Of a DNA stretch of 64,000 nt, positions 1-64,000 are shown one piece after another. This DNA is from Candidatus Kapaibacterium sp. (lineage in GTDB: Bacteria > Bacteroidota > Ignavibacteria > Kapaibacteriales > UBA2268), in the NCBI GenBank assembly GCA_937927515.1, contig CALBDO010000015.1, forward strand, positions 1 through 64,000. The letters are read 5' to 3'. The notes under the pieces were generated by a model. It was not told where the DNA came from, did no database searches, and saw only the letters and a program-made list of their open reading frames with translations. The stretch's first letter is position 1. Each line of letters starts with the position of its first letter. A program made the translations under genes and the position numbers.

Positions 1-1
1 A

Positions 2-175
2 GCGAAGTTAATTGATATGGCTGGTCGAGAGTTGAAGAGCCTATACACTGGAGTTGGCAACGGCAATGTTGTGAAGGTGCGAGCAAGCGTTACTGAATTG
101 CCAAGCGGAGTATACACGCTGGTAGTCAAGATAGGCAACGAAACCATCACACGAAGCGTTAACATAGTGAAATAA
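2..175 (+). CDS. C-terminal end of a T9SS-secreted protein (type A sorting domain)
   Basis: Only the last 57 codons are in the window, so the cargo domain is unknown. The visible part matches the C-terminal sorting domain recognised by the Bacteroidota type IX secretion system: a short beta-sandwich with the DMAGRE turn, then the LPSGVYTLVV strand and a final ETITRSVNIVK strand ending at the stop. In that family the domain guides passage through the outer membrane and is cleaved during surface attachment. The reading frame is open to the left edge. A strong hairpin terminator follows 23 bases after the stop, so this is the last gene of its unit. The family is clear from motif and end position; the function of the whole protein cannot be stated. 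Confidence 0.82.
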   Translation, partial: AKLIDMAGRELKSLYTGVGNGNVVKVRASVTELPSGVYTLVVKIGNETITRSVNIVK

Positions 176-198
176 TCGAGCAATAGCACATAAATCGA

Positions 199-230
199 GC
201 CGCTGGGAAACCACCCCAGCGGCTTTTTTT
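199..230 (+). terminator. Rho-independent terminator after the T9SS cargo gene
   Basis: A perfect 9-bp GC-rich stem (GCCGCTGGG at 199-207 with CCCAGCGGC at 215-223), a 7-base loop and seven T residues at 224-230. It ends the transcript entering from the left edge. Confidence 0.93.
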
Positions 231-345
231 ATGGTGAAAACAGACAAAAAGTTTACAAAATATATATTTCGTATTAACACTAATCAAAATATTATAGAGC
301 AAGTTGCGTATTAAATCATAAGAATTTAAAATAATTGGAGGTGCA

Positions 346-1578
346 ATGGATGTAAATTTTAGTCCACAAATGCTTTATCGCCTACCTTGGAACCTTGCAG
401 ACAATGCAATATCGTGGTTAGAACCAACATACGCTTGTAATTTGTACTGCGACGGATGTTATCGGGAAAATCGCAAATCCTCGCACAAGTCATTGGCGGA
501 AATAGAAGAAGAGCTCGAGGTATTCGCTCGGAATCGCAAGACGGATAGCATCTCTATTGCTGGGGGCGACCCACTCGTTCACCCACAAATTGTCGAGATA
601 GTCAAAATGATTAAAAAACGTGGTTGGAAACCAATTATTAACACCAATGGGCAAGCATTAACAAAAGAATTGTTAATCGAACTCAAAAAGGCTGGCGTTT
701 GGGGTTTCACCTTTCACATCGACAGCTACCAAAACAGACCCAACTGGAAAGGAAAGAATGAAATCGAGTTAAACGAACTGCGCTTGCAGTTCGCTAAAAT
801 GCTGGCAGAAATAGGCGGTTTGACATGCTCATTTAATGCTACTATTTATCCAGAAACAATTCATTATGTACCAGAGCTTGTGAAATGGGCTCAGGAACAC
901 ATCGACATCGTTCATATTATGGTTTTCATTATCTATAGAATTGCTAAGCTCGATGGATTATACGACTATTACATTGGCGATAAAAGGGTCAATTTTGATA
1001 ATATTACTTATTCAAGAGAGGCAGAGACTAGACGGACAGATGTTAAGTCCGAAGAAATTGTTGCGGAAATTAGAAAAGCATACCCAGACTTTACTCCTTG
1101 TGCATTCCTCAATGGAACACATTTACCAAACTCGTACAAATGGTTGCTTGCAGGTAGAATGGGGAATAAACACCAAATTTTTGGTTATGTAGGGCCTAAA
1201 TTTATGGAATTGGTGCAAACAGTTAAGCATTTCTTTACTGGAACTTATTTAGCATATTCAAGCCCAATTGCTCAAAAAATTGGCAGACTTTACTTTCTGC
1301 TCGCGCCATTCGACAAAGGTTTAAGACAGGCTGTGAAGAACTACTTCAAATCCTTTACCACGAATCCAAGAGCATTTTTTAATCGTGTTCATTACCAATC
1401 AATTCTTATAATCCAACCGATAGACATACTTCCCGACGGAGAAACAAATATGTGCGACGGTTGTCCAGATATTACTGTTTGGAAAGGGCGATTAGTTTGG
1501 TCATGTAGATTGGAAGAACAATTGTTATGGGGGCAACAAGCACGTGTAGTTCCCAAGAAAAAAATTTTAGAAATTTAA
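346..1578 (+). CDS. Radical SAM protein of unknown function with C-terminal Cys cluster
   Basis: A 410-residue radical SAM enzyme. The cluster motif CxxxCxxC is Cys31, Cys35 and Cys38 (CNLYCDGC), followed by the glycine-rich AGGDPLVHP strand near residue 84 that binds S-adenosylmethionine in this family. The C-terminal part carries Cys370, Cys373 and Cys387 (CDGC then SCR), which could bind an auxiliary cluster as in SPASM-type enzymes, but I do not recognise a full SPASM domain. The middle region, residues about 200-340, is not familiar. The start has a GGAGG ribosome site at 337-341. The gene stands alone between a terminator and a convergent gene for an exported Cys-rich protein. The substrate cannot be read from sequence; peptide, lipid or cofactor modification are all possible. 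Confidence 0.82.
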   Translation: MDVNFSPQMLYRLPWNLADNAISWLEPTYACNLYCDGCYRENRKSSHKSLAEIEEELEVFARNRKTDSISIAGGDPLVHPQIVEIVKMIKKRGWKPIINTNGQALTKELLIELKKAGVWGFTFHIDSYQNRPNWKGKNEIELNELRLQFAKMLAEIGGLTCSFNATIYPETIHYVPELVKWAQEHIDIVHIMVFIIYRIAKLDGLYDYYIGDKRVNFDNITYSREAETRRTDVKSEEIVAEIRKAYPDFTPCAFLNGTHLPNSYKWLLAGRMGNKHQIFGYVGPKFMELVQTVKHFFTGTYLAYSSPIAQKIGRLYFLLAPFDKGLRQAVKNYFKSFTTNPRAFFNRVHYQSILIIQPIDILPDGETNMCDGCPDITVWKGRLVWSCRLEEQLLWGQQARVVPKKKILEI

Positions 1579-1696
1579 ATTATTGATTTAGACCAAAATT
1601 TCTCTGCAACAAAATACTTAAGATAGCATTTCAATTCACACAGAATACATTTGAAAAAGCATTGGCAAGGCTCTTAACAACTTGTTAAAGAAAATA

Positions 1697-2338
1697 TTAT
1701 TGAGAAAAATCCGGCGGTCGAAGGGCACAAGGTTTACCTGCTCTAAACATGTTGCAAAAGTAACCTCCGGCGCCACCACTGGGTATTCCCCCGGGGCTTG
1801 AATCATAGAAACATAAACATATAGAAAGCAAAGCACAACTGCCTGGGCAGAAACATACAATACACGGAGATGGACAATCGCAAGTGACTATTATATCTTC
1901 AGTTTCTGGGGGTTGTTTTTCGTCGATAATTTGTTTGTTTAATATTTCTCTCTTATTACCTTGGGATACAAAAGATATAGCGGGTTTGGAGGGGAGTTTG
2001 ACGATAAAGTGGTCTTTACCTTCATTTTTCTTGTCTCTCAAAAATTTCAATAATTCTTGATTTGACCCAAGATTTTCACAAATCCTGTCGAATTCGTCGA
2101 ATTTTCGAGCTTCCCATGCTTTTTTCATGCTATCGAAATACGCATTGAATTTTTTATTAGTAAAGTAATTCATAATGTCTAAAAATGCGAAGAGTGTATC
2201 AGTAGAAACTTTTACATAGTCTCTGTGTATAGGACTTGTTGGTTGTTGTTTTTGCATTGAAATGGATTGAGGTAAAACGCTGTACAAAAAAGTAAATTCA
2301 AGAATGATAATGTAAATAACAAAATTCAAAATTTTCAT
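1697..2338 (-). CDS. Exported hypothetical protein with Cys-rich C-terminus
   Basis: 213 residues starting at the ATG at 2338, which has GGAGG just upstream; a TTG four codons earlier lies on the ribosome site and is unlikely. Residues 1-20 form a hydrophobic signal-like segment. Residues about 35-120 are charged and probably helical. The last 61 residues hold ten Cys (153, 155, 159, 162, 164, 168, 174, 176, 195, 204) with a Gly/Ser/Pro stretch, SSPGGIPSGGAGG, between the eighth and ninth. Such spacing could support disulfides or metal binding. I do not recognise the family. It faces the radical SAM gene across 118 bases. Being convergent, the two are not one operon, so a functional link is only a guess. 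Confidence 0.6.
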   Translation of the reverse strand: MKILNFVIYIIILEFTFLYSVLPQSISMQKQQPTSPIHRDYVKVSTDTLFAFLDIMNYFTNKKFNAYFDSMKKAWEARKFDEFDRICENLGSNQELLKFLRDKKNEGKDHFIVKLPSKPAISFVSQGNKREILNKQIIDEKQPPETEDIIVTCDCPSPCIVCFCPGSCALLSICLCFYDSSPGGIPSGGAGGYFCNMFRAGKPCALRPPDFSQ

Positions 2339-2436
2339 CTCTACCTCCAACTAATTAGTAATGTTTAAATTATGAAGCGCTTTTAGTTGAAAAGAAACGA
2401 AAATTCAATTAACTAAATTTTGTTTGACAAAAAATC

Positions 2437-2500
2437 TAATCTACTACAAGTTTAACCAACGGCAGTGTCTATCTATAGCAGATACCTACAGAGTAGATTA
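2437..2500 (-). terminator. Long structured hairpin after ispG, possible terminator
   Basis: Outer arms TAATCTACT (2437-2445) and AGTAGATTA (2492-2500) pair perfectly over 9 bp. An inner stem pairs GTGTCT (2465-2470) with AGATAC (2480-2485), with one G-T pair. On the minus strand the outer stem is followed within two bases by a run of six T. It sits 27 bases past the ispG stop. The AT-rich outer stem and 46-base interior are unusual for a simple terminator, so a structured RNA is also possible. Confidence 0.45.
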
Positions 2501-2526
2501 ATAATAAATAGAAATAAGATAGAAGC

Positions 2527-3597
2527 TTAGGTTTTTGGTTGAAATTCTAATACAGCTTGGTAGACAGCATCGACAATCTCTTCTTCTTTGACTTTACGCA
2601 AAATACTACCATTGACGAAGAGGAGTCCGCCACCTTTGCCAGCAGCGATACCAATATCTGCTTCCTTGGCTTCGCCGGGTCCATTTACAGAGCAACCCAG
2701 CACAGAAATTTTTACGGGTTTTTTAATGTGCTTTAATTTCTTTTCTAATTCTTCTGTTATTTTAAATAGGTCCACGTCCAACCGTCCACAGGTTGGACAA
2801 GAGATTAATTCTACAGTTCTTTGAGCAAGGCCAAGCGAGCGGAGAATCTCTTTTCCGACCTCAACTTCTTTTTCGGGTGGGGCTGTTAGGGAAACACGAA
2901 TAGTATCACCAATGCCTTCTGCAAGCAATGTACCAATACCGACAGCGGATTTTATTGTCCCCACACTCTCGCGACCGGCTTCTGTCACACCAAGATGAAG
3001 CGGGAAATCTGTGTTCTCTGCTAAAAGCCGATAAGCTTCAATCATTAATGAAACATTTGTACTTTTTACAGAGACAACAATGTCCTCGAAACCAAACTCT
3101 GTGCAATATTGAATGTGTCTCATGGCACTTTCGAACAAGGCTTCGGCTGTTGGGTAGCCATGTTTTTCGAGAATATCTTTCTCGAGTGAACCACTGTTGA
3201 CGCCGATACGAATGGGTATTTTTTTCTGCTTCGCTGCATCGATAACTTCTTTGATGCGGTCCTTCGAGCCAATGTTACCTGGATTGATTCGCACTTTCGC
3301 CACTCCAGCTTCAATGGCAGCAAGAGCAAATATGTGATTGAAGTGGATATCTGCGACGATAGGAATATCGACTTGCCGCACTATTTCTCTAATTGCTTGT
3401 GCAGCTTCTTTATCGTTCACGGTAACTCGCACGATATCTGCACCGGCTTCCTGGCAACTTTTGATTTGTGCTACAGTTGCATCTATATCTGCTGTTTTGG
3501 TTTTCGTCATAGTTTGAACAGAAATTGGGGCTCCTCCACCAACTGGAATACCCCCGATATTAACCTGTCGAGAAATTCTACGATTGTATCTAATCAT
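2527..3597 (-). CDS. ispG: (E)-4-hydroxy-3-methylbut-2-enyl-diphosphate synthase IspG
   Basis: Catalyses the penultimate step of the MEP isoprenoid pathway, converting MEcPP to HMBPP with a [4Fe-4S] cluster. The 356-residue protein has the N-terminal TIM barrel (PISVQTMTKTKT and the RINPGNIG motif) and the C-terminal iron-sulfur domain with cluster ligands Cys267 and Cys270 (CPTCGR), Cys302 and probably Glu309 in the CSVNGPGE motif. Length matches the short bacterial form; the long form with an extra central domain, usual in Bacteroidetes and Chlorobi, is not present. The start ATG is followed by the conserved RR-x-S-RQV sequence. It is transcribed away from the rhomboid gene on the same strand, 26 bases apart, so both may share a transcript. 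Confidence 0.96.
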   Translation of the reverse strand: MIRYNRRISRQVNIGGIPVGGGAPISVQTMTKTKTADIDATVAQIKSCQEAGADIVRVTVNDKEAAQAIREIVRQVDIPIVADIHFNHIFALAAIEAGVAKVRINPGNIGSKDRIKEVIDAAKQKKIPIRIGVNSGSLEKDILEKHGYPTAEALFESAMRHIQYCTEFGFEDIVVSVKSTNVSLMIEAYRLLAENTDFPLHLGVTEAGRESVGTIKSAVGIGTLLAEGIGDTIRVSLTAPPEKEVEVGKEILRSLGLAQRTVELISCPTCGRLDVDLFKITEELEKKLKHIKKPVKISVLGCSVNGPGEAKEADIGIAAGKGGGLLFVNGSILRKVKEEEIVDAVYQAVLEFQPKT

Positions 3598-3623
3598 AAA
3601 AAAAAGAAATTGTTGTACAAATA

Positions 3624-4574
3624 TTACAGTTTTTTACTTAATTCAATCAAAATTCTTTTTTCCTTCTCAGTTAAACTTTGATAGCCACGCTCGGCAATTT
3701 TATCCAATATTCTATCGACAATTTCTTGAGTAATCTCCTCGCCCTCGTAAGAGAAATAAGTTCTCTTTATTTCTCTTTTAGGTGTGTCGACAATTTCATA
3801 GTATTCTGGTTCTTCTTCTTCGAAATAAGAGCTTGTTCGCTTTCTAAAGGAAAACTTAGGTGCGCTATGATAAGACGAATAATAATCGAATTTTGAACCA
3901 CCGGTCAATCTATTAATCAATCTATAAATTCCCAACTGGTCACCGAACTTAAAGAGAATGAACCCTGTTAAAGCACCTCCGAGATGAGCGATATGGGCAA
4001 CATTTCCAGCTGAGCCAGTTATTCCAAGAAAGAAAGCCAAGCCAGCGTAAAATATTACGAAAAATTTTGCAGGAATCGGAATGAATATCGGGAACATAAA
4101 GACTGGGCGATTGGGAAAAGTAAACCCAAAAGCAGCCAAAACTCCAAAGACAGCTCCAGAGGCTCCAATTGTGGGTAAGGGCTCCGAAAATAAGGGTGCA
4201 ACAAACAGCTGAAACAAGCCTGCTCCAACTCCGGAAAGAATGTAAAATGCAAGAAACTTTCGACTACCCCAAATTGATTCGAGCTCAACACCAAACATCC
4301 ACAGAGCAAACAAATTAAAGAACAAATGCCAAATGCCACCATGTATAAATTGATATGTAAGTAACTGCCAAATGTAGAAGTTATTGCTTTCCAAAGGTTG
4401 TAAGTAAAAATATTTAGCAAAAAAATAAATCAGCGGTGTACCACCAATGTTGTAAATCCCCAAGAAAAAAGTATCGAAAAGGAAAACCACTACATTGATA
4501 ATAATCAATGCTTTAATAACAGGGGGGAATATACCGAACCCGCCAAAACCATTTAATACGAATTTATTTTTCAT
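3624..4574 (-). CDS. Rhomboid family intramembrane serine protease
   Basis: A membrane serine protease of 316 residues. The rhomboid core spans residues about 20-205: the loop-1 region with WQLLTYQFIHGG, the HLFFNLFALWMFG helix, the catalytic Ser in GASGAVFGVLAAFG and the catalytic His in HIAHLGGALTGF. Rhomboids cleave membrane-anchored proteins or act in membrane protein quality control. After the last membrane helix there is a roughly 100-residue cytoplasmic tail rich in Tyr, Glu and Arg that ends in a short acidic and basic helical segment; such tails occur in Bacteroidota rhomboids. It lies directly upstream of ispG on the same strand. Substrates are unknown. Confidence 0.93.
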   Translation of the reverse strand: MKNKFVLNGFGGFGIFPPVIKALIIINVVVFLFDTFFLGIYNIGGTPLIYFFAKYFYLQPLESNNFYIWQLLTYQFIHGGIWHLFFNLFALWMFGVELESIWGSRKFLAFYILSGVGAGLFQLFVAPLFSEPLPTIGASGAVFGVLAAFGFTFPNRPVFMFPIFIPIPAKFFVIFYAGLAFFLGITGSAGNVAHIAHLGGALTGFILFKFGDQLGIYRLINRLTGGSKFDYYSSYHSAPKFSFRKRTSSYFEEEEPEYYEIVDTPKREIKRTYFSYEGEEITQEIVDRILDKIAERGYQSLTEKEKRILIELSKKL

Positions 4575-4623
4575 AAAACTCCTAAATAAAAGTTAAAGAC
4601 GCTGTAAAATTAATTAAATTGAG

Positions 4624-5019
4624 TTAATTAAGAGAGAAGTTATAGAGCGTGAAATGTTTGAAAGTTTCCTGAACATAACTATAAATACGCTGCCAGACCT
4701 CCAAGAATTCTTCCCAGTATGTTATAAATGTTTCGTGAGAAGTGTCAAAATCTTTCCACGCAATTATAAGACGAGTTAAAATATCTTCGAAAGAAACAAG
4801 TAAATCAAAGTCCAAAGGTAAATTTTTCTTGCTTTTAAAATACAGTGGTAGAAATCCAGATACCTGATGAAGAAACACCAAAACCATTGTAATCGTTACA
4901 TAAAGCCCAGAAGAATTACTTGGTTTGTTTTCCATTAATTTTTTTATCAATTCATCTGAGCGCTGAATAATGTTATTTATTGTCTCAAATTGCTTCCTCT
5001 CGTCTATTAAATGCTTCAT
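4624..5019 (-). CDS. Hypothetical protein, possibly membrane-associated
   Basis: 131 residues from the ATG at 5019, beginning MKHLIDERKQ. A TTG six codons upstream at 5037 has an AAGGA eight to ten bases before it and is a fair alternative start. Residues about 1-40 look helical and charged; about 47-70 (YVTITMVLVFLHQVSGFLPLYF) are hydrophobic enough for one membrane helix or a buried core; the rest is aromatic and probably helical. I recognise no family. It is 50 bases upstream of the rhomboid gene on the same strand and could be co-transcribed. No ribosome site stands out for the ATG, so the call as a real gene rests on open frame and strand context. Confidence 0.45.
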   Translation of the reverse strand: MKHLIDERKQFETINNIIQRSDELIKKLMENKPSNSSGLYVTITMVLVFLHQVSGFLPLYFKSKKNLPLDFDLLVSFEDILTRLIIAWKDFDTSHETFITYWEEFLEVWQRIYSYVQETFKHFTLYNFSLN

Positions 5020-5185
5020 ATTAATCCATATTTGCAAACAAACTTCATCCTTTAAGAATATTAAAACTTATTTTTATTTTATTTCGCATTTAACAAACCA
5101 ATGTCCAGGAACATTTCGGCGATTTTAATAATTTTTTTCTTTATTTAACTTTTAGTAATTTAGGTATTTTTATAAAGGCTTCAAA

Positions 5186-6550
5186 ATGCTTAAAATTTAT
5201 GAATATCTTGATAAACATAATGAGGAACATCTGCAGCAATTAATTGAATTCCTTAAATTCCCAAGTATTAGTAGCAAAAGCGAGCACAATAATGATGTTC
5301 GTAATTGTGCTAACTGGCTCGTAGAACATATCCGTAGTATTGGTGGAGAGAATGTCCGATTGTACGAAACTGGTGGTCACCCGGTCGTTTACGCCGATTT
5401 CCTCCATAGCGACAACGCCCCAACAATTTTAGTTTACGGGCACTACGATGTTCAACCTGTCGAACCATTCGAACTATGGAACAACAACCCATTCGAACCG
5501 ATTGTTAAAGATAACAAAATTTTTGCCCGCGGTGCTTCCGACGATAAAGGACAGCTTTTTATTCACATCAAGGCATTTGAGAGTATCTTGAAAGTAACTG
5601 GTTCTCTACCAATAAACATCAAATTTTTATTCGAAGGCGAAGAGGAAGCCGGCAGCAATCATTTAGACGACTTCATAAAGAATAATACAGAATTGCTTCG
5701 ATGTGATAGCGTTGTAATTTCAGATACTGAATGGTTCGACTTTGGTCTACCCTCTATTTGCTATGCGTTACGCGGAATAGCATTCGTAGAAGTTAAAGTC
5801 AAAGGACCAAATCGTGACCTACATTCTGGCTCATATGGAGGCACTGTCGATAATCCAGCGGAGGTGCTTGCAAATATTATTTCAAGACTAAAAGATAAAT
5901 ATGGAAGGATAACAATTCCGAGATTTTACGATGGAGTCTTGGAATTAACCCAAGAAGAGAAGGATGAATTTGCACGCTTGCCGTTCAACGAAAAAAAATA
6001 TTGCGAGTCTTTGGGAATTCGACAAACTTTTGGGGAAATTGGATTTAGCACATTGGAGAGGGTATGGGCTCGACCTACTTTGGAAGTAAATGGAATTTAT
6101 GGTGGTTACACTGGTGAAGGAGCGAAGACCATCATTCCAGCCGAGGCTTCTGCCAAGATATCAATGAGGCTTGTACCTAAACAAAATGCGGAAGAAATCA
6201 CTAAGCTATTTGTTGATTATATCCGAGAGATTGCCCCACCCACTGTCGCATTGGAGGTCAAGGCATTGCACGGAGGCAATCCGGTTATTACTCCAATAGA
6301 CACTATTTGGATGCAAAAAGCAAAAGTAGCTTTAAAGGATGCATTTGGAAAAGAACCTGTTTTCATTCGCGAAGGTGGCTCTATCCCAATTTGTGAAACA
6401 TTCCAAAATGTCTTAGGGGCTTCACCAGTCTTGATTGGGTTTGGATTACCCACAGATAACACTCATTCTCCAAATGAAAACTTTTCATTGGAAAACTTTT
6501 TTGGTGGGATTAAAGCAATCGCAAACTATTATATGCTTCTGAAGGAATAA
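5186..6550 (+). CDS. M20 family metallopeptidase (dipeptidase)
   Basis: A cytoplasmic zinc peptidase of 454 residues in the ArgE/DapE/CPG2 group, close to the non-specific dipeptidases. Zinc-ligand motifs are visible: YGHYDVQP near residue 92, with the metal His and the catalytic Asp two residues later; RGASDDKGQ near residue 115 with the bridging Asp; EGEEEAGS near residue 152 with the general-base Glu; and NTHSPNE near residue 432 with the last His. The HSGSYGG segment near residue 213 marks the dimerisation lid insertion. The ATG has AAGG upstream. The OPT peptide transporter gene follows 29 bases later, so this enzyme probably hydrolyses the short peptides that transporter brings in. Confidence 0.94.
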   Translation: MLKIYEYLDKHNEEHLQQLIEFLKFPSISSKSEHNNDVRNCANWLVEHIRSIGGENVRLYETGGHPVVYADFLHSDNAPTILVYGHYDVQPVEPFELWNNNPFEPIVKDNKIFARGASDDKGQLFIHIKAFESILKVTGSLPINIKFLFEGEEEAGSNHLDDFIKNNTELLRCDSVVISDTEWFDFGLPSICYALRGIAFVEVKVKGPNRDLHSGSYGGTVDNPAEVLANIISRLKDKYGRITIPRFYDGVLELTQEEKDEFARLPFNEKKYCESLGIRQTFGEIGFSTLERVWARPTLEVNGIYGGYTGEGAKTIIPAEASAKISMRLVPKQNAEEITKLFVDYIREIAPPTVALEVKALHGGNPVITPIDTIWMQKAKVALKDAFGKEPVFIREGGSIPICETFQNVLGASPVLIGFGLPTDNTHSPNENFSLENFFGGIKAIANYYMLLKE

Positions 6551-6579
6551 AAGTTGTATGTTTAAAATTAAGAGGTAAT

Positions 6580-8616
6580 ATGACAGAGAACAAACCTTAT
6601 GTACCTTTCGTACCAGCAAACATGACTATGCCTGAATTCACGCTTCGTGCATTAGTTCTCGGTTTGATAATGGCAGTTGTACTTGGTGCGGCAAATGCTT
6701 ACCTAGGCTTGAAGGCTGGAATGACGATTGCAGCTACCTATCCAGCAGCTGTTATTGGAATGGCTTTCTTACGTTTATTTAAAAATGGAACAATACTCGA
6801 AGAGAATTTTGCTCGTACTGTCGGTTCTATTGGGGAAAGTGTCGCTGCAGGTGCAATTTTCACTATCCCTGCGTTTTTAATATCTGGTATTTGGACGGAC
6901 TTTTCTTCAATTCAGCATTATCTCGAAGCAAGCTTCATTATGCTGATTGGTGGAGTAATCGGAATCCTCTTCGTTGCAATTCTCAGACGAGTTATGGTTG
7001 ACGACCGAGAACTTCCGTTCCCTGAATCCGTTGCTGCAGCCGAAATTCACAAAGCTGGCCAAAAGGGTGGTAGTGGCGCAAAATTTCTTTTCTGGGCAAT
7101 GGGTCTTGGAGGACTTATTCAATTACTCAAACAAATTCAATTTTTCGCTTCCTCGTGGGAAAAATTCATTGAATTTTCAACACAAAAGCTGGCTTTTTGG
7201 AAGACGAGCGGTATCGAAGCTGGTGGTGGCGCTCTAATAACAACCCCGGGAGTAAGTCCAGCTTATATGGGTGTTGGATTTATCATTGGACCAAGCCTTG
7301 CAGCATTGAACTTTACTGGTGGTTTGCTCGCTTGGGGGCTATTTGTCCCTCTGCTTCTTTACTTTTTAGGGCCAGAAATTGTCAGTACTATGAATGCTAT
7401 GGGAACACCGATTTCTGGCGAGGACCAATGGATTGCTATTGCTTTTGAAGTTTGGCGCAAATTTGTACGGCCTGTTGCAATTGGCGGTATGTTAATGAGC
7501 GCTGGATACACTTTGTACAGGATGCGAAAAAGCTTAATTGCAGGCCTCGGTAGAGCAATTAGCGATGTTCGAAAAGCTGCTGGTGGTAGCACTACGACCG
7601 AAGAACGAACCGAACGAGACCTTCCCTTCAAGTGGGTCTTCCTTGGATTGTTTCTGGCTTCAATATCAACGTTTATTATATATTACTACTTTTCCAACGA
7701 CGTCGTAGCAGCAGTTGTTGCAACTATGGTAATGATAATTGCTGGATTTTTCTTCGCAGCTGTTTCTGGATATCTCGTAGGACTTATTGGCTCGAGCAAT
7801 AATCCTATTAGTGGTTTGACTATTTCAACGCTAATTGTTGCAGCGTTATTGATGGTTTTACTTGGTGTAAAAGGGCAATCTGGCGTTGCTGCTGTTCTGG
7901 GAGTTGCTGCAGTGATTTGCGTCTCTGCGGCAGTTGCTGGCGAAATGCTTCAAGACTTAAAAGTAGGACATATCTTAGGTGGAACACCCTGGAAGATGCA
8001 ATTGGGTGATATTTTTGGAATTTTACTCTCGGCTTTCGTAATGTTTCTACCCTTGTACTACTTACACCAAAGTGACATTATTGCTGGGGGAACTGGACTT
8101 GGTGGTAAAAATTATCCTGCTCCACAAGCCTCTTTGATGGCAATTCTCGCAAAAGGTATCGTTGGTGGTGATATGGCATGGCCATTAATCATTGTCGGGA
8201 TATTAATGGCATTTGGGTTCATTCTACTCAAAGTTCGCTCTCCGATGCTTGTATGCGTGGGAATGTATTTACCATTGGAAACTTCTTTTGCAATTTTCAT
8301 CGGCGGACTTATCCGTGGTATACTCGACAAGGTCATCGCAAAAAAGAATTTCAACGATGCACAGAAATCTCGTATAGACAATACTGGCGTCCTTCTGGCA
8401 TCGGGATTGATAGCTGGTGAGGCTCTTACTGGTTTAATTTTCGCATTTATTGCTGTAATAAATTATGATTTCTTAAAATCGCTCATTGTCTTTGAAAAAC
8501 CGACCTTTTTGCTTAGCCTCCTAGTTTTTATAGTTGTTGCTATTGTTTTGGTTTTGGTACCAGCCCGCAATGCTGGCTCGCCTGATGAACCAGCCCCACC
8601 GTCGGCTATTATGTAG
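6580..8616 (+). CDS. OPT family oligopeptide transporter
   Basis: A 678-residue polytopic inner-membrane protein of the OPT family, which takes up small peptides or peptide-like metal chelates by proton symport. Hydrophobic segments run through nearly the whole length. The N-terminus has the family-typical TLRALVLGLIMAVVLGAANAYLGLKAGMT stretch (residues 22-50) and the FPESVAAAEIH motif follows near residue 147. The SGEDQWIAIAFE and SSNNPISGLTIST segments are also conserved in bacterial OPT proteins. AGAGGT lies before the start ATG. The gene forms a two-gene unit with the upstream M20 dipeptidase and ends at a strong terminator. Confidence 0.94.
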   Translation: MTENKPYVPFVPANMTMPEFTLRALVLGLIMAVVLGAANAYLGLKAGMTIAATYPAAVIGMAFLRLFKNGTILEENFARTVGSIGESVAAGAIFTIPAFLISGIWTDFSSIQHYLEASFIMLIGGVIGILFVAILRRVMVDDRELPFPESVAAAEIHKAGQKGGSGAKFLFWAMGLGGLIQLLKQIQFFASSWEKFIEFSTQKLAFWKTSGIEAGGGALITTPGVSPAYMGVGFIIGPSLAALNFTGGLLAWGLFVPLLLYFLGPEIVSTMNAMGTPISGEDQWIAIAFEVWRKFVRPVAIGGMLMSAGYTLYRMRKSLIAGLGRAISDVRKAAGGSTTTEERTERDLPFKWVFLGLFLASISTFIIYYYFSNDVVAAVVATMVMIIAGFFFAAVSGYLVGLIGSSNNPISGLTISTLIVAALLMVLLGVKGQSGVAAVLGVAAVICVSAAVAGEMLQDLKVGHILGGTPWKMQLGDIFGILLSAFVMFLPLYYLHQSDIIAGGTGLGGKNYPAPQASLMAILAKGIVGGDMAWPLIIVGILMAFGFILLKVRSPMLVCVGMYLPLETSFAIFIGGLIRGILDKVIAKKNFNDAQKSRIDNTGVLLASGLIAGEALTGLIFAFIAVINYDFLKSLIVFEKPTFLLSLLVFIVVAIVLVLVPARNAGSPDEPAPPSAIM

Positions 8617-8637
8617 TTATTAGAAATGATTCAAACA

Positions 8638-8687
8638 ACAGGGACAAGTTCTCGCTTGTCCCTGTTTTGGCTTATAACAAGCCAAAA
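8638..8687 (+). terminator. Terminator hairpin plus a second adjacent hairpin after the OPT gene
   Basis: An 11-bp perfect stem (ACAGGGACAAG at 8638-8648 with CTTGTCCCTGT at 8655-8665) followed by TTTT. The same T run begins a second perfect inverted repeat, TTTTGGCTT (8665-8673) with AAGCCAAAA (8679-8687). The first is the terminator; the second competes for the same T bases and may work in the opposite direction. Confidence 0.88.
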
Positions 8688-8779
8688 AAGAGTTTTATGC
8701 ATTTTTCTTAATTGTAATAATTATGTAACTAAGACACAAACGTAGAACATACATTAACATTCAATTAACTCGAAACAAT

Positions 8780-8787
8780 TAATTTTG
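8780..8787 (+). promoter_or_regulatory. Bacteroidota -7-like element TAATTTTG
   Basis: TAATTTTG matches TAnnTTTG and lies 27 bases before the acid phosphatase ATG. I see no clear TTG 19 bases further upstream, so only the -7 half is supported. Confidence 0.5.
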
Positions 8788-8814
8788 AAATTTAAGTTAA
8801 ATATTTGATGAGAT

Positions 8815-9471
8815 ATGACAGATAAAAAAATTTCATTTTTTGTTGGAATTTTCTTGCTTCTATTTATTTTTCAGACAAGTTCGCAGCCACCTTTAGTCGT
8901 CAACCTCTCAGAAGCTAAGAAAGCAGTGAAAGAGTACTATGCCTACAGATACAACGAAGAGATGGATTCAATTATCATCGATGCAATTCAACAGGTAAAA
9001 CAACTAAATTTGTCTAAAAATTCTGCCTTTGTTTTCGATGTAGACGAAACTGCGCTTTCGAATTTCGAATATGAAATTAATAATGACTTCGGATACGTTA
9101 AAAAGGAATGGGATAAATGGGTTTTTGCCGAAAAGGCACCAGCGATTAAGCAAGTTAAACAATTCTACGATACACTTATCTCCATGGGAATTAAAGTAAT
9201 TTTTATTACCGGACGCACAGAAGAACAGTTTCAGGCAACTTATAACAACCTTGTGAAAGCTGGTTACACAAAATTTGATACATTGATTTGTAGGACAAAA
9301 GAGGACTTTGGAAAAACGGCAAAAGAATTTAAATCGCAAAAAAGAAAAGAGTTGACAATTCAAAAAGGTTACTTCATCATAGGAACAATTGGCGACCAAT
9401 GGAGCGACCACGAAGGTGGCTACACGATAATTAAAGTGAAACTACCAAACTATCTGTACAAGGTTGATTAG
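8815..9471 (+). CDS. Exported HAD-family acid phosphatase (class IIIB type)
   Basis: A 218-residue phosphatase resembling class B/lipoprotein e(P4) enzymes, which dephosphorylate nucleotides and other monoesters outside the cytoplasm. A signal peptide covers residues 1-23 and Gln24 is the predicted first mature residue (TSS then QPP). The HAD nucleophile motif is FDVDET at residues 74-79, with Asp75 and Asp77. Motif II is the FITGRT segment near residue 129, and the conserved Lys and acidic motif III (GDQWSDHEGG) follow near residues 180-205. There is no lipobox Cys, unlike e(P4). The next gene starts 2 bases after its stop, so they are probably co-transcribed. Confidence 0.88.
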   Translation: MTDKKISFFVGIFLLLFIFQTSSQPPLVVNLSEAKKAVKEYYAYRYNEEMDSIIIDAIQQVKQLNLSKNSAFVFDVDETALSNFEYEINNDFGYVKKEWDKWVFAEKAPAIKQVKQFYDTLISMGIKVIFITGRTEEQFQATYNNLVKAGYTKFDTLICRTKEDFGKTAKEFKSQKRKELTIQKGYFIIGTIGDQWSDHEGGYTIIKVKLPNYLYKVD

Positions 9472-9472
9472 A

Positions 9473-10582
9473 ATGACTTTATGCGAGGTTCTTGCAAAAC
9501 TTGACACTTTCTTCAGAGCTGGATTAGTGCAAAACTTTCCATATTTCTCCTGCTTTGCCTATTCATATTTTCGCAAGTATTTTTTAAATCGCCTGAAAGA
9601 AGAAATTCCAAAGCCAATACGTATCTCCGAAGAATTAAAAATTAAACTTTGGGGTATCACATTTCGCACTCCACTATTTAATGCTGCTGGTATGTTCAAA
9701 GATGGTCGTGGTTACCAACTGGCTTATTCCCAATGCGCTGGGGCTTTCCTCGCTGGGACTGTCACTCCCAATCCAAAGGTTGGCAATTTTCGTAAATGTA
9801 TACTGCATCCATTCGTACCCTACCCGTTCTCCGGAGCAAGCTCAAATTGGTTGGGACTTCCAAACCCAGGCTACAAAAAAGTAATAGGCTTCCTTCAACA
9901 GATTTCAAAAGTAGAAGACTTTCCAATTGGCTTAAGCTTTGCTTCCGATGGTGATAGTCATGCAGACTTAGAAGTTCTTTGTAACGTATTAAAGGATGCC
10001 GAGCGCTATAATATTGATTTTATTGAATTGAATGAAAGTTGTCCTAATGTGAACCACGGTAATTTACATCACACTCGATTGGATGAACATTTTATTTGGA
10101 GATTAGAATATGTAGCAACAAATTTTTTAAAAAAGCGCCGTAGAAATCTTCCGGTCATTTTAAAATTATCCAACGACTTTCCGGAGGAATTAGTACCCAA
10201 CCTATTGGATATAATAACAGAAATGGGTTTCGACGGGATAAACTTTGGTAATACCTCTACAAACTACAATTTTCTTAAAAGCTACATTGTAGAGGCAGAA
10301 CAAAGAACCTTTGCTTACTTTACGACTGTGTTTGGTGGTGGTGTGAGCGGTGCTCCTTTGAAAGAAAAATCTTATTCATTGACTAAATACGCAACAGAAT
10401 ATTTACGAACTAAAAATATCAAGCAGGAATTCTACGTAATACGAACTGGCGGAATAAAAGATTATAGAGACTTAGAGGAATCAAAACAACAGTCAGTTGC
10501 TCTTTTTCAGTGGTTTACCGGTTATTTTGAAAATTTTGCCAAATTTGGACACACCCTCTATCGGAAATTTTTCGAAATTTAA
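9473..10582 (+). CDS. Dihydroorotate dehydrogenase-like flavoprotein
   Basis: 369 residues from the ATG at 9473; a TTG three codons upstream overlaps the previous gene and is less likely. The protein has the FMN-binding TIM-barrel features of dihydroorotate dehydrogenases: TPLFNAAGMFKDG near residue 67, AGTVTPNPK with the conserved Thr/Pro turn, NWLGLPNPGY, NESCPNVNHG near residue 187 and the GNTST phosphate-binding segment. The N-terminal helical extension (residues 1-45) recalls membrane-associated class 2 enzymes. Sequence is divergent: NESCPN replaces the common NLSCPN. It could be the main pyrimidine-pathway enzyme or a paralogue; nothing nearby belongs to pyrimidine synthesis. Confidence 0.8.
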   Translation: MTLCEVLAKLDTFFRAGLVQNFPYFSCFAYSYFRKYFLNRLKEEIPKPIRISEELKIKLWGITFRTPLFNAAGMFKDGRGYQLAYSQCAGAFLAGTVTPNPKVGNFRKCILHPFVPYPFSGASSNWLGLPNPGYKKVIGFLQQISKVEDFPIGLSFASDGDSHADLEVLCNVLKDAERYNIDFIELNESCPNVNHGNLHHTRLDEHFIWRLEYVATNFLKKRRRNLPVILKLSNDFPEELVPNLLDIITEMGFDGINFGNTSTNYNFLKSYIVEAEQRTFAYFTTVFGGGVSGAPLKEKSYSLTKYATEYLRTKNIKQEFYVIRTGGIKDYRDLEESKQQSVALFQWFTGYFENFAKFGHTLYRKFFEI

Positions 10583-10681
10583 TTGCATATCCCTACAATT
10601 GCTATCAATATTTAGTAAGCAAAGCTTTCGAAGAAACTTTTTTCTTGAATAATCTGCATTGGTTATTAATTAAAATCTTGC

Positions 10682-10689
10682 TAATTTTG
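10682..10689 (+). promoter_or_regulatory. Bacteroidota-type promoter before gcvH
   Basis: TAATTTTG at 10682-10689 with a TTG at 10659-10661, 20 bases upstream, fits the TTG/TAnnTTTG pattern. The gcvH ATG is 21 bases downstream. Confidence 0.6.
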
Positions 10690-10710
10690 CTTTTTTATTT
10701 TGAGGGAAAA

Positions 10711-11091
10711 ATGACATTTCCAGAAGATTTAAAGTACACAAAAGACCACGAGTGGATTCGTGTTGAGAATAATATTGGAACTGTTGGTATCACCGACCAT
10801 GCTCAAAGCGAACTTGGCGACGTCGTCTTTGTCGATATACCGAGTGATTTAACCGAAGTAAAAAAAGGCGAGGCATTTGGAACCATCGAAGCAGTGAAAA
10901 CCGTGGCCGATATCTATGCACCCGTCTCCGGAAAAATACTCGAAATCAATACTTCGGTCAACGACAAACCAGAGATTGTAAACAAAGACCCATATGGAGC
11001 GGGTTGGCTCGTTAAAATCGAACTTACAAATCCCGAAGAGCTTAATGATTTGTTAAGTGTCGAGGAATACAAGCAACTCATCGGGCAATAG
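10711..11091 (+). CDS. gcvH: Glycine cleavage system H protein
   Basis: The lipoyl carrier of the glycine cleavage complex, shuttling the methylamine group from P to T protein and electrons to L protein. 126 residues. The start chosen is the ATG at 10711, preceded by GAGGG; an earlier in-frame codon would add 22 hydrophobic residues not found in the family. YTKDHEWI near residue 10, GITDHAQSELGDVV near residue 26, and the lipoylation Lys in the EAVKTVADIYAP motif near residue 62 are all present, with the PYGAGWL turn towards the end. No other gcv gene is in the window, so the P, T and L proteins are encoded elsewhere. Confidence 0.97.
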   Translation: MTFPEDLKYTKDHEWIRVENNIGTVGITDHAQSELGDVVFVDIPSDLTEVKKGEAFGTIEAVKTVADIYAPVSGKILEINTSVNDKPEIVNKDPYGAGWLVKIELTNPEELNDLLSVEEYKQLIGQ

Positions 11092-11170
11092 AATTTTATT
11101 TTTTCGAGTAGTATTTTACATTATTCTTCTTTTTAACCTTATCCCTTTCTCATAAATTGATTATTGTTTA

Positions 11171-11198
11171 AGAAAAAGGCTACCGAAATCGGTAGCCT
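11171..11198 (-). terminator. Rho-independent terminator of the HMA-like gene
   Basis: AGGCTACCG (11177-11185) pairs with CGGTAGCCT (11190-11198) around a 4-base loop. The A run at 11173-11177 becomes a T run after the stem on the minus strand, so it terminates the gene ending at 11246. Confidence 0.85.
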
Positions 11199-11245
11199 AC
11201 GTGTTGTTTAGGGGTTGCTTTGTTAAATAATGGTTGTGGGAGAAC

Positions 11246-11593
11246 TTATTTCTTTGTACTGTCTTGTGGATGTTTTAAATTTCTGCTGTCACGGTCATTA
11301 TTCTCTTGTGAAATTGGATAACCCAATGCCTCGACCGTATATTGAATCATTTTTTCATCAATCTCTGCGGGGTCGAATTTTACTTCCAGTTTCTTCGATA
11401 CCAAGTCGAATTCCACTTCTGATACTCCTTTTAACATACTCACTACGGTCTCAATTTTCACTTTTGCATCTTTGCTCCTGGTGTCTACTTTAAAAATTGT
11501 AGTAGACAATTCCTCTGCACTGAAAGTTACTCCGATAGATGTTAAAAAGCAAATTATCGCTAAAGAAATAAACTTCAAAAAATTCTTTTTCAT
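11246..11593 (-). CDS. Exported HMA-like protein lacking the CxxC metal site
   Basis: 115 residues with a signal peptide (residues 1-25, cleaved near FSA). Residues about 32-95 follow the heavy-metal-associated fold: beta strand, helix with ETVVSMLKGVSEVEFDL, strand with KLEVKFDP, helix with MIQYTVEALGYPI. The usual metal-binding loop is present in place but has no Cys at all (VDTRSKDAKVKIE where MxCxxC is expected). The C-terminus is a charged, probably disordered tail. GGAGG precedes the ATG. HMA proteins normally chaperone copper or similar ions; without the thiols this one may be a structural or regulatory derivative. It has its own terminator and no metal-transport neighbours. Confidence 0.72.
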   Translation of the reverse strand: MKKNFLKFISLAIICFLTSIGVTFSAEELSTTIFKVDTRSKDAKVKIETVVSMLKGVSEVEFDLVSKKLEVKFDPAEIDEKMIQYTVEALGYPISQENNDRDSRNLKHPQDSTKK

Positions 11594-11706
11594 TAAACCT
11601 CCATAATAATGTGTTTAAAAAAATAATACGATATTAAAAGCAATAAGTTTCATTTTTTAGAATAATACCCTTCCAACACCAAAACCCATAATTTCTCTAA
11701 ATGCAA

Positions 11707-11736
11707 TTTGGATAAGAAACAGATTTTGTAATTTTG
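11707..11736 (+). promoter_or_regulatory. Bacteroidota-type promoter before folB
   Basis: TTTG at 11707-11710, an 18-base spacer and TAATTTTG at 11729-11736 fit the TTTG/TAnnTTTG arrangement closely. The folB ATG is only 15 bases beyond, so the leader would be very short, and no clear ribosome site is visible. Confidence 0.68.
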
Positions 11737-11751
11737 TTTTTTTTTGAAAAA

Positions 11752-12129
11752 ATGGAAAGACAAGTAGCACGATTATCTATCAAAAGCGCACAATTTTACG
11801 CCTACCACGGAGTGAAGCAAGAGGAAAAAGATTTGGGTGGGAGGTACGAAGTAGACCTCGACCTTTGGTACGATGCAACAGAGGCAATACTTCGCGATAG
11901 TGTTGCCTATGCATTGAATTACGAACTTGCTATGAATACAATTGAAGAGGCATTTCTCGATGAACCTACAAATCTCATCGAAACAGTAGCAAGTAATATT
12001 CTTGACGAAATTTTTGAAAAATTTCCTAACCTTTTTAAAGCAACAATTAGAATTCGAAAAATGAATGTACCAATCCACAATGTTGTTTCTTGCATTGAAA
12101 CAGAACTCACGAAAGAACGAAGAAAGTAA
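11752..12129 (+). CDS. folB: Dihydroneopterin aldolase
   Basis: Cleaves 7,8-dihydroneopterin to 6-hydroxymethyl-dihydropterin in folate synthesis. 125 residues from the ATG at 11752, which starts close to the family's usual N-terminus; the TTG six codons earlier lies inside the promoter motif. Visible family features are FYAYHGVKQEEKDLGGRYEVDL (residues 14-35), NYELA near residue 59 and LIETVASNILDEI near residue 76, which holds the conserved pterin-binding Glu. The folK gene begins 1 base after its stop, so the two consecutive folate enzymes are made from one transcript. Confidence 0.94.
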   Translation: MERQVARLSIKSAQFYAYHGVKQEEKDLGGRYEVDLDLWYDATEAILRDSVAYALNYELAMNTIEEAFLDEPTNLIETVASNILDEIFEKFPNLFKATIRIRKMNVPIHNVVSCIETELTKERRK

Positions 12130-12130
12130 A

Positions 12131-12628
12131 ATGAAGAAAGTACCCGTTATGCTTTCCTTAGGTTCGAATTTGGGTGAAAAGACATTAAATATTACTCGAG
12201 CAATTGAATTGTTGAGCAAAGGAAAAATCATTGAAAATATTGTAATATCTTCATATTACGAATCTGAGCCACTTGGTTATTCAAATCAGCCAAACTTTAT
12301 CAATGCAATAGTTATTGGCGAAACAACACTATCAGCAGAGAATTTACTTAAAGAGTGTAAAAAAATCGAACAGAACCTTGGTAGACAATTCCGACCACGT
12401 TGGCACGAACGTGAAATAGATATTGATATAATATTATATAGCGACAAAATTATACATACAGAAGAACTGCAAATTCCACATCCAGAGTTAATGAAAAGAA
12501 AGTTCGTATTAATTCCTGCCAATGAAATTGCTGGAAATTGGAAAGTGCCCCCCACATCTAATACTATAGCTGAACTATTGGAAAATTGTCCCGACAAAAC
12601 AAGAGTTAAAATTTGCGTTGGGGAATAA
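12131..12628 (+). CDS. folK: 2-amino-4-hydroxy-6-hydroxymethyldihydropteridine pyrophosphokinase
   Basis: Transfers pyrophosphate from ATP to hydroxymethyl-dihydropterin, the step after FolB. 165 residues from the ATG at 12131, one base past the folB stop. The N-terminal SLGSNLGEK motif (residues 8-16), the SSYYESEPLGY loop near residue 42, and the signature RPRWHEREIDIDIILY near residue 93 with the paired magnesium-binding Asp residues are all present. PHPELMKRKFVLIPANEIA near the end is also typical. No folP follows. Downstream is a 373-base gene-free stretch. Confidence 0.95.
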   Translation: MKKVPVMLSLGSNLGEKTLNITRAIELLSKGKIIENIVISSYYESEPLGYSNQPNFINAIVIGETTLSAENLLKECKKIEQNLGRQFRPRWHEREIDIDIILYSDKIIHTEELQIPHPELMKRKFVLIPANEIAGNWKVPPTSNTIAELLENCPDKTRVKICVGE

Positions 12629-13001
12629 ATTCGAATACCATTAATGAATTTTATATAATCGTAAATTTTGACTAAAATCAATTGTGAAAAAATTAATTGA
12701 AAAAGTCGAAATTTCAATGAATTAAAACGAATTCTTTCAAAACTTCCCCACTGTTTTTGAAAGTCATTTTGAAACAACACGTTTCTCTTTCAGACACTCT
12801 CATAGTCAACATAAAAATATTCCAATGATGTTCATCTAAAACAATCTCATAGATTTTTTCTATCCAATTTATCCAATAAGGTTACAGAAGATTTGAAAAG
12901 TTTGGAAATTATAATTAATTTTAAATTTAAAGAATTAAACAATTTAAGTTTTGTAAAATAAATGTTGTTTGGTAATTTAGTCATTTTAAAATAAGTGGAT
13001 T
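12629..13001 (+). other. Gene-free AT-rich stretch ahead of the IS1-like gene
   Basis: 373 bases with no convincing open frame, terminator or structured RNA. Only the last 55 bases hold an interpretable signal, a promoter-like element. I looked for terminal inverted repeats matching the far side of the downstream gene (14148-14174) and found none that were convincing. Confidence 0.6.
12950..12980 (+). promoter_or_regulatory. Promoter-like element before the IS1-like gene
   Basis: TTTG at 12950-12953, a 19-base spacer and TAATTTAG at 12973-12980. This matches the Bacteroidota -33/-7 layout with one change in the -7 box (TTAG for TTTG). The ATG lies 21 bases downstream. Confidence 0.5.
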
Positions 13002-14147
13002 ATGAAGAACGGTGAAAATCTAAATTGCATCTATTGTAAAAGCAGTAAAGTAATTCGGCATGGCAGGACCTCTACTGGTAATAGACGTTACCGATGCCGA
13101 AACTGCGGAAGAACTTGGGTGATGGAAAAAGCAGAAACGATGAGACCAGACATTGTAAGTTTAACAGAGGCTTATCTTAATGGACGCACTATACGGGATT
13201 TAGTAGATGTTTATCGAAGCTCACCTTTAAGAATTAATAAAAAAGTTCGAGAATTTCTTGAAGGCTGTCCAAACTGGGAGGATTACCTCGATTTGTGTGT
13301 TCCAAAACATAGTTCACAGCTTGCTTACCTCATTGGCAAGACTTTTTCCGCTGCAACCTCCGAAAATCCCAAGCATACAATGTATTTGGCAATGATAGTG
13401 GATGCTCTCTCAAACGTCATTTTAGGGTTCGAGCTCTCCGAAAAGGATGATTACAATACTTGGTTTAGACTTACAAGTAGAGCCAAGAGACGCGGAATCG
13501 AAATTCCCAATTTTATGTCCAATGGCTCTATTCATATTGAAGAAGCAGTAAATGCAGTGTATCCAAACTCGAGTGTGAAACTTTTTTACCACAGGTTCTA
13601 TCGGGATAAAGAAGTAAATTGTTGCCTTACGCGTTTACCAATAAACGCAAAATTAATTAACGACGCCATCTATGCATACGAAGTGTGCAATAACCATAAT
13701 CTATCGAGATACCTCAAAATTACAAGCGATAAATTCTTCCACGAAGTATTAAAAAGTTCCCCAGATTATTTCTGTGGGCGACTTCGACAAAGAATGGATA
13801 ATAAGCCAAAAATCAGAATAGAGGGGCTGACGAATGCATTTCAAGCCCGCTTCGAAAAGTTTCACATGCTTAAAAGTGACCCATTTCCATTAGTAAACGG
13901 TTGGATTGCAAAATGGCTCCTCCAGCCACTCGATATAGGATTCTCACGACTTGCAATTTATATGCAACTTCCAGTATTTACTAACTTTCGACAATTCTCT
14001 TGCGGACAAATTCCAACTTTAAACATTCTCTCGTTGGATAGTCCCCAGTTAAAAACATTCATAGTAGAAATTGCTGCACGAGCCTTGCAAATTCCAATTT
14101 TTTATAATCGTTGTGAAATGAAATTTGATAGATGTAGTTTATACTAA
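13002..14147 (+). CDS. IS1-like transposase homologue, apparently catalytically dead
   Basis: 381 residues in one intact frame. The N-terminus is an InsA-type zinc ribbon: Cys9 and Cys12 (CIYC), then HGRTSTGNRRYRC with Cys32 and Cys35, followed by RTW. A helix-turn-helix-like part follows to about residue 90. The rest resembles an InsB-type RNase H fold. By eye, the first acidic position (usual DExW) reads IGKTF near residue 112, and the second (usual TDGW) reads MSNGS with Asn174; the third matches RIEGLTN with Glu274. Two of three catalytic acids thus seem lost while the frame stays open. No terminal repeats or second copy were seen. It lies between folK and two tRNA-Arg genes. It may be a domesticated DNA-binding protein or a recent relic. 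Confidence 0.7.
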   Translation: MKNGENLNCIYCKSSKVIRHGRTSTGNRRYRCRNCGRTWVMEKAETMRPDIVSLTEAYLNGRTIRDLVDVYRSSPLRINKKVREFLEGCPNWEDYLDLCVPKHSSQLAYLIGKTFSAATSENPKHTMYLAMIVDALSNVILGFELSEKDDYNTWFRLTSRAKRRGIEIPNFMSNGSIHIEEAVNAVYPNSSVKLFYHRFYRDKEVNCCLTRLPINAKLINDAIYAYEVCNNHNLSRYLKITSDKFFHEVLKSSPDYFCGRLRQRMDNKPKIRIEGLTNAFQARFEKFHMLKSDPFPLVNGWIAKWLLQPLDIGFSRLAIYMQLPVFTNFRQFSCGQIPTLNILSLDSPQLKTFIVEIAARALQIPIFYNRCEMKFDRCSLY

Positions 14148-14157
14148 AATTTTTTCT

Positions 14158-14165
14158 TAATTTTG
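14158..14165 (+). promoter_or_regulatory. Bacteroidota -7-like element for the tRNA-Arg pair
   Basis: TAATTTTG at 14158-14165 ends 9 bases before the first mature tRNA base, the distance expected for a start close to the tRNA 5' end. Confidence 0.55.
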
Positions 14166-14174
14166 TAAATCAAC

Positions 14175-14248
14175 GCACCCGTAGCTCAATTGGATAGAGC
14201 ATCTGACTACGGATCAGAAGGTTGGGGGTTCGAGTCCCTCCGGGTGTG
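14175..14248 (+). tRNA. tRNA-Arg (anticodon ACG)
   Basis: 74 bases with a full cloverleaf. The acceptor GCACCCG pairs with CGGGTGT (one G-U pair) and the discriminator is G. The anticodon stem TCTGA/TCAGA encloses the loop CTACGGA, giving ACG, whose A34 is normally edited to inosine to read CGU, CGC and CGA. The T arm has GGTTCGAGTCC. The 3' CCA is not encoded. Confidence 0.96.
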
Positions 14249-14258
14249 CAATCATCCT

Positions 14259-14332
14259 GCACCCGTAGCTCAGCTGGATAGAGCATCAGGCTCCGGACCT
14301 GAGGGTCGTGGGTTCGAATCCCGCCGGGTGTA
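14259..14332 (+). tRNA. tRNA-Arg (anticodon CCG)
   Basis: 74 bases, starting 10 bases after the first tRNA-Arg and sharing its acceptor stem and most of the D arm. The anticodon stem TCAGG/CCTGA encloses CTCCGGA, giving CCG, which reads CGG. The T arm has GGTTCGAATCC. The 3' CCA is not encoded. With its neighbour it covers the whole CGN box, suggesting tandem duplication followed by anticodon change. Confidence 0.96.
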
Positions 14333-14355
14333 CGGATTCAATCGTTCGCAATCAC

Positions 14356-14998
14356 CTAATGTTCAACACCTCGTGTTCTGTAAAAATCACAAACTGAATT
14401 TATAACTTCCCAACTAAAACCCTTGACAAATAAATGCTGGGCTAAGCGCTCCAGAATTCTCGACTTATTTTGTTTTTTTAATTGTTCAATTTTTTTCTCT
14501 GCAATTTTCAATGCATTCTCATATTCTATGCTCTCTGTGTTGATTTCCTTCTGTACCTCATCTATCAAATCTTTATCCACGCCTTTTTTAAGCAAATCTT
14601 GTCGGATTTTGTTGATGCTATACTTTCTCTGTTTTAAAGCATAGTTGTAGTAACTAACTATGAAACTTCTGTCGTCTAAATAACCAAATTCATCCAGAAA
14701 TTTTATGGCAAGCGAGATTTCTTCTTCAGTGAAGTTCATTTGCCGCATTCGGGATACAACTTGGTGTTTTGTTCTTTTTTTATACGAGACGAAATTCAAT
14801 GCGAAATTTTTTGCTTCAATTATCCTTTGCTCTTTTGATATTTCATCGAACACATTCTGTGGTAGCTCAAGTCCTTTTCTAAGTTTGTAGCGGGCGACAA
14901 CGTCAAAGGAAAATTGATGAGAAACACCGTTTTCGAGTTCAACAGTGCAATAGCCTTTCTTTTTGGAAGCAAGAATCGCACTTATTTTAACGTAGTTC
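14356..14998 (-). CDS. recX: Regulatory protein RecX
   Basis: A small helical protein that binds RecA filaments and limits their extension and activity. It has about 214 residues beginning [13 protein letters not shown] at the ATG whose first base is 15000. The core has the tandem three-helix repeats of the family: YKKRTKHQVVSRMRQ near residue 73, EISLAIKFLDEFGYLDD near residue 93 and YSINKIRQDLLKKGVDKDLIDE near residue 127. The ATG overlaps the recA stop as ATGA, so the two are translationally coupled. The C-terminus runs close to the tRNA-Arg genes on the opposite strand. Confidence 0.93.
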
Positions 14999-16031
14999 AT
15001 TTAACAAGGGGTAAGTTTAAAATTTCACGGACCTTGTTCTCGAGTTCTAAATAAACTTCAGGATGTTCTTGTAAATATTTACGCAAACCTTCTCGCCCTT
15101 GAATTCTTTCGTTATTCAAAGTAAACCAAGAACCAGATTTAACAATTATATTATTGTTCGAAGCAACTTCTATGATGTCGTTTATCTTGGAAATTCCTTC
15201 ATTGTAGAAAATATCAAATTCAACCTCTTTGAATGGTGGAGCAACTTTGTTCTTAACAATTTTTGCACGAACGCGATTGCCCACAATTTCTTGACCATCC
15301 TTTATTACATCTTTTCTACGAATGTCAATGCGGACGGACGCGTAAAATTTCAAAGCATTTCCTCCCGTGGTGGTTTCTGGATTACCAAACATTACACCAA
15401 GCCTACTGCGCAACTGATTTGTAAAAATTACACAAGTGTTCGACTTTGCAATAACGGCATTCAATTTTCTCATTGCTTGAGACATAAGTCTTGCTTGGAC
15501 ACCCATCTGTGGGTCGCCCATATCACCTTCGATTTCAACTCGCGGGGTGAGAGCAGCAACGGAGTCGATTACAATCACATCGATAGCATTGCTGCGGGAA
15601 AGAGTTTCAACTATCTCGAGTGCTTGCTCACCGAACTCTGGCTGCGAAAGTAACAGAGTTGTTAAATCAACGCCAAGTTTCTGTGCATAGTTAACATCTA
15701 AAGCATGCTCTGTATCAATAAAAGCCGCAAGTCCGCCCTGTTTTTGGGCTTCTGCTATTATTTGCAGGCAAACTGTAGTCTTTCCAGAAGACTCTGGACC
15801 GAAAATTTCAGTGATTCGACCACGAGGTACGCCACCAATCCCAATCGCAGCATCGAGAGAGAGGCACCCAGTTGATATAGCATCGACTTGGACAACATTT
15901 GTATCGCTCAATCGCATAATCGAACCTTTTCCATATTGCCTCTCAATTTGGTCAATGGCAAGTTTCACGGCTTTTAATTTCTCTTCCGCCACCTTTGATG
16001 CTTCATTTTTTTGTTCCTTTGATTGCATCAT
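14997..16031 (-). CDS. recA: Recombinase RecA
   Basis: The homologous recombination and SOS coprotease filament protein. 344 residues from the ATG at 16031, preceded by AAAGGAAA; an in-frame start 24 bases upstream covers that ribosome site and is rejected. Walker A is GPESSGKTT at residues 78-86. The MAW-like [10 protein letters not shown] region and the loop-2 [25 protein letters not shown] region are intact. The C-terminus lacks the long acidic tail of the E. coli protein. A 4-base overlap joins it to recX. No LexA-type operator was recognised in the 110 bases shared with the divergent mntP gene. Confidence 0.98.
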
Positions 16032-16140
16032 AATTTTCCTTTGAAATTTGAACATTGGATTATTAACTTTACCAAAATATAAAATTTTAAGGAAAATAAA
16101 TAAACAATTTTATGTTGTAATTTCGTTATTTTTGAAGGAT

Positions 16141-16716
16141 ATGATAAAGGAAGCATTTTTAATTGCAGTTTTACTAATTGCTTTTGCATTGGCCCTCGAT
16201 GCTTTTTCGGTTGCTGTCGGTGCCGGGGCTTATTTCAAGCAAGCAACAAAGCGGCAGAAATTTCGCCTCTCTTTTCACTTTGGATTATTCCAGTTTCTCA
16301 TGCCAATTTTAGGCTGGATAATTGGCGAGCAGACAGCAGGTATATTTCAGAGTTTCGACCACTGGATTGCTTTTGCAGTTCTTGTTTCTTTGGGTATAAA
16401 AATATTTTACGAAAACAGGAAATCCAACCCCAATAAGATACAAACAGATATAACCAGAGGATGGAAACTAATCAGCCTTTCGATTGCCACAAGCCTTGAT
16501 GCTTTTGCAGTCGGATTCAGTCTTTCGCTTTTGAATGGGCACATTTTAATTGCCGCCATGATTATTGGAATTGTTGCAAGTTCTATGACTTACATTGGAA
16601 TACATTTAGGCGAGCGCCTCTCATTGCGTTTGGAGAGATTTGCTGGAACATTTGCTGGCTCAATTTTAATCTTAATTGGATTACAAATATTATTCAACCA
16701 TATTGGAGTACTGTAA
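16141..16716 (+). CDS. mntP: Manganese efflux pump MntP
   Basis: A six-helix inner-membrane exporter that lowers cytoplasmic Mn(II). 191 residues from the ATG at 16141, which has GAAGGA before it; a longer in-frame start would add an untypical 31-residue polar leader. The two pseudo-repeats each have the signature acidic helix: ALALDAFSVAVGAG near residue 14 and SIATSLDAFAVGFSL near residue 117. The middle loop is basic. I saw no yybP-ykoY riboswitch in the short upstream gap, so control may differ from gamma-proteobacteria. The next gene starts directly after its stop. Confidence 0.95.
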   Translation: MIKEAFLIAVLLIAFALALDAFSVAVGAGAYFKQATKRQKFRLSFHFGLFQFLMPILGWIIGEQTAGIFQSFDHWIAFAVLVSLGIKIFYENRKSNPNKIQTDITRGWKLISLSIATSLDAFAVGFSLSLLNGHILIAAMIIGIVASSMTYIGIHLGERLSLRLERFAGTFAGSILILIGLQILFNHIGVL

Positions 16717-17844
16717 ATGAAAAAAACAATCAAAATTATTTTGGTTGTCTTCTACCTTGCAGTAAACTCCTATATTTCCAGTTCGGCAAGCGATGTTGTT
16801 CCAAAAATTTTGCATACCATTGGCGCAAACCAAATAGCAAACATTGCTACCTATGAAATTATCCCAAAATTTAAGTTTCTCCTCGTGTCTATACCAGATT
16901 CAATCTGGGATGAATATGAATCCAAATATGATTCCAGCACAATCTATGCCCAAATCGAAAAGGAGCTTATCAACTCTTTTGATGAAAGACAAATCGAAGA
17001 GTACTACAAACTTGCTCAAAATTTGATGCAAGATTTCAATAATGACAACATTCCTCCTTTCGAGTATTTTCTGTCTATGATAAACTCGCTCGACACCTTA
17101 GTCGACTCTCTTTCCAAAATGCAATTGTTCCATTCAACACTCGATGAGACTTACGTACAACCTGAACATCAAAAAATCAACAGCATTTTGAATCCGCTCC
17201 TTCAGTTTTTCAAAATTGATACAAGTAACCTTAAAATCAGTTTTAAAAACGACTTTTTGGATTCATTGCTGGAAAAATACTTTTATCATCAACACAATGA
17301 AGAAGAGCATAAACAATCTGATACAAACGAGTACGAAAATACTGCCAACGAAAGTCTCTCTAAAGTTGATTTCAACAAGCTATTAAAGAACTGGGATGAA
17401 ATTTATAAAGTTTACAGCGAAAGTTTAAAAATATTGTTCGAATACTACGACAATTACATAAAACTCTTTACAGAACTAGAAAATTTGTTTAATAACTATT
17501 TGAAAGAGGATACTAAAACCCCCAACAAAAAACAGCTGGAATTCGAGAAGAGATTTCAGAAGAAATTAAAGGAATTAGAAAGAAAAAATAAAGAGCTTGA
17601 GAAAAAAATAAAGTCAAAATTAAAACAATTAGAGAAGAAGAAACAAAGCATATTAAACGGTACTATTATTAAATTACCAAATAAAACTCAAGTAGAAAAT
17701 TTAAAAAGATTATTAAAACAACACTATAAGTTTACTAATAGTTTAATAACGATGAAAAAGCGAATAGAATTTGAAATTATCGAGGATTTGCAGAAAAAAA
17801 ATTACATACAATCGGAAGTACCACAAAATCAAGAAATGAAATGA
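16717..17844 (+). CDS. Exported hypothetical protein with coiled coil
   Basis: 375 residues. Residues 1-24 form a signal peptide (cleavage near SSA). The N-terminal half (residues 30-160) is mixed helical with IPDSIWDEYESKYD and FDERQIEEYYKLAQN, faintly like DUF2059-type helices, which I would not press. Residues about 265-320 form a strongly charged coiled coil rich in Lys and Glu, with heptad-like spacing. The gene begins immediately after the mntP stop, and its own stop overlaps the next start as ATGA, so four genes (mntP to the LolD-like ATPase) are tightly packed. No function is assigned. Confidence 0.75.
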   Translation: MKKTIKIILVVFYLAVNSYISSSASDVVPKILHTIGANQIANIATYEIIPKFKFLLVSIPDSIWDEYESKYDSSTIYAQIEKELINSFDERQIEEYYKLAQNLMQDFNNDNIPPFEYFLSMINSLDTLVDSLSKMQLFHSTLDETYVQPEHQKINSILNPLLQFFKIDTSNLKISFKNDFLDSLLEKYFYHQHNEEEHKQSDTNEYENTANESLSKVDFNKLLKNWDEIYKVYSESLKILFEYYDNYIKLFTELENLFNNYLKEDTKTPNKKQLEFEKRFQKKLKELERKNKELEKKIKSKLKQLEKKKQSILNGTIIKLPNKTQVENLKRLLKQHYKFTNSLITMKKRIEFEIIEDLQKKNYIQSEVPQNQEMK

Positions 17845-19046
17845 AAAAAGACCCTGCAATGCAAATTCAAGACTATTGGGTATTTGGTGAATATGGAGGT
17901 GTAAACCCTTCTATCGAGGACGCCTCTACATTTACATTTTTATCAGCAGAAAAAATGCAAGAACTTTTTCAACACGAAGTCGAAGGTTGTTTTCTCTACT
18001 CGCGACATCTGAATCCAACGGTACACTACTTAGCTCAATCACTTGCTTTATTAGAAGATACAGAAAGTGCTCAAATTACTTCCTCTGGAATGGCTGCAAT
18101 AAGCTGTGCAGTTCTGCAAATTTGCTCCGCTGGCGATGAAATACTTTCCAGTCGCACTATTTATGGTGGTACATACGCCTTGTTCAAGAACTTTCTACCA
18201 AAGTTCAACATTAATACTACTTTCGTAAATTTTCTCGATTTGGAAGAGGTAAGAAATGCAATAACTCCCAGAACTAAAATACTTTACACCGAGGCGATAA
18301 GTAACCCATTGCTGGAAGTTGCAAATATTCCAGAGCTAAGCAAGATAGCAAAAGAGCACAATTTAACTTTAATTGTCGACAATACTTTCTCGCCAATGAT
18401 TCTCCAACCACACAAACTTGGAGCAGACATTGTCGTCCACAGTTTAACGAAATTTATCAATGGCGCAAGCGATTGTGTTGGCGGAGCAATCTGCGCCAAT
18501 CACGATTTTGTTGTAAATCTAAAAGATGTTCATTTTGGAGCTGCAATGCTCCTAGGCCCAACAATGGACTCAATACGCGCAGCAGGAATTTTAAAAAATC
18601 TTCGAACATTGCACATTAGAATTAAACAACACAGTAAAAATGCACAGTTTATTGCGGAAAAATTAACTGAAATGGGCTTTCGTGTTTTTTATCCGGGTTT
18701 GCCAAACCACCCACAACACGAATTGATGAAACAAATGATGAACTTGGATTACGGTTTCGGTGGTATGGTAACATTTGACTGTAAGACACCACAGACAGCC
18801 AATTCCTTAATGCTGAAGATGCAAGAGAACAAAGTTGGTTACTTTGCCGTAAGTTTAGGATTTTACAAAACCTTATTCAGTGCCCCTGGATTAAGTACTT
18901 CCAGCGAGATTTCGCCTGAAGAACAAGAGCGAATAGGTTTGTCCCCAGGTTTAGTTAGAATGTCTGTTGGATTGGATAATCATATCGAGGAAACCTGGGA
19001 AAGAATTCTAAAATCGATTAGAGAAGTTTGCCCAGAGAAAGCATGA
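17841..19046 (+). CDS. Cys/Met metabolism PLP-dependent enzyme (methionine gamma-lyase-like)
   Basis: A cytoplasmic fold-type I PLP enzyme of 401 residues from the trans-sulfuration family. Motifs: YSRHLNPTV near residue 53 (substrate and phosphate contacts from the partner subunit), SSGMAAI near residue 80, the VDNTFSP Asp near residue 180 that contacts the pyridine nitrogen, and the Schiff-base Lys in HSLTKFINGASD near residue 202. The C-terminal GLVRMSVGLDNHIEE is conserved. The family includes cystathionine beta/gamma-lyases, cystathionine gamma-synthase and methionine gamma-lyase; the sequence alone does not settle which. It overlaps both neighbours by 4 bases. Confidence 0.88.
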   Translation: MKKDPAMQIQDYWVFGEYGGVNPSIEDASTFTFLSAEKMQELFQHEVEGCFLYSRHLNPTVHYLAQSLALLEDTESAQITSSGMAAISCAVLQICSAGDEILSSRTIYGGTYALFKNFLPKFNINTTFVNFLDLEEVRNAITPRTKILYTEAISNPLLEVANIPELSKIAKEHNLTLIVDNTFSPMILQPHKLGADIVVHSLTKFINGASDCVGGAICANHDFVVNLKDVHFGAAMLLGPTMDSIRAAGILKNLRTLHIRIKQHSKNAQFIAEKLTEMGFRVFYPGLPNHPQHELMKQMMNLDYGFGGMVTFDCKTPQTANSLMLKMQENKVGYFAVSLGFYKTLFSAPGLSTSSEISPEEQERIGLSPGLVRMSVGLDNHIEETWERILKSIREVCPEKA

Positions 19047-19750
19047 GTAACATAATAATTGAAGCAAAAGGTATCAAAAAAACCTATAAAAGCGATAAAA
19101 AAGAGAAAGTGGAGGTTTTAAAAGGTGTGGACATTGCAATCGAAAAAGGGGAGCTTTTATGTATTATGGGTCCTTCGGGTGTTGGAAAAACAACCTTGCT
19201 CTACATTTTAAGCACTCTTGAACTTCCCGACCAAGGAAAAGTATTGTATAATCTCAATGGCGAAATATTTGAAGTCCAGAAAAAAAGTAATGATGAACTT
19301 GCTTTACTTAGAAATAAAAAGATAGGTTTTGTTTTCCAATTTCACCACTTATTGCCAGAATTCTCCGCCATAGAAAATGTTGCACTGCCATTGTTAATTG
19401 GCGGGATAAATGAAAAGGAAGCAAAGATAAAGGCAAAGAAGTTGCTCACCGATTTAGAACTCGGACATAGACTGGATAGCAGAGCTTCGGAACTATCGGG
19501 TGGCGAGCAACAACGAGTAGCAATTGCAAGAGCTATCATAAATAATCCCGACGTTGTCTTTGCCGACGAACCAACTGGTAATCTGGACACAAACTCTACA
19601 AAGAATGTATTAGAACTTATTATTAATTTGCAAAAGCAGCTTGGAATTACATTCGTAATAGCAACCCATAGCAACGAAGTTGCAAGCATAGCCGACCGTA
19701 TAGCCCATATGATTGATGGAAAAATAGTTGAAATTAAACGAAAAAGTTAA
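19043..19750 (+). CDS. ABC transporter ATP-binding protein, LolD/MacB type
   Basis: 235 residues from the ATG at 19043, overlapping the PLP-enzyme stop as ATGA. Walker A is GPSGVGKTT near residue 43, the Q-loop is FQFHHLLPEF, the signature LSGGEQQR starts at residue 151, and Walker B is VVFADEPTGNLD. The FHHLLPEFSAIENVALP segment and the ADEPTGNLD end place it with the LolD/MacB/FtsE group that energises lipoprotein release or export. No LolC/E-like permease is next to it, so its partner must be encoded elsewhere. Confidence 0.88.
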   Translation: MSNIIIEAKGIKKTYKSDKKEKVEVLKGVDIAIEKGELLCIMGPSGVGKTTLLYILSTLELPDQGKVLYNLNGEIFEVQKKSNDELALLRNKKIGFVFQFHHLLPEFSAIENVALPLLIGGINEKEAKIKAKKLLTDLELGHRLDSRASELSGGEQQRVAIARAIINNPDVVFADEPTGNLDTNSTKNVLELIINLQKQLGITFVIATHSNEVASIADRIAHMIDGKIVEIKRKS

Positions 19751-19796
19751 GTCTATTTTTTTGCTTGTACGCTTTAAAATAATTTAACAAGTAAAT

Positions 19797-20966
19797 ATGC
19801 CTAAAAAAAGAATTCTGTTAATTTTGCACAGGATACCATTTCCTGTAATTGGAGGAGACAATATAACAAACTCAAACATTATTAAAATTCTCAATAAACA
19901 CTACGATTTGGATGTTGTTATAATTACATACGAGAGATATCATCCAAATTCTGAAGAATTTTTAAAACTCCATACAAATTCTTATAAAATTTTTCATCTT
20001 TCTAAATGGCGCTTTATGCTGAATGGATTGAAAACATTTATAAACCTCCGACCATTCCAAATAAACTTGTTTTATACAAAGGAAGTACAAAAGTTCATTG
20101 ATGCTAATATATTGAAATATGATATATTGTTTGCTGGGATTGTTCGTACAGCAAAATATGTGAGCAAATTTAATATTCCAAAAATTCTTTTCATGGGGGA
20201 TAGCTTAGGCTTGAATTATAAATACTCGCATAGGAAAACTTGCTCGTGGTTTTGGAAAATATATTATTTGTGTGAATACCCATTAATCTTGAAATATGAA
20301 AAGAAAATGATAGACAATTTCGATATTACAATTATGTTCAATAAGCGTGAAATTGATTATTTTAATTCTTCTAAAATTATACAAATACCCCAAGCTGTTA
20401 ATGAACAACTCTTTGAGTACGAAAAGGTTGATACCAAATACAAAAATTTTATCTCATACTTTGGTAAAATGAACTATAGGCCAAATGTTGATGCAGTACT
20501 TTGGTTTGTAGAGCAAGTCTTGCCACATATACCCAAAGAGCTGAATTTTCAAATCATCGGAGCAAATCCCGTAAAGGAGCTAATAGATTTGGCAAAGGAT
20601 AATCCCAGAGTTTTTGTCCGAGGCTATCTCGAAGACCCATACTTGCTTTTAAAATCAAGCCTTTGCATTGTGGCTCCAATGCAAACAGGTGGTGGGATAC
20701 AAAATAAAATTCTGGAATCAATGGCATTGGCCACGATTGTTATTACAACACCTTACGCTGCATTTCCAATAGCAAGGGAAGAAGATAATGTCTTATTAAT
20801 TGCAAATGAAGCAAGAGAATGGATAGAAAAGATTAACCAACTTTATATGTATCCCGAAAAGTTTAACCATATAAAAGAAAATGCGAGGAATTATATAAAA
20901 AACAATTTTACGTTAGAAAAATTTGAAAAAACTTTGCTTAAAGCAATAAATAATCTTGTAACTTAA
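19797..20966 (+). CDS. Glycosyltransferase, GT-B fold (GT1/GT4-like)
   Basis: 389 residues. The N-terminal Rossmann domain starts with RILLILHRIPFPVIGGDNI, the glycine-rich acceptor loop of GT4-type enzymes. The C-terminal donor domain has ISYFGKMNYRPNVDAVLWF near residue 219, FQIIGANP near residue 252, then the nucleotide-sugar region CIVAPMQTGGGIQNKILESMA near residue 293 with the conserved Glu. It probably transfers a sugar in surface polysaccharide or glycolipid synthesis. Donor and acceptor are unknown. It is 46 bases after the LolD-like gene and is not near any other polysaccharide gene. Confidence 0.87.
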   Translation: MPKKRILLILHRIPFPVIGGDNITNSNIIKILNKHYDLDVVIITYERYHPNSEEFLKLHTNSYKIFHLSKWRFMLNGLKTFINLRPFQINLFYTKEVQKFIDANILKYDILFAGIVRTAKYVSKFNIPKILFMGDSLGLNYKYSHRKTCSWFWKIYYLCEYPLILKYEKKMIDNFDITIMFNKREIDYFNSSKIIQIPQAVNEQLFEYEKVDTKYKNFISYFGKMNYRPNVDAVLWFVEQVLPHIPKELNFQIIGANPVKELIDLAKDNPRVFVRGYLEDPYLLLKSSLCIVAPMQTGGGIQNKILESMALATIVITTPYAAFPIAREEDNVLLIANEAREWIEKINQLYMYPEKFNHIKENARNYIKNNFTLEKFEKTLLKAINNLVT

Positions 20967-21012
20967 AATTATCTGAAAAAAGATTTTTGTACAAAATTTT
21001 TTGTTATAGTAC

Positions 21013-21040
21013 TTTGCATTTGTTTTTTTTACTAATTTTG
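21013..21040 (+). promoter_or_regulatory. Bacteroidota-type promoter before the S1-domain gene
   Basis: TTTG at 21013-21016 and TAATTTTG at 21033-21040 with a 16-base spacer. The start codon is 52 bases downstream, leaving room for a leader. Confidence 0.55.
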
Positions 21041-21092
21041 CATTTTATATTTAAATCAATGTAACAAAAGGATATTACAATTAGGTGAAAAA

Positions 21093-22556
21093 ATGAACGA
21101 GAACATTCCAATCGCTTCGCAAACAGAAAACCAAAATCCAAACGATGCGCCAAACTTACAAATCGGCTCAACATTCAATGCAGAAACTCAAAATGCAACC
21201 GAACAACAACCCGTACAGCAAGCAGATGCTTCCCAAAGCAATGAACCTACATCTGATACCTCGAATGTTGAAATGACCTCAATGACCGAGCAAACAACAA
21301 TTCCATCGTCGCAAGAGACCGAAAAACTAACTGAAATGGAGCAACAAAGTCGACGAAGTAAACGAGCTCGACTAATGCAGGCTTTTGCAGAGGTTAAATC
21401 CGCATATCAAGAAAACCGAGCTATCGAAGTCAATGTCTACAGCCGCGTACGTGGTGGACTACGAGTATTTTACAAAGAAGCACCTTTGTTTTTGCCTGCA
21501 TCCCATTTCCATCTGAAAAAATCACCAACCGACGAAGAACTTCTGGAAGTTGTCGGCAAAAACATATTGGTAAAAATTCACGAAATTCAAGAGTACGACG
21601 AAGGAAGTATGGCTGTTATAGTTAGCCGAAAAAAACTACTTGAGGATGAATTTTGGGAGAACATAAAAGTTGGTCAAAAAGTACAAGGGAAAATAAGCTC
21701 CATTGCTAGTTTCGGAGTTTTCATAGATTTAGAAGGTGCCGAAGGTTTAATCCACGTATCACGATTGGCACCTTATAGAATAGAAAATTTGAAAGAGCAT
21801 TTCAAAATTGGCGACACGCTCGAAGCAATAGTCATAGAAGTCGATAAAGCTAACAAAAAAATTGGATTAAGTCGTAAAGAATTGGTCGACACAACAAAGT
21901 GGCCTGCAACAGAGGAAAAATATGGTGTTGGTACTCGCCATAAAGGTATCGTTCGTAGAATTCTTGACTTTGGCGCATTCATTGAATTAGAACCTCTTGT
22001 AGAAGGTTTACTAAGAACTTCAGAAATATCATGGACAAGACGATTACGCCGACCAAACGAAGTTTTAAAGACTGGGGACACAGTGGATGTAATTGTTACT
22101 GCATTCAACCAGGAGAAGAAAACCATTTCTCTTAGTATGAAGCGATTGCAAGAGAGTCCTTGGCCAAATCTTCACGAAAAATACCCCATCGGCTCGGTTT
22201 ACGAAGGAAAAGTTTTGCAAGTCGTCCCTCAAGGTTGTGTCGTCTCGCTAACACCCGAGCTCGATGGCTTCCTTCCAAGAAGCAAAATGAGAAAGATTTT
22301 AAGAGGGAACAAAATTCCATTGAAGCAAGGAGATAAGATTAAAGTCTCGATTGCTGAAATCGTTCCCGAAGAGGAGTCTGTAATTCTTGGACTGGTCGAT
22401 GAAGAAGAGGAGGCAAATCCAAAAATTCAAAGCAATCCCAAAAAGCAAGTCCCTCAGAAGACCTATGAAACTAAACCATTGAGTTCTGGAATATCGATAA
22501 TGGATATGCTTTCCGACGAAGAAAGAGAAAACTTACTGAAAACTCTAAAAAAATAA
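21093..22556 (+). CDS. S1 RNA-binding domain protein (ribosomal protein S1-like)
   Basis: 487 residues. Residues 1-95 are low-complexity, rich in Gln, Asn, Thr and Glu, and likely disordered. Four S1 (OB-fold) domains follow: a divergent one at about 108-175, then about 190-260 (GKISSIASFGVFIDLEGAEGLIH), about 275-350 (GIVRRILDFGAFIELE) and about 360-440 (GKVLQVVPQGCVVSLTPELDGF). S1 proteins bring mRNA to the 30S subunit and are important where leaders lack strong ribosome sites. Classic Bacteroidota S1 is longer with about six domains, so this may be the lineage's S1 or an additional paralogue. It has its own promoter and stands alone. Confidence 0.85.
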   Translation: MNENIPIASQTENQNPNDAPNLQIGSTFNAETQNATEQQPVQQADASQSNEPTSDTSNVEMTSMTEQTTIPSSQETEKLTEMEQQSRRSKRARLMQAFAEVKSAYQENRAIEVNVYSRVRGGLRVFYKEAPLFLPASHFHLKKSPTDEELLEVVGKNILVKIHEIQEYDEGSMAVIVSRKKLLEDEFWENIKVGQKVQGKISSIASFGVFIDLEGAEGLIHVSRLAPYRIENLKEHFKIGDTLEAIVIEVDKANKKIGLSRKELVDTTKWPATEEKYGVGTRHKGIVRRILDFGAFIELEPLVEGLLRTSEISWTRRLRRPNEVLKTGDTVDVIVTAFNQEKKTISLSMKRLQESPWPNLHEKYPIGSVYEGKVLQVVPQGCVVSLTPELDGFLPRSKMRKILRGNKIPLKQGDKIKVSIAEIVPEEESVILGLVDEEEEANPKIQSNPKKQVPQKTYETKPLSSGISIMDMLSDEERENLLKTLKK

Positions 22557-22726
22557 ATACGTTGGGTCCCGACTCTTGGTTTCTTAAAAGGATGTAGATA
22601 AGATTTCAATTATTCATTGAATGCAATGGATTAATCATTTTGAAGTAGATTTCAATTAATCAATACATTCTAAAGCTACCAGTTATAATGAATCATTTAT
22701 GGGAGAAAAATTTTAAATTCAAAAGG

Positions 22727-23497
22727 TCAAACTTTTTCCAAAAGTTTCTTCTTTATCCAACCGACATTACCATTAGCTAAACGAATCTTGAACCATTCTC
22801 CAATTTCATCAAGAATTTGAACCTTGGTGCCTTGGTGCAAAATGAACAAATCGGTCGAAGTATCCTCAGGCGAGCTTTTAATATATGCATTCTCAGCAAA
22901 AATTATTGCTAAATTATGATTTTGTTCGTAGTTGTAACGAGTTAATCCGAAGGTAGTTGAAAAAATGAAAATAATTGCAAATAACAAACCAGCAAAAAAT
23001 GAGATTTTGCGAATCAATACAGAGAAATTAAGAAGGAACACAATAAGAAGTGCAGAAGCAATCCAAATCGATACGACTGCAAGAATAGCCCATTGACCGG
23101 ATGATAAACTATCCCTAATGTCTTCCCAGATTTGTTTAAGAAAAAATTTTGGCGCTTCTTGGATTTTATCTACATTATGAAGATTTGCAATTTGTAGATT
23201 AAACTTTATGTCTTCATCGAAAGGGTCTAAAATTCTTGCCCGTTCGTAGAATAAAATGCTTTTATGATACTCTCCCAATCGAAAATATACATTACCTAAA
23301 TTGTACAGTAGTTCTTTACTAATATATCCATTATTAAGAATTTTTTCATAAAGCACAGCTGCTTGGGTATATTCACCACGAATGTAATGCTGATTTGCCT
23401 TTTGAAAAAGCTCATTAAGATTCTCTCCTACAGCGTAGAAAGTAGAATTCAAAAATATTCCAAGAACTATGGTTATATGGAAAGCAAAGTTTTTCAT
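22727..23497 (-). CDS. batE: BatE-like TPR and SH3 domain membrane protein
   Basis: 256 residues. A signal peptide (1-24) leads into TPR helices at about 28-105 (LFQKANQHYIRGEYTQAAVLYEKIL then LLYNLGNVYFRLGEYHKSILFYERA). Two membrane helices lie at about 133-180. The C-terminus, residues 190-256, is a bacterial SH3 fold ending NGNVGWIKKKLLEKV. This order, TPR, membrane, SH3, is that of BatE in the Bacteroides aerotolerance operon. Its start overlaps the batD stop by 4 bases. Bat proteins are thought to form an envelope complex with the MoxR ATPase, which is encoded 13 kb away. Confidence 0.88.
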   Translation of the reverse strand: MKNFAFHITIVLGIFLNSTFYAVGENLNELFQKANQHYIRGEYTQAAVLYEKILNNGYISKELLYNLGNVYFRLGEYHKSILFYERARILDPFDEDIKFNLQIANLHNVDKIQEAPKFFLKQIWEDIRDSLSSGQWAILAVVSIWIASALLIVFLLNFSVLIRKISFFAGLLFAIIFIFSTTFGLTRYNYEQNHNLAIIFAENAYIKSSPEDTSTDLFILHQGTKVQILDEIGEWFKIRLANGNVGWIKKKLLEKV

Positions 23498-25359
23498 AAT
23501 AATTTCTCACTCAATTTGGACAAGACATCCACAGATAGAATGTAAGTAGATTCAATTGGTTGATTGTCGAGACTAGGAGAGTATCTAACTTCTTCGCATT
23601 TGTTTATTAATTCGATAAACTGATTTACTAAGTGCTCATCCTCGACTTTTGCAAGTAACTTTTCGCGGATATTATCCTTTGTTAGCTCTGTTGGCTTGAT
23701 ATTCAGTTTATGCGCTACAAAAGTCCATAGAGCACGAGCAGTTTCTTCATAAAATTTATCTTTCAGACCTGAAGCGACAAGTTTCTTGGCATTTTTCAAA
23801 TACTTTTGGGCTATCTTTGTAGCTCGCATTTGCTTCATCAAAACGATATTACCTTCTATTTTCTCTTTACGCTTGACCAAAATCAGAGCTAGTATCCAAA
23901 ACCCAATTGGCAGAAAACTCGCAAGCCAAAATACTGGAGTCGCAATAAAACTATCGCCTCGACTAATAAATTTACCAGATTGGGTTTTAATATAACGAAT
24001 ATCTTTACCTAAATACTGTACCTCCTCTTTCTTGATATTAGCGATAAGAGATTGTTGAGAAGCAACTGTACCTTTTTCAACATTTAGCATAAATGCCTCG
24101 GAAGTCAAAGTAACATACTCTTTCCTATCCAAATTGAAATAGGAAAACTTTATCGGCTCTATTTTGAACTGTCCGGGATTTTTAGGAACAAGGTAATACT
24201 CGAATGTGACATTCCCAGAAATTCCAGAGGTAGTCACATTCGTATTATCTACGACTTTAGGCTCGTAGGAGTCTATGTCTGCTGGCAAATTAAGTTGAAA
24301 AGGTTCGAGTAGTTTTAAATTTCCCTTACCAGTTATCTGAACTTTCAAAGTTGCAACCTCGCCAACTTTAACGCTTGTTTTATCCAACCAAGCTTTCATT
24401 TGCATAGAGCCTACACCACCGCGAAACTCTGCAGGTTCCGGTGTTGGCAAGGGCAGCACTTTTACGGTCGAGGGTTTAGAGCGTACTGTGAATGGGAAAT
24501 CTTTGTACCGCGTTGAAAAGAATGGGTCGCTGAAAAAGGGGTCATCAAACAACATATCGAATGGGTCCCGGTATTTTCTTTTCTGTGGCTGTTGTCGCAC
24601 CAACAATCGTACTATAAATTCAATTTCCATTGGGTCGATGGTTAAATTACCCTTCTGTTGTGGTATTAGAACCACTTGTTTTAAATCTGCTACTTTAAAT
24701 GGAATACCATTAATGACCTCCGTAGTAAATTTTAACTCTTTGATACCAAAATCTTGGGTCCAAAAGCCATTGAAACTTGGCATCTTAGGCAAATTAATGT
24801 TTACAATGTTTAAGTCTGGGTGAACATAAAGTTTATATGTAGCCACGATTGTTTCTCCAACATAGGCTTGGCTTTTGTCGACGAACAATCTAATGAAAAG
24901 ATTATTACGAATTATCTCATCTGCTTGCTGAGAAAGCGTTTTTTCATCACTTGTAGCAGGACTTTGCTGCTTCGGTTGTTGTCCCATTGCTTTCGTAACC
25001 TTTATAGTAAGCGAGTTCGAAGAAAGCACATTACCATCCACAGTAATCTTGGCAGGCTCTATGTTGAAAGTACCCTCGACGTCAGCAAGTAAGATATAAA
25101 TGAATGACATTGAACTAGATATTTGACCATTAATAATTTGAGTGCTCATCGAACGGCTTGGACCGGCAAGGACAGTAAAGCCTTTGAAGGACGGTGGCTG
25201 GAAATTTTTCCCATTCGTAGAATTTAAAGTAAATGTAATTTGTATTTGGTCCCCAACACTAACTTCTGTGTTGGAGGCAGTTGCGGTAAATTTATACTCT
25301 GCAGAGGCAATTAAAATGTTAATTAAAATGAAAGCTAAACCCGATAATATAAATCTCAT
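23494..25359 (-). CDS. batD: BatD family protein
   Basis: 621 residues. The signal peptide ends near residue 20 (IASA then EYKF). The periplasmic part, residues 20-450, is made of repeated beta-sandwich domains; each starts with a segment such as VSVGDQIQITFTL, QAYVGETIVATYKL and VKVGEVATLKVQI. A membrane helix lies at about residues 480-500, and the cytoplasmic C-terminus (510-621) is helical, matching the DUF4381-like end found in BatD. BatD is implicated in oxygen tolerance in Bacteroidota. It is the first gene of a two-gene unit with batE. Confidence 0.9.
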   Translation of the reverse strand: MRFILSGLAFILINILIASAEYKFTATASNTEVSVGDQIQITFTLNSTNGKNFQPPSFKGFTVLAGPSRSMSTQIINGQISSSMSFIYILLADVEGTFNIEPAKITVDGNVLSSNSLTIKVTKAMGQQPKQQSPATSDEKTLSQQADEIIRNNLFIRLFVDKSQAYVGETIVATYKLYVHPDLNIVNINLPKMPSFNGFWTQDFGIKELKFTTEVINGIPFKVADLKQVVLIPQQKGNLTIDPMEIEFIVRLLVRQQPQKRKYRDPFDMLFDDPFFSDPFFSTRYKDFPFTVRSKPSTVKVLPLPTPEPAEFRGGVGSMQMKAWLDKTSVKVGEVATLKVQITGKGNLKLLEPFQLNLPADIDSYEPKVVDNTNVTTSGISGNVTFEYYLVPKNPGQFKIEPIKFSYFNLDRKEYVTLTSEAFMLNVEKGTVASQQSLIANIKKEEVQYLGKDIRYIKTQSGKFISRGDSFIATPVFWLASFLPIGFWILALILVKRKEKIEGNIVLMKQMRATKIAQKYLKNAKKLVASGLKDKFYEETARALWTFVAHKLNIKPTELTKDNIREKLLAKVEDEHLVNQFIELINKCEEVRYSPSLDNQPIESTYILSVDVLSKLSEKLL

Positions 25360-25450
25360 AGCCCAACTAAAAAATTCATTGATTATAGAAGAAAAAAAAT
25401 GAAAAAAATTTTTTTATTTCACAAAAATTTCACAATTTTGTATTTCAATT

Positions 25451-25526
25451 GGGCTCTTAGCTCAGCTTGGTTTAGAGCGCTTCCTTGACGCGGAAGAGGT
25501 CACAGGTTCGAATCCTGTAGAGCCCA
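25451..25526 (+). tRNA. tRNA-Val (anticodon GAC)
   Basis: 76 bases. Acceptor GGGCTCT pairs with AGAGCCC and the discriminator is A. The anticodon stem CTTCC/GGAAG encloses TTGACGC, giving GAC, which reads GUC and GUU. The T arm is CACAGGTTCGAATCCTGTG-like with GGTTCGAATCC. The 3' CCA is not encoded. It lies divergently between batD and the minus-strand protease gene. Confidence 0.96.
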
Positions 25527-25636
25527 CAAATTATTCATTTAAGCAACCTTACCTCAAAATTAATATTAGTATTTGGGCAAGCAAATTTACAACTAAATAT
25601 TCATCTTTCGTTTGGAATTTGAAGGTTAAAAATCAT

Positions 25637-25666
25637 TGGGGTGGAGACCCACCCCATCTTTTTTCC
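25637..25666 (+). terminator. Terminator between tRNA-Val and the S41 protease gene
   Basis: TGGGGTGG (25637-25644) pairs with CCACCCCA (25649-25656) around AGAC, followed by a T-rich run. On the minus strand the stem is also followed by a shorter T run, so it may serve the protease gene that ends at 25687 as well. Confidence 0.85.
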
Positions 25667-25686
25667 TTTAATTTTTCTCACCTCTT

Positions 25687-28600
25687 TTACCTTTTAATTG
25701 GATAAGGAGGAACTTTTGGTATCTGTGGCTTAGTGTTTGTTTTCAGTTCTTCTATAATCACTTCAATTGCCTTGTCAAGTTGCTGGTCTATCCCTTGATA
25801 TTCAAGAGCAGGGTCGTTGTCAACCTCGATGTCTGGAGTCAAGCCCTCGCCCTCAAGAATCCAGCGTCCATCAGCGCCAAAATTGGCAAACTCTGGTTTC
25901 ATTAAGTAGCCGCCATCCAAGAATGGCAAAGAACCACGAATGCCAATTACACCGCCCCAAGTTCGCTTTCCAATTACTTTGCCAATCCCAAGAGTTTTAA
26001 ATTGATATGGAAACAAGTCCCCATCGGATGCAGAAAGCTCATTGACAAGACAGACCATTGGACCAGTCATAACTGCGTCTGGATTTGTAGTCACAATTTC
26101 TTGATTTCGCGCATTCTTTGCTACAACCAGAATCCTTCGCAATCTTTCAATTATCATTGGCGAGACATTCCCACCGCCATTGAATCGGTCGTCTATGATT
26201 AGTCCCTCTTTCCTCACCTGAGGATAAAAATATTTCACAAACTCATTCAAACCATTATCAATTCCCATATCTGGAATGTGAATGTAACCAATACGCCCAT
26301 TAGTTTTCTTTTCAACATAATTCCGATTGTATTCGACCCAATCGAGATATCTAAGACCAGCCTCGCTGGATAAGGTTTTGACTGTGTACTCCCGAGCTCC
26401 ATCCAATGATGGTTTTGAATTAACTTTTATTTTTATGTATTTTTCGGCTTTATTCACAAGTGCTTGGTAAGGAGTAGTTTCACGATTTAGGGGTACTCCA
26501 TCAATTTCTAAGATATAATCTCCAACTTTAACATTAATTCCGGGTTCGGTTAGAGGAGAACGAGTCTTTTCCTCCCAGTTTCGCCCTTTGAATATTTTAG
26601 CGATTTTATAAAAACCAGATTGCTTGTCGTACTCGAACTCTGCACCGAGCAAACCAATTGCTACAGGTTCGACTTTTGGCATATCACCTCCGCCGACGTA
26701 AGCATGCCCGACATTGAGCTCGCCTATCATCTCGCCAATAATGTATGTCAAATCGAAACGATGTTTACAATATGGCAACAACTCTTCATATTTCTGTTTC
26801 ATTGCCTTCCAATCAACGCCGTGGAGGTTTGGGTCGTAGACAAAATCTCGCATCTGACGCCAGCTTTCATCAAAGATTTGCTTCCATTCAGCTCTGGGGT
26901 CGACGAAAACGGTCATATCACTTAAATCTAATTTCCCCTTTTCAGTTGTTATTTTGTCGGTTAAATCAGTAATATAATAAGACTTGTCTTTTTTGAAAAT
27001 TATCTTCTTTCCATCGAAAGATATTTCGTACTGGTGAAAATCGCCAACTTCATATTCTTTTCGCTTTTCGAGGTCGTATGCATATAGTTTGGGTTGCTGA
27101 GATGATGAAGAGCGTACGTAATACAGTTTCTTTCCTACTGAACGAAGGTTACTATATTCTCCATTCGTTACAGGGAAGTCGAATATTCTTTCAACTATAC
27201 CGTCGAAATCAATATTTACAACAACTTTGCTATCGTCTCCTGCTTTTTCAGTTTTATCGGATTTCTTTGCTTTTGGTTTTACCTCGTCGGAGGATTTCGG
27301 CGAATCTTCTTTTTTATCTTTCACTTCATCATCGAACACAAAAGGCGATGGTATATCTTTTTGCAAAGTCAGACCAAAAATTTTACTCATGTCGCGATAT
27401 TGAAAGTTCCATTCGAATGCACCGACTGTTGCTTTGAAAGTTCTGTCGGAAGCAAAGAACAAATACTTTCCATCGGATGAAAATTCTGGTGCGTAACTTG
27501 CAAAAAATTCACTTGTAACCTGGTGTGTCTGACCACTTTCTAAGGAGTATATGTAAATAACTGGAAATTCACTCTCAAGATAATCGACAAAGGCAACCCA
27601 ACGACTATCGGGCGACCAGGTGAAATCGGTAATTTCCCAGACCCGAGATTTGCGAATTAGAGTGCTCTTTTTTGTCTCAATATCAATTATATAAAGTTGC
27701 ATGAGCTTATCCGTGCAAAGAATTTTTTTACTATCGGGAGACCATTTCAAAAAGTAACGATAAGTTTTAGCATCATTGGTTAACTGTGTTTCACCAGTAC
27801 CATCGGGCTTGCTTATGTAAACTTCGGTTTCGCCGCTTTTGTCACTAATGTATGCAATCCATTTCCCATCGGGGCTCCAAACGGGGGCTCTATCGTGAAT
27901 ATTTGGAGTTCTGGTAATATTTCTAATCAACCCTTTTTCGGCAGGCACAACGAAGACCTCGCCTCGGGCAGAGAACAATCCTTTGCTTCCATCGGGGGAG
28001 ATGTCGAATGAGTGAATTTGCTCTTGGACATTCTTGAATTTAGGTCTTATTTCTGGGAAATCTTCATTTATTTCAATTTTAACCCTTTGATAGCTATCTG
28101 TTCGCGGGTCGAGCAAGTAGATGTATCCACCGTTTTCAAAAGCAATATAATCTGTTCCAACAGAAGGGAATTTTACATCATACCTATCGAAATTGGTTAT
28201 TTTCTTTGTCTGCTTCGAATCCAGGTCGTAACAAAAAATATTCATTGTATGGTCTCGGTCCGAGAGGAAGTAGATTTTATTGCCATACCACATCGGGATG
28301 ATATCTTGAGCAGGATTATTGGTTATATTAATTGTTTTTTTTGTTTCAAAATCGTAAATCCAGATGTCGTCTGCTTGACCACCACGATATCTTTTCCAAG
28401 TACGAAATTCACGGAAGACACGATTGAAGGCTAACTTTTTGCCATCTGGTGAGAGCGAAGCAAAACCTGCACGAGGCAAAGGGAGTTCCTCGGGTAAGCC
28501 ACCATCGAGAGAAACATAGAACAGTTTTCCACTCCAAGAATGCCACCAATTTGAACGGGACCTATAAAGGATTTTCTTTCCATCGGGTGTCCAACCCATG

Positions 28601-28962
28601 ATTATCTTGTCTGGGCCCATTCTTTCTGGTACATTTGGTAAATCCACAGAATAAGTAAGACGCCGTGGCTCTCCACCTTCAGATGGAATAATATAGACAT
28701 CTCGATTGCCATCGTATTCAGCGGAAAATGCTATCATTTTACCATCTGGGGAAAACCTGGGAAACAGTTCTAAGCCTTTAGAAGACGTTAACCTACGAGC
28801 CACGCCACCATCTTTATCTACGATGAAAATATCACCAGCATAAACAAATGTAATTTTGTCCTTACTAGCATTTGGAAAACGCAGTAAGCGGGCTTCCTCG
28901 CTAAAAGTTAATCTCTGAGAAAAAATAATTAGGAAAAATAAGACAATTAGGTTCCGAAACAT
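25687..28962 (-). CDS. Exported tricorn-like S41 family protease
   Basis: 1091 residues. A signal peptide (1-21) is followed by two TolB/WD40-like beta-propellers, about 25-320 and 325-690, seen as repeated SPDGKKIAF-type blades. A Lys/Glu/Asp-rich, probably disordered linker at about 545-590 interrupts the second propeller. A helical bundle with a PDZ-like domain (GVNVKVGDYILEIDGVPL near 828) and the tail-specific protease core follow. His753 in the GHAYVGG segment and Ser979 in SASDGD match the tricorn catalytic His and Ser. It probably degrades peptides or misfolded proteins in the periplasm. It follows the LRR gene by 18 bases. Confidence 0.92.
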   Translation of the reverse strand: MFRNLIVLFFLIIFSQRLTFSEEARLLRFPNASKDKITFVYAGDIFIVDKDGGVARRLTSSKGLELFPRFSPDGKMIAFSAEYDGNRDVYIIPSEGGEPRRLTYSVDLPNVPERMGPDKIIMGWTPDGKKILYRSRSNWWHSWSGKLFYVSLDGGLPEELPLPRAGFASLSPDGKKLAFNRVFREFRTWKRYRGGQADDIWIYDFETKKTINITNNPAQDIIPMWYGNKIYFLSDRDHTMNIFCYDLDSKQTKKITNFDRYDVKFPSVGTDYIAFENGGYIYLLDPRTDSYQRVKIEINEDFPEIRPKFKNVQEQIHSFDISPDGSKGLFSARGEVFVVPAEKGLIRNITRTPNIHDRAPVWSPDGKWIAYISDKSGETEVYISKPDGTGETQLTNDAKTYRYFLKWSPDSKKILCTDKLMQLYIIDIETKKSTLIRKSRVWEITDFTWSPDSRWVAFVDYLESEFPVIYIYSLESGQTHQVTSEFFASYAPEFSSDGKYLFFASDRTFKATVGAFEWNFQYRDMSKIFGLTLQKDIPSPFVFDDEVKDKKEDSPKSSDEVKPKAKKSDKTEKAGDDSKVVVNIDFDGIVERIFDFPVTNGEYSNLRSVGKKLYYVRSSSSQQPKLYAYDLEKRKEYEVGDFHQYEISFDGKKIIFKKDKSYYITDLTDKITTEKGKLDLSDMTVFVDPRAEWKQIFDESWRQMRDFVYDPNLHGVDWKAMKQKYEELLPYCKHRFDLTYIIGEMIGELNVGHAYVGGGDMPKVEPVAIGLLGAEFEYDKQSGFYKIAKIFKGRNWEEKTRSPLTEPGINVKVGDYILEIDGVPLNRETTPYQALVNKAEKYIKIKVNSKPSLDGAREYTVKTLSSEAGLRYLDWVEYNRNYVEKKTNGRIGYIHIPDMGIDNGLNEFVKYFYPQVRKEGLIIDDRFNGGGNVSPMIIERLRRILVVAKNARNQEIVTTNPDAVMTGPMVCLVNELSASDGDLFPYQFKTLGIGKVIGKRTWGGVIGIRGSLPFLDGGYLMKPEFANFGADGRWILEGEGLTPDIEVDNDPALEYQGIDQQLDKAIEVIIEELKTNTKPQIPKVPPYPIKR

Positions 28963-28980
28963 ATGTACACCTTTAGAAAT

Positions 28981-30387
28981 TTAAAACATAATTGCAACAT
29001 TTGGCAGAAGTTTTTTTATTCGGTCGAGTTCGTCATCCGAAAATTTATTCTTTCGAAGTTGTAGTTGTTTAAGATTGACAAGTCGTCGAATATCATCTGG
29101 GATGGTAGTCAAAAGATTGTTATTAGCAGAGAGGTAGGCAAGATTGCCAAGAGAGAAAATCTCCTTTGGTAACTGCTCAAACTGATTGAAATTTAAGTTT
29201 AGAAATGTTAGATTCTTAAGATTACTGAAATCGCCTGGCAGCGATTTGAGTTGATTGTTCGACAAATCAAGCTGTTTTAAATTAACTAGATTACACAAAT
29301 CTTTTGGTAAATCTTTGAGTTCGCAAGCAGAAAGTTTCAGATTCTCCAAATTTTCTAAATTGTCAATTCCTTTTAAAACAATGTTTTTGTTGTTACTAAT
29401 GTTCAAGACCCTTAAATTTTTTATGTGGTAGATTTCCACTGGAAACCTATCGGTTTGATTACTCGATAGAGATAGGTTTGCAAGGGCTTTAAAACCATCT
29501 GGATTAGTAGGAAACGAAGAAAGGAAGTTATTACTCAAGTCTAAATTCACAAGAGCTTTTAAATTCGACATTTGCGGGTGTATAAATGAAATTCTATTAT
29601 TGTTTGCCTTGAGAAAATTTAAAAATTCAAGGCTTACAATTTCTTTGCCGATTGTGTCAATTAAGTTATTTGATATAAAAAGCCGACGTAGTGAAGTAAA
29701 ATTGACTAAGCTTGGACCGAGCTTAGTTATTTTGTTATTGGACAAGTTCAAAGTATGAAGTTTAGGTATATTCTGCAATTCTGGAAAGCTTTCTAAGAGA
29801 TTATTGCTTAAATCCAAGTTTTCAATTTCTGGAAGATTGATATTTTTAAATTTTGTTAACTTATTTTTCGACAAATCTAAATTCTTAAGCTTCGCCAATG
29901 TAATTGGCTTGCTTGGAAAGTTTGAAATCTCATTAGAAGACAAATCCAAATTTTCAAGATTAGGAAGGTCCTTGAGTATTTCTGGGAAAGCATTGATTTG
30001 ATTTTTTGAAAGTTTAAGAACCTTTAAATTTTGCAACAATGCCAACTCCTTTGGCAAATTAGAAATCTGATTGTTCGATAAATCTAATATTTCAAGGTTT
30101 TGAAATTTAGCAATGTCGGTAGGTATATCTTTCAAACCCTTGCCAACAAGTACTAAGTTCTTCAATTCACTTGCCTGCTGTAGAGCTTCTTCAAAGGATT
30201 CAAAGCTTTTGTGTTGTATTGGAGGCAAATGACGCCTATGTACCGTGTCTTTTTGATTTGAATTGGAAACTTGACAAAAAGCAGGAAATACCGAGGAAAC
30301 CACACCCAAAGTAAAAATTGACAAAATCAACCGAACAACCATAAGCCAAAACCTATCAATTAACAATCGAAATAAACGATAACTCAT
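28981..30387 (-). CDS. Exported leucine-rich repeat protein
   Basis: 468 residues. The N-terminus has a hydrophobic signal segment that may end near PAFC, leaving Gln39 as the first mature residue; the Met16 start (MVVRLILS) would give a more normal signal peptide. From about residue 70 to 460 there are roughly 17 leucine-rich repeats of about 23 residues each, with the consensus LxxLxLSxNxIxxFP. No catalytic domain, membrane anchor or T9SS tail follows; the protein ends on the last repeat. LRR proteins of this kind mediate protein binding. It is upstream of the tricorn-like protease and probably shares its transcript. Confidence 0.9.
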   Translation of the reverse strand: MSYRLFRLLIDRFWLMVVRLILSIFTLGVVSSVFPAFCQVSNSNQKDTVHRRHLPPIQHKSFESFEEALQQASELKNLVLVGKGLKDIPTDIAKFQNLEILDLSNNQISNLPKELALLQNLKVLKLSKNQINAFPEILKDLPNLENLDLSSNEISNFPSKPITLAKLKNLDLSKNKLTKFKNINLPEIENLDLSNNLLESFPELQNIPKLHTLNLSNNKITKLGPSLVNFTSLRRLFISNNLIDTIGKEIVSLEFLNFLKANNNRISFIHPQMSNLKALVNLDLSNNFLSSFPTNPDGFKALANLSLSSNQTDRFPVEIYHIKNLRVLNISNNKNIVLKGIDNLENLENLKLSACELKDLPKDLCNLVNLKQLDLSNNQLKSLPGDFSNLKNLTFLNLNFNQFEQLPKEIFSLGNLAYLSANNNLLTTIPDDIRRLVNLKQLQLRKNKFSDDELDRIKKLLPNVAIMF

Positions 30388-30579
30388 TTAAATTATTTAC
30401 TTGTCTTTTGTTTATATTTCCAATAAAACATTGAAAGCCCATGGAGACAACTAATAATCGCTCATAAGTGTAATCTTACGTCGTAGTAACTTTATAAAAA
30501 AATTAAAAAGATTCTAACAAATCGAAAACATTTTGAAAATTGCAATTCTTTTAATAATTTTCTTTTTTTTGTGTAGGAA

Positions 30580-31377
30580 ATGAGAGCACTTATTTTGATT
30601 TTAGGCTTGTTTTTATTATTTACACTCTATCTTTCTGCCCAATTCATAACCAATTCAACTGTTCAACTCATATTGAAAGGTAAAGTTACTGATGAATACA
30701 GTGGAAAGCCTGTGGGAGCAACAATTGAGTTTCGAACTAATACTGGAAAGAAATTTAAAATCAAATCCGACAGCCTTTCTGGGGAATATCAACAAGTGTT
30801 TCAAAGCGGCGAAAAATTAGAAGTTATAATCTATGGTTGGGATTTAATTCGGCAAAACTTCGTTGTTAATCTGCCAGATACAAACAAGTATGCAGAAATC
30901 GAGCAAAACTTCATTGTAAAGCAACTAAGAGAGGGCTTGATTGCATACAGATTCGATTGTTTTGGCACCGAAAGTTCTGAATTGTCTGAAAGCTGTAAAG
31001 AGAACTTGCTTTCTCTTGATGAAGTTCTGCGTTTCAACAGAAATGTTAAATTTGAAATACAAGTAACAACATATGATACTTACATTAAAACTGAAAAAGT
31101 CAGAAAAGTTGAGAAAGTTGTTGCTGAACGCAAGAAGAAAAAGAAAATAATCGAAGAAGAGAAATACATAGAAGAACCTCCAATTGAAAAAATCAAGCAG
31201 CTTGCTGAAAATCGTTATCAAAAAATATTAAAGGTGGTAGAAGAAATTCCACGAGGTAAAGGCAGACTTTCAGTTGTACCAATATTTACCAGTGGAGAGT
31301 TAACACCAAACAATATACCAATTCCATACGATATCTTCGTTGTAGTCAAAGAGTTGAAAAATATCTTGGAAAAATAA
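30580..31377 (+). CDS. Exported protein with carboxypeptidase-regulatory-like and degenerate OmpA-like domains
   Basis: 265 residues. The signal peptide covers residues 1-20 and Gln21 is the predicted mature end. Residues about 28-115 form a transthyretin-like domain of the carboxypeptidase-regulatory type (LKGKVTDEYSGKPVGATIEF). Residues about 140-260 resemble an OmpA C-terminal domain in order of elements: a helix with LLSLDEVLRFNRNVKFEIQV, then ENRYQKILKVVEEI, then GKGRLSVVP. The peptidoglycan-binding loop is replaced by a Lys/Glu-rich insert at about 175-210, so binding is doubtful. It may be an envelope adaptor. A methyltransferase gene follows 17 bases later. Confidence 0.6.
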   Translation: MRALILILGLFLLFTLYLSAQFITNSTVQLILKGKVTDEYSGKPVGATIEFRTNTGKKFKIKSDSLSGEYQQVFQSGEKLEVIIYGWDLIRQNFVVNLPDTNKYAEIEQNFIVKQLREGLIAYRFDCFGTESSELSESCKENLLSLDEVLRFNRNVKFEIQVTTYDTYIKTEKVRKVEKVVAERKKKKKIIEEEKYIEEPPIEKIKQLAENRYQKILKVVEEIPRGKGRLSVVPIFTSGELTPNNIPIPYDIFVVVKELKNILEK

Positions 31378-31394
31378 GAAGAAGATTAAATATA

Positions 31395-32402
31395 ATGAAA
31401 AAAGAAACAACACCAATTAGTTTCGACCCAATTGCGGAGAGTTTTTTTCGATTAGGTTTAAATTTCGAACAAAGTTTAGCTTTTTTAACTGCGATGGAAA
31501 TGGATATTTTTACCGCAATTGGCGATGATTTCAAAACTGCCGAAGAGATTGCAGAACATCTTCAATGCTCGGCAACCGCTACTTCTCGTTTATTGAACGC
31601 TTTAACTGCTATGAACTTAATCAACAAAAATGGTCCAAAGTATTCGAACACAAAAAATGGGAAAGAGTATTTAGTGCGTGGTGGTGCTAATTACATTGGA
31701 GATTTGAGGGCATTTAAATTTATTTTACATAGGTGGTTAACTCTGAAGGACACCATAAGAAATGGCAAGCCGAGTCCCCCAGTAAAACTCTCGGAGCTTT
31801 CGAATGATGTTATAGAAGGGCTGTTGAGCCTTATGAATTGGATTGCTAATCGGCAGGCACCAGAATTTGTGCGATTTTTGGATATCTCCTCGGTGACCAA
31901 AGCAATTGATTTTGGCTGTGGTTCTGGTTCTTTTGGTCTGGAATTGCTAAAAATCAATATAAATATTGAACTTGTTCTTTTGGATTATCCAGAAATAATT
32001 CCATTTACAGAAAGATACCTCGAAAGAAAGGGATTTTCTGGGCTTGCAAAAGTGCTCTCTGGTGATTTAATCGAAGCAGATATCGGCAAAGGATACGACT
32101 TAGCTATTGTTTCCAATGTCCTTCGCTTCTTCTCTTTCAAAGAAAATATGAAAATTCTAAACAAAATTTTTAATGCCCTGAAAAGACATGGTAGGATTGT
32201 CCTCCAAGAAACATTGATAGAACCGGACAGAATCAACCCATTTTTTGCCTCCTTTGAATCATTAAGAATGCTTTTACTTACACCAAATGGCGATTTACTA
32301 ACCGAAACTGAAATCCTATTTTTGCTAAAAGAAGCTTGGTTTTCAAATATAAAGATTCACAAAACAAGTTACGGCTCTACAATTTTTATTGGTGAAAAAT
32401 AA
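31395..32402 (+). CDS. SAM-dependent methyltransferase with dimerisation domain
   Basis: 335 residues in the O-methyltransferase family of the hydroxyneurosporene, acetylserotonin and BchU type. Residues about 20-95 form the winged-helix dimerisation domain (AMEMDIFTAIGDDFKTAEEIAEHL). The catalytic Rossmann part has motif I AIDFGCGSGSFGLELL near residue 174 and the acidic LLDYPEI near residue 195 that binds the SAM ribose. The substrate is not evident: these enzymes methylate diverse small molecules, including pigments and quinones. The next gene starts 3 bases after its stop. Confidence 0.88.
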   Translation: MKKETTPISFDPIAESFFRLGLNFEQSLAFLTAMEMDIFTAIGDDFKTAEEIAEHLQCSATATSRLLNALTAMNLINKNGPKYSNTKNGKEYLVRGGANYIGDLRAFKFILHRWLTLKDTIRNGKPSPPVKLSELSNDVIEGLLSLMNWIANRQAPEFVRFLDISSVTKAIDFGCGSGSFGLELLKININIELVLLDYPEIIPFTERYLERKGFSGLAKVLSGDLIEADIGKGYDLAIVSNVLRFFSFKENMKILNKIFNALKRHGRIVLQETLIEPDRINPFFASFESLRMLLLTPNGDLLTETEILFLLKEAWFSNIKIHKTSYGSTIFIGEK

Positions 32403-32405
32403 TTT

Positions 32406-33239
32406 ATGGTATACACTTTAATCATCGCTCTGCTCCTACTTTCTAATTGTACTAATAGCCAAAAAGAATATAAAATCCACGAAGAAAAGGCCCTGAGAAT
32501 ATCTGATACATTAAAAGAAGCTGAAGAAGAACCAACAAAAATTCCCGTTTACAAACTTAAAGTGTCGCGGATAATCCCGCACGACACTTTGGCATTCACA
32601 CAAGGTTTGTTTTTTTATGATGGTTTCTTGTACGAAAGCACCGGGCAATATGGGAAGTCATCTTTACGAAAAATCAGCCCAATAAACGGAGCCATTCTAA
32701 AAAAAATAGACTTGGAACCATATCTTTTTGCAGAAGGAATTGCAGTCCATAAAAACAAAATTTATATGTTGACATGGCAAAATAATATTTGTCTGATTTT
32801 CGATGTTCAAACTTTTAAGAAAATCGACGAGAAGCCTTTTATAGGTGAGGGTTGGGGAATTACCAATTTCGACGAAAACACCCTTGTTCAGAGCGATGGC
32901 ACAAATATGCTGAAAATTGTCGACCCAGACAATCTACAAATCAAAAGAATACTTCAGGTTTTTGCAGACAATATCCCAGTCTCGAACATAAATGAATTGG
33001 AAAGCATCTCCAATGATATTTGGGCAAACATTTGGATGACAGACTCAATTGCAGTAATTGACAAAAATTCCGGCAAGGTGCGATTCTATGTCGACGCTTC
33101 TGAACTTAGGAACTATATTCCTCCTACCTACAACATTGATGTATTAAATGGTATAGCTTACCACCCAAAAAGTAAAACAATTTACTTGACAGGCAAGTTT
33201 TGGCCTTTTATCTTTGAAGTACAAGTTGCATACAAGTGA
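32406..33239 (+). CDS. Lipoprotein glutaminyl-peptide cyclotransferase
   Basis: 277 residues of the plant/bacterial beta-propeller glutaminyl cyclase family, which convert N-terminal Gln to pyroglutamate. A short signal with a lipobox (LLLSNC, Cys15) predicts lipid anchoring in the envelope. Conserved propeller elements are HDTLAFTQGLFFYDGFLYESTGQYGKSSLRK near residues 59-89, the GEGWGITNF segment near residue 155, the conserved NELESISNDIWAN near residue 197 and LNGIAYHPKSKTIYLTGK near residue 250. In Bacteroidota the enzyme acts on proteins freed by signal peptidase that begin with Gln; several such proteins are encoded in this window. Confidence 0.92.
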   Translation: MVYTLIIALLLLSNCTNSQKEYKIHEEKALRISDTLKEAEEEPTKIPVYKLKVSRIIPHDTLAFTQGLFFYDGFLYESTGQYGKSSLRKISPINGAILKKIDLEPYLFAEGIAVHKNKIYMLTWQNNICLIFDVQTFKKIDEKPFIGEGWGITNFDENTLVQSDGTNMLKIVDPDNLQIKRILQVFADNIPVSNINELESISNDIWANIWMTDSIAVIDKNSGKVRFYVDASELRNYIPPTYNIDVLNGIAYHPKSKTIYLTGKFWPFIFEVQVAYK

Positions 33240-33406
33240 TTTTACATTTCGTACTAAACCATCTACATTGAAATTATCTCGATAAAACACCCACTCCGAG
33301 CATCAAATTGTTTTGCTGACTTTTCACTGTAAATAGTTTATTTGATATTTTGTTAAACGAGTGAAAAAAGTTAAATTTAAAGTTTAAAATTTTCTAAAAA
33401 ATCAAA

Positions 33407-34174
33407 TTGAGTAGTATAATACTGGAGGGAAGGAATATTTGTAAAAAGTTTGGAGATATTGAAGTATTAAAGAATATCTCTTTTGAAATCCAAAATGGTG
33501 AACTTATCTCAATCATAGGCCGCTCTGGCTGTGGCAAAACAACTCTCCTTAGATGTATTAATTGTCTCGAAATTATCGACAGCGGTTATCTGCGTGTCGG
33601 AGAAATTGTAATGGAAAGAAATATAAATGGCAATAACAAGAACGATGAATTAAAGGAAAAAGCTCAAAAGATACGTCGTAAAGTTGGATTGCTTTTCCAA
33701 TCACTCAATCTATTTCCTCATTTAACAGTATTAGAGAATATTATTTTGGCACCAATAAAAGTTAAAAAGGAATCGAGGGATGTGGCTGTTGGAAAAGCAT
33801 TGGAATTGCTAGAAAAAGTTGGTCTAAAAGGTCTGGAAAATCGCTATCCTTTTCAATTGTCTGGAGGCCAATCTCAAAGAGTTGCTATAGCCCGCTCGCT
33901 TGCCATGAACCCCGAGATAATGCTCTACGATGAACCAACTTCTGCACTCGACCCAGAATTAATTGGGGAAGTATTAAAAGTAATGATTGATTTACACAAA
34001 GAAGGGATGACACAGGTCGTTGTTACCCATGCAATGAATTTTGCTAAATCAGCATCGGACAAAGTAATTTATATGGAGGATGGGGAAATTATAGAATTTG
34101 GAACACCCGAGAAAATATTTAATAATCCAAACGACCCAAGAACTGAAGCCTATGTAAGGCTTTTCAAGGAGTAA
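33407..34174 (+). CDS. Amino-acid ABC transporter ATP-binding protein
   Basis: 255 residues of the GlnQ/HisP type. Walker A is GRSGCGKTT at residues 38-46, the Q-loop is [11 protein letters not shown], the signature [14 protein letters not shown] is near residue 147 and Walker B is [15 protein letters not shown]. The best start is the TTG at 33407: no in-frame ATG lies upstream before a stop and the first one downstream is too late. No clear ribosome site precedes it. The fused binding protein-permease gene begins 5 bases after the stop, giving a complete importer in two genes. Confidence 0.93.
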
Positions 34175-34179
34175 ATGCG

Positions 34180-35706
34180 ATGAAGATAAAATTTATTTTT
34201 TTAGTTGCATTCATACTTTTGCCGCAATTCTTTTTAATCTCTGGGGAACAAAAGGTTTTGCGATGGGCTGCCGATGCCGAAAGTAATGCACCTTATATTT
34301 TTCAAGACCCCAAAATACCAAGTAATATTATTGGCTTTGAGGTAGACATAGTATATGCCATTTCCGAGATACTCAACATGCAAACCCTGTTTGTACAAAA
34401 CCAATGGGATGGTTTAATTCCCGGTTTGTACCGAGGGGACTACGACATTGCTATAAATGGGCTTGAAATCACCGAGGACCGTAAAAAAGAAGTAAGTTTC
34501 ACAAAACCATACTATATTACCCACGAACAACTTGTCGTTCTCAAAGGCGTAGAGAATATCAATAGTCTATCAGATGTCGTTGGTAAGAAAGTTGGGGCTT
34601 TAAAAAATTCGCTTGCAGAAAGGATTTTAAGAGCCAAAGGCGGGATTGAAGTATTGACATACGAAGGTGAAGTTAATGCTTTTGTGGATATGAAGAATGG
34701 TCGGCTCGACGCTGTACTTGTGGATGCTCCTATTGCAATATATTACACAGCAGTCAATCCCGAATACGTAATGGTTGGACAACCTATCGGGGAAATATCT
34801 TATGGGATAGCATTGAGAAAAGAAGATACATTGCTTCTTAATAAACTTAATTATGCACTTGAAACTTTACAAAAAAGCGGGAAACTTCGAGAAATTTTGG
34901 AAGAATGGAACTTATGGAACTTTATGATGGAGACTTATCTTGATGACTTTTCCCCAAGCAATGTACCTCCTAAAAAGTATCAATATTTTATCGAATCAGT
35001 AAGTAAAAAAAGCGAGTTAATTGAACGCATTGATTTGTACATAAAGTTTATGCCAGTTTTTTTCAAAGCTGCTCTCATCACCCTGGGCTTGTCTTTAGTC
35101 GCAATGCTTGTCGCTATAGTTGCTGGACTACTTATTGCATTAGCTAGAATCTACGGTGGAAAGGTACTTTCTTTTTTGGCAGTTTTGTATATCGAGATAA
35201 TCCGCGGTACACCGCTTTTGATACAACTATATATTATATTTTATGCCTTACCATCTGTAGGAGTAAAATTATCACCTTTCTTGGCTGCTGTTCTTGGATT
35301 AGGACTTAACTATGCTGCTTACGAGGCAGAAGTTTATCGTTCTGGTTTTTTTGCAATCCCACGTGGGCAGATGGAAGCAGCAATTTCTTTGGGAATGACA
35401 AAATTTCAAGCAATTTGGTATGTCATTTTACCACAAGCAATTAGAATTGTAATTCCACCAGTTACAAATGATTTTATTTCATTGCTAAAAGACTCTTCTC
35501 TTGTTTCGGTGATAACAATGATTGAACTTACAAAAGTGTATAATCAAATTGCCTCGACATATTATGATTACCTTGGCACTGGCATTATAACGGCAGTTTT
35601 GTACTTGCTACTCGGTCTACCTTTTATTAGAATTGCAAGATATTTCGAACATCGTCTTGCAGTAGAAAGGAAATCTACTCAAGATTATTTGGGAAAAGTA
35701 GTTTAA
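34180..35706 (+). CDS. Fused amino-acid-binding protein and ABC permease
   Basis: 508 residues joining two usually separate parts. Residues 1-22 form a signal peptide; 25-250 form a periplasmic amino-acid-binding domain (WAADAESNAPYIF, GFEVDIVYAI, NQWDGLIPGL, VGKKVGALKNSLAERIL). A linker runs to about 285. The permease (about 290-500) has several membrane helices, EIIRGTPLLIQLYIIFY near residue 343 and the EAA loop PRGQMEAAISLGMTKFQAIWYVILPQA near residue 393 that contacts the ATPase. Fusion keeps a binding domain tethered to each permease subunit. With the upstream ATPase it should import polar amino acids; the specific one is unknown. Confidence 0.93.
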   Translation: MKIKFIFLVAFILLPQFFLISGEQKVLRWAADAESNAPYIFQDPKIPSNIIGFEVDIVYAISEILNMQTLFVQNQWDGLIPGLYRGDYDIAINGLEITEDRKKEVSFTKPYYITHEQLVVLKGVENINSLSDVVGKKVGALKNSLAERILRAKGGIEVLTYEGEVNAFVDMKNGRLDAVLVDAPIAIYYTAVNPEYVMVGQPIGEISYGIALRKEDTLLLNKLNYALETLQKSGKLREILEEWNLWNFMMETYLDDFSPSNVPPKKYQYFIESVSKKSELIERIDLYIKFMPVFFKAALITLGLSLVAMLVAIVAGLLIALARIYGGKVLSFLAVLYIEIIRGTPLLIQLYIIFYALPSVGVKLSPFLAAVLGLGLNYAAYEAEVYRSGFFAIPRGQMEAAISLGMTKFQAIWYVILPQAIRIVIPPVTNDFISLLKDSSLVSVITMIELTKVYNQIASTYYDYLGTGIITAVLYLLLGLPFIRIARYFEHRLAVERKSTQDYLGKVV

Positions 35707-35721
35707 TAAACTTTGTTTTTG

Positions 35722-35877
35722 TTAACTAATCTTCTCCAAAATATTAAGCGAGTCGTTAATATTGATTTGTACCCAGGTAGTACCTCCATTGTCCATGCGG
35801 GGAATATCACCGCAATCCCATACAAAGTTGATATCTTCGTCTGAATGTAGAACCATTGAAAATGGAGGGTATACGTG
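35722..35877 (-). pseudogene. Fragment of an Asp-box/BNR-type protein
   Basis: On the minus strand an open frame of about 50 codons ends in TAA at 35722; it reads ...PPFSMVLHSDEDINFVWDCG and then DNGGTTWVQIN. The DNGGTTW segment is the Asp-box of BNR/Ycf48-type propellers, which are abundant in secreted proteins of this group. An in-frame stop lies just upstream and no ribosome site was seen. The remnant suggests a larger gene was once here. Family assignment rests on one motif. Confidence 0.4.
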
Positions 35878-36273
35878 TTAATTCAAGTTCATCGTAGAAA
35901 GATATCATTGGAAAATAAGTAAACTACATTAATTAAAAGTTTCCTTTGTCTAACAAATATTTTCATTGGTTAATCTTTGACCATGTAAAACTACAATAAT
36001 TATATTTGTAAGTTGCTGAGTAAAAGTATTTTAAGGCTTGAAATAGCAAAAATAGAAAATACAAAAGTTTTTAAATTCCCAGCAAGAGATTTAAAAGCTT
36101 TCTCAGCGTTTATTTTAGCTTGAATGCTCACTTGCGAATGAAAATTTGTATTCCCAAAGCAAAGTAAACATACTTAGTATTTTTGAGAATAGTTTCGTAA
36201 AATTCACAATCAAAAGGCACAAATATTTAAAAAAATAAATCGTTTGTTACACTTATTAAAACGGGTTCTGGAG
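35878..36273 (+). other. Gene-free AT-rich stretch before moxR
   Basis: About 395 bases with no supported gene, terminator or clear promoter. Together with the Asp-box fragment it forms the largest gene-poor gap in the window, consistent with decay of a former gene. Confidence 0.55.
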
Positions 36274-37260
36274 ATGGTTGATATCAGAGAATTAAACGAA
36301 AGGATTCAAAAAGAAAGTGCATTCATCGACCTTTTGCAGATTGAAATTGGCAAAGTTATAGTCGGGCAAAAGGGTATGGTCGAACGCTTGCTAATTGGAC
36401 TGCTTTGCAATGGACACATTCTTTTGGAAGGAGTACCTGGTCTTGCAAAAACACTTGCAATCAAAACATTAGCATCGACTATCAATGCTTCTTTTAGCAG
36501 AATACAATTTACTCCCGACCTTTTACCAGCCGATTTAGTTGGAACAATGATTTATAGCCAAAAAACTGAAAGTTTCGCTGTGAAAAAAGGTCCTATCTTT
36601 GCAAACTTTGTACTAGCCGATGAAATTAATCGAGCTCCAGCAAAAGTCCAAAGCGCCCTTCTCGAAGCAATGCAAGAGCGACAGGTGACAATTGGCGACC
36701 AAACTTTTACATTGCCCGACCCATTTTTAGTTCTTGCCACTCAAAACCCAATTGAACAGGAAGGTACCTATCCATTGCCCGAAGCACAAGTGGATAGATT
36801 CATGCTTAAAGTTGTAATTACGTACCCGAGCCGAGAGGAAGAACTCGCTATCGTGCGCGAAAATTTAGCCCAAGAATTCCCTAAACCAAATCCAGTTGTC
36901 AACCCAGATGATATAATACGAGCTCGTTCTTTAGTTAAAGAAGTATACATTGATGAAAAAATTGAAAATTACATCCTCGACATTGTATTTGCAACACGAA
37001 ATCCTGAGAAGTTTGGATTAGAGAAAATCAAGCCTTGGATAACCTATCCAGCCTCGCCACGCGCTTCAATTTACCTTGCCCATTCGGCAAAAGCATATGC
37101 CTTTATCAAAAGGCGCGGATATGTCGTCCCAGAGGATGTTCGCGCGTTATGCTTGGATGTACTACGCCATCGAATTGGATTGTCTTACGAAGCGGAGGCA
37201 GAAAACGTTTCCACAGAAGACATAATCAACGAAATTCTAAATAAGATTGAAGTTCCATAA
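36274..37260 (+). CDS. MoxR family AAA ATPase
   Basis: 328 residues from the ATG at 36274; an in-frame TTG 10 codons upstream is possible but adds residues untypical of MoxR. Walker A is EGVPGLAKT near residue 60, Walker B is FVLADEINRAP near residue 110, and sensor-type motifs are LATQNPIEQEGTYPLPEAQVDRF near residue 155. MoxR ATPases act as chaperones for von Willebrand factor proteins. The gene is first in a unit with a DUF58 protein, a BatD/DUF4381-like protein, BatA and Pth, matching the bat operon order. Confidence 0.94.
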   Translation: MVDIRELNERIQKESAFIDLLQIEIGKVIVGQKGMVERLLIGLLCNGHILLEGVPGLAKTLAIKTLASTINASFSRIQFTPDLLPADLVGTMIYSQKTESFAVKKGPIFANFVLADEINRAPAKVQSALLEAMQERQVTIGDQTFTLPDPFLVLATQNPIEQEGTYPLPEAQVDRFMLKVVITYPSREEELAIVRENLAQEFPKPNPVVNPDDIIRARSLVKEVYIDEKIENYILDIVFATRNPEKFGLEKIKPWITYPASPRASIYLAHSAKAYAFIKRRGYVVPEDVRALCLDVLRHRIGLSYEAEAENVSTEDIINEILNKIEVP

Positions 37261-37264
37261 TAAT

Positions 37265-38140
37265 ATGGAAACTGCAGAATTACTAAAAAAAGTTCGAAAA
37301 ATCGAAATTAAGACCAAAAAACTGTCCCAAAACATCTTCTCGGGGCAGTACCACAGTGTATTCAAAGGGCAGGGCATAGCGTTTAGCGAGGTCCGCGAAT
37401 ATCAAATTGGGGACGATGTTCGAATGATAGATTGGAATGTCACAGCAAGATTTAATCATCCTTTTGTTAAGGTCTTTGAGGAAGAACGAGAGCTAACACT
37501 TGTATTGCTTATTGATGTTAGTGGTTCTCAGTCTTTTGGCACAAAAGCTCAGTTTAAACGCGACCTAATAGCGGAAGTCTCTGCTATACTTTCATTTTCT
37601 GCACTTCAAAATAACGATAAAATAGGAGCAATACTTTTCTCCAACGACGTAGAATTGTATATACCCCCCAAAAAAGGACGAACACATATTTTACATATCA
37701 TTAGAGAGCTTCTCACCTACGAGCCAAGAGAAAAAACAACAAATCTTTCAAAAGCTTTAAAATTTGCCTTCAATACTATTAAGAAAAAAGCAATACTATT
37801 TATCATCTCGGACTTTTTAGATAGCAACTTTGAGGATGCTTTGAAAATTGTCGCAAAAAAACACGATACAATTGCTATACAGGTCTTCGACAGAAGGGAG
37901 GAAGAAATCTTACCTGTGGGTCTTCTTTATTTACAAGATTCTGAAACTGGTGTTACTTATTGGTACGATTCTAGTGATACCCAAACATTAAAAAACTACA
38001 AAATTTGGTGGCATTCCAAACAAATCCAGCTAAAAGAACTACTTAGCAAGTATAAAGTCGACCACATACAAATTCAAACTGGTGAATCCTACATAGAACC
38101 ATTAGTAGAATTCTTCCGTAGTCGTGGCAAAAGGTTGTAA
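37265..38140 (+). CDS. DUF58 family protein
   Basis: 291 residues from the ATG at 37265, 4 bases after the moxR stop. The DUF58 signature EVREYQIGDDVRMIDWNVTAR lies near residues 44-64, followed by a von Willebrand-type fold with the MIDAS-like LIDVSGS motif near residue 85. The MIDAS Ser-x-Ser is present, so metal binding is plausible. DUF58 proteins sit between MoxR and the VWA proteins in these operons and are probably cytoplasmic partners of MoxR. A second DUF58 protein is encoded downstream of serS in this window. Confidence 0.92.
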   Translation: METAELLKKVRKIEIKTKKLSQNIFSGQYHSVFKGQGIAFSEVREYQIGDDVRMIDWNVTARFNHPFVKVFEEERELTLVLLIDVSGSQSFGTKAQFKRDLIAEVSAILSFSALQNNDKIGAILFSNDVELYIPPKKGRTHILHIIRELLTYEPREKTTNLSKALKFAFNTIKKKAILFIISDFLDSNFEDALKIVAKKHDTIAIQVFDRREEEILPVGLLYLQDSETGVTYWYDSSDTQTLKNYKIWWHSKQIQLKELLSKYKVDHIQIQTGESYIEPLVEFFRSRGKRL

Positions 38141-38142
38141 AA

Positions 38143-39105
38143 ATGAAATTCTTCAAAATTCTTACATTGCTTTTAGTCTCTATATCATCTTTTGGTAGCT
38201 ACCTTTTTAAATCTTTCGCTCAAGAGGTCGAAGTCAAAGCCAAAGTCGACACAAACAACATTTTGATTGGCGACCAAATCAATCTTGAGCTTTACGTAAA
38301 ATCAAAGCCACCGACCGAGATTATTTTACCAGTTTTTCAAGACTCATTAGGCAAGTTTGAAATAGTAGCTTTGGATGTTATCGACACCCAAAAGACAAAA
38401 GATGTATTAATCTTAAAACGCAATATAAAGTTAACAATTTTTGATAGCGGCTATTACTTTATTCCATCTATTTCTGTTCTGTACTTAAAAACATCCGTTA
38501 ATCAGTACTCGACTGTTCAAACAGACTCGCTCGCAATTTACGTTCGTGGGATAGAAGTTGACACAACAAAAGATATAAAGGATATTAAAGGAATCATAGA
38601 AGTACCTTATACAATTTGGGATTACATTCCCTACATACTCTGGGTGTTTGGCATAATTTTGATTTTGGGATTTATCTACTATTTATTAAGAAAACGGAAA
38701 CAAATCAAAGAAGTAATAGCCGAAGAAATAAAATTACCACCTCATGTTATTGCATTGAAAGAACTCAAGCAACTCGACTCCGAAAAACTATGGCAAAAGG
38801 GTGAAGTTAAACAATTTCATACACGACTGACAGAAATAATTAGAAAATACATTGAAAGAAGATTTTCGATACCAGCTTTAGAGATGATTAGTTCTGAAAT
38901 AATCCATAACTTATATGGATTGGACAATATGGATAGAGAGCTTGTGAAGAAATTGGCGCGTTCTTTCGAAATTTCAGACTTGGTGAAATTTGCAAAGTTT
39001 CTGCCTCTACCCGATGAAAATACCTTTTGCCTGCAAGTTGCATTTGAATTTGTAGAAAAAACCAAACCGCTTGATAATGTTTCACAAAATTCAAATGCAA
39101 AATGA
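38143..39105 (+). CDS. Exported BatD/DUF4381-like membrane protein
   Basis: 320 residues. The signal peptide ends near residue 26 (KSFA) with Gln27 next. Residues 27-150 form one beta-sandwich domain starting VDTNNILIGDQINLELYV, like a single BatD repeat. A membrane helix is at about 163-182 (YILWVFGIILILGFIYYLL) and the cytoplasmic C-terminus is helical (HVIALKELKQLDSEKLW, then FHTRLTEIIRKYIERRF), as in DUF4381. It looks like a shortened BatD that takes the BatD place in the moxR unit, while a full BatD is encoded at 23.5 kb. Its stop overlaps the batA start by 4 bases. Confidence 0.82.
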   Translation: MKFFKILTLLLVSISSFGSYLFKSFAQEVEVKAKVDTNNILIGDQINLELYVKSKPPTEIILPVFQDSLGKFEIVALDVIDTQKTKDVLILKRNIKLTIFDSGYYFIPSISVLYLKTSVNQYSTVQTDSLAIYVRGIEVDTTKDIKDIKGIIEVPYTIWDYIPYILWVFGIILILGFIYYLLRKRKQIKEVIAEEIKLPPHVIALKELKQLDSEKLWQKGEVKQFHTRLTEIIRKYIERRFSIPALEMISSEIIHNLYGLDNMDRELVKKLARSFEISDLVKFAKFLPLPDENTFCLQVAFEFVEKTKPLDNVSQNSNAK

Positions 39106-40100
39106 CATTGCTTGGTCTGCACTTCGCTAGTCCTATTTATCTTTGGTTATTATTACTAATTCCTTTGATAATAATATGGTATATTTTTTACAACAAAAAA
39201 ATATATGTGCCAATACGGTTTTCAACCCTCGAAGGTTTCCAGAGAACTGCACCAACTTTGAAAGTTAAATTACGGCATCTCCCCTTTTCCTTGCGAATTA
39301 TAGCACTAATTTTGTTCATCATTGGATTAGCTAGACCACAAACCTCGAGCAGTAGTAAAGAAATTGAAACCGAAGGAATAGATATTGTAATTTCCTTGGA
39401 TATCTCTGGTTCTATGCTCGCAGAGGATTTTAAACCAAATCGACTCGAAGCAGCAAAACGTATTACAGAAAAATTTATAGATGCTCGACAAAACGATAGA
39501 ATTGGTTTGGTAATTTTTAGCGCTAAAAGTTTTACACAATGCCCAATCACAATCGACCATGCTATATTAAAGAATTTGCTTAAACAAATCAAGTCTGGAT
39601 TAATCGAAGACGGTACTGCTATTGGAATGGGATTGGCTACTGCAGTAGATAGGTTAAAAGATAGCAAGGCAAAAAGCAGAGTCATTATACTCCTAACCGA
39701 TGGGATAAATAACACTGGCTTTATCTCGCCAATAACTGCGGCAGAATTAGCAAAAAACTTCAACATAAGAGTTTACACAATAGGTGTCGGAACAATTGGA
39801 AAGGCTCCATACCCATTTCAAACGCCATATGGAATACAGTATATGAATGTTGATGTAGAAATCGATGAGGCTCTACTAAAAGACATCGCTCGAACCACAG
39901 GCGGTAAATATTTTCGTGCTACAAACAATAAAGCACTCGAAACTATTTACAACGAAATCGATTCGATGGAGAAAACCAAAATTAAACAGACCGTTTTCCT
40001 TTCTTACACAGACCAATTCTTTATTTTCGTTCTTGTTGGTACTATTTTGATTGCAACTGAAATTATCATTCGATTAATTATTTTTAGAAAAATCCCGTGA
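39102..40100 (+). CDS. batA: BatA-type von Willebrand factor A membrane protein
   Basis: 332 residues. Two N-terminal membrane helices (about 10-30 and 62-80) precede a VWA domain at about 88-290 with a complete MIDAS: DISGSM near residue 100, Thr in EDGTAIG near residue 172 and the LLTDGINNTG strand near residue 200. A C-terminal helix at about 305-325 closes the protein. This is the BatA/BatB topology, with the VWA domain in the periplasm. Only one such protein is in this unit; batB is missing. Confidence 0.92.
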   Translation: MTLLGLHFASPIYLWLLLLIPLIIIWYIFYNKKIYVPIRFSTLEGFQRTAPTLKVKLRHLPFSLRIIALILFIIGLARPQTSSSSKEIETEGIDIVISLDISGSMLAEDFKPNRLEAAKRITEKFIDARQNDRIGLVIFSAKSFTQCPITIDHAILKNLLKQIKSGLIEDGTAIGMGLATAVDRLKDSKAKSRVIILLTDGINNTGFISPITAAELAKNFNIRVYTIGVGTIGKAPYPFQTPYGIQYMNVDVEIDEALLKDIARTTGGKYFRATNNKALETIYNEIDSMEKTKIKQTVFLSYTDQFFIFVLVGTILIATEIIIRLIIFRKIP

Positions 40101-40104
40101 CCTA

Positions 40105-40710
40105 ATGATAAAAAATGCAGATTTGCTCGTTGTAGGACTAGGTAATTATCCGGAGAATTATTTAGAAACAAGACACAACATCGGCTGGATGGTTGCAAGT
40201 ACTTTTGCACAAAAACACAAGGGAAATTTTATACCTCTTGCCCCGGAGTTTTACATTGCAAATGTGAAATTTGCTGGTAAAAATGTCTTGGTAATTTTGC
40301 CAAGAACTTATATGAACAATTCGGGTATTGCTGTAAAAGCCGCTTCACAGAGGTTTAAAATCCCAGTGGAAAACATTTTAATAATTTGCGATGAGTACAA
40401 TTTTCCTTTGGGCAAGATACATTTAAAGGATACGGGTGGCGATGGCGGACACAATGGCGTAGCATCAGTAATAGAGCAACTCGGTTCAAATAGTTTCCTT
40501 AGGTTGCGTTGTGGTATTGGCAGACATTTTGGCGAAAACGAACTTGTCGATTATGTTTTATCTCCCTTCGAACCAGATGAAATACCCCTGCGAGACGCAA
40601 TGATTAACCGAGCTGTGGAAGCAATAGAATATTTACTTTTAACTAACAAAAGTAGAGCAATGAGCGATATAAATTCTGAAAAACTTTGGAAAATACCACC
40701 ACAGAAATAA
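40105..40710 (+). CDS. pth: Peptidyl-tRNA hydrolase
   Basis: Frees tRNA from peptidyl-tRNA lost from stalled ribosomes. 201 residues with the conserved LVVGLGNYPENYLETRHNIGWM (residues 8-29) holding the catalytic His, YMNNSGIAV near residue 73, and DEYNFPLGKIHLKDTGGDGGHNG near residue 93 with the conserved Asp. The start lies 4 bases after the batA stop, so it is read with the bat-type operon although it has no known link to it. A hairpin terminator follows. Confidence 0.96.
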   Translation: MIKNADLLVVGLGNYPENYLETRHNIGWMVASTFAQKHKGNFIPLAPEFYIANVKFAGKNVLVILPRTYMNNSGIAVKAASQRFKIPVENILIICDEYNFPLGKIHLKDTGGDGGHNGVASVIEQLGSNSFLRLRCGIGRHFGENELVDYVLSPFEPDEIPLRDAMINRAVEAIEYLLLTNKSRAMSDINSEKLWKIPPQK

Positions 40711-40808
40711 AATCTCTCTACAAAAGATTTGAAATTAATGGAATAAGTCTCTAATAATTGCTTTTGGCAAATTAAGCAAGAGAAAATATAAAACATCTTT
40801 AATACAAT

Positions 40809-40839
40809 AAAGATAGGAGGTACATCCCCTATCTTTTTT
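40809..40839 (+). terminator. Terminator of the moxR-bat-pth unit
   Basis: AAAGATAGG (40809-40817) pairs with CCTATCTTT (40828-40836), followed by more T residues. It lies 99 bases after the pth stop, with no gene between. Confidence 0.8.
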
Positions 40840-40884
40840 AAATGTAAGCAAAGCAATATTTAGAAAGACGATTTCTTCTAGACA

Positions 40885-41439
40885 CTAACGAGGGTTATCA
40901 TCCTCAAAGTCATCTTTTCGCGGTGGTTTTCTTTGCTGACGTTCTGGGCCTGGAGAATCTTCTGGATTCTGCCAACCCCTTCCTTTCGCACGGTCGATTA
41001 TAGCCTTTTGCAATCGCTCTCGAAATCGATTTTCAAATATTACATATCGAGCAAATTGTTCTTCGTTTAGAACTGATTTTAATTCTTTCTGTTGTTCAAA
41101 CATTGTGTTTGCAAGCTCCTTTTGTAATTCTAATACCTTTTGGGTTTGTTTAGAAATTTCATCTTTAGATGAGTTTTTACGAACGAGATATTCCAAATCC
41201 AGAATTGCTTCGTCGAGTTTATCTTGTTTATCTCGGATAGCTTTTTCGGCCGAATTGTATTTTGCTAAGAATTTTTCAGAAGTTTTTTCATCAAGGTCGA
41301 GAACTTCGAGCAACTTAATTTTCTTGAACTCGGCAATTCGCTCTTTAGCTCGAAATGCTGGTTGCGAGTACACAACACTTGCAACGATGAAAAGTGCGAA
41401 TACTTTTAAAAATAAGTGTGCAAAATTAAAGTTCAACAT
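40885..41439 (-). CDS. Exported Spy/CpxP-like helical protein
   Basis: 184 residues with a signal peptide ending near residue 25 (VVYS) and Gln26 next. The mature part is nearly all helix: LLEVLDLDEKTSEKFLAKYN, a charged coiled segment and then LNEEQFARYVIFENRFRERLQ, which resembles the LTxxQ element of Spy/CpxP periplasmic chaperones. The C-terminal 30 residues are Pro, Arg and Asp rich and likely disordered. The start overlaps the end of the anti-sigma-like gene by 14 bases. In this place the protein may sense or buffer envelope stress for the upstream sigma factor. Confidence 0.7.
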   Translation of the reverse strand: MLNFNFAHLFLKVFALFIVASVVYSQPAFRAKERIAEFKKIKLLEVLDLDEKTSEKFLAKYNSAEKAIRDKQDKLDEAILDLEYLVRKNSSKDEISKQTQKVLELQKELANTMFEQQKELKSVLNEEQFARYVIFENRFRERLQKAIIDRAKGRGWQNPEDSPGPERQQRKPPRKDDFEDDNPR

Positions 41440-42121
41440 TTTTTAACTCCTCTATTATTTGTTGAAAATCAGTTTCGTCTAATTTTTCAAAGTTTTTAAA
41501 CAAATTATCATCGAAAGGAACGGTAAAAAACAAGTCGTTGACACTAATTAGGTCGACCAAACTCTCGTTAACAATGTCTTCGATGTTATCTGCTTCTGAA
41601 TAAAATGCGTTTAGGGAGAAATTATCTGCATATAGCGCAGGAAAGTCCGAGAGTTTTTCATCATCGAGTAGGGCTAAGCTATCTAAGCCATCCAATTGAG
41701 GAAAGATTGGCGGCACATTGTCTGCAACATTGTTTCTTGCAGTGGTTTTATCAATTACAGTCGTATCCTTGTTAATACGGGTGAAAATAATTGAAACAAT
41801 TAAGAGTACGACGCCCAATCCAGCAACTATAGAGACAAAAGCAGGCTTTGCAAGGAAGTTCAAGGGATTTGTTCTCTCATGATGAAGTCTTTGGGAAACC
41901 TTGACAGGTATGTATTTAGTTTTCTTATCAAGAAGCCTATCAATGTCCATATTTTGCAGACGATAGAAGACACTTCGCACGTTTTCGACCTCTTGAATAA
42001 GCTCGGGGTAATTTTGTATTGATTTCTCGAATAATTCATTTTCATGGGAATTTAGTCTGCCAAAAACATAATCTGGCAAAAGTTCTTCTAATTGTTTACG
42101 ATTTAAATTTTTTTGTTCCAT
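41426..42121 (-). CDS. Membrane anti-sigma factor-like protein
   Basis: 231 residues. The N-terminus (residues 5-60) is helical, beginning LNRKQLEELLPDYVFGRLN, which fits the cytoplasmic anti-sigma domain although there is no HxxxCxxC zinc motif. One membrane helix lies at about 93-112 (AFVSIVAGLGVVLLIVSIIF). The periplasmic tail is acidic and contains several Asp/Leu-rich segments. It begins 2 bases after the ECF sigma gene, the usual arrangement for a sigma and its membrane-bound inhibitor. The identification relies on context and topology more than on sequence. Confidence 0.72.
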   Translation of the reverse strand: MEQKNLNRKQLEELLPDYVFGRLNSHENELFEKSIQNYPELIQEVENVRSVFYRLQNMDIDRLLDKKTKYIPVKVSQRLHHERTNPLNFLAKPAFVSIVAGLGVVLLIVSIIFTRINKDTTVIDKTTARNNVADNVPPIFPQLDGLDSLALLDDEKLSDFPALYADNFSLNAFYSEADNIEDIVNESLVDLISVNDLFFTVPFDDNLFKNFEKLDETDFQQIIEELKNVEL

Positions 42122-42123
42122 AT

Positions 42124-42708
42124 TTATTCCTGCAAATATTGTTTCATTGCACTAGCGATTTTCCGAACAGCATGAAAGTAGTTTGCTTTCAATCCACCGA
42201 CAGAAGTACCGAGTAATTTTGAAATCTCCTCGAAACTCATATGTTCAAAATATCTTAGAGAAAAAACTTCTCGCTGTTTTTCAGGCAAATTTGCAACGAC
42301 TTGCAAAAATGTCTCTTCCATTTCCTTCTTTTCCAATTTATCATCCTGAGAGTAATCCGGTATATCAAATTCTGGGTCGTTATCCTCGCCTTTGCCACCC
42401 AATCGTATAAGAGCCAAAACTTTTTGCTTGCGTAACCAGTTTTTACTTTTATTCACTGCCACTCGATACAACCAAGTTTTTAAAGTACTTTCCTGACGAA
42501 AGTATTTCAATTTTTGCAAAACTTCTACAAAAACTTCTTGGGTTATATCTTCGGCATCATCATAGTTTTTTACATATCGAAAAGCCACAAGGAAGACAAA
42601 ATTCTTGTAGCGCCGGACAATTTCATTGACTGCTTGTTCGACATTACCTCTTGCGAATTCCTCTAAAATTTCCTTCTCATTTTGCAAGTTCAACGACAAA
42701 GTAACCAT
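42124..42708 (-). CDS. ECF-type RNA polymerase sigma factor
   Basis: 194 residues from the ATG at 42708; a TTG 13 codons upstream is less likely. Region 2 has FLVAFRYVKNYDDAEDITQEVFVEVLQKL near residues 41-69 and then STLKTWLYRVAVNKSKNWLR for promoter melting. Region 4 has LPEKQREVFSLRYFEHMSFEEISKLLGTSVGGLK near residues 141-174, the -35-binding helix-turn-helix. It begins a three-gene unit with the anti-sigma-like and Spy-like genes, so it probably runs an envelope stress response and may control its own unit. Confidence 0.94.
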   Translation of the reverse strand: MVTLSLNLQNEKEILEEFARGNVEQAVNEIVRRYKNFVFLVAFRYVKNYDDAEDITQEVFVEVLQKLKYFRQESTLKTWLYRVAVNKSKNWLRKQKVLALIRLGGKGEDNDPEFDIPDYSQDDKLEKKEMEETFLQVVANLPEKQREVFSLRYFEHMSFEEISKLLGTSVGGLKANYFHAVRKIASAMKQYLQE

Positions 42709-42792
42709 TTTACCGAAATTAATTAAGTAAATCCAATTTTTAGACAATAAAGTAATAAAAAAGTTTAATGAGCTGTAAATCTTTTGAATTGT

Positions 42793-42800
42793 TAATTTTG
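42793..42800 (+). promoter_or_regulatory. Bacteroidota -7-like element TAATTTTG
   Basis: TAATTTTG ends 10 bases before the first ATG of the membrane glycosyltransferase gene, implying a very short or absent leader. No TTG lies at the expected -33 distance. Confidence 0.5.
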
Positions 42801-42810
42801 TTTTTTTGAA

Positions 42811-44370
42811 ATGATGATAAAGTTTAGAGTTTTTTCATTTATTACATATCTATTACTTGTTCTTCCATTGTTCTTTTTGCCTATTGGTTTCGATTATTCA
42901 ATTTTCTACACTGGGGGGAAAATAATTGCAAACGGTGGGAGATTGTATATCGATTTCATCGATATTAAACCACCCTTAGTATTCTATACCTTTGCTTTGA
43001 TGCACATTATATTCAATGGCAATTTTCTCTTCTATCAATTTTTCAACGTACTGCTTGTTTTAATTACCGCAGTTGGAATTTTTGAATCCACTTTTATTGC
43101 TTTTAGAAATAAATGGATAAGTTTTTTAGCCCCAATTCCTTTTATCCTGTTTTTACTTTCTTTCAATTACAACTATATTTTCCAGTTGGAGCTTGTTTTT
43201 GTGTGCATTTTTTCTTTAGCCTCTTTGATTTTATTTACAAGAACTCCATCTACTTTGTCTGCTTTTATCCTTGGTATTCTCTCTGGAATAGCATTTAGTA
43301 TAAAGTACCCTTTTGGAATAATTATTTTCCCAATTTTGATTTTTTGGTATTCAAACCACTTTTATACAAATCGAAAGAAATTATTGTTTGTATTTTTTCT
43401 TGGCTTTCTTGCTATTGCAATTATACCGTTTGTAATTCTTTTCATACAAAATAAAACTTTTCGAAACTTAAAATATATTTTTGACTTTATTTATTATTAT
43501 CAATCTACTACCTCTTTAAACTTAAAATCTTTCAAAAGAATAACCGAGAATTTAACTCTCACATTTGGAGTATTTTATTCTCTATTTTTCATAATCCCAT
43601 TATTTTACAGTATTTGGAAAGTGCTTCTTAATGCGAATGAAACTAAACGTGATGAAACCTACAAATATCATCAGTTCTTTCTTTCTAGTTTATTGTTCAT
43701 TTTTTTGTCCATTATTATTGAGCATCATTTTCTTAATTATCACTTCATAAGATTAGGAAGTTTACTATCCATCTACACAACAATAGGGATTTTAAATCTT
43801 TTCGTAGAGGGTAAAAAGTTGTCGCGCAAGTTTCTTTACATAATCATTCCAATTACCTTTTTTATGTTTATTTTTTTCTCTCCATTGCCTCGTTACATGA
43901 GAAATCTTATACCAGCCTTTTTACACATAAGAAACAAAGAAAAATATATAGACTACTTTGAAAATATATCATCTGCAAATACTTTGCTTAGACAACACAC
44001 GACTATAGCAAATTTCATAAACCAAGACCTGACCCAAAAAGATACTGTTGTAATAGTCGGCGGTGCTGCACAAATTTATACTTATCTCAAAGACTGTAAT
44101 TATTCTGCATTTCCGACATCTGTATTTGTTTTATCTAAATTTAAAAAGCCAAAGGAATGGGAGGAAAGGTTTCTAAAGGAACTTAATACTGCTCGTTATC
44201 TCATAATTCAAGATTTCGACCATACACACTTTTTCGGGGATGAAGTTTCATCTTGGGAGGCTTTTAACAAGAACGAAACATACAAAAAGATTCTCCAAAG
44301 TAGGTATGAATTGGTATTGAAAACGCATTCATTTTATGTATTTAAATCGAGAGGATGTGATGTATTTTGA
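42811..44370 (+). CDS. Integral membrane glycosyltransferase-like protein
   Basis: 519 residues with about ten to twelve membrane helices. The first periplasmic loop holds FIDIKPPLVFYTFALMHIIF near residues 50-69, which matches the D-x-KPP or HPPL motif of ArnT/PMT-type (GT39/GT83) lipid-linked sugar transferases, including the conserved Asp. The C-terminal 130 residues form a soluble domain beginning near residue 385. Such enzymes add sugars from polyprenyl phosphates to envelope targets. The substrate is unknown. Two ATG codons start the gene; the first is used here. Its 3' end overlaps the next gene by 11 bases. Confidence 0.75.
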   Translation: MMIKFRVFSFITYLLLVLPLFFLPIGFDYSIFYTGGKIIANGGRLYIDFIDIKPPLVFYTFALMHIIFNGNFLFYQFFNVLLVLITAVGIFESTFIAFRNKWISFLAPIPFILFLLSFNYNYIFQLELVFVCIFSLASLILFTRTPSTLSAFILGILSGIAFSIKYPFGIIIFPILIFWYSNHFYTNRKKLLFVFFLGFLAIAIIPFVILFIQNKTFRNLKYIFDFIYYYQSTTSLNLKSFKRITENLTLTFGVFYSLFFIIPLFYSIWKVLLNANETKRDETYKYHQFFLSSLLFIFLSIIIEHHFLNYHFIRLGSLLSIYTTIGILNLFVEGKKLSRKFLYIIIPITFFMFIFFSPLPRYMRNLIPAFLHIRNKEKYIDYFENISSANTLLRQHTTIANFINQDLTQKDTVVIVGGAAQIYTYLKDCNYSAFPTSVFVLSKFKKPKEWEERFLKELNTARYLIIQDFDHTHFFGDEVSSWEAFNKNETYKKILQSRYELVLKTHSFYVFKSRGCDVF

Positions 44371-45295
44371 AGTTGCTGGTATCGAGGTCAATCCATTGAT
44401 TCCGCCACTTGTTGCATTTCTGATTTCAGTCCTAACTTCCTCTGGTGGAATAAGCGGTGCATTTATTTTGTTACCATTTCAAGTTAGCGTTCTGGGATTT
44501 ACATCTCCAGCAGTTAGTGCTACCAATCAACTTTACAATGTTGTTGCAATCCCAAGCGGTGTGTATAGGTACATTCGAGAAGGCAGAATGGTTTGGCCTC
44601 TGACGTGGATTGTAATAGCTGGGACTTTGCCAGGTGTTCTCATTGGTGCAATTCTAAGGATTAATTATTTTTCCAATCCCGAGACTTTCAAAATTTTTGC
44701 TGGTTTAGTTCTCATTTACATTGCTATTAGACTTATTCGAGAGAATTTGTCGAGAAAAAAACCAAAAACAATTGAAGTAGAGGAAAAATTCAACGAAATC
44801 GCAAAATCGTACAGAACTCAAAAAGGGACGCTCAAACTACCACGAGCAAAGGTTTTGAAATTTAATTTAAATACTCTCGAATACGAGTTTGTTGACAATA
44901 TCTTTAAAGTCAAAACTATACCAATTTTTTTAATTAGTACCATAGTTGGCATAGTTGGTGGTATTTATGGCATCGGAGGTGGGGCTATTATTGCTCCAAT
45001 TTACGTGACTTTTTTTAACCTCCCGGTTTATACCGTTGCAGGTCCAGCTTTAATGGGAACATTTATAACCTCTGTTTTCGGTGTAATAGTTTACGAAATT
45101 CTTGCACCATTTTATCCTCACCTTTCGGTATCACCAGATTGGAAACTTGGAATCCTTTTTGGGATAGGTGGACTTGTTGGAATGTACGTTGGTGCACGAG
45201 TTCAAAAGTATTTGCCAGCAAAATTCATAAAATTTGTTCTCAGTGCTGCAATTTTAATTCTTGGTTTGCGCTACGTACTCAGCTTCATTTTTTAA
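44360..45295 (+). CDS. TauE/SafE family anion permease
   Basis: 311 residues from the ATG at 44360, which has GAGAGG five bases upstream; an earlier in-frame start adds eight residues and is less likely. Two TauE/SafE-type halves are visible: LISVLTSSGGISGAFILLPFQ near residue 19 with the SPAVSATNQLYNVVA motif, and a second half starting TIVGIVGGIYGIGGGAIIAP near residue 203 with GPALMGTFITS. A long cytoplasmic loop lies between. The family moves sulfite, sulfoacetate, taurine or related anions. It overlaps the glycosyltransferase end and precedes a porin and a YeeE permease. Confidence 0.9.
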   Translation: MYFEVAGIEVNPLIPPLVAFLISVLTSSGGISGAFILLPFQVSVLGFTSPAVSATNQLYNVVAIPSGVYRYIREGRMVWPLTWIVIAGTLPGVLIGAILRINYFSNPETFKIFAGLVLIYIAIRLIRENLSRKKPKTIEVEEKFNEIAKSYRTQKGTLKLPRAKVLKFNLNTLEYEFVDNIFKVKTIPIFLISTIVGIVGGIYGIGGGAIIAPIYVTFFNLPVYTVAGPALMGTFITSVFGVIVYEILAPFYPHLSVSPDWKLGILFGIGGLVGMYVGARVQKYLPAKFIKFVLSAAILILGLRYVLSFIF

Positions 45296-45430
45296 AATTT
45301 TACTTCTATATTTTTCAAAATCCCCAGAGATATAATAAAAACTTAAAAAAGAACATATCAAACTCAGAAAATTTTATTAATTCAAAACTCATAAAAGAAT
45401 TTTTTAATTTACAAATTTACTTAAAGTGTT

Positions 45431-46726
45431 ATGCTTAGATTTGTTTGCCCAATGTTTTTTTTGACATTTAACATGGTATTGTTCAGTTTCGAAGTTACAC
45501 CTTATGCCACTGCTCGTTACAGACTTGAATTGTGGAATGGTATGAACCAGAAGAACTTCGGCAATCCAGAATATATTGGGAAACTAAATGACAAACTTTT
45601 ATTGCAAAGAATAATTATTGGAGCGAATGCTAAACTTAATCCAAAAATCACATTATCATTTGCCATTCAAGATTCCCGTATCTTTGGCTGGTCGCTGAAT
45701 TCCAATAATTTTAAAATTGGCGACTCGGCACGTTACTACCTAATGAACCCACAGGAGGAATTTTTTGATTTTTACTCTTTAAATCTTGTCTGGGACTCTA
45801 TTCTCACTAAGACCAAAATTATAATCGGACGTCAGAAAATCACTTTTGGTGACAACAGGATATTTGGTCCAGGAGAATGGGGAAACACTGGTCGCTGGAA
45901 TTGGGACGCAATACAACTTCTATGGGCAAACGAAAATCATTTCATCTCTGGTTGGGTCGGTGGAACAAAAATTCACGACCCGAAAGTTACATCTGTGCCA
46001 TTTTTCAACACTGAATTCTATGGCGGTGGATTATACTCGAGCTTTTTAATTAATAAATCTTCGAGAATTGAGCCCTTCCTTGCTATTAAAACACCCGGAA
46101 GTGCAAGGTTTATTAATACACAAAATTTTAACTTGCATTGGTTGGGACTGCGTTTCGTCGATTCAAATTTTTCGAATTTACTTTTGGACTTTACTTTTGC
46201 ATTTCAAACTGGTAGACAAAATAAAACTATTGTAAAGGCTTACGGCTTTGTTACTAAACTTGGTTATTTGTTCAAAAACTTACCATTTAGCCCCTTTTTA
46301 TACGTCAGATATACATTTGCAACTGGGGGTAAATCCCAAAATGGTATCAATCGTAAATTCGAACCTGCCTATGGGGCAACCGATAAATACTATGGATGGA
46401 TGAATGTAGTGCAATGGTCAAATTTGAAAAATCCAGAGATTGTCCTCGAATTGTTTCCAATTCAAAAATTGTGGGTCGAGATTAAATATCATTGGTTTTT
46501 CGTTAATGATTTAAACGAAAAAATTCTTGGCTTAAAAGTCGGTCCCAGCAAACATCTCGGTAATGAATTTGATATTTTTATTAATCACAATGTTGACAAG
46601 AATTTAACATTTACAGGAGTTTTGGGATTATTTTCAGTTAAAGATGCGTACACAAGCGCTTTTATTAAACCAGATAATGCTCTATTTTTTGCTTTTCAAT
46701 TATATTATCATATTTCTAAAATTTAG
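45431..46726 (+). CDS. Outer-membrane porin-like protein (alginate-export type)
   Basis: 431 residues. A signal peptide (1-20) leads to a beta-barrel with alternating hydrophobic strands up to a terminal aromatic strand (NALFFAFQLYYHISKI). Segments such as RYRLELWNGMN near residue 28, IIIGRQKITFGDNRIFGPGEWGNTGRWNWDA near residue 133 and FLYVRYTFATGG near residue 292 are typical of the alginate_exp porin family. Alginate itself is unlikely: no polysaccharide genes are near. Between two sulfur-type permeases, it may let small anions cross the outer membrane. The YeeE gene starts 9 bases later. Confidence 0.78.
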   Translation: MLRFVCPMFFLTFNMVLFSFEVTPYATARYRLELWNGMNQKNFGNPEYIGKLNDKLLLQRIIIGANAKLNPKITLSFAIQDSRIFGWSLNSNNFKIGDSARYYLMNPQEEFFDFYSLNLVWDSILTKTKIIIGRQKITFGDNRIFGPGEWGNTGRWNWDAIQLLWANENHFISGWVGGTKIHDPKVTSVPFFNTEFYGGGLYSSFLINKSSRIEPFLAIKTPGSARFINTQNFNLHWLGLRFVDSNFSNLLLDFTFAFQTGRQNKTIVKAYGFVTKLGYLFKNLPFSPFLYVRYTFATGGKSQNGINRKFEPAYGATDKYYGWMNVVQWSNLKNPEIVLELFPIQKLWVEIKYHWFFVNDLNEKILGLKVGPSKHLGNEFDIFINHNVDKNLTFTGVLGLFSVKDAYTSAFIKPDNALFFAFQLYYHISKI

Positions 46727-46735
46727 GAGTAAAAA

Positions 46736-47935
46736 ATGAAGTGGAACTGGAAAATATGGTTTGGTATTTTTTTAATAATTATAATAATTCCTCTCACTAT
46801 CGTATTGCAAACGAATTCTTGGTGGTTGAGTGCCCTACCAGTTGGAATTCTTTTTGGCTTTGCTTTGCAGAAAGGTGACCTTTGCGGTTCTTCTGCTATG
46901 AGTGAAATAATTTTATTTCGAGATAACTCGAAAATCTTTGGTCTTTGGGTTGCAATTGTAAGCTCTATGTTCTTTTTTGCAATTTTAAATCTGTTTGGAA
47001 TTGTCGAACTAGCCCCTAAAAAGTTTATTTGGGCGAATTCTCTTGTTGGTGGTCTAATATTTGGCTTCGGAACTGTTTTAGCTGGAGGCTGTATAAGTGG
47101 TTGTCTTTACAAAGCTGCAGGAGGTAATATAAACTCAATGGTGGCACTCCTAACAATACCACTGGGTATTTCATCCGTCGACTACGGTATCTTTAAATCA
47201 TTCCACGAAAGCCTTTTGAAACTTTCCGCGCCCGAAGCTCTCACATTATATTCTGTGCTAAAATTACCATATTGGCTTTTAGTATTGATTTTTATCATTC
47301 TAACTATTGCCATTTCAGTGGTCAAGGGTAAAAAACAAGGGAACAAATCGATTCGTAGAGAAGTAAGGAATTTAAAATCATTAATTACTCGGCCGTGGAA
47401 ACCTTGGCAAGCTGGAATAATGATTGGCTTTGTAGGAATGCTTGCCTGGCTATCTTCCTTACCCACAGGGCGTAATTATCCCCTTGGGGTTACCCACGGT
47501 GTTAGCTATCTTTATCAGTTCGTAATTGAAAACAACACCGAATTGGTAAAATCGAAACAACCACCGAATACACAATCGCCCAATGTTAAAATACAAACCC
47601 CAGTTCTAAATCAAGCTCAACAAAGTCAACCTCGTAAGTTAAATCTCTGGCTCATGATGCTAACATTAGGCTTGGTTATCGGAGCGTTTTTATCTTCGAA
47701 AATGAGCAATAATTTCGCATTATTGCCAAAACCACCCGAGCAAATTATCGTTGCAGTTATTGGAGGGTTTTTAACTGGACTGGGGGCTGGACTTGCCACT
47801 GGTTGTGTCATCGGAAATATAATCTCCGGTTGGGCTATGATGAGCATCTCTATGTTCATATTTGGTATTGCAACACTTCTCGGTAATTGGTTTGCAACTT
47901 ATGTTTACTTAATTGGAATTGGCAGAGTTAAATGA
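46736..47935 (+). CDS. YeeE/YedE family permease (thiosulfate uptake type)
   Basis: 399 residues with about ten membrane helices. Conserved Cys motifs of the family occur in the helical repeats: KGDLCGSSAMSE near residue 46, GGCISGCLYKAAGG near residue 120 and TGCVIGNIISGW near residue 358. These Cys residues line the substrate path in the thiosulfate transporter TsuA. A polar, Gln-rich loop (about 270-300) lies between the halves. It is the last of three same-strand genes with a TauE/SafE permease and a porin, which fits import or export of thiosulfate or related anions. Confidence 0.9.
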   Translation: MKWNWKIWFGIFLIIIIIPLTIVLQTNSWWLSALPVGILFGFALQKGDLCGSSAMSEIILFRDNSKIFGLWVAIVSSMFFFAILNLFGIVELAPKKFIWANSLVGGLIFGFGTVLAGGCISGCLYKAAGGNINSMVALLTIPLGISSVDYGIFKSFHESLLKLSAPEALTLYSVLKLPYWLLVLIFIILTIAISVVKGKKQGNKSIRREVRNLKSLITRPWKPWQAGIMIGFVGMLAWLSSLPTGRNYPLGVTHGVSYLYQFVIENNTELVKSKQPPNTQSPNVKIQTPVLNQAQQSQPRKLNLWLMMLTLGLVIGAFLSSKMSNNFALLPKPPEQIIVAVIGGFLTGLGAGLATGCVIGNIISGWAMMSISMFIFGIATLLGNWFATYVYLIGIGRVK

Positions 47936-48046
47936 AATAAATTTTTGCCTCAGACACATTGATTTAGCTTTAATTAAAACTTGATGATGTAGGAATAAAA
48001 TTTGTAACTACACGCTAATATTACGAGCCTGATAAGTAAAAACGGA

Positions 48047-48724
48047 TTAAAAATCCCGGCAATAAGTGTAATATAGCTCATTTGTATTTAAATCGAGGGC
48101 ACAAAGATGACCAAGATTCTGCTTGTAAATGCTTCTTGCGTAGACACATCCACCATCTAAAAAGATTTTCCATTGATTTAAGGAATTAATTATTTCATTC
48201 AACGGCATTGGAGTATGACCAACAACGACTTTACGCATTCCTACTTTATGTGGAATTGCTTTTCGACTTCTGCCCCAGACCAAATATTGAGTGTTTTTAA
48301 AAGGGTCCTCTGAATCGAAATCTAAGTCCCCGTGCACCAAGATGTATTTTTCAAGTTCAACATAGAACGGCATTGATTCAAAGAAAAAAATATAACCTTG
48401 CGGTATATCCCTTGGATGGCTTACATTGAAACTATCTAATGTGGTCTGACAACCATTGTACTCCCAATTTATAAGGGCTACAGGGTCTGAGAGAGAATTA
48501 AGCAGCATTTCTTCGTGGTTTCCTCTTATAGCTACAGCCTTTTTCTTTTGCCACAAATCGATGACAAAATCGAGAGTCGGCTTGACTCTTGGACCTCTGT
48601 CTATGAGGTCCCCAAGGAAATAAATAAAATCATCGGAGCTTATTTTGACAACATCGAAAAGTAAGGTCTTCAAAGTATAATAACATCCGTGTACGTCGCC
48701 AACAACAATATTTCTTCTTTCCAT
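48047..48724 (-). CDS. Metallophosphoesterase (PPP-type phosphatase)
   Basis: 225 residues of the calcineurin-like family with the full metal-site set: GDVHGCYYTL near residue 8, GDLIDRGPR near residue 38, RGNHEEML near residue 68, then LVHGDLDF near residue 128 and VGHTPMP near residue 160. The set and length are like bacterial PP1/PrpA or symmetrical diadenosine-tetraphosphate hydrolases, so the substrate may be phosphoprotein or Ap4A. It stands alone on the minus strand between two plus-strand units. Confidence 0.92.
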   Translation of the reverse strand: MERRNIVVGDVHGCYYTLKTLLFDVVKISSDDFIYFLGDLIDRGPRVKPTLDFVIDLWQKKKAVAIRGNHEEMLLNSLSDPVALINWEYNGCQTTLDSFNVSHPRDIPQGYIFFFESMPFYVELEKYILVHGDLDFDSEDPFKNTQYLVWGRSRKAIPHKVGMRKVVVGHTPMPLNEIINSLNQWKIFLDGGCVYARSIYKQNLGHLCALDLNTNELYYTYCRDF

Positions 48725-48810
48725 GGTAAAAATTCTTGGTAAAAAAAAACAAATTTATTTTTTTTCGTCAATAAAAATTATACTTAGTTTCACAAAACTA
48801 ATTTGGACAT

Positions 48811-50952
48811 ATGAAAAATACATTAACCAAAAATCTAACTAAGCGAAAAGACAATACAAATGAAAGCGAAACGAAAATTGAAAAAATTTTATATCTCGGC
48901 AAAGAGCGAGAAGTCGAGCTTTTCAGCAAATTCGATTTTTCTGATTATGACAAAGAAACTATCATTAAGTGGTATAAATTAAACCAGCTTGGTCGAAGAT
49001 TAGACGAAAAGGCAGCGTTGTATCTAAAAATGGCAAAGGGCTGGTCGTATCACGCTCCTTTTGGTGGTCACGATGGAATACAGCTTGCTCTCGGGCAAGT
49101 GTTTCGTCCTGGAAAAGATTTTCTTTTTCCATATTACCGAGATATGCTAACATGTCTTTCTGCTGGTCTCACCCCTTACGAAATAATACTCAATGGTTTA
49201 AGCAAAGAAGAGGATGTCGCTGGTGGTGGTCGGCATATGAGTAATCATTTTGCCAAGCCTTCCATAAGAATCCAAAATGTATCTTCATGTACTGGAAATC
49301 ATGCCCAACACGCTGCTGGATTGGGCAGAGCTATCAAAAGATACAATGGAGACGAAATAGTTTTTTGCTCGACAGGCGAGTCTGCTACTGCCGAAGGCTA
49401 TTACTACGAAGCATTGAATAGCGCATCGAGCGAAAAATTGCCCGTTGTCTTTGTAATACAAAACAACAAGTACGGCATATCCGTGCCATTGCACGAAGTC
49501 ATGGCTAATTTGAATGTTGCAGAAAACTTCTCTGGTCTGAAAAATCTACTTATTGTCAATTGTGATGGTCGCGACCCTTTTGATTCCCACCGAGCTTTGC
49601 TAAAAGCAATTGAATGGGTTAAAAGTGGCAAAGGTGCGGCTATTGTCCACGCTGATTGCGATAGAATCGGTTCACACTCAAACTCTGATAGACACGAAAT
49701 TTACCGAAGTACAGATGAACTTCAACAAGTAAATCGACGCGACCCACTCCTTCAATTTCGTTATCATATCATAAATCGAGGGATAGCAACCGAAGAAGAA
49801 TTACTCGAAATCGAGGCTGAAAATCAAAGAATAATTTTCGAAGCTGCAGATAAAGCAGAACAATCTCCAAATGCAGATGGTTCTCAATGGAATAAATTTA
49901 TATTACCGGAACCATATATATCCAAGGATGCAAATACCGAGGATTACCAACCCGATGTAAATGCCCCGCTTATTTCACTGCGTGAGGCTATAAACCAAAC
50001 ATTGATTGAGGAATTTAAACTTAACCCCCACACTTATCTTTGGGGTCAAGATATTGGAAAGGGAGGTGTGTTCAACGTTGTAAAAGATATGCCGCAAATT
50101 TTTGGCAAAGAACGAGTGTTCAATGCACCAATTGCCGAGGATAATATTGTCGGTACCGCAAATGGTTTCTGTCGCTATCGTGACGATATTCGTGTTGTTA
50201 TCGAAGGAGCTGAGTTTGCCGACTACTTCTGGCCCGCTATGGAACAACTCGTGGAATGTTCGCACGACTATTGGAGAACAAAGGGGCAGTTCACGGCCAA
50301 TATTGTCATTAGACTTGCCAGCGGTGGCTATATCCAAGGAGGTTTGTATCATTCCCAAAACATTGAAGGAGCACTTGTAACTTTACCCGGAATAAGAATT
50401 GTCTCGCCTGCTTTTGCAGACGATGCAGTTGGTTTAATGCGTAATGCAATTCGCTCCCGCGGTGTGACAATGTATTTAGAACCTAAATACCTTTATAATT
50501 TTAAAAATGCATTCGCTCCAAAGCCACACCCTGAATTTGTAGTGCCATTTGGTAAAGCAAAAATTCGGCGCGAAGGAAAAGACGTAACTGTTGTTGCCTA
50601 TGGAACAGCGGTACATCTTTCATTATTTGCTGCAAAGGAATTAGAACGCGAAGGCATATCTGTCGAGGTTATCGACCTTCGCTCGCTAATTCCATGGGAC
50701 GAGGAACTGGTATACAATTCCATCAAGAAGACAAACAGAGTTGTCATTGCTCACGAGGATAAAGTTACCGGGGGATTTGGTGGCGAGATAGCAGCAAGAA
50801 TTTCCGAAAACGCATTTAGATACTTGGATGCACCAATTATTAGAGTAGGTTCAAAGGATGTTCCCGTTGGTTTTGCAAAAGAATACGAAAATGCAATTTT
50901 GCCAAACACAAAGGATGTCGAAGAAGCAATCCGCAGAGTTATGAAATTTTAA
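48811..50952 (+). CDS. Fused 2-oxoacid dehydrogenase E1 (alpha and beta)
   Basis: 713 residues joining the two chains of a thiamine diphosphate dehydrogenase. The alpha part (about 40-370) has YYRDMLTCLSAGL near residue 110, GGGRHMSNHF near residue 138 and the ThDP stretch from STGESATAEG to QNNKYGIS (residues about 187-219); in it GES stands where GDG or GDS is usual. The beta part (about 390-713) has GQDIGKGGVFNVVKDMPQIFGKERVFNAPIAE, with the conserved Glu, and FGGEIAARI near residue 651. Fused E1 of this type serves branched-chain 2-oxoacid dehydrogenases in Bacteroidota. E2 and E3 are not in the window. Confidence 0.9.
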   Translation: MKNTLTKNLTKRKDNTNESETKIEKILYLGKEREVELFSKFDFSDYDKETIIKWYKLNQLGRRLDEKAALYLKMAKGWSYHAPFGGHDGIQLALGQVFRPGKDFLFPYYRDMLTCLSAGLTPYEIILNGLSKEEDVAGGGRHMSNHFAKPSIRIQNVSSCTGNHAQHAAGLGRAIKRYNGDEIVFCSTGESATAEGYYYEALNSASSEKLPVVFVIQNNKYGISVPLHEVMANLNVAENFSGLKNLLIVNCDGRDPFDSHRALLKAIEWVKSGKGAAIVHADCDRIGSHSNSDRHEIYRSTDELQQVNRRDPLLQFRYHIINRGIATEEELLEIEAENQRIIFEAADKAEQSPNADGSQWNKFILPEPYISKDANTEDYQPDVNAPLISLREAINQTLIEEFKLNPHTYLWGQDIGKGGVFNVVKDMPQIFGKERVFNAPIAEDNIVGTANGFCRYRDDIRVVIEGAEFADYFWPAMEQLVECSHDYWRTKGQFTANIVIRLASGGYIQGGLYHSQNIEGALVTLPGIRIVSPAFADDAVGLMRNAIRSRGVTMYLEPKYLYNFKNAFAPKPHPEFVVPFGKAKIRREGKDVTVVAYGTAVHLSLFAAKELEREGISVEVIDLRSLIPWDEELVYNSIKKTNRVVIAHEDKVTGGFGGEIAARISENAFRYLDAPIIRVGSKDVPVGFAKEYENAILPNTKDVEEAIRRVMKF

Positions 50953-53746
50953 GCTTCTGCTTTCTGCCTTTGATTAGTTTGTAAAACTCCTTAAGGGCAA
51001 TACCAGTATAGGAATCCTTGCATTGTGCAATTTTTTGTGGTGTACCGGTACATACGACTCTACCACCTTGTTCGCCACCCTCTGGCCCGAGGTCTACAAC
51101 ATAATCTGCAGAAGCTACTACATACAAATTGTGTTCGATAATTATAACCGTGTTACCATTGGCGACAAGTTTATCGAAACAAACAAGAAGTTTCGATATG
51201 TCATCAAGATGCAAACCAGTTGTTGGCTCGTCGAAAAGTAGGACGACATTTTCTGTGTCGGGTTGGTCTAAGTAAGATGCCAATTTAATTCTTTGTGATT
51301 CTCCACCAGAGAGTGTCGTAGAAGGTTGACCCAGTTTGATATAACCCAAGCCAATATCTTGATAGATTTGAAGTTTTTGCACGATTTTAGGCTCTTCGTA
51401 AAAGAAATCTATGGCTTCGTCAACAGTCATTTCCAAAACATCTACGATGGTTTTATTTTTGTAAAGGAAGTTCAATACTTCTTTTTTATACCGAGAACCC
51501 TTACAAGCCTCGCATACAAGTTGCACATCGGGTAGAAACTGCATATCAATGGTCACGTAACCTTCGCCTTGGCAAACCTCACACCTTCCACCTGGAACAT
51601 TAAACGAGAAATATCCGGGCTTCAATCCTAATTGCTTTGCCAGCGGAGTTTCGGCATACAAATCCCTTATCAGGTCGAAGACTTTTGAAAACGTAGCAAG
51701 AGTCGACCTACTTGATTTGCCTATAGGGTTCTGGTCGACAAGTTCTACGCGAGAGAAAAATCCGTCTACATCAACTTTTTCAAAAGCCGAGGTTGTTGCT
51801 TCGTTCTTGATTGTAATATTGTGCAATCCTTTGTATATCACGTCGTAAAGTAGCGTACTTTTGCCCGAGCCCGAGACACCTGAAATAACAGTTTTCAATC
51901 CTAAAGGTATTTCGAGATAATCGATTTTTAAATTATGCTGGCGTGCATTAAATATTCTTATCGTACCAAGAGGAGTGTCTGGTTCTTTATTTTCAAGTAT
52001 AACTTTCTTTTTTCCGGAAAGGTAAAGACCAGTGATTGAGTCATTAGCTTTCAGAAGTTCTTCGAATGTACCTTGAAATACTAGATTACCGCCTTTTTCG
52101 CCAGCGCCTGGCCCGAGGTCGATTATTAAATCGGCTTGGCGAATGATATCGGGGTCGTGTTCAACAACAATTACAGTATTACCAGCATCACGGAGTTTGA
52201 AAAGTACTTTCATCAGTCGCTCTGTATCCCGTGGATGTAAGCCAATGCTGGGTTCATCGAGCACGAAGAGAGTTTCCACAAGCGACGAGCCTAGTGCATT
52301 TGCAAGCGAAATTCTTTGCATCTCTCCGCCCGAGAGAGTATGAGCAAGTCGCTCCAAAGTCAAGTAATGCAAGCCTATGTCTATTAGTAATTTTAAACGC
52401 CATTTAATGTGCTCGAGAACTTGTCCAACAATTTTGGTTTCGTAATCTGATAGTTGAATGTCCTCGAAAAACTTTAAAAGTTTATCGAGAGGATATTTTA
52501 TAAGTTCTGGAATATTCTTGCCAGCAACGAAGACCTGGCGCGCACTGGTGCGAATTCTCGAGCCACCACAAGCACGGCAAGTTGTAAAACCTCGATAGCG
52601 AGCAAGCATCATCCTATTCTGCACTTTATAGCTTTTTTCCTGTAGGTATCGAAAATACTCATTCAATCCCCAAAAATGCTCATTGCCATTCCAAAGAAAA
52701 TCCATCTCCTCGGGAGTGAAATCTTTAATAGGCTTGTCAACTGAGATACCGCTTTTAGTTGCAGCTTCGAGAATTTCACTCATGATGTTTGTGAAGGAAT
52801 TTGTACGAAATGGATGTAATGCACCTTGGCGTAGACTTTTGCTTTTATCCGGGATTACCAAATCCTCGTTGATGTCCATTATTCTACCAAAACCTTGGCA
52901 TACTGGACATGCCCCATAGGGATTGTTGAACGAAAACAAGCGTGGCTCTGGCTCCTTGTAAATGATTTCGCAATCAGCACATTCGTAATTACTACTAAAT
53001 TTTTTCACGATTTTTTCATCTGGGAAAATAATCCACACCCTGCCAATACCAAAACTGAAAGAAATTTCCAGCGAATCTATAATCCGTGATTTTGTTTCCT
53101 CGTCGTTTTTAAATACAATTCTATCGGCAACGACGGTAAAGTTTTTAAAATGAAAAACATCCTCTAAATTGACTTCTTCAAGGAGCTTAATTTCCCAATC
53201 TTCCAAACTAAACACACGAGTAAATCCTTGCTCGATTATACGTTTTTTAAACTCACTGATTTTCTTGAAATTTTCGCTTGGAGGGAACGATATCAAAAAC
53301 TTTGTGCCTTCTTTCAAATTCTGCTGCAAATAGTGATAAACACTTTGCGGATTGTCTCTTCGAACCTCTTGTTTGCATTTTTTGCAAATTGTTTTACCTA
53401 TTCTACCATAGAGCAGACGCAAGTAATCATAAATTTCTGTCAAAGTACCAACCGTGGAGCGTGGGTTTTTGGCTTGAGTTCTTTGTTGTATAGCGATTGC
53501 TGGAGGAATACCAGAAATGCTTTCAACGTCGGGGCGAGGCATACGTTCTAAAAATTGTCTTGTGTAGGCAGACATAGATTCAACGAAACGCCTTTGACCC
53601 TCTGCATAAATTGTATCAAATGCAAGAGAGGACTTGCCCGAGCCACTCACACCAGTTATAACAACAAGTTTCTTATGTGGAATTTGCAGGCTAATGTTTT
53701 TTAAATTGTGTGTCGATGCTTTTTTTATTTCAATGTATCGCTTCAT
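50939..53746 (-). CDS. uvrA: Excinuclease ABC subunit A
   Basis: The damage-recognition ATPase of nucleotide excision repair. 935 residues. The first Walker A is GVSGSGKSS at 32-40 and the second, GVSGSGKST, is near residue 620. Two LSGGE signatures occur (LSGGEMQRISL and LSGGESQRIKL). Zinc fingers are shown by CKKC near residue 121, CADC with CPVC in the 260-290 region, and CEVC with CEAC near residues 725-755. Walker B is FVLDEPSIGLHP and LLFDEPTTGLHL. Its 3' end overlaps the convergent E1 gene by 14 bases. A DUF58 gene lies 11 bases upstream on the same strand. Confidence 0.98.
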   Translation of the reverse strand: MKRYIEIKKASTHNLKNISLQIPHKKLVVITGVSGSGKSSLAFDTIYAEGQRRFVESMSAYTRQFLERMPRPDVESISGIPPAIAIQQRTQAKNPRSTVGTLTEIYDYLRLLYGRIGKTICKKCKQEVRRDNPQSVYHYLQQNLKEGTKFLISFPPSENFKKISEFKKRIIEQGFTRVFSLEDWEIKLLEEVNLEDVFHFKNFTVVADRIVFKNDEETKSRIIDSLEISFSFGIGRVWIIFPDEKIVKKFSSNYECADCEIIYKEPEPRLFSFNNPYGACPVCQGFGRIMDINEDLVIPDKSKSLRQGALHPFRTNSFTNIMSEILEAATKSGISVDKPIKDFTPEEMDFLWNGNEHFWGLNEYFRYLQEKSYKVQNRMMLARYRGFTTCRACGGSRIRTSARQVFVAGKNIPELIKYPLDKLLKFFEDIQLSDYETKIVGQVLEHIKWRLKLLIDIGLHYLTLERLAHTLSGGEMQRISLANALGSSLVETLFVLDEPSIGLHPRDTERLMKVLFKLRDAGNTVIVVEHDPDIIRQADLIIDLGPGAGEKGGNLVFQGTFEELLKANDSITGLYLSGKKKVILENKEPDTPLGTIRIFNARQHNLKIDYLEIPLGLKTVISGVSGSGKSTLLYDVIYKGLHNITIKNEATTSAFEKVDVDGFFSRVELVDQNPIGKSSRSTLATFSKVFDLIRDLYAETPLAKQLGLKPGYFSFNVPGGRCEVCQGEGYVTIDMQFLPDVQLVCEACKGSRYKKEVLNFLYKNKTIVDVLEMTVDEAIDFFYEEPKIVQKLQIYQDIGLGYIKLGQPSTTLSGGESQRIKLASYLDQPDTENVVLLFDEPTTGLHLDDISKLLVCFDKLVANGNTVIIIEHNLYVVASADYVVDLGPEGGEQGGRVVCTGTPQKIAQCKDSYTGIALKEFYKLIKGRKQKLKIS

Positions 53747-53757
53747 AACCCAAACTT

Positions 53758-54651
53758 CTACATCCTTGCTCTTTTTGTTAGATATTGTCTCAATGCTTTA
53801 TCAAAAGGCTCATCAGTACGAATGACATTAAAATCAATATTTCGCTCGAAACACTCTCTTTTGATTTGGTTAACAAATTCTTGAACATAATGGCGATAAG
53901 TTTTACGAAATTGAATTGGTTGTGTTTGCAATGTTTCACCAGTTTCAATGTCTCTGAACAATACAGAGCCAGAGAACATAAATTCAACTTCTTGGGGGTC
54001 TAAAATTTGAAATACTATTACTTCGTGCTTTTTGTGGCGAAAATGTTTCAAAGCATTTAGAACCGAATCTGGGTCGTCGAAAAAATCACTAAAAATTATT
54101 ACCAAGCCACGGCGAGAAATTTTCTCCGCAAGTTGATTCAATGCCTGTGCAGTTCCAGTCTTATCCGAAGGATAGGTCTGGTCTATGGTTTTCAAAATTT
54201 CTGCAATGTAAGAGGTTTTAGACCGTGGCGGTAGATAAGTTTGAAGTTTTTCGTCGTAGAGCGCTAGTCCAACTGCATCTCTTTGTTTCATCAAAAGATA
54301 AGCAAGCGATGCTGCAAGGTAGGACGAATATTCAAACTTGCTAATATTGTTCTTCGAAGCATATCGCATCGAACCACTTTTATCGATGACTATTATACAA
54401 CGCAGATTCGTTTCCTCTTCAAATTGCTTAACAAAATACTTATCCGTTCGGGCATACACCTTCCAATCGATATGCCTTATTTCATCTCCGGGGTTGTATT
54501 GCCTATGTTCTGCAAATTCGACGCTGAAACCATGGTAGGGAGACCTATGTAATCCAGTTATAAAACCTTCGACAACTAATCGAGCTTTTAATTCGATATT
54601 GCTTAATTGAGCTACAACATTAGGTTGCAAAAATCTACGATAATCGTTCAT
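53758..54651 (-). CDS. DUF58 family protein, second copy
   Basis: 297 residues from the ATG at 54651; a GTG one codon earlier is the only alternative. The DUF58 signature EHRQYNPGDEIRHIDWKVYAR lies near residues 48-68, and a VWA-like fold follows with VIDKSGSM near residue 88 and a basic segment at its end. It shares its domain order with the 37.3-kb DUF58 protein but is clearly diverged. The start overlaps the serS stop by 1 base (TGATG), so it is made with serS and uvrA. No MoxR or Bat gene is beside it. Confidence 0.92.
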   Translation of the reverse strand: MNDYRRFLQPNVVAQLSNIELKARLVVEGFITGLHRSPYHGFSVEFAEHRQYNPGDEIRHIDWKVYARTDKYFVKQFEEETNLRCIIVIDKSGSMRYASKNNISKFEYSSYLAASLAYLLMKQRDAVGLALYDEKLQTYLPPRSKTSYIAEILKTIDQTYPSDKTGTAQALNQLAEKISRRGLVIIFSDFFDDPDSVLNALKHFRHKKHEVIVFQILDPQEVEFMFSGSVLFRDIETGETLQTQPIQFRKTYRHYVQEFVNQIKRECFERNIDFNVIRTDEPFDKALRQYLTKRARM

Positions 54652-55919
54652 CACTGAGTAATTTTTTCGAACCTTGTGTAATGACGAAGAACCTCTGGGA
54701 TTGTTACACTTCCGTCCTCTGGATTGTAATTGTTTTCCAATAAGGCAACAATTAAACGAGAGGTGGCAAGACCACTTCCATTCAGTGTATGAACATATTC
54801 AGGTTTACTATTGGGAGTTCGTTTGAAACGAATATTAGCTCGCCTTGCTTGGAAATCTTCAAAATTACTACAGCTAGAGACCTCCAACCACTTTTTCTCG
54901 GCCGGAGACCATACTTCAATGTCATAAGTCTTTGCGCTGGAAAAACTTGTATCCCCACTACATAGCAAAACAACCCTGTATGGGACATCCAATGCTTGTA
55001 AAATTGATTCTGCATCCATTGTCAATGATTCCAGTTCCTCGTAGGAAGTCTCTGGAGTAGTGAATTTGACCATTTCAACCTTATTGAATTGATGCACACG
55101 AAGAAATCCACGAGTCTCCTTTCCGTAGCTCCCAGCCTCGCGACGAAAGCAAGGGGAGTAGGCTACGAACTTCTTGGGAAGGTCGTTTGCATTCAAAATT
55201 TCACCAGAGTAATAATTAGTTACGGGCACCTCCGCCGTGGGAATAAGATAGAGTTCGTCCTTCTCGATATGGTACATATCTTCGGCAAGCTTAGGTATTT
55301 GCCCAGTGCCAATCATAGAATTTTGATTGACTAGGAATGGAGGAAATAGTTCTAAGTAATTATGTTCGTAGATGTGCTTTTCGAGCATAAAAGTAATCAA
55401 GGCTCGTTCCAACGCAGCACCCCGACCCACATAATATGCAAAACCAGAGCCAGTTACTTTGGCTCCACGCTCGAAATCTATTATATTTAAACTTTTGGCA
55501 ATTTCAAGATGATTGGGCACATTAATTTCTTTCGGTTGACCCCAAGAACGTACAACAATATTATCATTCGAGTCTTTGCCAAATGGTACAGTCTCGTGCA
55601 AAATATTTGGAATCTTCAAGAGCTCGTCCTTAATTTCCAATTCGACTTGGCGTAGCTCCTCGTCCATTTGCTTTATCTTATCGGAAACTCTGCGCATCTC
55701 TTCAATTTTTACATTAGCATCCTTTTTCTCTTTCTTCAAAAGAGCAATTTCGTTTGAAACGACATTCCGCAAATGCTTTAAGTGCTCTACCTCGGATATA
55801 ATCTCGCGCCTACGCTCGTCTAATTTTAATAGTTTTTCTAAATCAGAATTTTCACCTTTCGCTTCAATGTTTTTTAGTACCAGGTCAACATTTTCTCTTA
55901 TAAATTTTAAGTCCAGCAT
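54651..55919 (-). CDS. serS: Seryl-tRNA synthetase
   Basis: Charges tRNA-Ser and tRNA-Sec. 422 residues. The N-terminal antiparallel coiled coil that grips the tRNA variable arm spans about 28-100. The class II core has motif 2 with CFRREAGSYGKETRGFLRVHQFNKVEM near residues 259-285 and motif 3 with LNGSGLATSRLIVALLENN near residue 380. The TSE loop TAEVPVTN near residue 228 binds serine. The start ATG lies 19 bases downstream of a TAATTTTG motif. It leads a unit with DUF58 and uvrA. Confidence 0.97.
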   Translation of the reverse strand: MLDLKFIRENVDLVLKNIEAKGENSDLEKLLKLDERRREIISEVEHLKHLRNVVSNEIALLKKEKKDANVKIEEMRRVSDKIKQMDEELRQVELEIKDELLKIPNILHETVPFGKDSNDNIVVRSWGQPKEINVPNHLEIAKSLNIIDFERGAKVTGSGFAYYVGRGAALERALITFMLEKHIYEHNYLELFPPFLVNQNSMIGTGQIPKLAEDMYHIEKDELYLIPTAEVPVTNYYSGEILNANDLPKKFVAYSPCFRREAGSYGKETRGFLRVHQFNKVEMVKFTTPETSYEELESLTMDAESILQALDVPYRVVLLCSGDTSFSSAKTYDIEVWSPAEKKWLEVSSCSNFEDFQARRANIRFKRTPNSKPEYVHTLNGSGLATSRLIVALLENNYNPEDGSVTIPEVLRHYTRFEKITQ

Positions 55920-55937
55920 GTTTTATCCAAAAAAATA

Positions 55938-55945
55938 CAAAATTA
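55938..55945 (-). promoter_or_regulatory. Bacteroidota -7-like element before serS
   Basis: CAAAATTA on the plus strand is TAATTTTG on the minus strand, 18 bases before the serS ATG. No matching -33 TTG was found. Confidence 0.5.
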
Positions 55946-56109
55946 CCTAAAAGTTGGTATGTTTTTATCTTCTATTATCGCTAACGAAAATAAAAACTAA
56001 AACCTAAAAATTGCATAATGCAATTTAAAACGTATTCGATGAACGATATAGTTGGAAACACTCATAGTTGATATTAACCATCTCTTGCCCGCAGAAAATT
56101 CAAATTTTT

Positions 56110-56117
56110 TAATTTTG
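56110..56117 (+). promoter_or_regulatory. Bacteroidota -7-like element before the P5C dehydrogenase gene
   Basis: TAATTTTG at 56110-56117, 27 bases before the chosen ATG at 56145. Its position argues against the longer in-frame start at 56052. Confidence 0.55.
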
Positions 56118-56144
56118 CTTTTTGTACAATCAAGAGAGAAAAAA

Positions 56145-57698
56145 ATGAAACCGTTTGCAAATCAAGTTTATTTGAATTTTTCAGACCCAAAAGTTTTGCG
56201 AAGGCAAAAGCAGGCAATCGAAAAGGTACGCACCCAATTTGGCAAAGAATACCCAAACATTATTAATGGTGCAGAAGTTTACACCGAGAAAAAAACAAAG
56301 TCCATTAACCCTGCACATCCAAACGAAGTTGTAGGAATCTTCCAAAAATCGGGTAAAGATGACGCAGAGAAGGCAATACAATCCGCATTGAAAGCGTTTG
56401 AAAGCTGGAAAAAGGTGCCAGCGCGAGAGAGAGCAAATTATTTATTCAAGGCAGCTGCAGAACTACGCCGACGTCGGTATGAAATCAATGCTTGGATGAT
56501 ATCCGAGGTAGGAAAGAACTATCTTGAAGCGGACGCTGATACTTGCGAGGCGATTGATTTCTTAGAATTTTATGGACGAGAGGCAATCCGATATGCACAA
56601 AGACAACCATTAACAAAAATCAAAGGGGAAAAAAACGAGTATTTCTACATCCCGTTAGGAGTGGGAGTAATTATCCCACCTTGGAACTTTCCACTTGCAA
56701 TTTTGACCGGAATGACATCTGCAGCAATAGTTACTGGTAATACTGTCGTTTTGAAACCATCTTCGGACTCACCAATGATGGGATGGATATTATATGAAAC
56801 ATTTAAAAAAGTTGGTTTGCCCGATGGTGTTCTGAACTTCTTGGTTGCAAGTGGTGCCGAAGCCGGAGATTATTTGGTAACACATCCAAAGACACGATTT
56901 ATTTCTTTCACCGGCTCGATGGAAGTTGGGCTAAGAATAAATGAACTTGCTGCGAAACTATCTCCTGGTCAAATATGGATAAAAAGAGTCATTGCAGAAA
57001 TGGGAGGCAAGGATGCAATCATCGTCGATTCGGAAGCAGACATCGATGATGCAGTCAAAGGAGTTGTTGTCTCTGCCTTTGGTTTCCAAGGACAGAAATG
57101 CTCTGCATGTTCCCGAGCTATTGTCGACAAAAAGGTTTACGATGAATTCGTTGAAAAACTCAAAGTAGAAGTCGAGAAGATACAAATTGGCGACCCCAAA
57201 GATAATTATCAAATGGGTCCTGTAATTAATGCTTCCGCAGAGCAAAGCATTCTTTCATATATTGAAATTGGAAAAAAAGAAGGTAAATTGATTTGCGGCG
57301 GAAACAAAGTCAAAGACTTGGATGGTTATTTCATAGAACCTACAGTTTTTATTGATGTCGACACGAAAGCAAGAATTGCTCAAGAGGAAATATTCGGACC
57401 AGTCCTGGCTGTAATCAAAGCAGAAGACTTCGACGATGCCCTTCGAATTGCCAACGATACAATTTATGGGTTAACAGGTTCTGTTTATTCGTTGAACCGT
57501 GAAAAGTTGATGAAAGCAAGAGATGAATTCCACGTTGGGAATTTATACTTCAACCGTAAGTGCACAGGTGCACTCGTGGACGTCCATCCATTTGGTGGTT
57601 TCAATATGAGCGGAACCGACTCCAAGGCTGGTGGAAGAGACTATTTGTTGCTATTCTTGCAAGGAAAATCTGTAAGCGAGAAAATAATTAAAAAGTGA
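56145..57698 (+). CDS. pruA: L-glutamate gamma-semialdehyde (P5C) dehydrogenase
   Basis: Oxidises glutamate semialdehyde, formed from proline or arginine, to glutamate with NAD. 517 residues from the ATG at 56145, preceded by a GAGAG site; an in-frame start 93 bases upstream lies before the promoter motif. The RocA-type N-terminus (FANQVYLNFSDP) matches the monofunctional enzymes. IPPWNFPLAI near residue 181 holds the catalytic Asn, FTGSMEVG near residue 259 binds NAD, EMGGKDAI near residue 285 has the general base Glu, and GQKCSACSR near residue 320 has the nucleophile Cys. No proline dehydrogenase gene is nearby. Confidence 0.94.
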   Translation: MKPFANQVYLNFSDPKVLRRQKQAIEKVRTQFGKEYPNIINGAEVYTEKKTKSINPAHPNEVVGIFQKSGKDDAEKAIQSALKAFESWKKVPARERANYLFKAAAELRRRRYEINAWMISEVGKNYLEADADTCEAIDFLEFYGREAIRYAQRQPLTKIKGEKNEYFYIPLGVGVIIPPWNFPLAILTGMTSAAIVTGNTVVLKPSSDSPMMGWILYETFKKVGLPDGVLNFLVASGAEAGDYLVTHPKTRFISFTGSMEVGLRINELAAKLSPGQIWIKRVIAEMGGKDAIIVDSEADIDDAVKGVVVSAFGFQGQKCSACSRAIVDKKVYDEFVEKLKVEVEKIQIGDPKDNYQMGPVINASAEQSILSYIEIGKKEGKLICGGNKVKDLDGYFIEPTVFIDVDTKARIAQEEIFGPVLAVIKAEDFDDALRIANDTIYGLTGSVYSLNREKLMKARDEFHVGNLYFNRKCTGALVDVHPFGGFNMSGTDSKAGGRDYLLLFLQGKSVSEKIIKK

Positions 57699-57717
57699 TA
57701 AATTCTCTCGAGAATTT

Positions 57718-57756
57718 AACGGAGCAGGAGTAATCATCTTGCTCCGTTTTATTTTT
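57718..57756 (+). terminator. Rho-independent terminator after the P5C dehydrogenase gene
   Basis: AACGGAGCA (57718-57726) pairs with TGCTCCGTT (57740-57748) around a 13-base loop, followed by a T-rich run. Confidence 0.88.
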
Positions 57757-57827
57757 GAACAAAAATCAGATGTAATCCACGTAAGAAGGGAAATTAAATC
57801 AAAAAAATCTTGCTTACATTCTTGAAC

Positions 57828-59054
57828 TTATTGCCTTCTGAAAGGCACGAACCAAGTCTCCCCAAGAGTTATTTCAAGAATCATTCTCCCAAAGTATTCC
57901 TGTGGTAAATTGTTAACGGGGGGTATCCGAGCACCAAAAACAAAGCCAGCATTTAACATTGCAGAACCAACAATAGGGAATTCGAATCCGAAACTAAAAG
58001 CATATTCATTTATTTTACTTCCATCAAATATTGGATACAATTGTTTGTAGTATGCTCCAATATTGTAAGTGATGCGATTTGAATACGATGTAAAAGTTGA
58101 TTTGCTTCCATAATGAGACAAGCCAAATGCAATTTTATACTCATTATCCAATTTTGTTCGCGGTCCTGTATTGTAGGTCATTTTAGTGAAATCCCTTTTC
58201 ACGAATTCACCTGTGAGTAATGTTCTACCATGTTTATAAGAAATCCCAAAACCATAAGAAAAGGGCATATCCAGTTTTGATTCTGCTTCGAAAGAAGTAT
58301 CCAAGGTTAGTTCATATATATATGTTGCGTTTCTTTTCACAGAGATACTATTGTTTGCTTCGAAGAATACCCCAAAAAATAATCTATTAAGTGGATATAA
58401 AAGAGCGCCAAGGCGATAACCAACGCCAGAGAAATAATCATTTTCCTCGGTAATAGCAGAGGAGGCATAACTACCCTGAACAAGCGTCCTATTATACCTT
58501 TGAATTGTGCCGAAGTTTGTAACACCGGAAATACCAACGAAAAGAAAATCAAATGGTTTATAAGAGAATCCCAGAAAAGCTTGTGATAAACCACCAGTAC
58601 CTAAATAATTGTTACTTCCTCTTAGAACGTAGTCATCTATAACCACTTCAACAGGCTTTGCAATGTAGTAGTTAACGGAGGAATAGGGATTAAAACCGAA
58701 AACTATACTAAAACCTTTGCTGGTATCAACAGCAAGACCATAAAAAATGCCATCAACCTTACCATTGTTTTGCCAAAGATGCGCTCCTTCTGTTTTAACC
58801 AGATTTTGATTAAACCTGTAGCCAGCACGAATTCTTGTTTGATTTAGTAATCCCCATAAAGCTGGATTAACCAAATTGATAGAATTATCTTTTGGTACCG
58901 CAACAGCACAACCACCGAGGGCATCAAAAACTGCACTGCTATTGTGAATGACATCGCCAATACCGTAGATAGAATAATTTGAACCACCCTGCGAAAAAGA
59001 ATTAAAAGAGATGATTGTTAATATGATAACGGATAAAGCAAATACCTTTTTCAT
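57828..59054 (-). CDS. Outer-membrane beta-barrel protein
   Basis: 408 residues. The signal peptide ends near residue 21 (SFNSFS) with Gln22 as the predicted mature end. The N-terminal YSIYGIGDVIHNSSAVFDALGGCAVAVPKDNSINLVNPALWG resembles the plug-like start of FadL/PorV-type transporters, in which a short helix with the NPA motif enters the barrel. Alternating strands follow to a terminal strand ending LGETWFVPFRRQ. It may be a passive transporter or a T9SS-linked barrel, but neither can be shown. The start overlaps the upstream lipoprotein gene by 4 bases. Confidence 0.72.
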   Translation of the reverse strand: MKKVFALSVIILTIISFNSFSQGGSNYSIYGIGDVIHNSSAVFDALGGCAVAVPKDNSINLVNPALWGLLNQTRIRAGYRFNQNLVKTEGAHLWQNNGKVDGIFYGLAVDTSKGFSIVFGFNPYSSVNYYIAKPVEVVIDDYVLRGSNNYLGTGGLSQAFLGFSYKPFDFLFVGISGVTNFGTIQRYNRTLVQGSYASSAITEENDYFSGVGYRLGALLYPLNRLFFGVFFEANNSISVKRNATYIYELTLDTSFEAESKLDMPFSYGFGISYKHGRTLLTGEFVKRDFTKMTYNTGPRTKLDNEYKIAFGLSHYGSKSTFTSYSNRITYNIGAYYKQLYPIFDGSKINEYAFSFGFEFPIVGSAMLNAGFVFGARIPPVNNLPQEYFGRMILEITLGETWFVPFRRQ

Positions 59055-60271
59055 CTCAACAACCTTTTGGAATAAATAATTTTTAATTTAGGTCGCTTCA
59101 TTGGGTCTGGAGCATCTAGACCAAAGAAAGCAATTCTGTTCAAAGTGCGCATTTCGTTCCAGTAATATGAATACAATAAGATTTCTCCTTTTGCATCCTG
59201 CTTTAACCAAAGCTCGATTGGGGAGGAGACTTTGGAGAAAATCACTTTGTCACCTTGCCTGCGACCAAAGAACGAAATTATTGGTACGCTATCGAGTGGG
59301 CTATTCCCAAAGTAACCACCGCTAAATATGGTATCGAGACCACTGGTACCATAAACTGTATTTTCCGGGTCTATTGTCAATTCCAACTGAGCATAATGAA
59401 TGGCAGCCAGGCGGGGCAATTTAGAAACATCAAAACTTAGTGAAACACGATAGGAATACCCACTTTGAACAATTAAAGAGCGAAGAGTATCGAATTTTGG
59501 AACATCTACGACTGATGCATCTATAGCTGAATGTATATTCCATATTCTGTCTGAACCGTCCAGGTATTTATAGTTGACAACCAATTTGGGATGTGATACT
59601 TTCGATTCTGTTACAAATTGAGCACTAATTAGATGAATCGAATTACAACTCGGCTCTGGCGCAAGCAATAGTCCCCAGATGGGAATTGAGTCCTTGCTTT
59701 TCTTTAACCAATCCAAAATAAAACCTTTTCTCAAGGGAATAACTATTTCCTTAATGGAATCAGTTCTCTCTATGTTGCCATCGAAATAGCCAATAGGTAT
59801 TGGGTCTATTCTATGATTTGGGTTCCAATTGGTAAAAATAGAATCCCAAGTTACTTTATTTGTCCAATAATCTTTTATTAAAAAAACTTTGAATGAAATG
59901 TGGGAGTTGATACTGTCGCCAAAAACATAGTTGGAAAAAGGAAGAATCAAACGTACGCTGTCGATTCTATCTTCGGTCAACCATAGCAGGGTATCTGGCA
60001 GATTAGATTCTTTGAATCGAAGTAAAGAAGCGGCTCGGTAGCCATTCCATCCACCTAAGAAAATTGCCCCAGTGTTGAATATCTGTGCAAAAACAAATTT
60101 TGATTGTCCACCAGAGAAAAAATCAACAGTGTCTGAACTTATTGCAGAAACTACAGTTGTATCGTAAAGCAAAGTATAGGTGATTTCCGTGGGCAATTCA
60201 TTGCAAGAGTATAATGTCCACAAAAACATTGTAACAAAAAATAAGTTTAGAAATCTAGTCAATTGCATCAT
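59051..60271 (-). CDS. Lipoprotein with DNRLRE-like beta-sandwich domains
   Basis: 406 residues from the ATG at 60271, which has GGGAT just upstream; the first ATG-like codon in the longer frame adds 19 untypical residues. A signal with lipobox LYSC (Cys near residue 23) predicts lipid anchoring. The rest is beta-rich, with segments such as SVRLILPFSNYVFGDSINSHISFKVFLIKDYW and VNYKYLDGSD like those of the DNRLRE family of surface proteins. It is upstream of the barrel gene and 13 bases downstream of glgA on the same strand. Function is not known. Confidence 0.68.
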   Translation of the reverse strand: MMQLTRFLNLFFVTMFLWTLYSCNELPTEITYTLLYDTTVVSAISSDTVDFFSGGQSKFVFAQIFNTGAIFLGGWNGYRAASLLRFKESNLPDTLLWLTEDRIDSVRLILPFSNYVFGDSINSHISFKVFLIKDYWTNKVTWDSIFTNWNPNHRIDPIPIGYFDGNIERTDSIKEIVIPLRKGFILDWLKKSKDSIPIWGLLLAPEPSCNSIHLISAQFVTESKVSHPKLVVNYKYLDGSDRIWNIHSAIDASVVDVPKFDTLRSLIVQSGYSYRVSLSFDVSKLPRLAAIHYAQLELTIDPENTVYGTSGLDTIFSGGYFGNSPLDSVPIISFFGRRQGDKVIFSKVSSPIELWLKQDAKGEILLYSYYWNEMRTLNRIAFFGLDAPDPMKRPKLKIIYSKRLLR

Positions 60272-60341
60272 ATCCCAAAATTTAATCTTTGATAAACGGA
60301 AGACGAAAAGATTTATGATTAAAATCAACTGTGTTCAATAT

Positions 60342-61817
60342 TTATTTGATTAGGGTTTTATAAATTTCAACATATTGCTCTGCAGAATCCTTCCAACTAA
60401 ACTGTTTCTCCAAACAGTTGTTTGTTAACTTATCCCATAAAGCTTTGTTTTGATAGACAGAGATAGCCTCTTTCAGCTTGCTAACCAAGGCATTTGGTGT
60501 AGGTTCAGAGAAGACAAATCCGACGCCTTTTTCAGTGGTTGGCTCGAAGGGTTCGACAGAGTCTTGCAAACCCCCGGTTGCACGAACAATTGGAACTGTA
60601 CCGTAAACTATTGAATACATAGCATTGTAGCCACAAGGTTCATAAATCGAGGGCATTAGGAATAGGTCGGCACCAGCCTCGATTTTATGAGCAAGTTGCT
60701 CGTCGTAAATATTTTTGAAAGCGAACTTCCCTGGATATTTTTCGGCTAACTTGTTGAGTTTTTTAGTTAAATTTTGGTCGCCAGTCCCAAGCAAAACGAG
60801 ATAAAGATTTTCTTTCATAATTTTGTCGAAGGCATCAATAAGCAACTTAAAGCCTTTATTCTCTTCGATGTGGGATATCATACCAACTAATGGGATGTCT
60901 AAGTTTGGTTCCAGCCCCACTCTCTTTAGCAAATCTTCTTTGTTGCACTTTTTATAAGTCTCGAAATTACTGTTTTGCAGTTTGCAAACTATATCATCAT
61001 CAACCCTTGGGTTCCATTGCCAAGGGTCTATTCCATTCAACACACCTACGAAGGAGTTGTTTCTCTCGAGCAGAATTTTGTTTAAACCATTAGTGTGGTT
61101 CTCGTCTTGTAAAGCTTCTTGGGCATAGGAGGGGGACACAGTGGTTACATAATCTGAGAATAGAATACCACCTTTGAGAAAGTTGAATTTACCTTTGTGT
61201 AATAATTTTTCTCTGAATTCCTCTGGCAAACCAATTTTATCGAAAGTCTCGACGGGAAATTCCCCTTGATTAGCAAAGTTGTGGACTGTAAGGACAAATT
61301 TAGTCTTTTTAAATTTGTTTGGATAAAGTGCTTTTGCAATCACTGGTATTAGAGCAGTTTGCCAATCATTGCAGTGTAATATCTCGGGGAACCAATTTAG
61401 AAGCAAACAAGTAGTAATGACAGATTGGGAGAATAGAATAAACCGTTCATCGTTGTCGGGAAATGGCTTACCAGTGGTTGGGTCGTTGTAAATTGCTTTT
61501 CTTTGGTCGAAATAGAAGGAATTAGTTGTAATATAAGACTGAACTTTGTAGCGTTGGTTACTAATTGATGAAGATTTAACAGTAATTAATTCCTCTTTGC
61601 CGGCAATTTTAATAGGTATGTCTACCAATCGTTTAATCAAGTGAATTTGATGTTTTCGCTCGGAGATATTACCGTATCGCGGCATCATAACTCTAACATC
61701 GTGACCAAGTGCACGGAGGGCAAGAGTGAAGGAAAAAGAAAAATCAGCAACACCACCAAACTTGATGTAAGGGAAAATTTCACTCGAAGCAAAAAGAACG
61801 GTTATAGATTTTGCCAT
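60342..61817 (-). CDS. glgA: Glycogen (starch) synthase
   Basis: Adds ADP-glucose to growing alpha-1,4-glucan. 491 residues of GT5. The N-terminal ADP-glucose loop reads KFGGVADFSF near residue 18, where KTGGLADV is usual, so the Thr, Leu and Val are replaced. The GT-B C-terminal domain has VGMISHIEENKGFKLLIDAF near residue 309 and the active-site segment EPCGYNAMYSIVYGTVPIVRATGGLQDSVEPF near residue 394 with the conserved Glu and Gly-rich turn. The substitutions fit the archaeal/bacterial variant range. No glgB, glgC or glgP is in the window. It may be co-transcribed with the lipoprotein and barrel genes. Confidence 0.93.
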   Translation of the reverse strand: MAKSITVLFASSEIFPYIKFGGVADFSFSFTLALRALGHDVRVMMPRYGNISERKHQIHLIKRLVDIPIKIAGKEELITVKSSSISNQRYKVQSYITTNSFYFDQRKAIYNDPTTGKPFPDNDERFILFSQSVITTCLLLNWFPEILHCNDWQTALIPVIAKALYPNKFKKTKFVLTVHNFANQGEFPVETFDKIGLPEEFREKLLHKGKFNFLKGGILFSDYVTTVSPSYAQEALQDENHTNGLNKILLERNNSFVGVLNGIDPWQWNPRVDDDIVCKLQNSNFETYKKCNKEDLLKRVGLEPNLDIPLVGMISHIEENKGFKLLIDAFDKIMKENLYLVLLGTGDQNLTKKLNKLAEKYPGKFAFKNIYDEQLAHKIEAGADLFLMPSIYEPCGYNAMYSIVYGTVPIVRATGGLQDSVEPFEPTTEKGVGFVFSEPTPNALVSKLKEAISVYQNKALWDKLTNNCLEKQFSWKDSAEQYVEIYKTLIK

Positions 61818-61845
61818 TTTAATTTAATTGTTTTTCTTAAATTAC

Positions 61846-61853
61846 AAAATTAC
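61846..61853 (-). promoter_or_regulatory. Bacteroidota -7-like element before glgA
   Basis: TAATTTTG on the minus strand, 28 bases before the glgA ATG. No -33 match at the usual distance. Confidence 0.48.
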
Positions 61854-61958
61854 AAAAAATTTAGGCTTGTTGTTTCATTATGGCCAAGAATTAAAGGACC
61901 AATTTTTTCTTATTCAAACAAAATTTCATATTTTGCTTTCATTTAAATAGGAGTAAAA

Positions 61959-62396
61959 ATGAAAAAATTACCAAAAGTTGAAGATATAATGTCGAAGGAC
62001 CTCTTCGTCGTAAATTGGAACGATACATTGAGAAAAGCATTTGATTATATCAAAAAAGAACGCATCAGACACGTTCCTGTCGTTGAATATGGAAAATTTG
62101 TAGGTATGATAGAAGAAAAACGGCTCAACGAATATCTAACAAAAAAAATTTACGACCCAGACGAAGAACTCGAAGAAGCAGAAAGCTCGAGAATTTCAGA
62201 TTTTGATTACTTAGTGAAAAGAAATATTCCCGTTCTGTTTCCAGAGGATAGTATATTGAAAGCATTAGAGTTGTTCTTAAAGAAGAAAGGAGAGTGTTTT
62301 CCAGTCGTAGACAAAGAAAATAATCTTGTCGGTGTCGTCTCATATATAGACTTACTGCTGTATTTGTATAAAGAATTGTCTGAAAAAACTAAATAA
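61959..62396 (+). CDS. Tandem CBS domain protein
   Basis: 145 residues made of two CBS motifs. The first spans about 9-62 (VEDIMSKDLFVVNWNDTLRKAFDYIKKERIRHVPVVEYGKFVGMIEEKRL) and the second about 87-138 (IPVLFPEDSILKALELFLKKKGECFPVVDKENNLVGVVSYIDLL). CBS pairs bind adenine nucleotides such as AMP, ATP or c-di-AMP and control partner proteins. There is no attached catalytic domain. GGAG precedes the ATG and the comM gene starts 2 bases after its stop. Confidence 0.92.
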   Translation: MKKLPKVEDIMSKDLFVVNWNDTLRKAFDYIKKERIRHVPVVEYGKFVGMIEEKRLNEYLTKKIYDPDEELEEAESSRISDFDYLVKRNIPVLFPEDSILKALELFLKKKGECFPVVDKENNLVGVVSYIDLLLYLYKELSEKTK

Positions 62397-62398
62397 AA

Positions 62399-63949
62399 AT
62401 GTTTTCAAAAATTTTATCTGCAAGTGTCCTTGGGATTAATGCTTTCATAGTTGAAATAGAGACCCATTTAGACAATGCCTTGCCAAACTTTATCATAGTA
62501 GGTCTTCCAGATTCAGCTGTGAAGGAATCGAAGGAAAGAGTTATTGCTGCAATAAAGAATAGCAATATACCCTTTCCTGCCAAGAAGATAACTATTAATC
62601 TTGCTCCTGCAGATGTGCGCAAAGAAGGAAGCGGATTCGACCTACCTATTGCACTTGGAATTCTTACTGCAATAGGATTAATTTCGAACGAAGTAACAGA
62701 AGGAATTCTTTTCCTCGGAGAGCTATCGCTCGAGGGAGTTATTCGCCCAATACACGGTGCACTTCCTATAGCATACGAAGCGAAACGCTTGGGTTTTCGA
62801 GCAGTAGCAGTTCCGGAGGGCAACGCCAACGAGGCGGCATTGGTAGACGGCATAGATGTAATACCTTTGGGCTCTCTCATTCAGACAATTAATTATTTGA
62901 ATGGAAACCAAACGATTGAACCAAGGAAAGTTGATAAACAAAAAATCTTCGAGGAAAGTCAATTTAATTACAATCTCGATTTTGCCGACGTCAAGGGTCA
63001 GCAAAATGTAAAGCGTGCAATTGAAGTTGCTGCTGCTGGTGGCCACAACATACTTATGATAGGTCCGCCTGGCTCTGGTAAAACTATGCTTGCAAAAAGA
63101 ATACCCTCGATATTGCCTCCACTAACAATCGAAGAGGCATTGGAAACCACCAAAATCCACTCTGTTGCCGGCTTATTGCAAAGCAACGAATCTCTTGTTA
63201 CGATTCGCCCATTCCGAGCTCCACACCACACAATCAGCGACGCTGCACTGGTTGGAGGTGGAATAAATAAAATCAAGCCCGGGGAAATTTCGCTTGCTCA
63301 TCACGGTGTTCTCTTCCTCGATGAACTACCCGAATTCGCTAGGAATGTCCTTGAAGTTCTTCGTCAGCCACTCGAAGACAAAAAAATCTGCATTTCCCGT
63401 ACAAAGATGACAATAGAGTATCCAGCGAATTTTATGCTTGTATGTTCGATGAACCCATGTCCGTGCGGAAATTATGGAAATCCAAACCAAGAATGCACTT
63501 GCACACCAACTCAAATACAAAAATACCAGTCCAAAATCTCTGGTCCCCTTCTCGATAGGATTGATATTCACATAGAAGTTCCAGCGGTCAAATATCAAGA
63601 ACTTACCGACAAATCTATGGGGGAAAGTTCAAAAGATATCCGAGCAAGGGTAATTCACGCTCGAGAAATTCAAGCCGAAAGGTTCAAAGGTAAAAAGAAC
63701 TTATATAAAAACGCTGACATGAGCTCGAAGGATATCCGCAAGTTTTGCATACTTGATGATAAAGCACACGAAATCCTAAAAGTTGCAATGAGTAAACTTG
63801 GGCTCTCTGCACGTGCTTACGACAAAATACTGAAAGTCAGCCGTACGATAGCCGACCTGGACAATTCCGAAATTATAAAGCCACATCACATTAGTGAGGC
63901 AATTCAATATCGTAGTCTCGACCGTAATTTCTGGCGTGGTGGTCTATAG
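62399..63949 (+). CDS. comM: YifB/ComM family Mg-chelatase-like AAA+ helicase
   Basis: 516 residues. The N-terminal Lon-protease-like fold (residues 1-170) has the typical FSKILSASVLGINAFIVEIE start and the FIIVGLPDSAVKES segment. The AAA+ module carries Walker A IGPPGSGKT near residue 220, Walker B LFLDELPEF near residue 304, and the family-specific Cys cluster with NPCPCGNYGNPNQECTCTP near residue 352. The C-terminal Mg-chelatase helical part follows with RAYDKILKVSRTIADL. ComM helicases aid branch migration during DNA uptake and integration. The whole gene lies in the window, immediately after the CBS-domain gene. Confidence 0.94.
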   Translation: MFSKILSASVLGINAFIVEIETHLDNALPNFIIVGLPDSAVKESKERVIAAIKNSNIPFPAKKITINLAPADVRKEGSGFDLPIALGILTAIGLISNEVTEGILFLGELSLEGVIRPIHGALPIAYEAKRLGFRAVAVPEGNANEAALVDGIDVIPLGSLIQTINYLNGNQTIEPRKVDKQKIFEESQFNYNLDFADVKGQQNVKRAIEVAAAGGHNILMIGPPGSGKTMLAKRIPSILPPLTIEEALETTKIHSVAGLLQSNESLVTIRPFRAPHHTISDAALVGGGINKIKPGEISLAHHGVLFLDELPEFARNVLEVLRQPLEDKKICISRTKMTIEYPANFMLVCSMNPCPCGNYGNPNQECTCTPTQIQKYQSKISGPLLDRIDIHIEVPAVKYQELTDKSMGESSKDIRARVIHAREIQAERFKGKKNLYKNADMSSKDIRKFCILDDKAHEILKVAMSKLGLSARAYDKILKVSRTIADLDNSEIIKPHHISEAIQYRSLDRNFWRGGL

Positions 63950-64000
63950 AGCTTGCTTGGGGTTCATCTTTTACTCACCTCTAAAATTTGGCTTTCGCTT

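Follow-up and report, generated by a model that had tools for sequence, protein, structure and literature searches.

We propose that the gene at 13002-14147 of the window (the whole 64,000-nucleotide stretch of DNA that was analysed) is, on balance, an ancient transposase that has been domesticated and is retained as a sequence-specific and probably autoregulatory DNA-binding protein. That its product is dead and domesticated is well supported. As read from the sequences, the gene is inherited at one locus, has lost active-site acids, retains residues of DNA binding and lies behind a promoter footprint that, within its genus, is private to this gene. The features that carry the argument are as follows:

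12950-12980, + strand: promoter with a conserved footprint, proposed as operator for the gene's own product (genus conservation, motif searches)
12950-12953, 12963-12967 and 12973-12980, + strand: TTTG (-33-type), TGTTG in the spacer and TAATTTAG (-7-type), respectively (sequence)
13002-14147, + strand: domesticated, catalytically dead zinc-ribbon IS256/IS1-type transposase gene, 381 aa (open reading frame, domain matches, family alignment)
13026-13106, + strand: zinc ribbon, residues 9-35, with C9, C12, C32 and C35 (Pfam and NCBIfam matches, family alignment)
13152-13265, + strand: helix-turn-helix (HTH) region, residues 51-88, whose Y58, G61 and R65 align with IS256 DNA-binding residues (predicted fold, profile alignment)
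13320-13583, + strand: RNase H-like core strands 1-5, residues 107-194, with G112 at 13335-13337 and N174 at 13521-13523 (predicted fold, alignment)
13587-13814, + strand: all-helical insertion domain, residues 196-271, starting beside H197 of the C/DxxH motif (predicted fold, family alignment)
13818-14090, + strand: residues 273-363, comprising a core helix that bears E274 (13821-13823), the proposed third acid, and the helices of the C-terminus (predicted fold, alignment)

The reading frame starts at an ATG and runs unbroken to 381 aa, so that the intact frame of the preliminary description is borne out. Its genome (2.39 Mb in 41 contigs) holds a single copy, the next match having an E-value of 0.13; many identical copies, which the same description had named as evidence against its reading, are not found. 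A folB/HPPK pair lies upstream, with two tRNA-Arg genes and recX-recA downstream.

The protein had been called IS1-like, which holds for its front, where zinc ribbon and HTH are of IS1/IS1595 kind, but not for its core, which is built like that of IS256/Mutator transposases and contains a helical insertion domain. In the AF2 model (pLDDT 87), an RNase H-like core is combined, as in IS256, with an all-helical insertion (helices 196-271), and the best solved fold is that of ISCth4, an IS256-family transposase (PDB 6xg8/6xgx; Z 14.0, rmsd 6.9, 227 residues; Foldseek E 1e-7, TM-score 0.39), followed by retroviral integrase cores (Z up to 12.9 over ~156 residues). The spacing from the second to the third catalytic position is 100 here, against 25 in 4/4 IS1 proteins and 123-129 in 4/4 zinc-ribbon variants; ISCth4, with D241 as second acid and E348 as third, has 107 (PMC7780238, in excerpt), and its first-to-second spacing is 66, against 62 here. 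Because the best fold is ISCth4 and because of the second-to-third spacing, we take the predicted structure to be an IS256/Mutator-plan core behind an IS1-type front, and not an IS1 transposase proper. The latter is 232 aa long and made by frameshift (PMC12428005, in excerpt), unlike the single frame of 381 codons found here, which has neither the two-frame, -1 frameshift layout nor the short IS1 core of ~25 residues between second and third acid.

Sequence comparisons place the protein less sharply. No full-length family model reaches its cut-off: the score is 37.7 bits against 100 for the IS1 NCBIfam model, and 27 against 300 and 22.6 against 150 for the curated models of the zinc variants, NF048019 and NF033544. 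The IS1 model (InsA/InsAB', NF033558), with which the zinc ribbon and HTH are shared, covers positions 1-81 in the window protein and 1-165 of 199 in the G075 orthologue (E 2.4e-15). The zinc-ribbon IS256 variants/IS1249 share the order of zinc ribbon, HTH and core with long insertion, and match by profile over the front and the first half of the core (probability 98.1). Among the best 60 of 143 matches in the PDB, the meaningful one is ISCth4 (E 1.6e-5), seen only with a profile; most of these 60 are C2H2 fingers of eukaryotes, picked up by way of the zinc ribbon and judged spurious. A viral fold library gave weak matches, two at E 0.001 or better, and PHROGs gave the transposase family phrog_1191 together with weak matches.

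The front of the protein retains what DNA binding would need. Its InsA-type zinc ribbon, recognised in the preliminary description from the four cysteines, is confirmed by Pfam (Zn_ribbon_InsA, E 2e-6) and NCBIfam (IS1_IS1595_Zn, E 5.9e-11) and stands above the cut-offs of the IS1/IS1595 and IS256_N_4Cys domain models; all four cysteines are present in the 30/30 alignment rows that reach them, and ribbon and HTH together are a feature of the IS1 family. The HTH carries the Y-x2-G-x3-R of ISCth4/IS256: Y58, G61 and R65, invariant in 30/30 rows, correspond to IS256 Y111, G114 and R118 by profile alignment to IS256 proteins (the Thr of the IS256 set is variable and is not kept). Mutation of these three residues in IS256 abolishes or reduces DNA binding (PMC7780238, in excerpt). 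In place of the zinc ribbon, ISCth4/IS256 has dimerisation and NDB domains.

The catalytic half tells a different story. The motifs IGKTF (G112), MSNGS (N174) and RIEGL (E274) are present as first described, and profile alignment to 10 IS256 proteins sets G112 against the first Asp and N174 against the second, which upholds the claimed loss of two catalytic acids. The first-position stretch holds no acid in either the IS256 or the IS1 register, the latter being ~2 residues off at this position (read by eye). E274 is placed as third acid by helix order (helix 273-285 of the predicted fold) and spacing only, profile alignment of the C-terminal part against IS1, IS256 and the zinc variants being not significant. 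Our family alignment has 31 rows from 30/31 carrier genomes (two of the rows are from G018, that of G010 is a fragment and G069 is absent). Across it, position 112 is Gly in 28 rows, Ser in one, Glu in one (L006) and Asp in one (L025), the acid thus being absent in 29/31; position 174 is Asn in 24, Lys in three and Arg in four, with an acid in 0/31; and at position 274, 18 rows have Glu and 13 have Asp. Of the C/DxxH motif, an IS256 feature, 28/31 rows keep the His and 0/31 the C/D. The window protein thus lacks a DDE triad in the IS1 or the IS256 sense, in contrast to ISCth4/IS256, from which it differs in the loss of the first two acids and the C of CxxH, and to the zinc-ribbon variants, four of which keep D, D and E (by eye). 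The best explanation for the shared loss of both acids and of the C/D is that inactivation preceded the divergence of the present genera.

Could the protein still be an active nuclease or transposase that uses other acids? Asp or Glu does occupy positions 97, 134, 202, 204, 221, 274 and 356 in 30 or 31 of the 31 rows, and the third catalytic position is always one or the other. The two lost positions are, however, core metal ligands of DDE enzymes, and there are neither multiple copies nor any sign of mobility, which together make continued catalysis highly unlikely.

Inheritance points the same way. Our family set comprises 54 Kapabacteria-type genomes (some incomplete) in 27 genera; a family profile finds the gene in 31/54 genomes and 16/27 genera (counted from the table), with N-terminal matches only in three further genomes, and 23/54 (some incomplete) are without it. 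One locus is found in 30/31 carriers, the exception being G018, which has two. Its second, long-branch copy (L025, G018:C68:5789-6901) has Asp at the first-acid column and Lys at the second, and lies upstream of an ATP sulfurylase gene; such a gene also follows the orthologue in L058. Among 395 phylum genomes there are 11 matches at E 1e-8 or better, namely five family members and six others that match in the N-terminal part only, and searches of 72,556 plasmid records, of 50,697 phage records and, with family patterns, of IMG/VR yielded no relative. In the tree, each of the six multi-member genera clusters; branches are long, forks are open and the two G018 copies fall apart, such that we use only the genus clusters.

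Within groups of the family the neighbours of the orthologue are conserved. folB and HPPK lie upstream in 4/5 genomes of the window's genus, and the tRNA-Arg pair downstream in 3/5. In five other genera, a response-regulator gene lies at most three genes upstream on the same strand, and in the two of these five that were checked the response regulators are receiver plus GCV_H fusions. In these two loci (L051:8984-9766 and L052:9097-9870), the receiver fused to a glycine cleavage H-like domain (PF00072 and PF01597) is directly upstream of the orthologue; in L051 it is preceded by a PAS histidine kinase, and in L052, the g6 operon, our gene starts 19 nt after the response regulator. Three genera have directly upstream what we take, from its P-loop motif, to be an adenylate-kinase-like gene, and another neighbour is, presumably, SSB-like, judging by a sequence motif.

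The comparison of dN/dS among orthologues suggested in the preliminary description shows purifying selection where dS is measurable: omega is 0.017-0.055 in seven pairs within genera g19 and g21 with dS below 3, and in the window's own genus dS is saturated in 9/10 pairs, the tenth giving 0.068 at a dS of 3.2. Conservation is also unevenly spread. In the main clade (14 rows) mean pairwise identity is highest in the HTH, at 71%, and lowest in the core strands, at 52%, an order that is reversed in 10 active IS256 proteins (32% vs 41%); the HTH leads only slightly in the divergent clade, by 38% to 34%, and in four zinc-variant insertion sequence (IS) proteins, by 40% to 38%. A recently dead IS copy in decay, for which one might cite the transposase ancestry and the split G010 orthologue, is accordingly scarcely credible: frames are unbroken in 30/31 carrier genomes, omega is low and inactivation is common to the genera. 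The G010 gene itself (L060:5835-6979) is divided over two frames at around residue 80-90, for which decay, a frameshift or an assembly error are all possible. The marks of a domesticated transposase (one locus, genus clustering, purifying selection and lost catalytic acids) are all found here, and the DNA-binding protein that the preliminary description had inferred gains support from the single copy, the one locus, purifying selection, a second acid dead in 31/31 rows and the retained DNA-binding residues.

Several or shifting copies, as in mobile IS256 elements, are not seen, and the locus looks like a chromosomal gene rather than a mobile element. Terminal repeats speak less clearly. The best flanking pair is AT-rich, with 13/15 nt matching between 12680-12694 and 14148-14162, and 13% of shuffles reach the best score of the locus, in a test that is clear in only 5/17 real IS elements; of 11 family loci, scoring 9 to 13, one (L011) is matched or beaten by 2% of shuffles, and the other ten show nothing unusual. 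Among the controls, for which a score of 14 or more marks clear ends, three of four zinc-ribbon elements have perfect repeats (27/27, 14/14 and 14/14 nt), of a kind not seen at our locus, and one IS256 and one IS1 element score 14 and 15; the other 12/17 score 8 to 13, overlapping the family. Because this control is mixed, the case against mobility rests on copy number and inheritance.

A dead protein might instead serve as a trans-acting inhibitor of a related IS, occupying its terminal repeats and poisoning transposase multimers, as InsA does for IS1 (PMC12428005, in excerpt), and a degenerate zinc-ribbon IS256 fragment with four stops in G021 lends this some colour. However, searches of the protein's own genome with models of IS1249, IS256_Zn_var, Transposase_mut, IS1 and IS256 give no match at the thresholds used, and an anti-transposition role is disfavoured for this reason; moreover, 4/5 genus genomes lack an IS1-model match at E 1e-10 (G003 has one), and the promoter footprint is not repeated elsewhere in the genomes of the genus. 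We consider such a role improbable. In the wider family, 40/54 genomes have no IS1-model match at E 1e-10, and G032 (L111, G032:C103, and other contigs) has eight, one of them full length. The G021 fragment (L109, G021:C31:51041-51427) is a trace of real zinc-ribbon IS256-like elements in the family.

The TTTG-N19-TAATTTAG element noted just upstream of the gene is present at 12950-12980 and fits the Bacteroidota promoter consensus (PMC7366714, in excerpt), and a motif within its spacer is conserved and operator-like. In the five genus genomes a block TTTGTA...ATGTTGTTT..TAATTT is conserved, and the footprint (TTTGTA-N7-TGTTG and on), allowing up to three mismatches, occurs once per genome in 5/5, always before this gene, with none in the control. 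An unsupervised search of one promoter per genus in 11 main-clade genera recovers TTTrTAAnnnTnnTGTTG, scoring 11 or more in 9/11; its total of 71.1 compares with a mean of 50.7 (sd 2.6, maximum 55.7) in 15 null sets, which were promoters of unrelated genes and not orthologous promoter sets. The sites lie 8 nt before the ATG in g15 and 151 nt away in g26. In a held-out test, where a matrix trained on the window's genus only was applied at fixed spacing alongside 278 background promoters, 3/10 other main-clade genera stand out: g12 and g7 score above 278/278 and one g21 member above 277/278. The other three g21 members are reached by 2-7/278; the matrix picks up neither g19 nor g5, where the site is shorter by one base, nor five further genera, and of the divergent clade g18 alone scores fairly high (reached by 8-9/278). 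The pattern TTTGTAN6-8TGTTG, chosen from the same promoters and counted from a list, occurs 15 times in 22 neighbourhoods; 11 of these sites immediately precede the gene (at nine loci), one precedes the operon in L052 and three are elsewhere.

Other observations set the scale for this signal. Upstream conservation is not in itself special, since nine other genes shared with G001 have best 29-nt windows of 23-29 identities, several overlapping coding sequence, vs 26 here; in G002 the pairwise comparison misses the footprint (20/29), as the start was called upstream of it. The form with TGTTGCAA is scattered, with 51 sites in 54 genomes and four at this gene; the pattern read backwards gives one site, an unfair control since it holds CpG. 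Sigma-70 and terminator scans near the gene stay at shuffle level. Within the window, the Bacteroidota consensus in the form TTTG-N18-20-TAnnTTTG (three found vs 2.29 expected) and the loose motif with two mismatches (nine vs 6.03) are at chance level, and no regulon can therefore be called. We also considered the footprint as a relic of a terminal repeat and rejected this, the family matrix being not above shuffles upstream of 11/13 IS256 or zinc-variant elements; L130 beats 200/200 shuffles and L122 is borderline at 5%. What footprint and elements still have in common is TGTAA; its agreement with TGTAAA at the ends of IS256 is a weak coincidence (PMC7780238, in excerpt).

A domesticated DNA-binding protein could also do without any action on its own promoter, for example as an architectural or a replication/repair accessory protein, and the footprint would then be merely a strong promoter or another regulator's site. 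Housekeeping neighbours (folB, HPPK, recX-recA, SSB-like and adenylate-kinase-like) and the conserved upstream DNA of other genes in the genus suit such a role; on the other hand, the footprint is found nowhere else in the five genus genomes, and in several other genera related motifs stand upstream of the gene or of its operon. We hold this possible, if unlikely, and the footprint is likely to be an operator.

Synthesising these findings, the autoregulatory reading that we favour runs as follows. An ancient transposase of the zinc-ribbon IS256/IS1 kind would have become a host gene, losing its strand-transfer chemistry and retaining the DNA-binding front with which it had bound element ends. 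We infer, from sequence comparisons, that the protein binds DNA and regulates its own gene: it may bind a site that contains TGTTG and lies between the -33 and -7 boxes of its promoter, and there compete with RNA polymerase, such that its own level would stay constant in the way that InsA works for IS1. The promoter of InsA overlaps the left repeat of IS1 and is repressed by InsA itself (PMC12428005, in excerpt). Action at further host sites is probable too, and none was found in the present scans.

A more far-reaching and, to our minds, doubtful version is that an IS was kept by its left half, comprising left end, promoter and transposase, as an autoregulated regulator gene. The operator would then descend from the left terminal repeat, with no right end remaining, and the dead enzyme, insertion domain included, would have become a dedicated transcription factor of a bacterial family. 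If true, this would be a bacterial counterpart of plant FHY3/FAR1. These carry a zinc finger. They are plant transcription factors derived from domesticated Mutator-like transposases (PMC13306707, in excerpt). The likeness, drawn by description only, lies in a Mutator-superfamily transposase turned transcription regulator; the plant proteins differ in host and in forming a multi-gene family. Among bacteria, the nuclease-dead TldR descends from TnpB. TldR proteins are transposon-derived, RNA-guided transcription factors (PMC13418256, in excerpt), and in being RNA-guided and not of DDE transposase origin they differ from the protein described here.

Transposase-derived transcription factors are thus already known from plants; in listings of open-licence papers we found no bacterial domesticated DDE regulators and no Kapabacteria transposases of this kind. 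The gene is also a warning that a transposase-like score may belong to an ordinary host gene. Finally, many orthologues in the family combine an intact protein with a candidate operator, and more distant active transposases are there to compare them with; through this combination the steps from transposase to regulator become testable.
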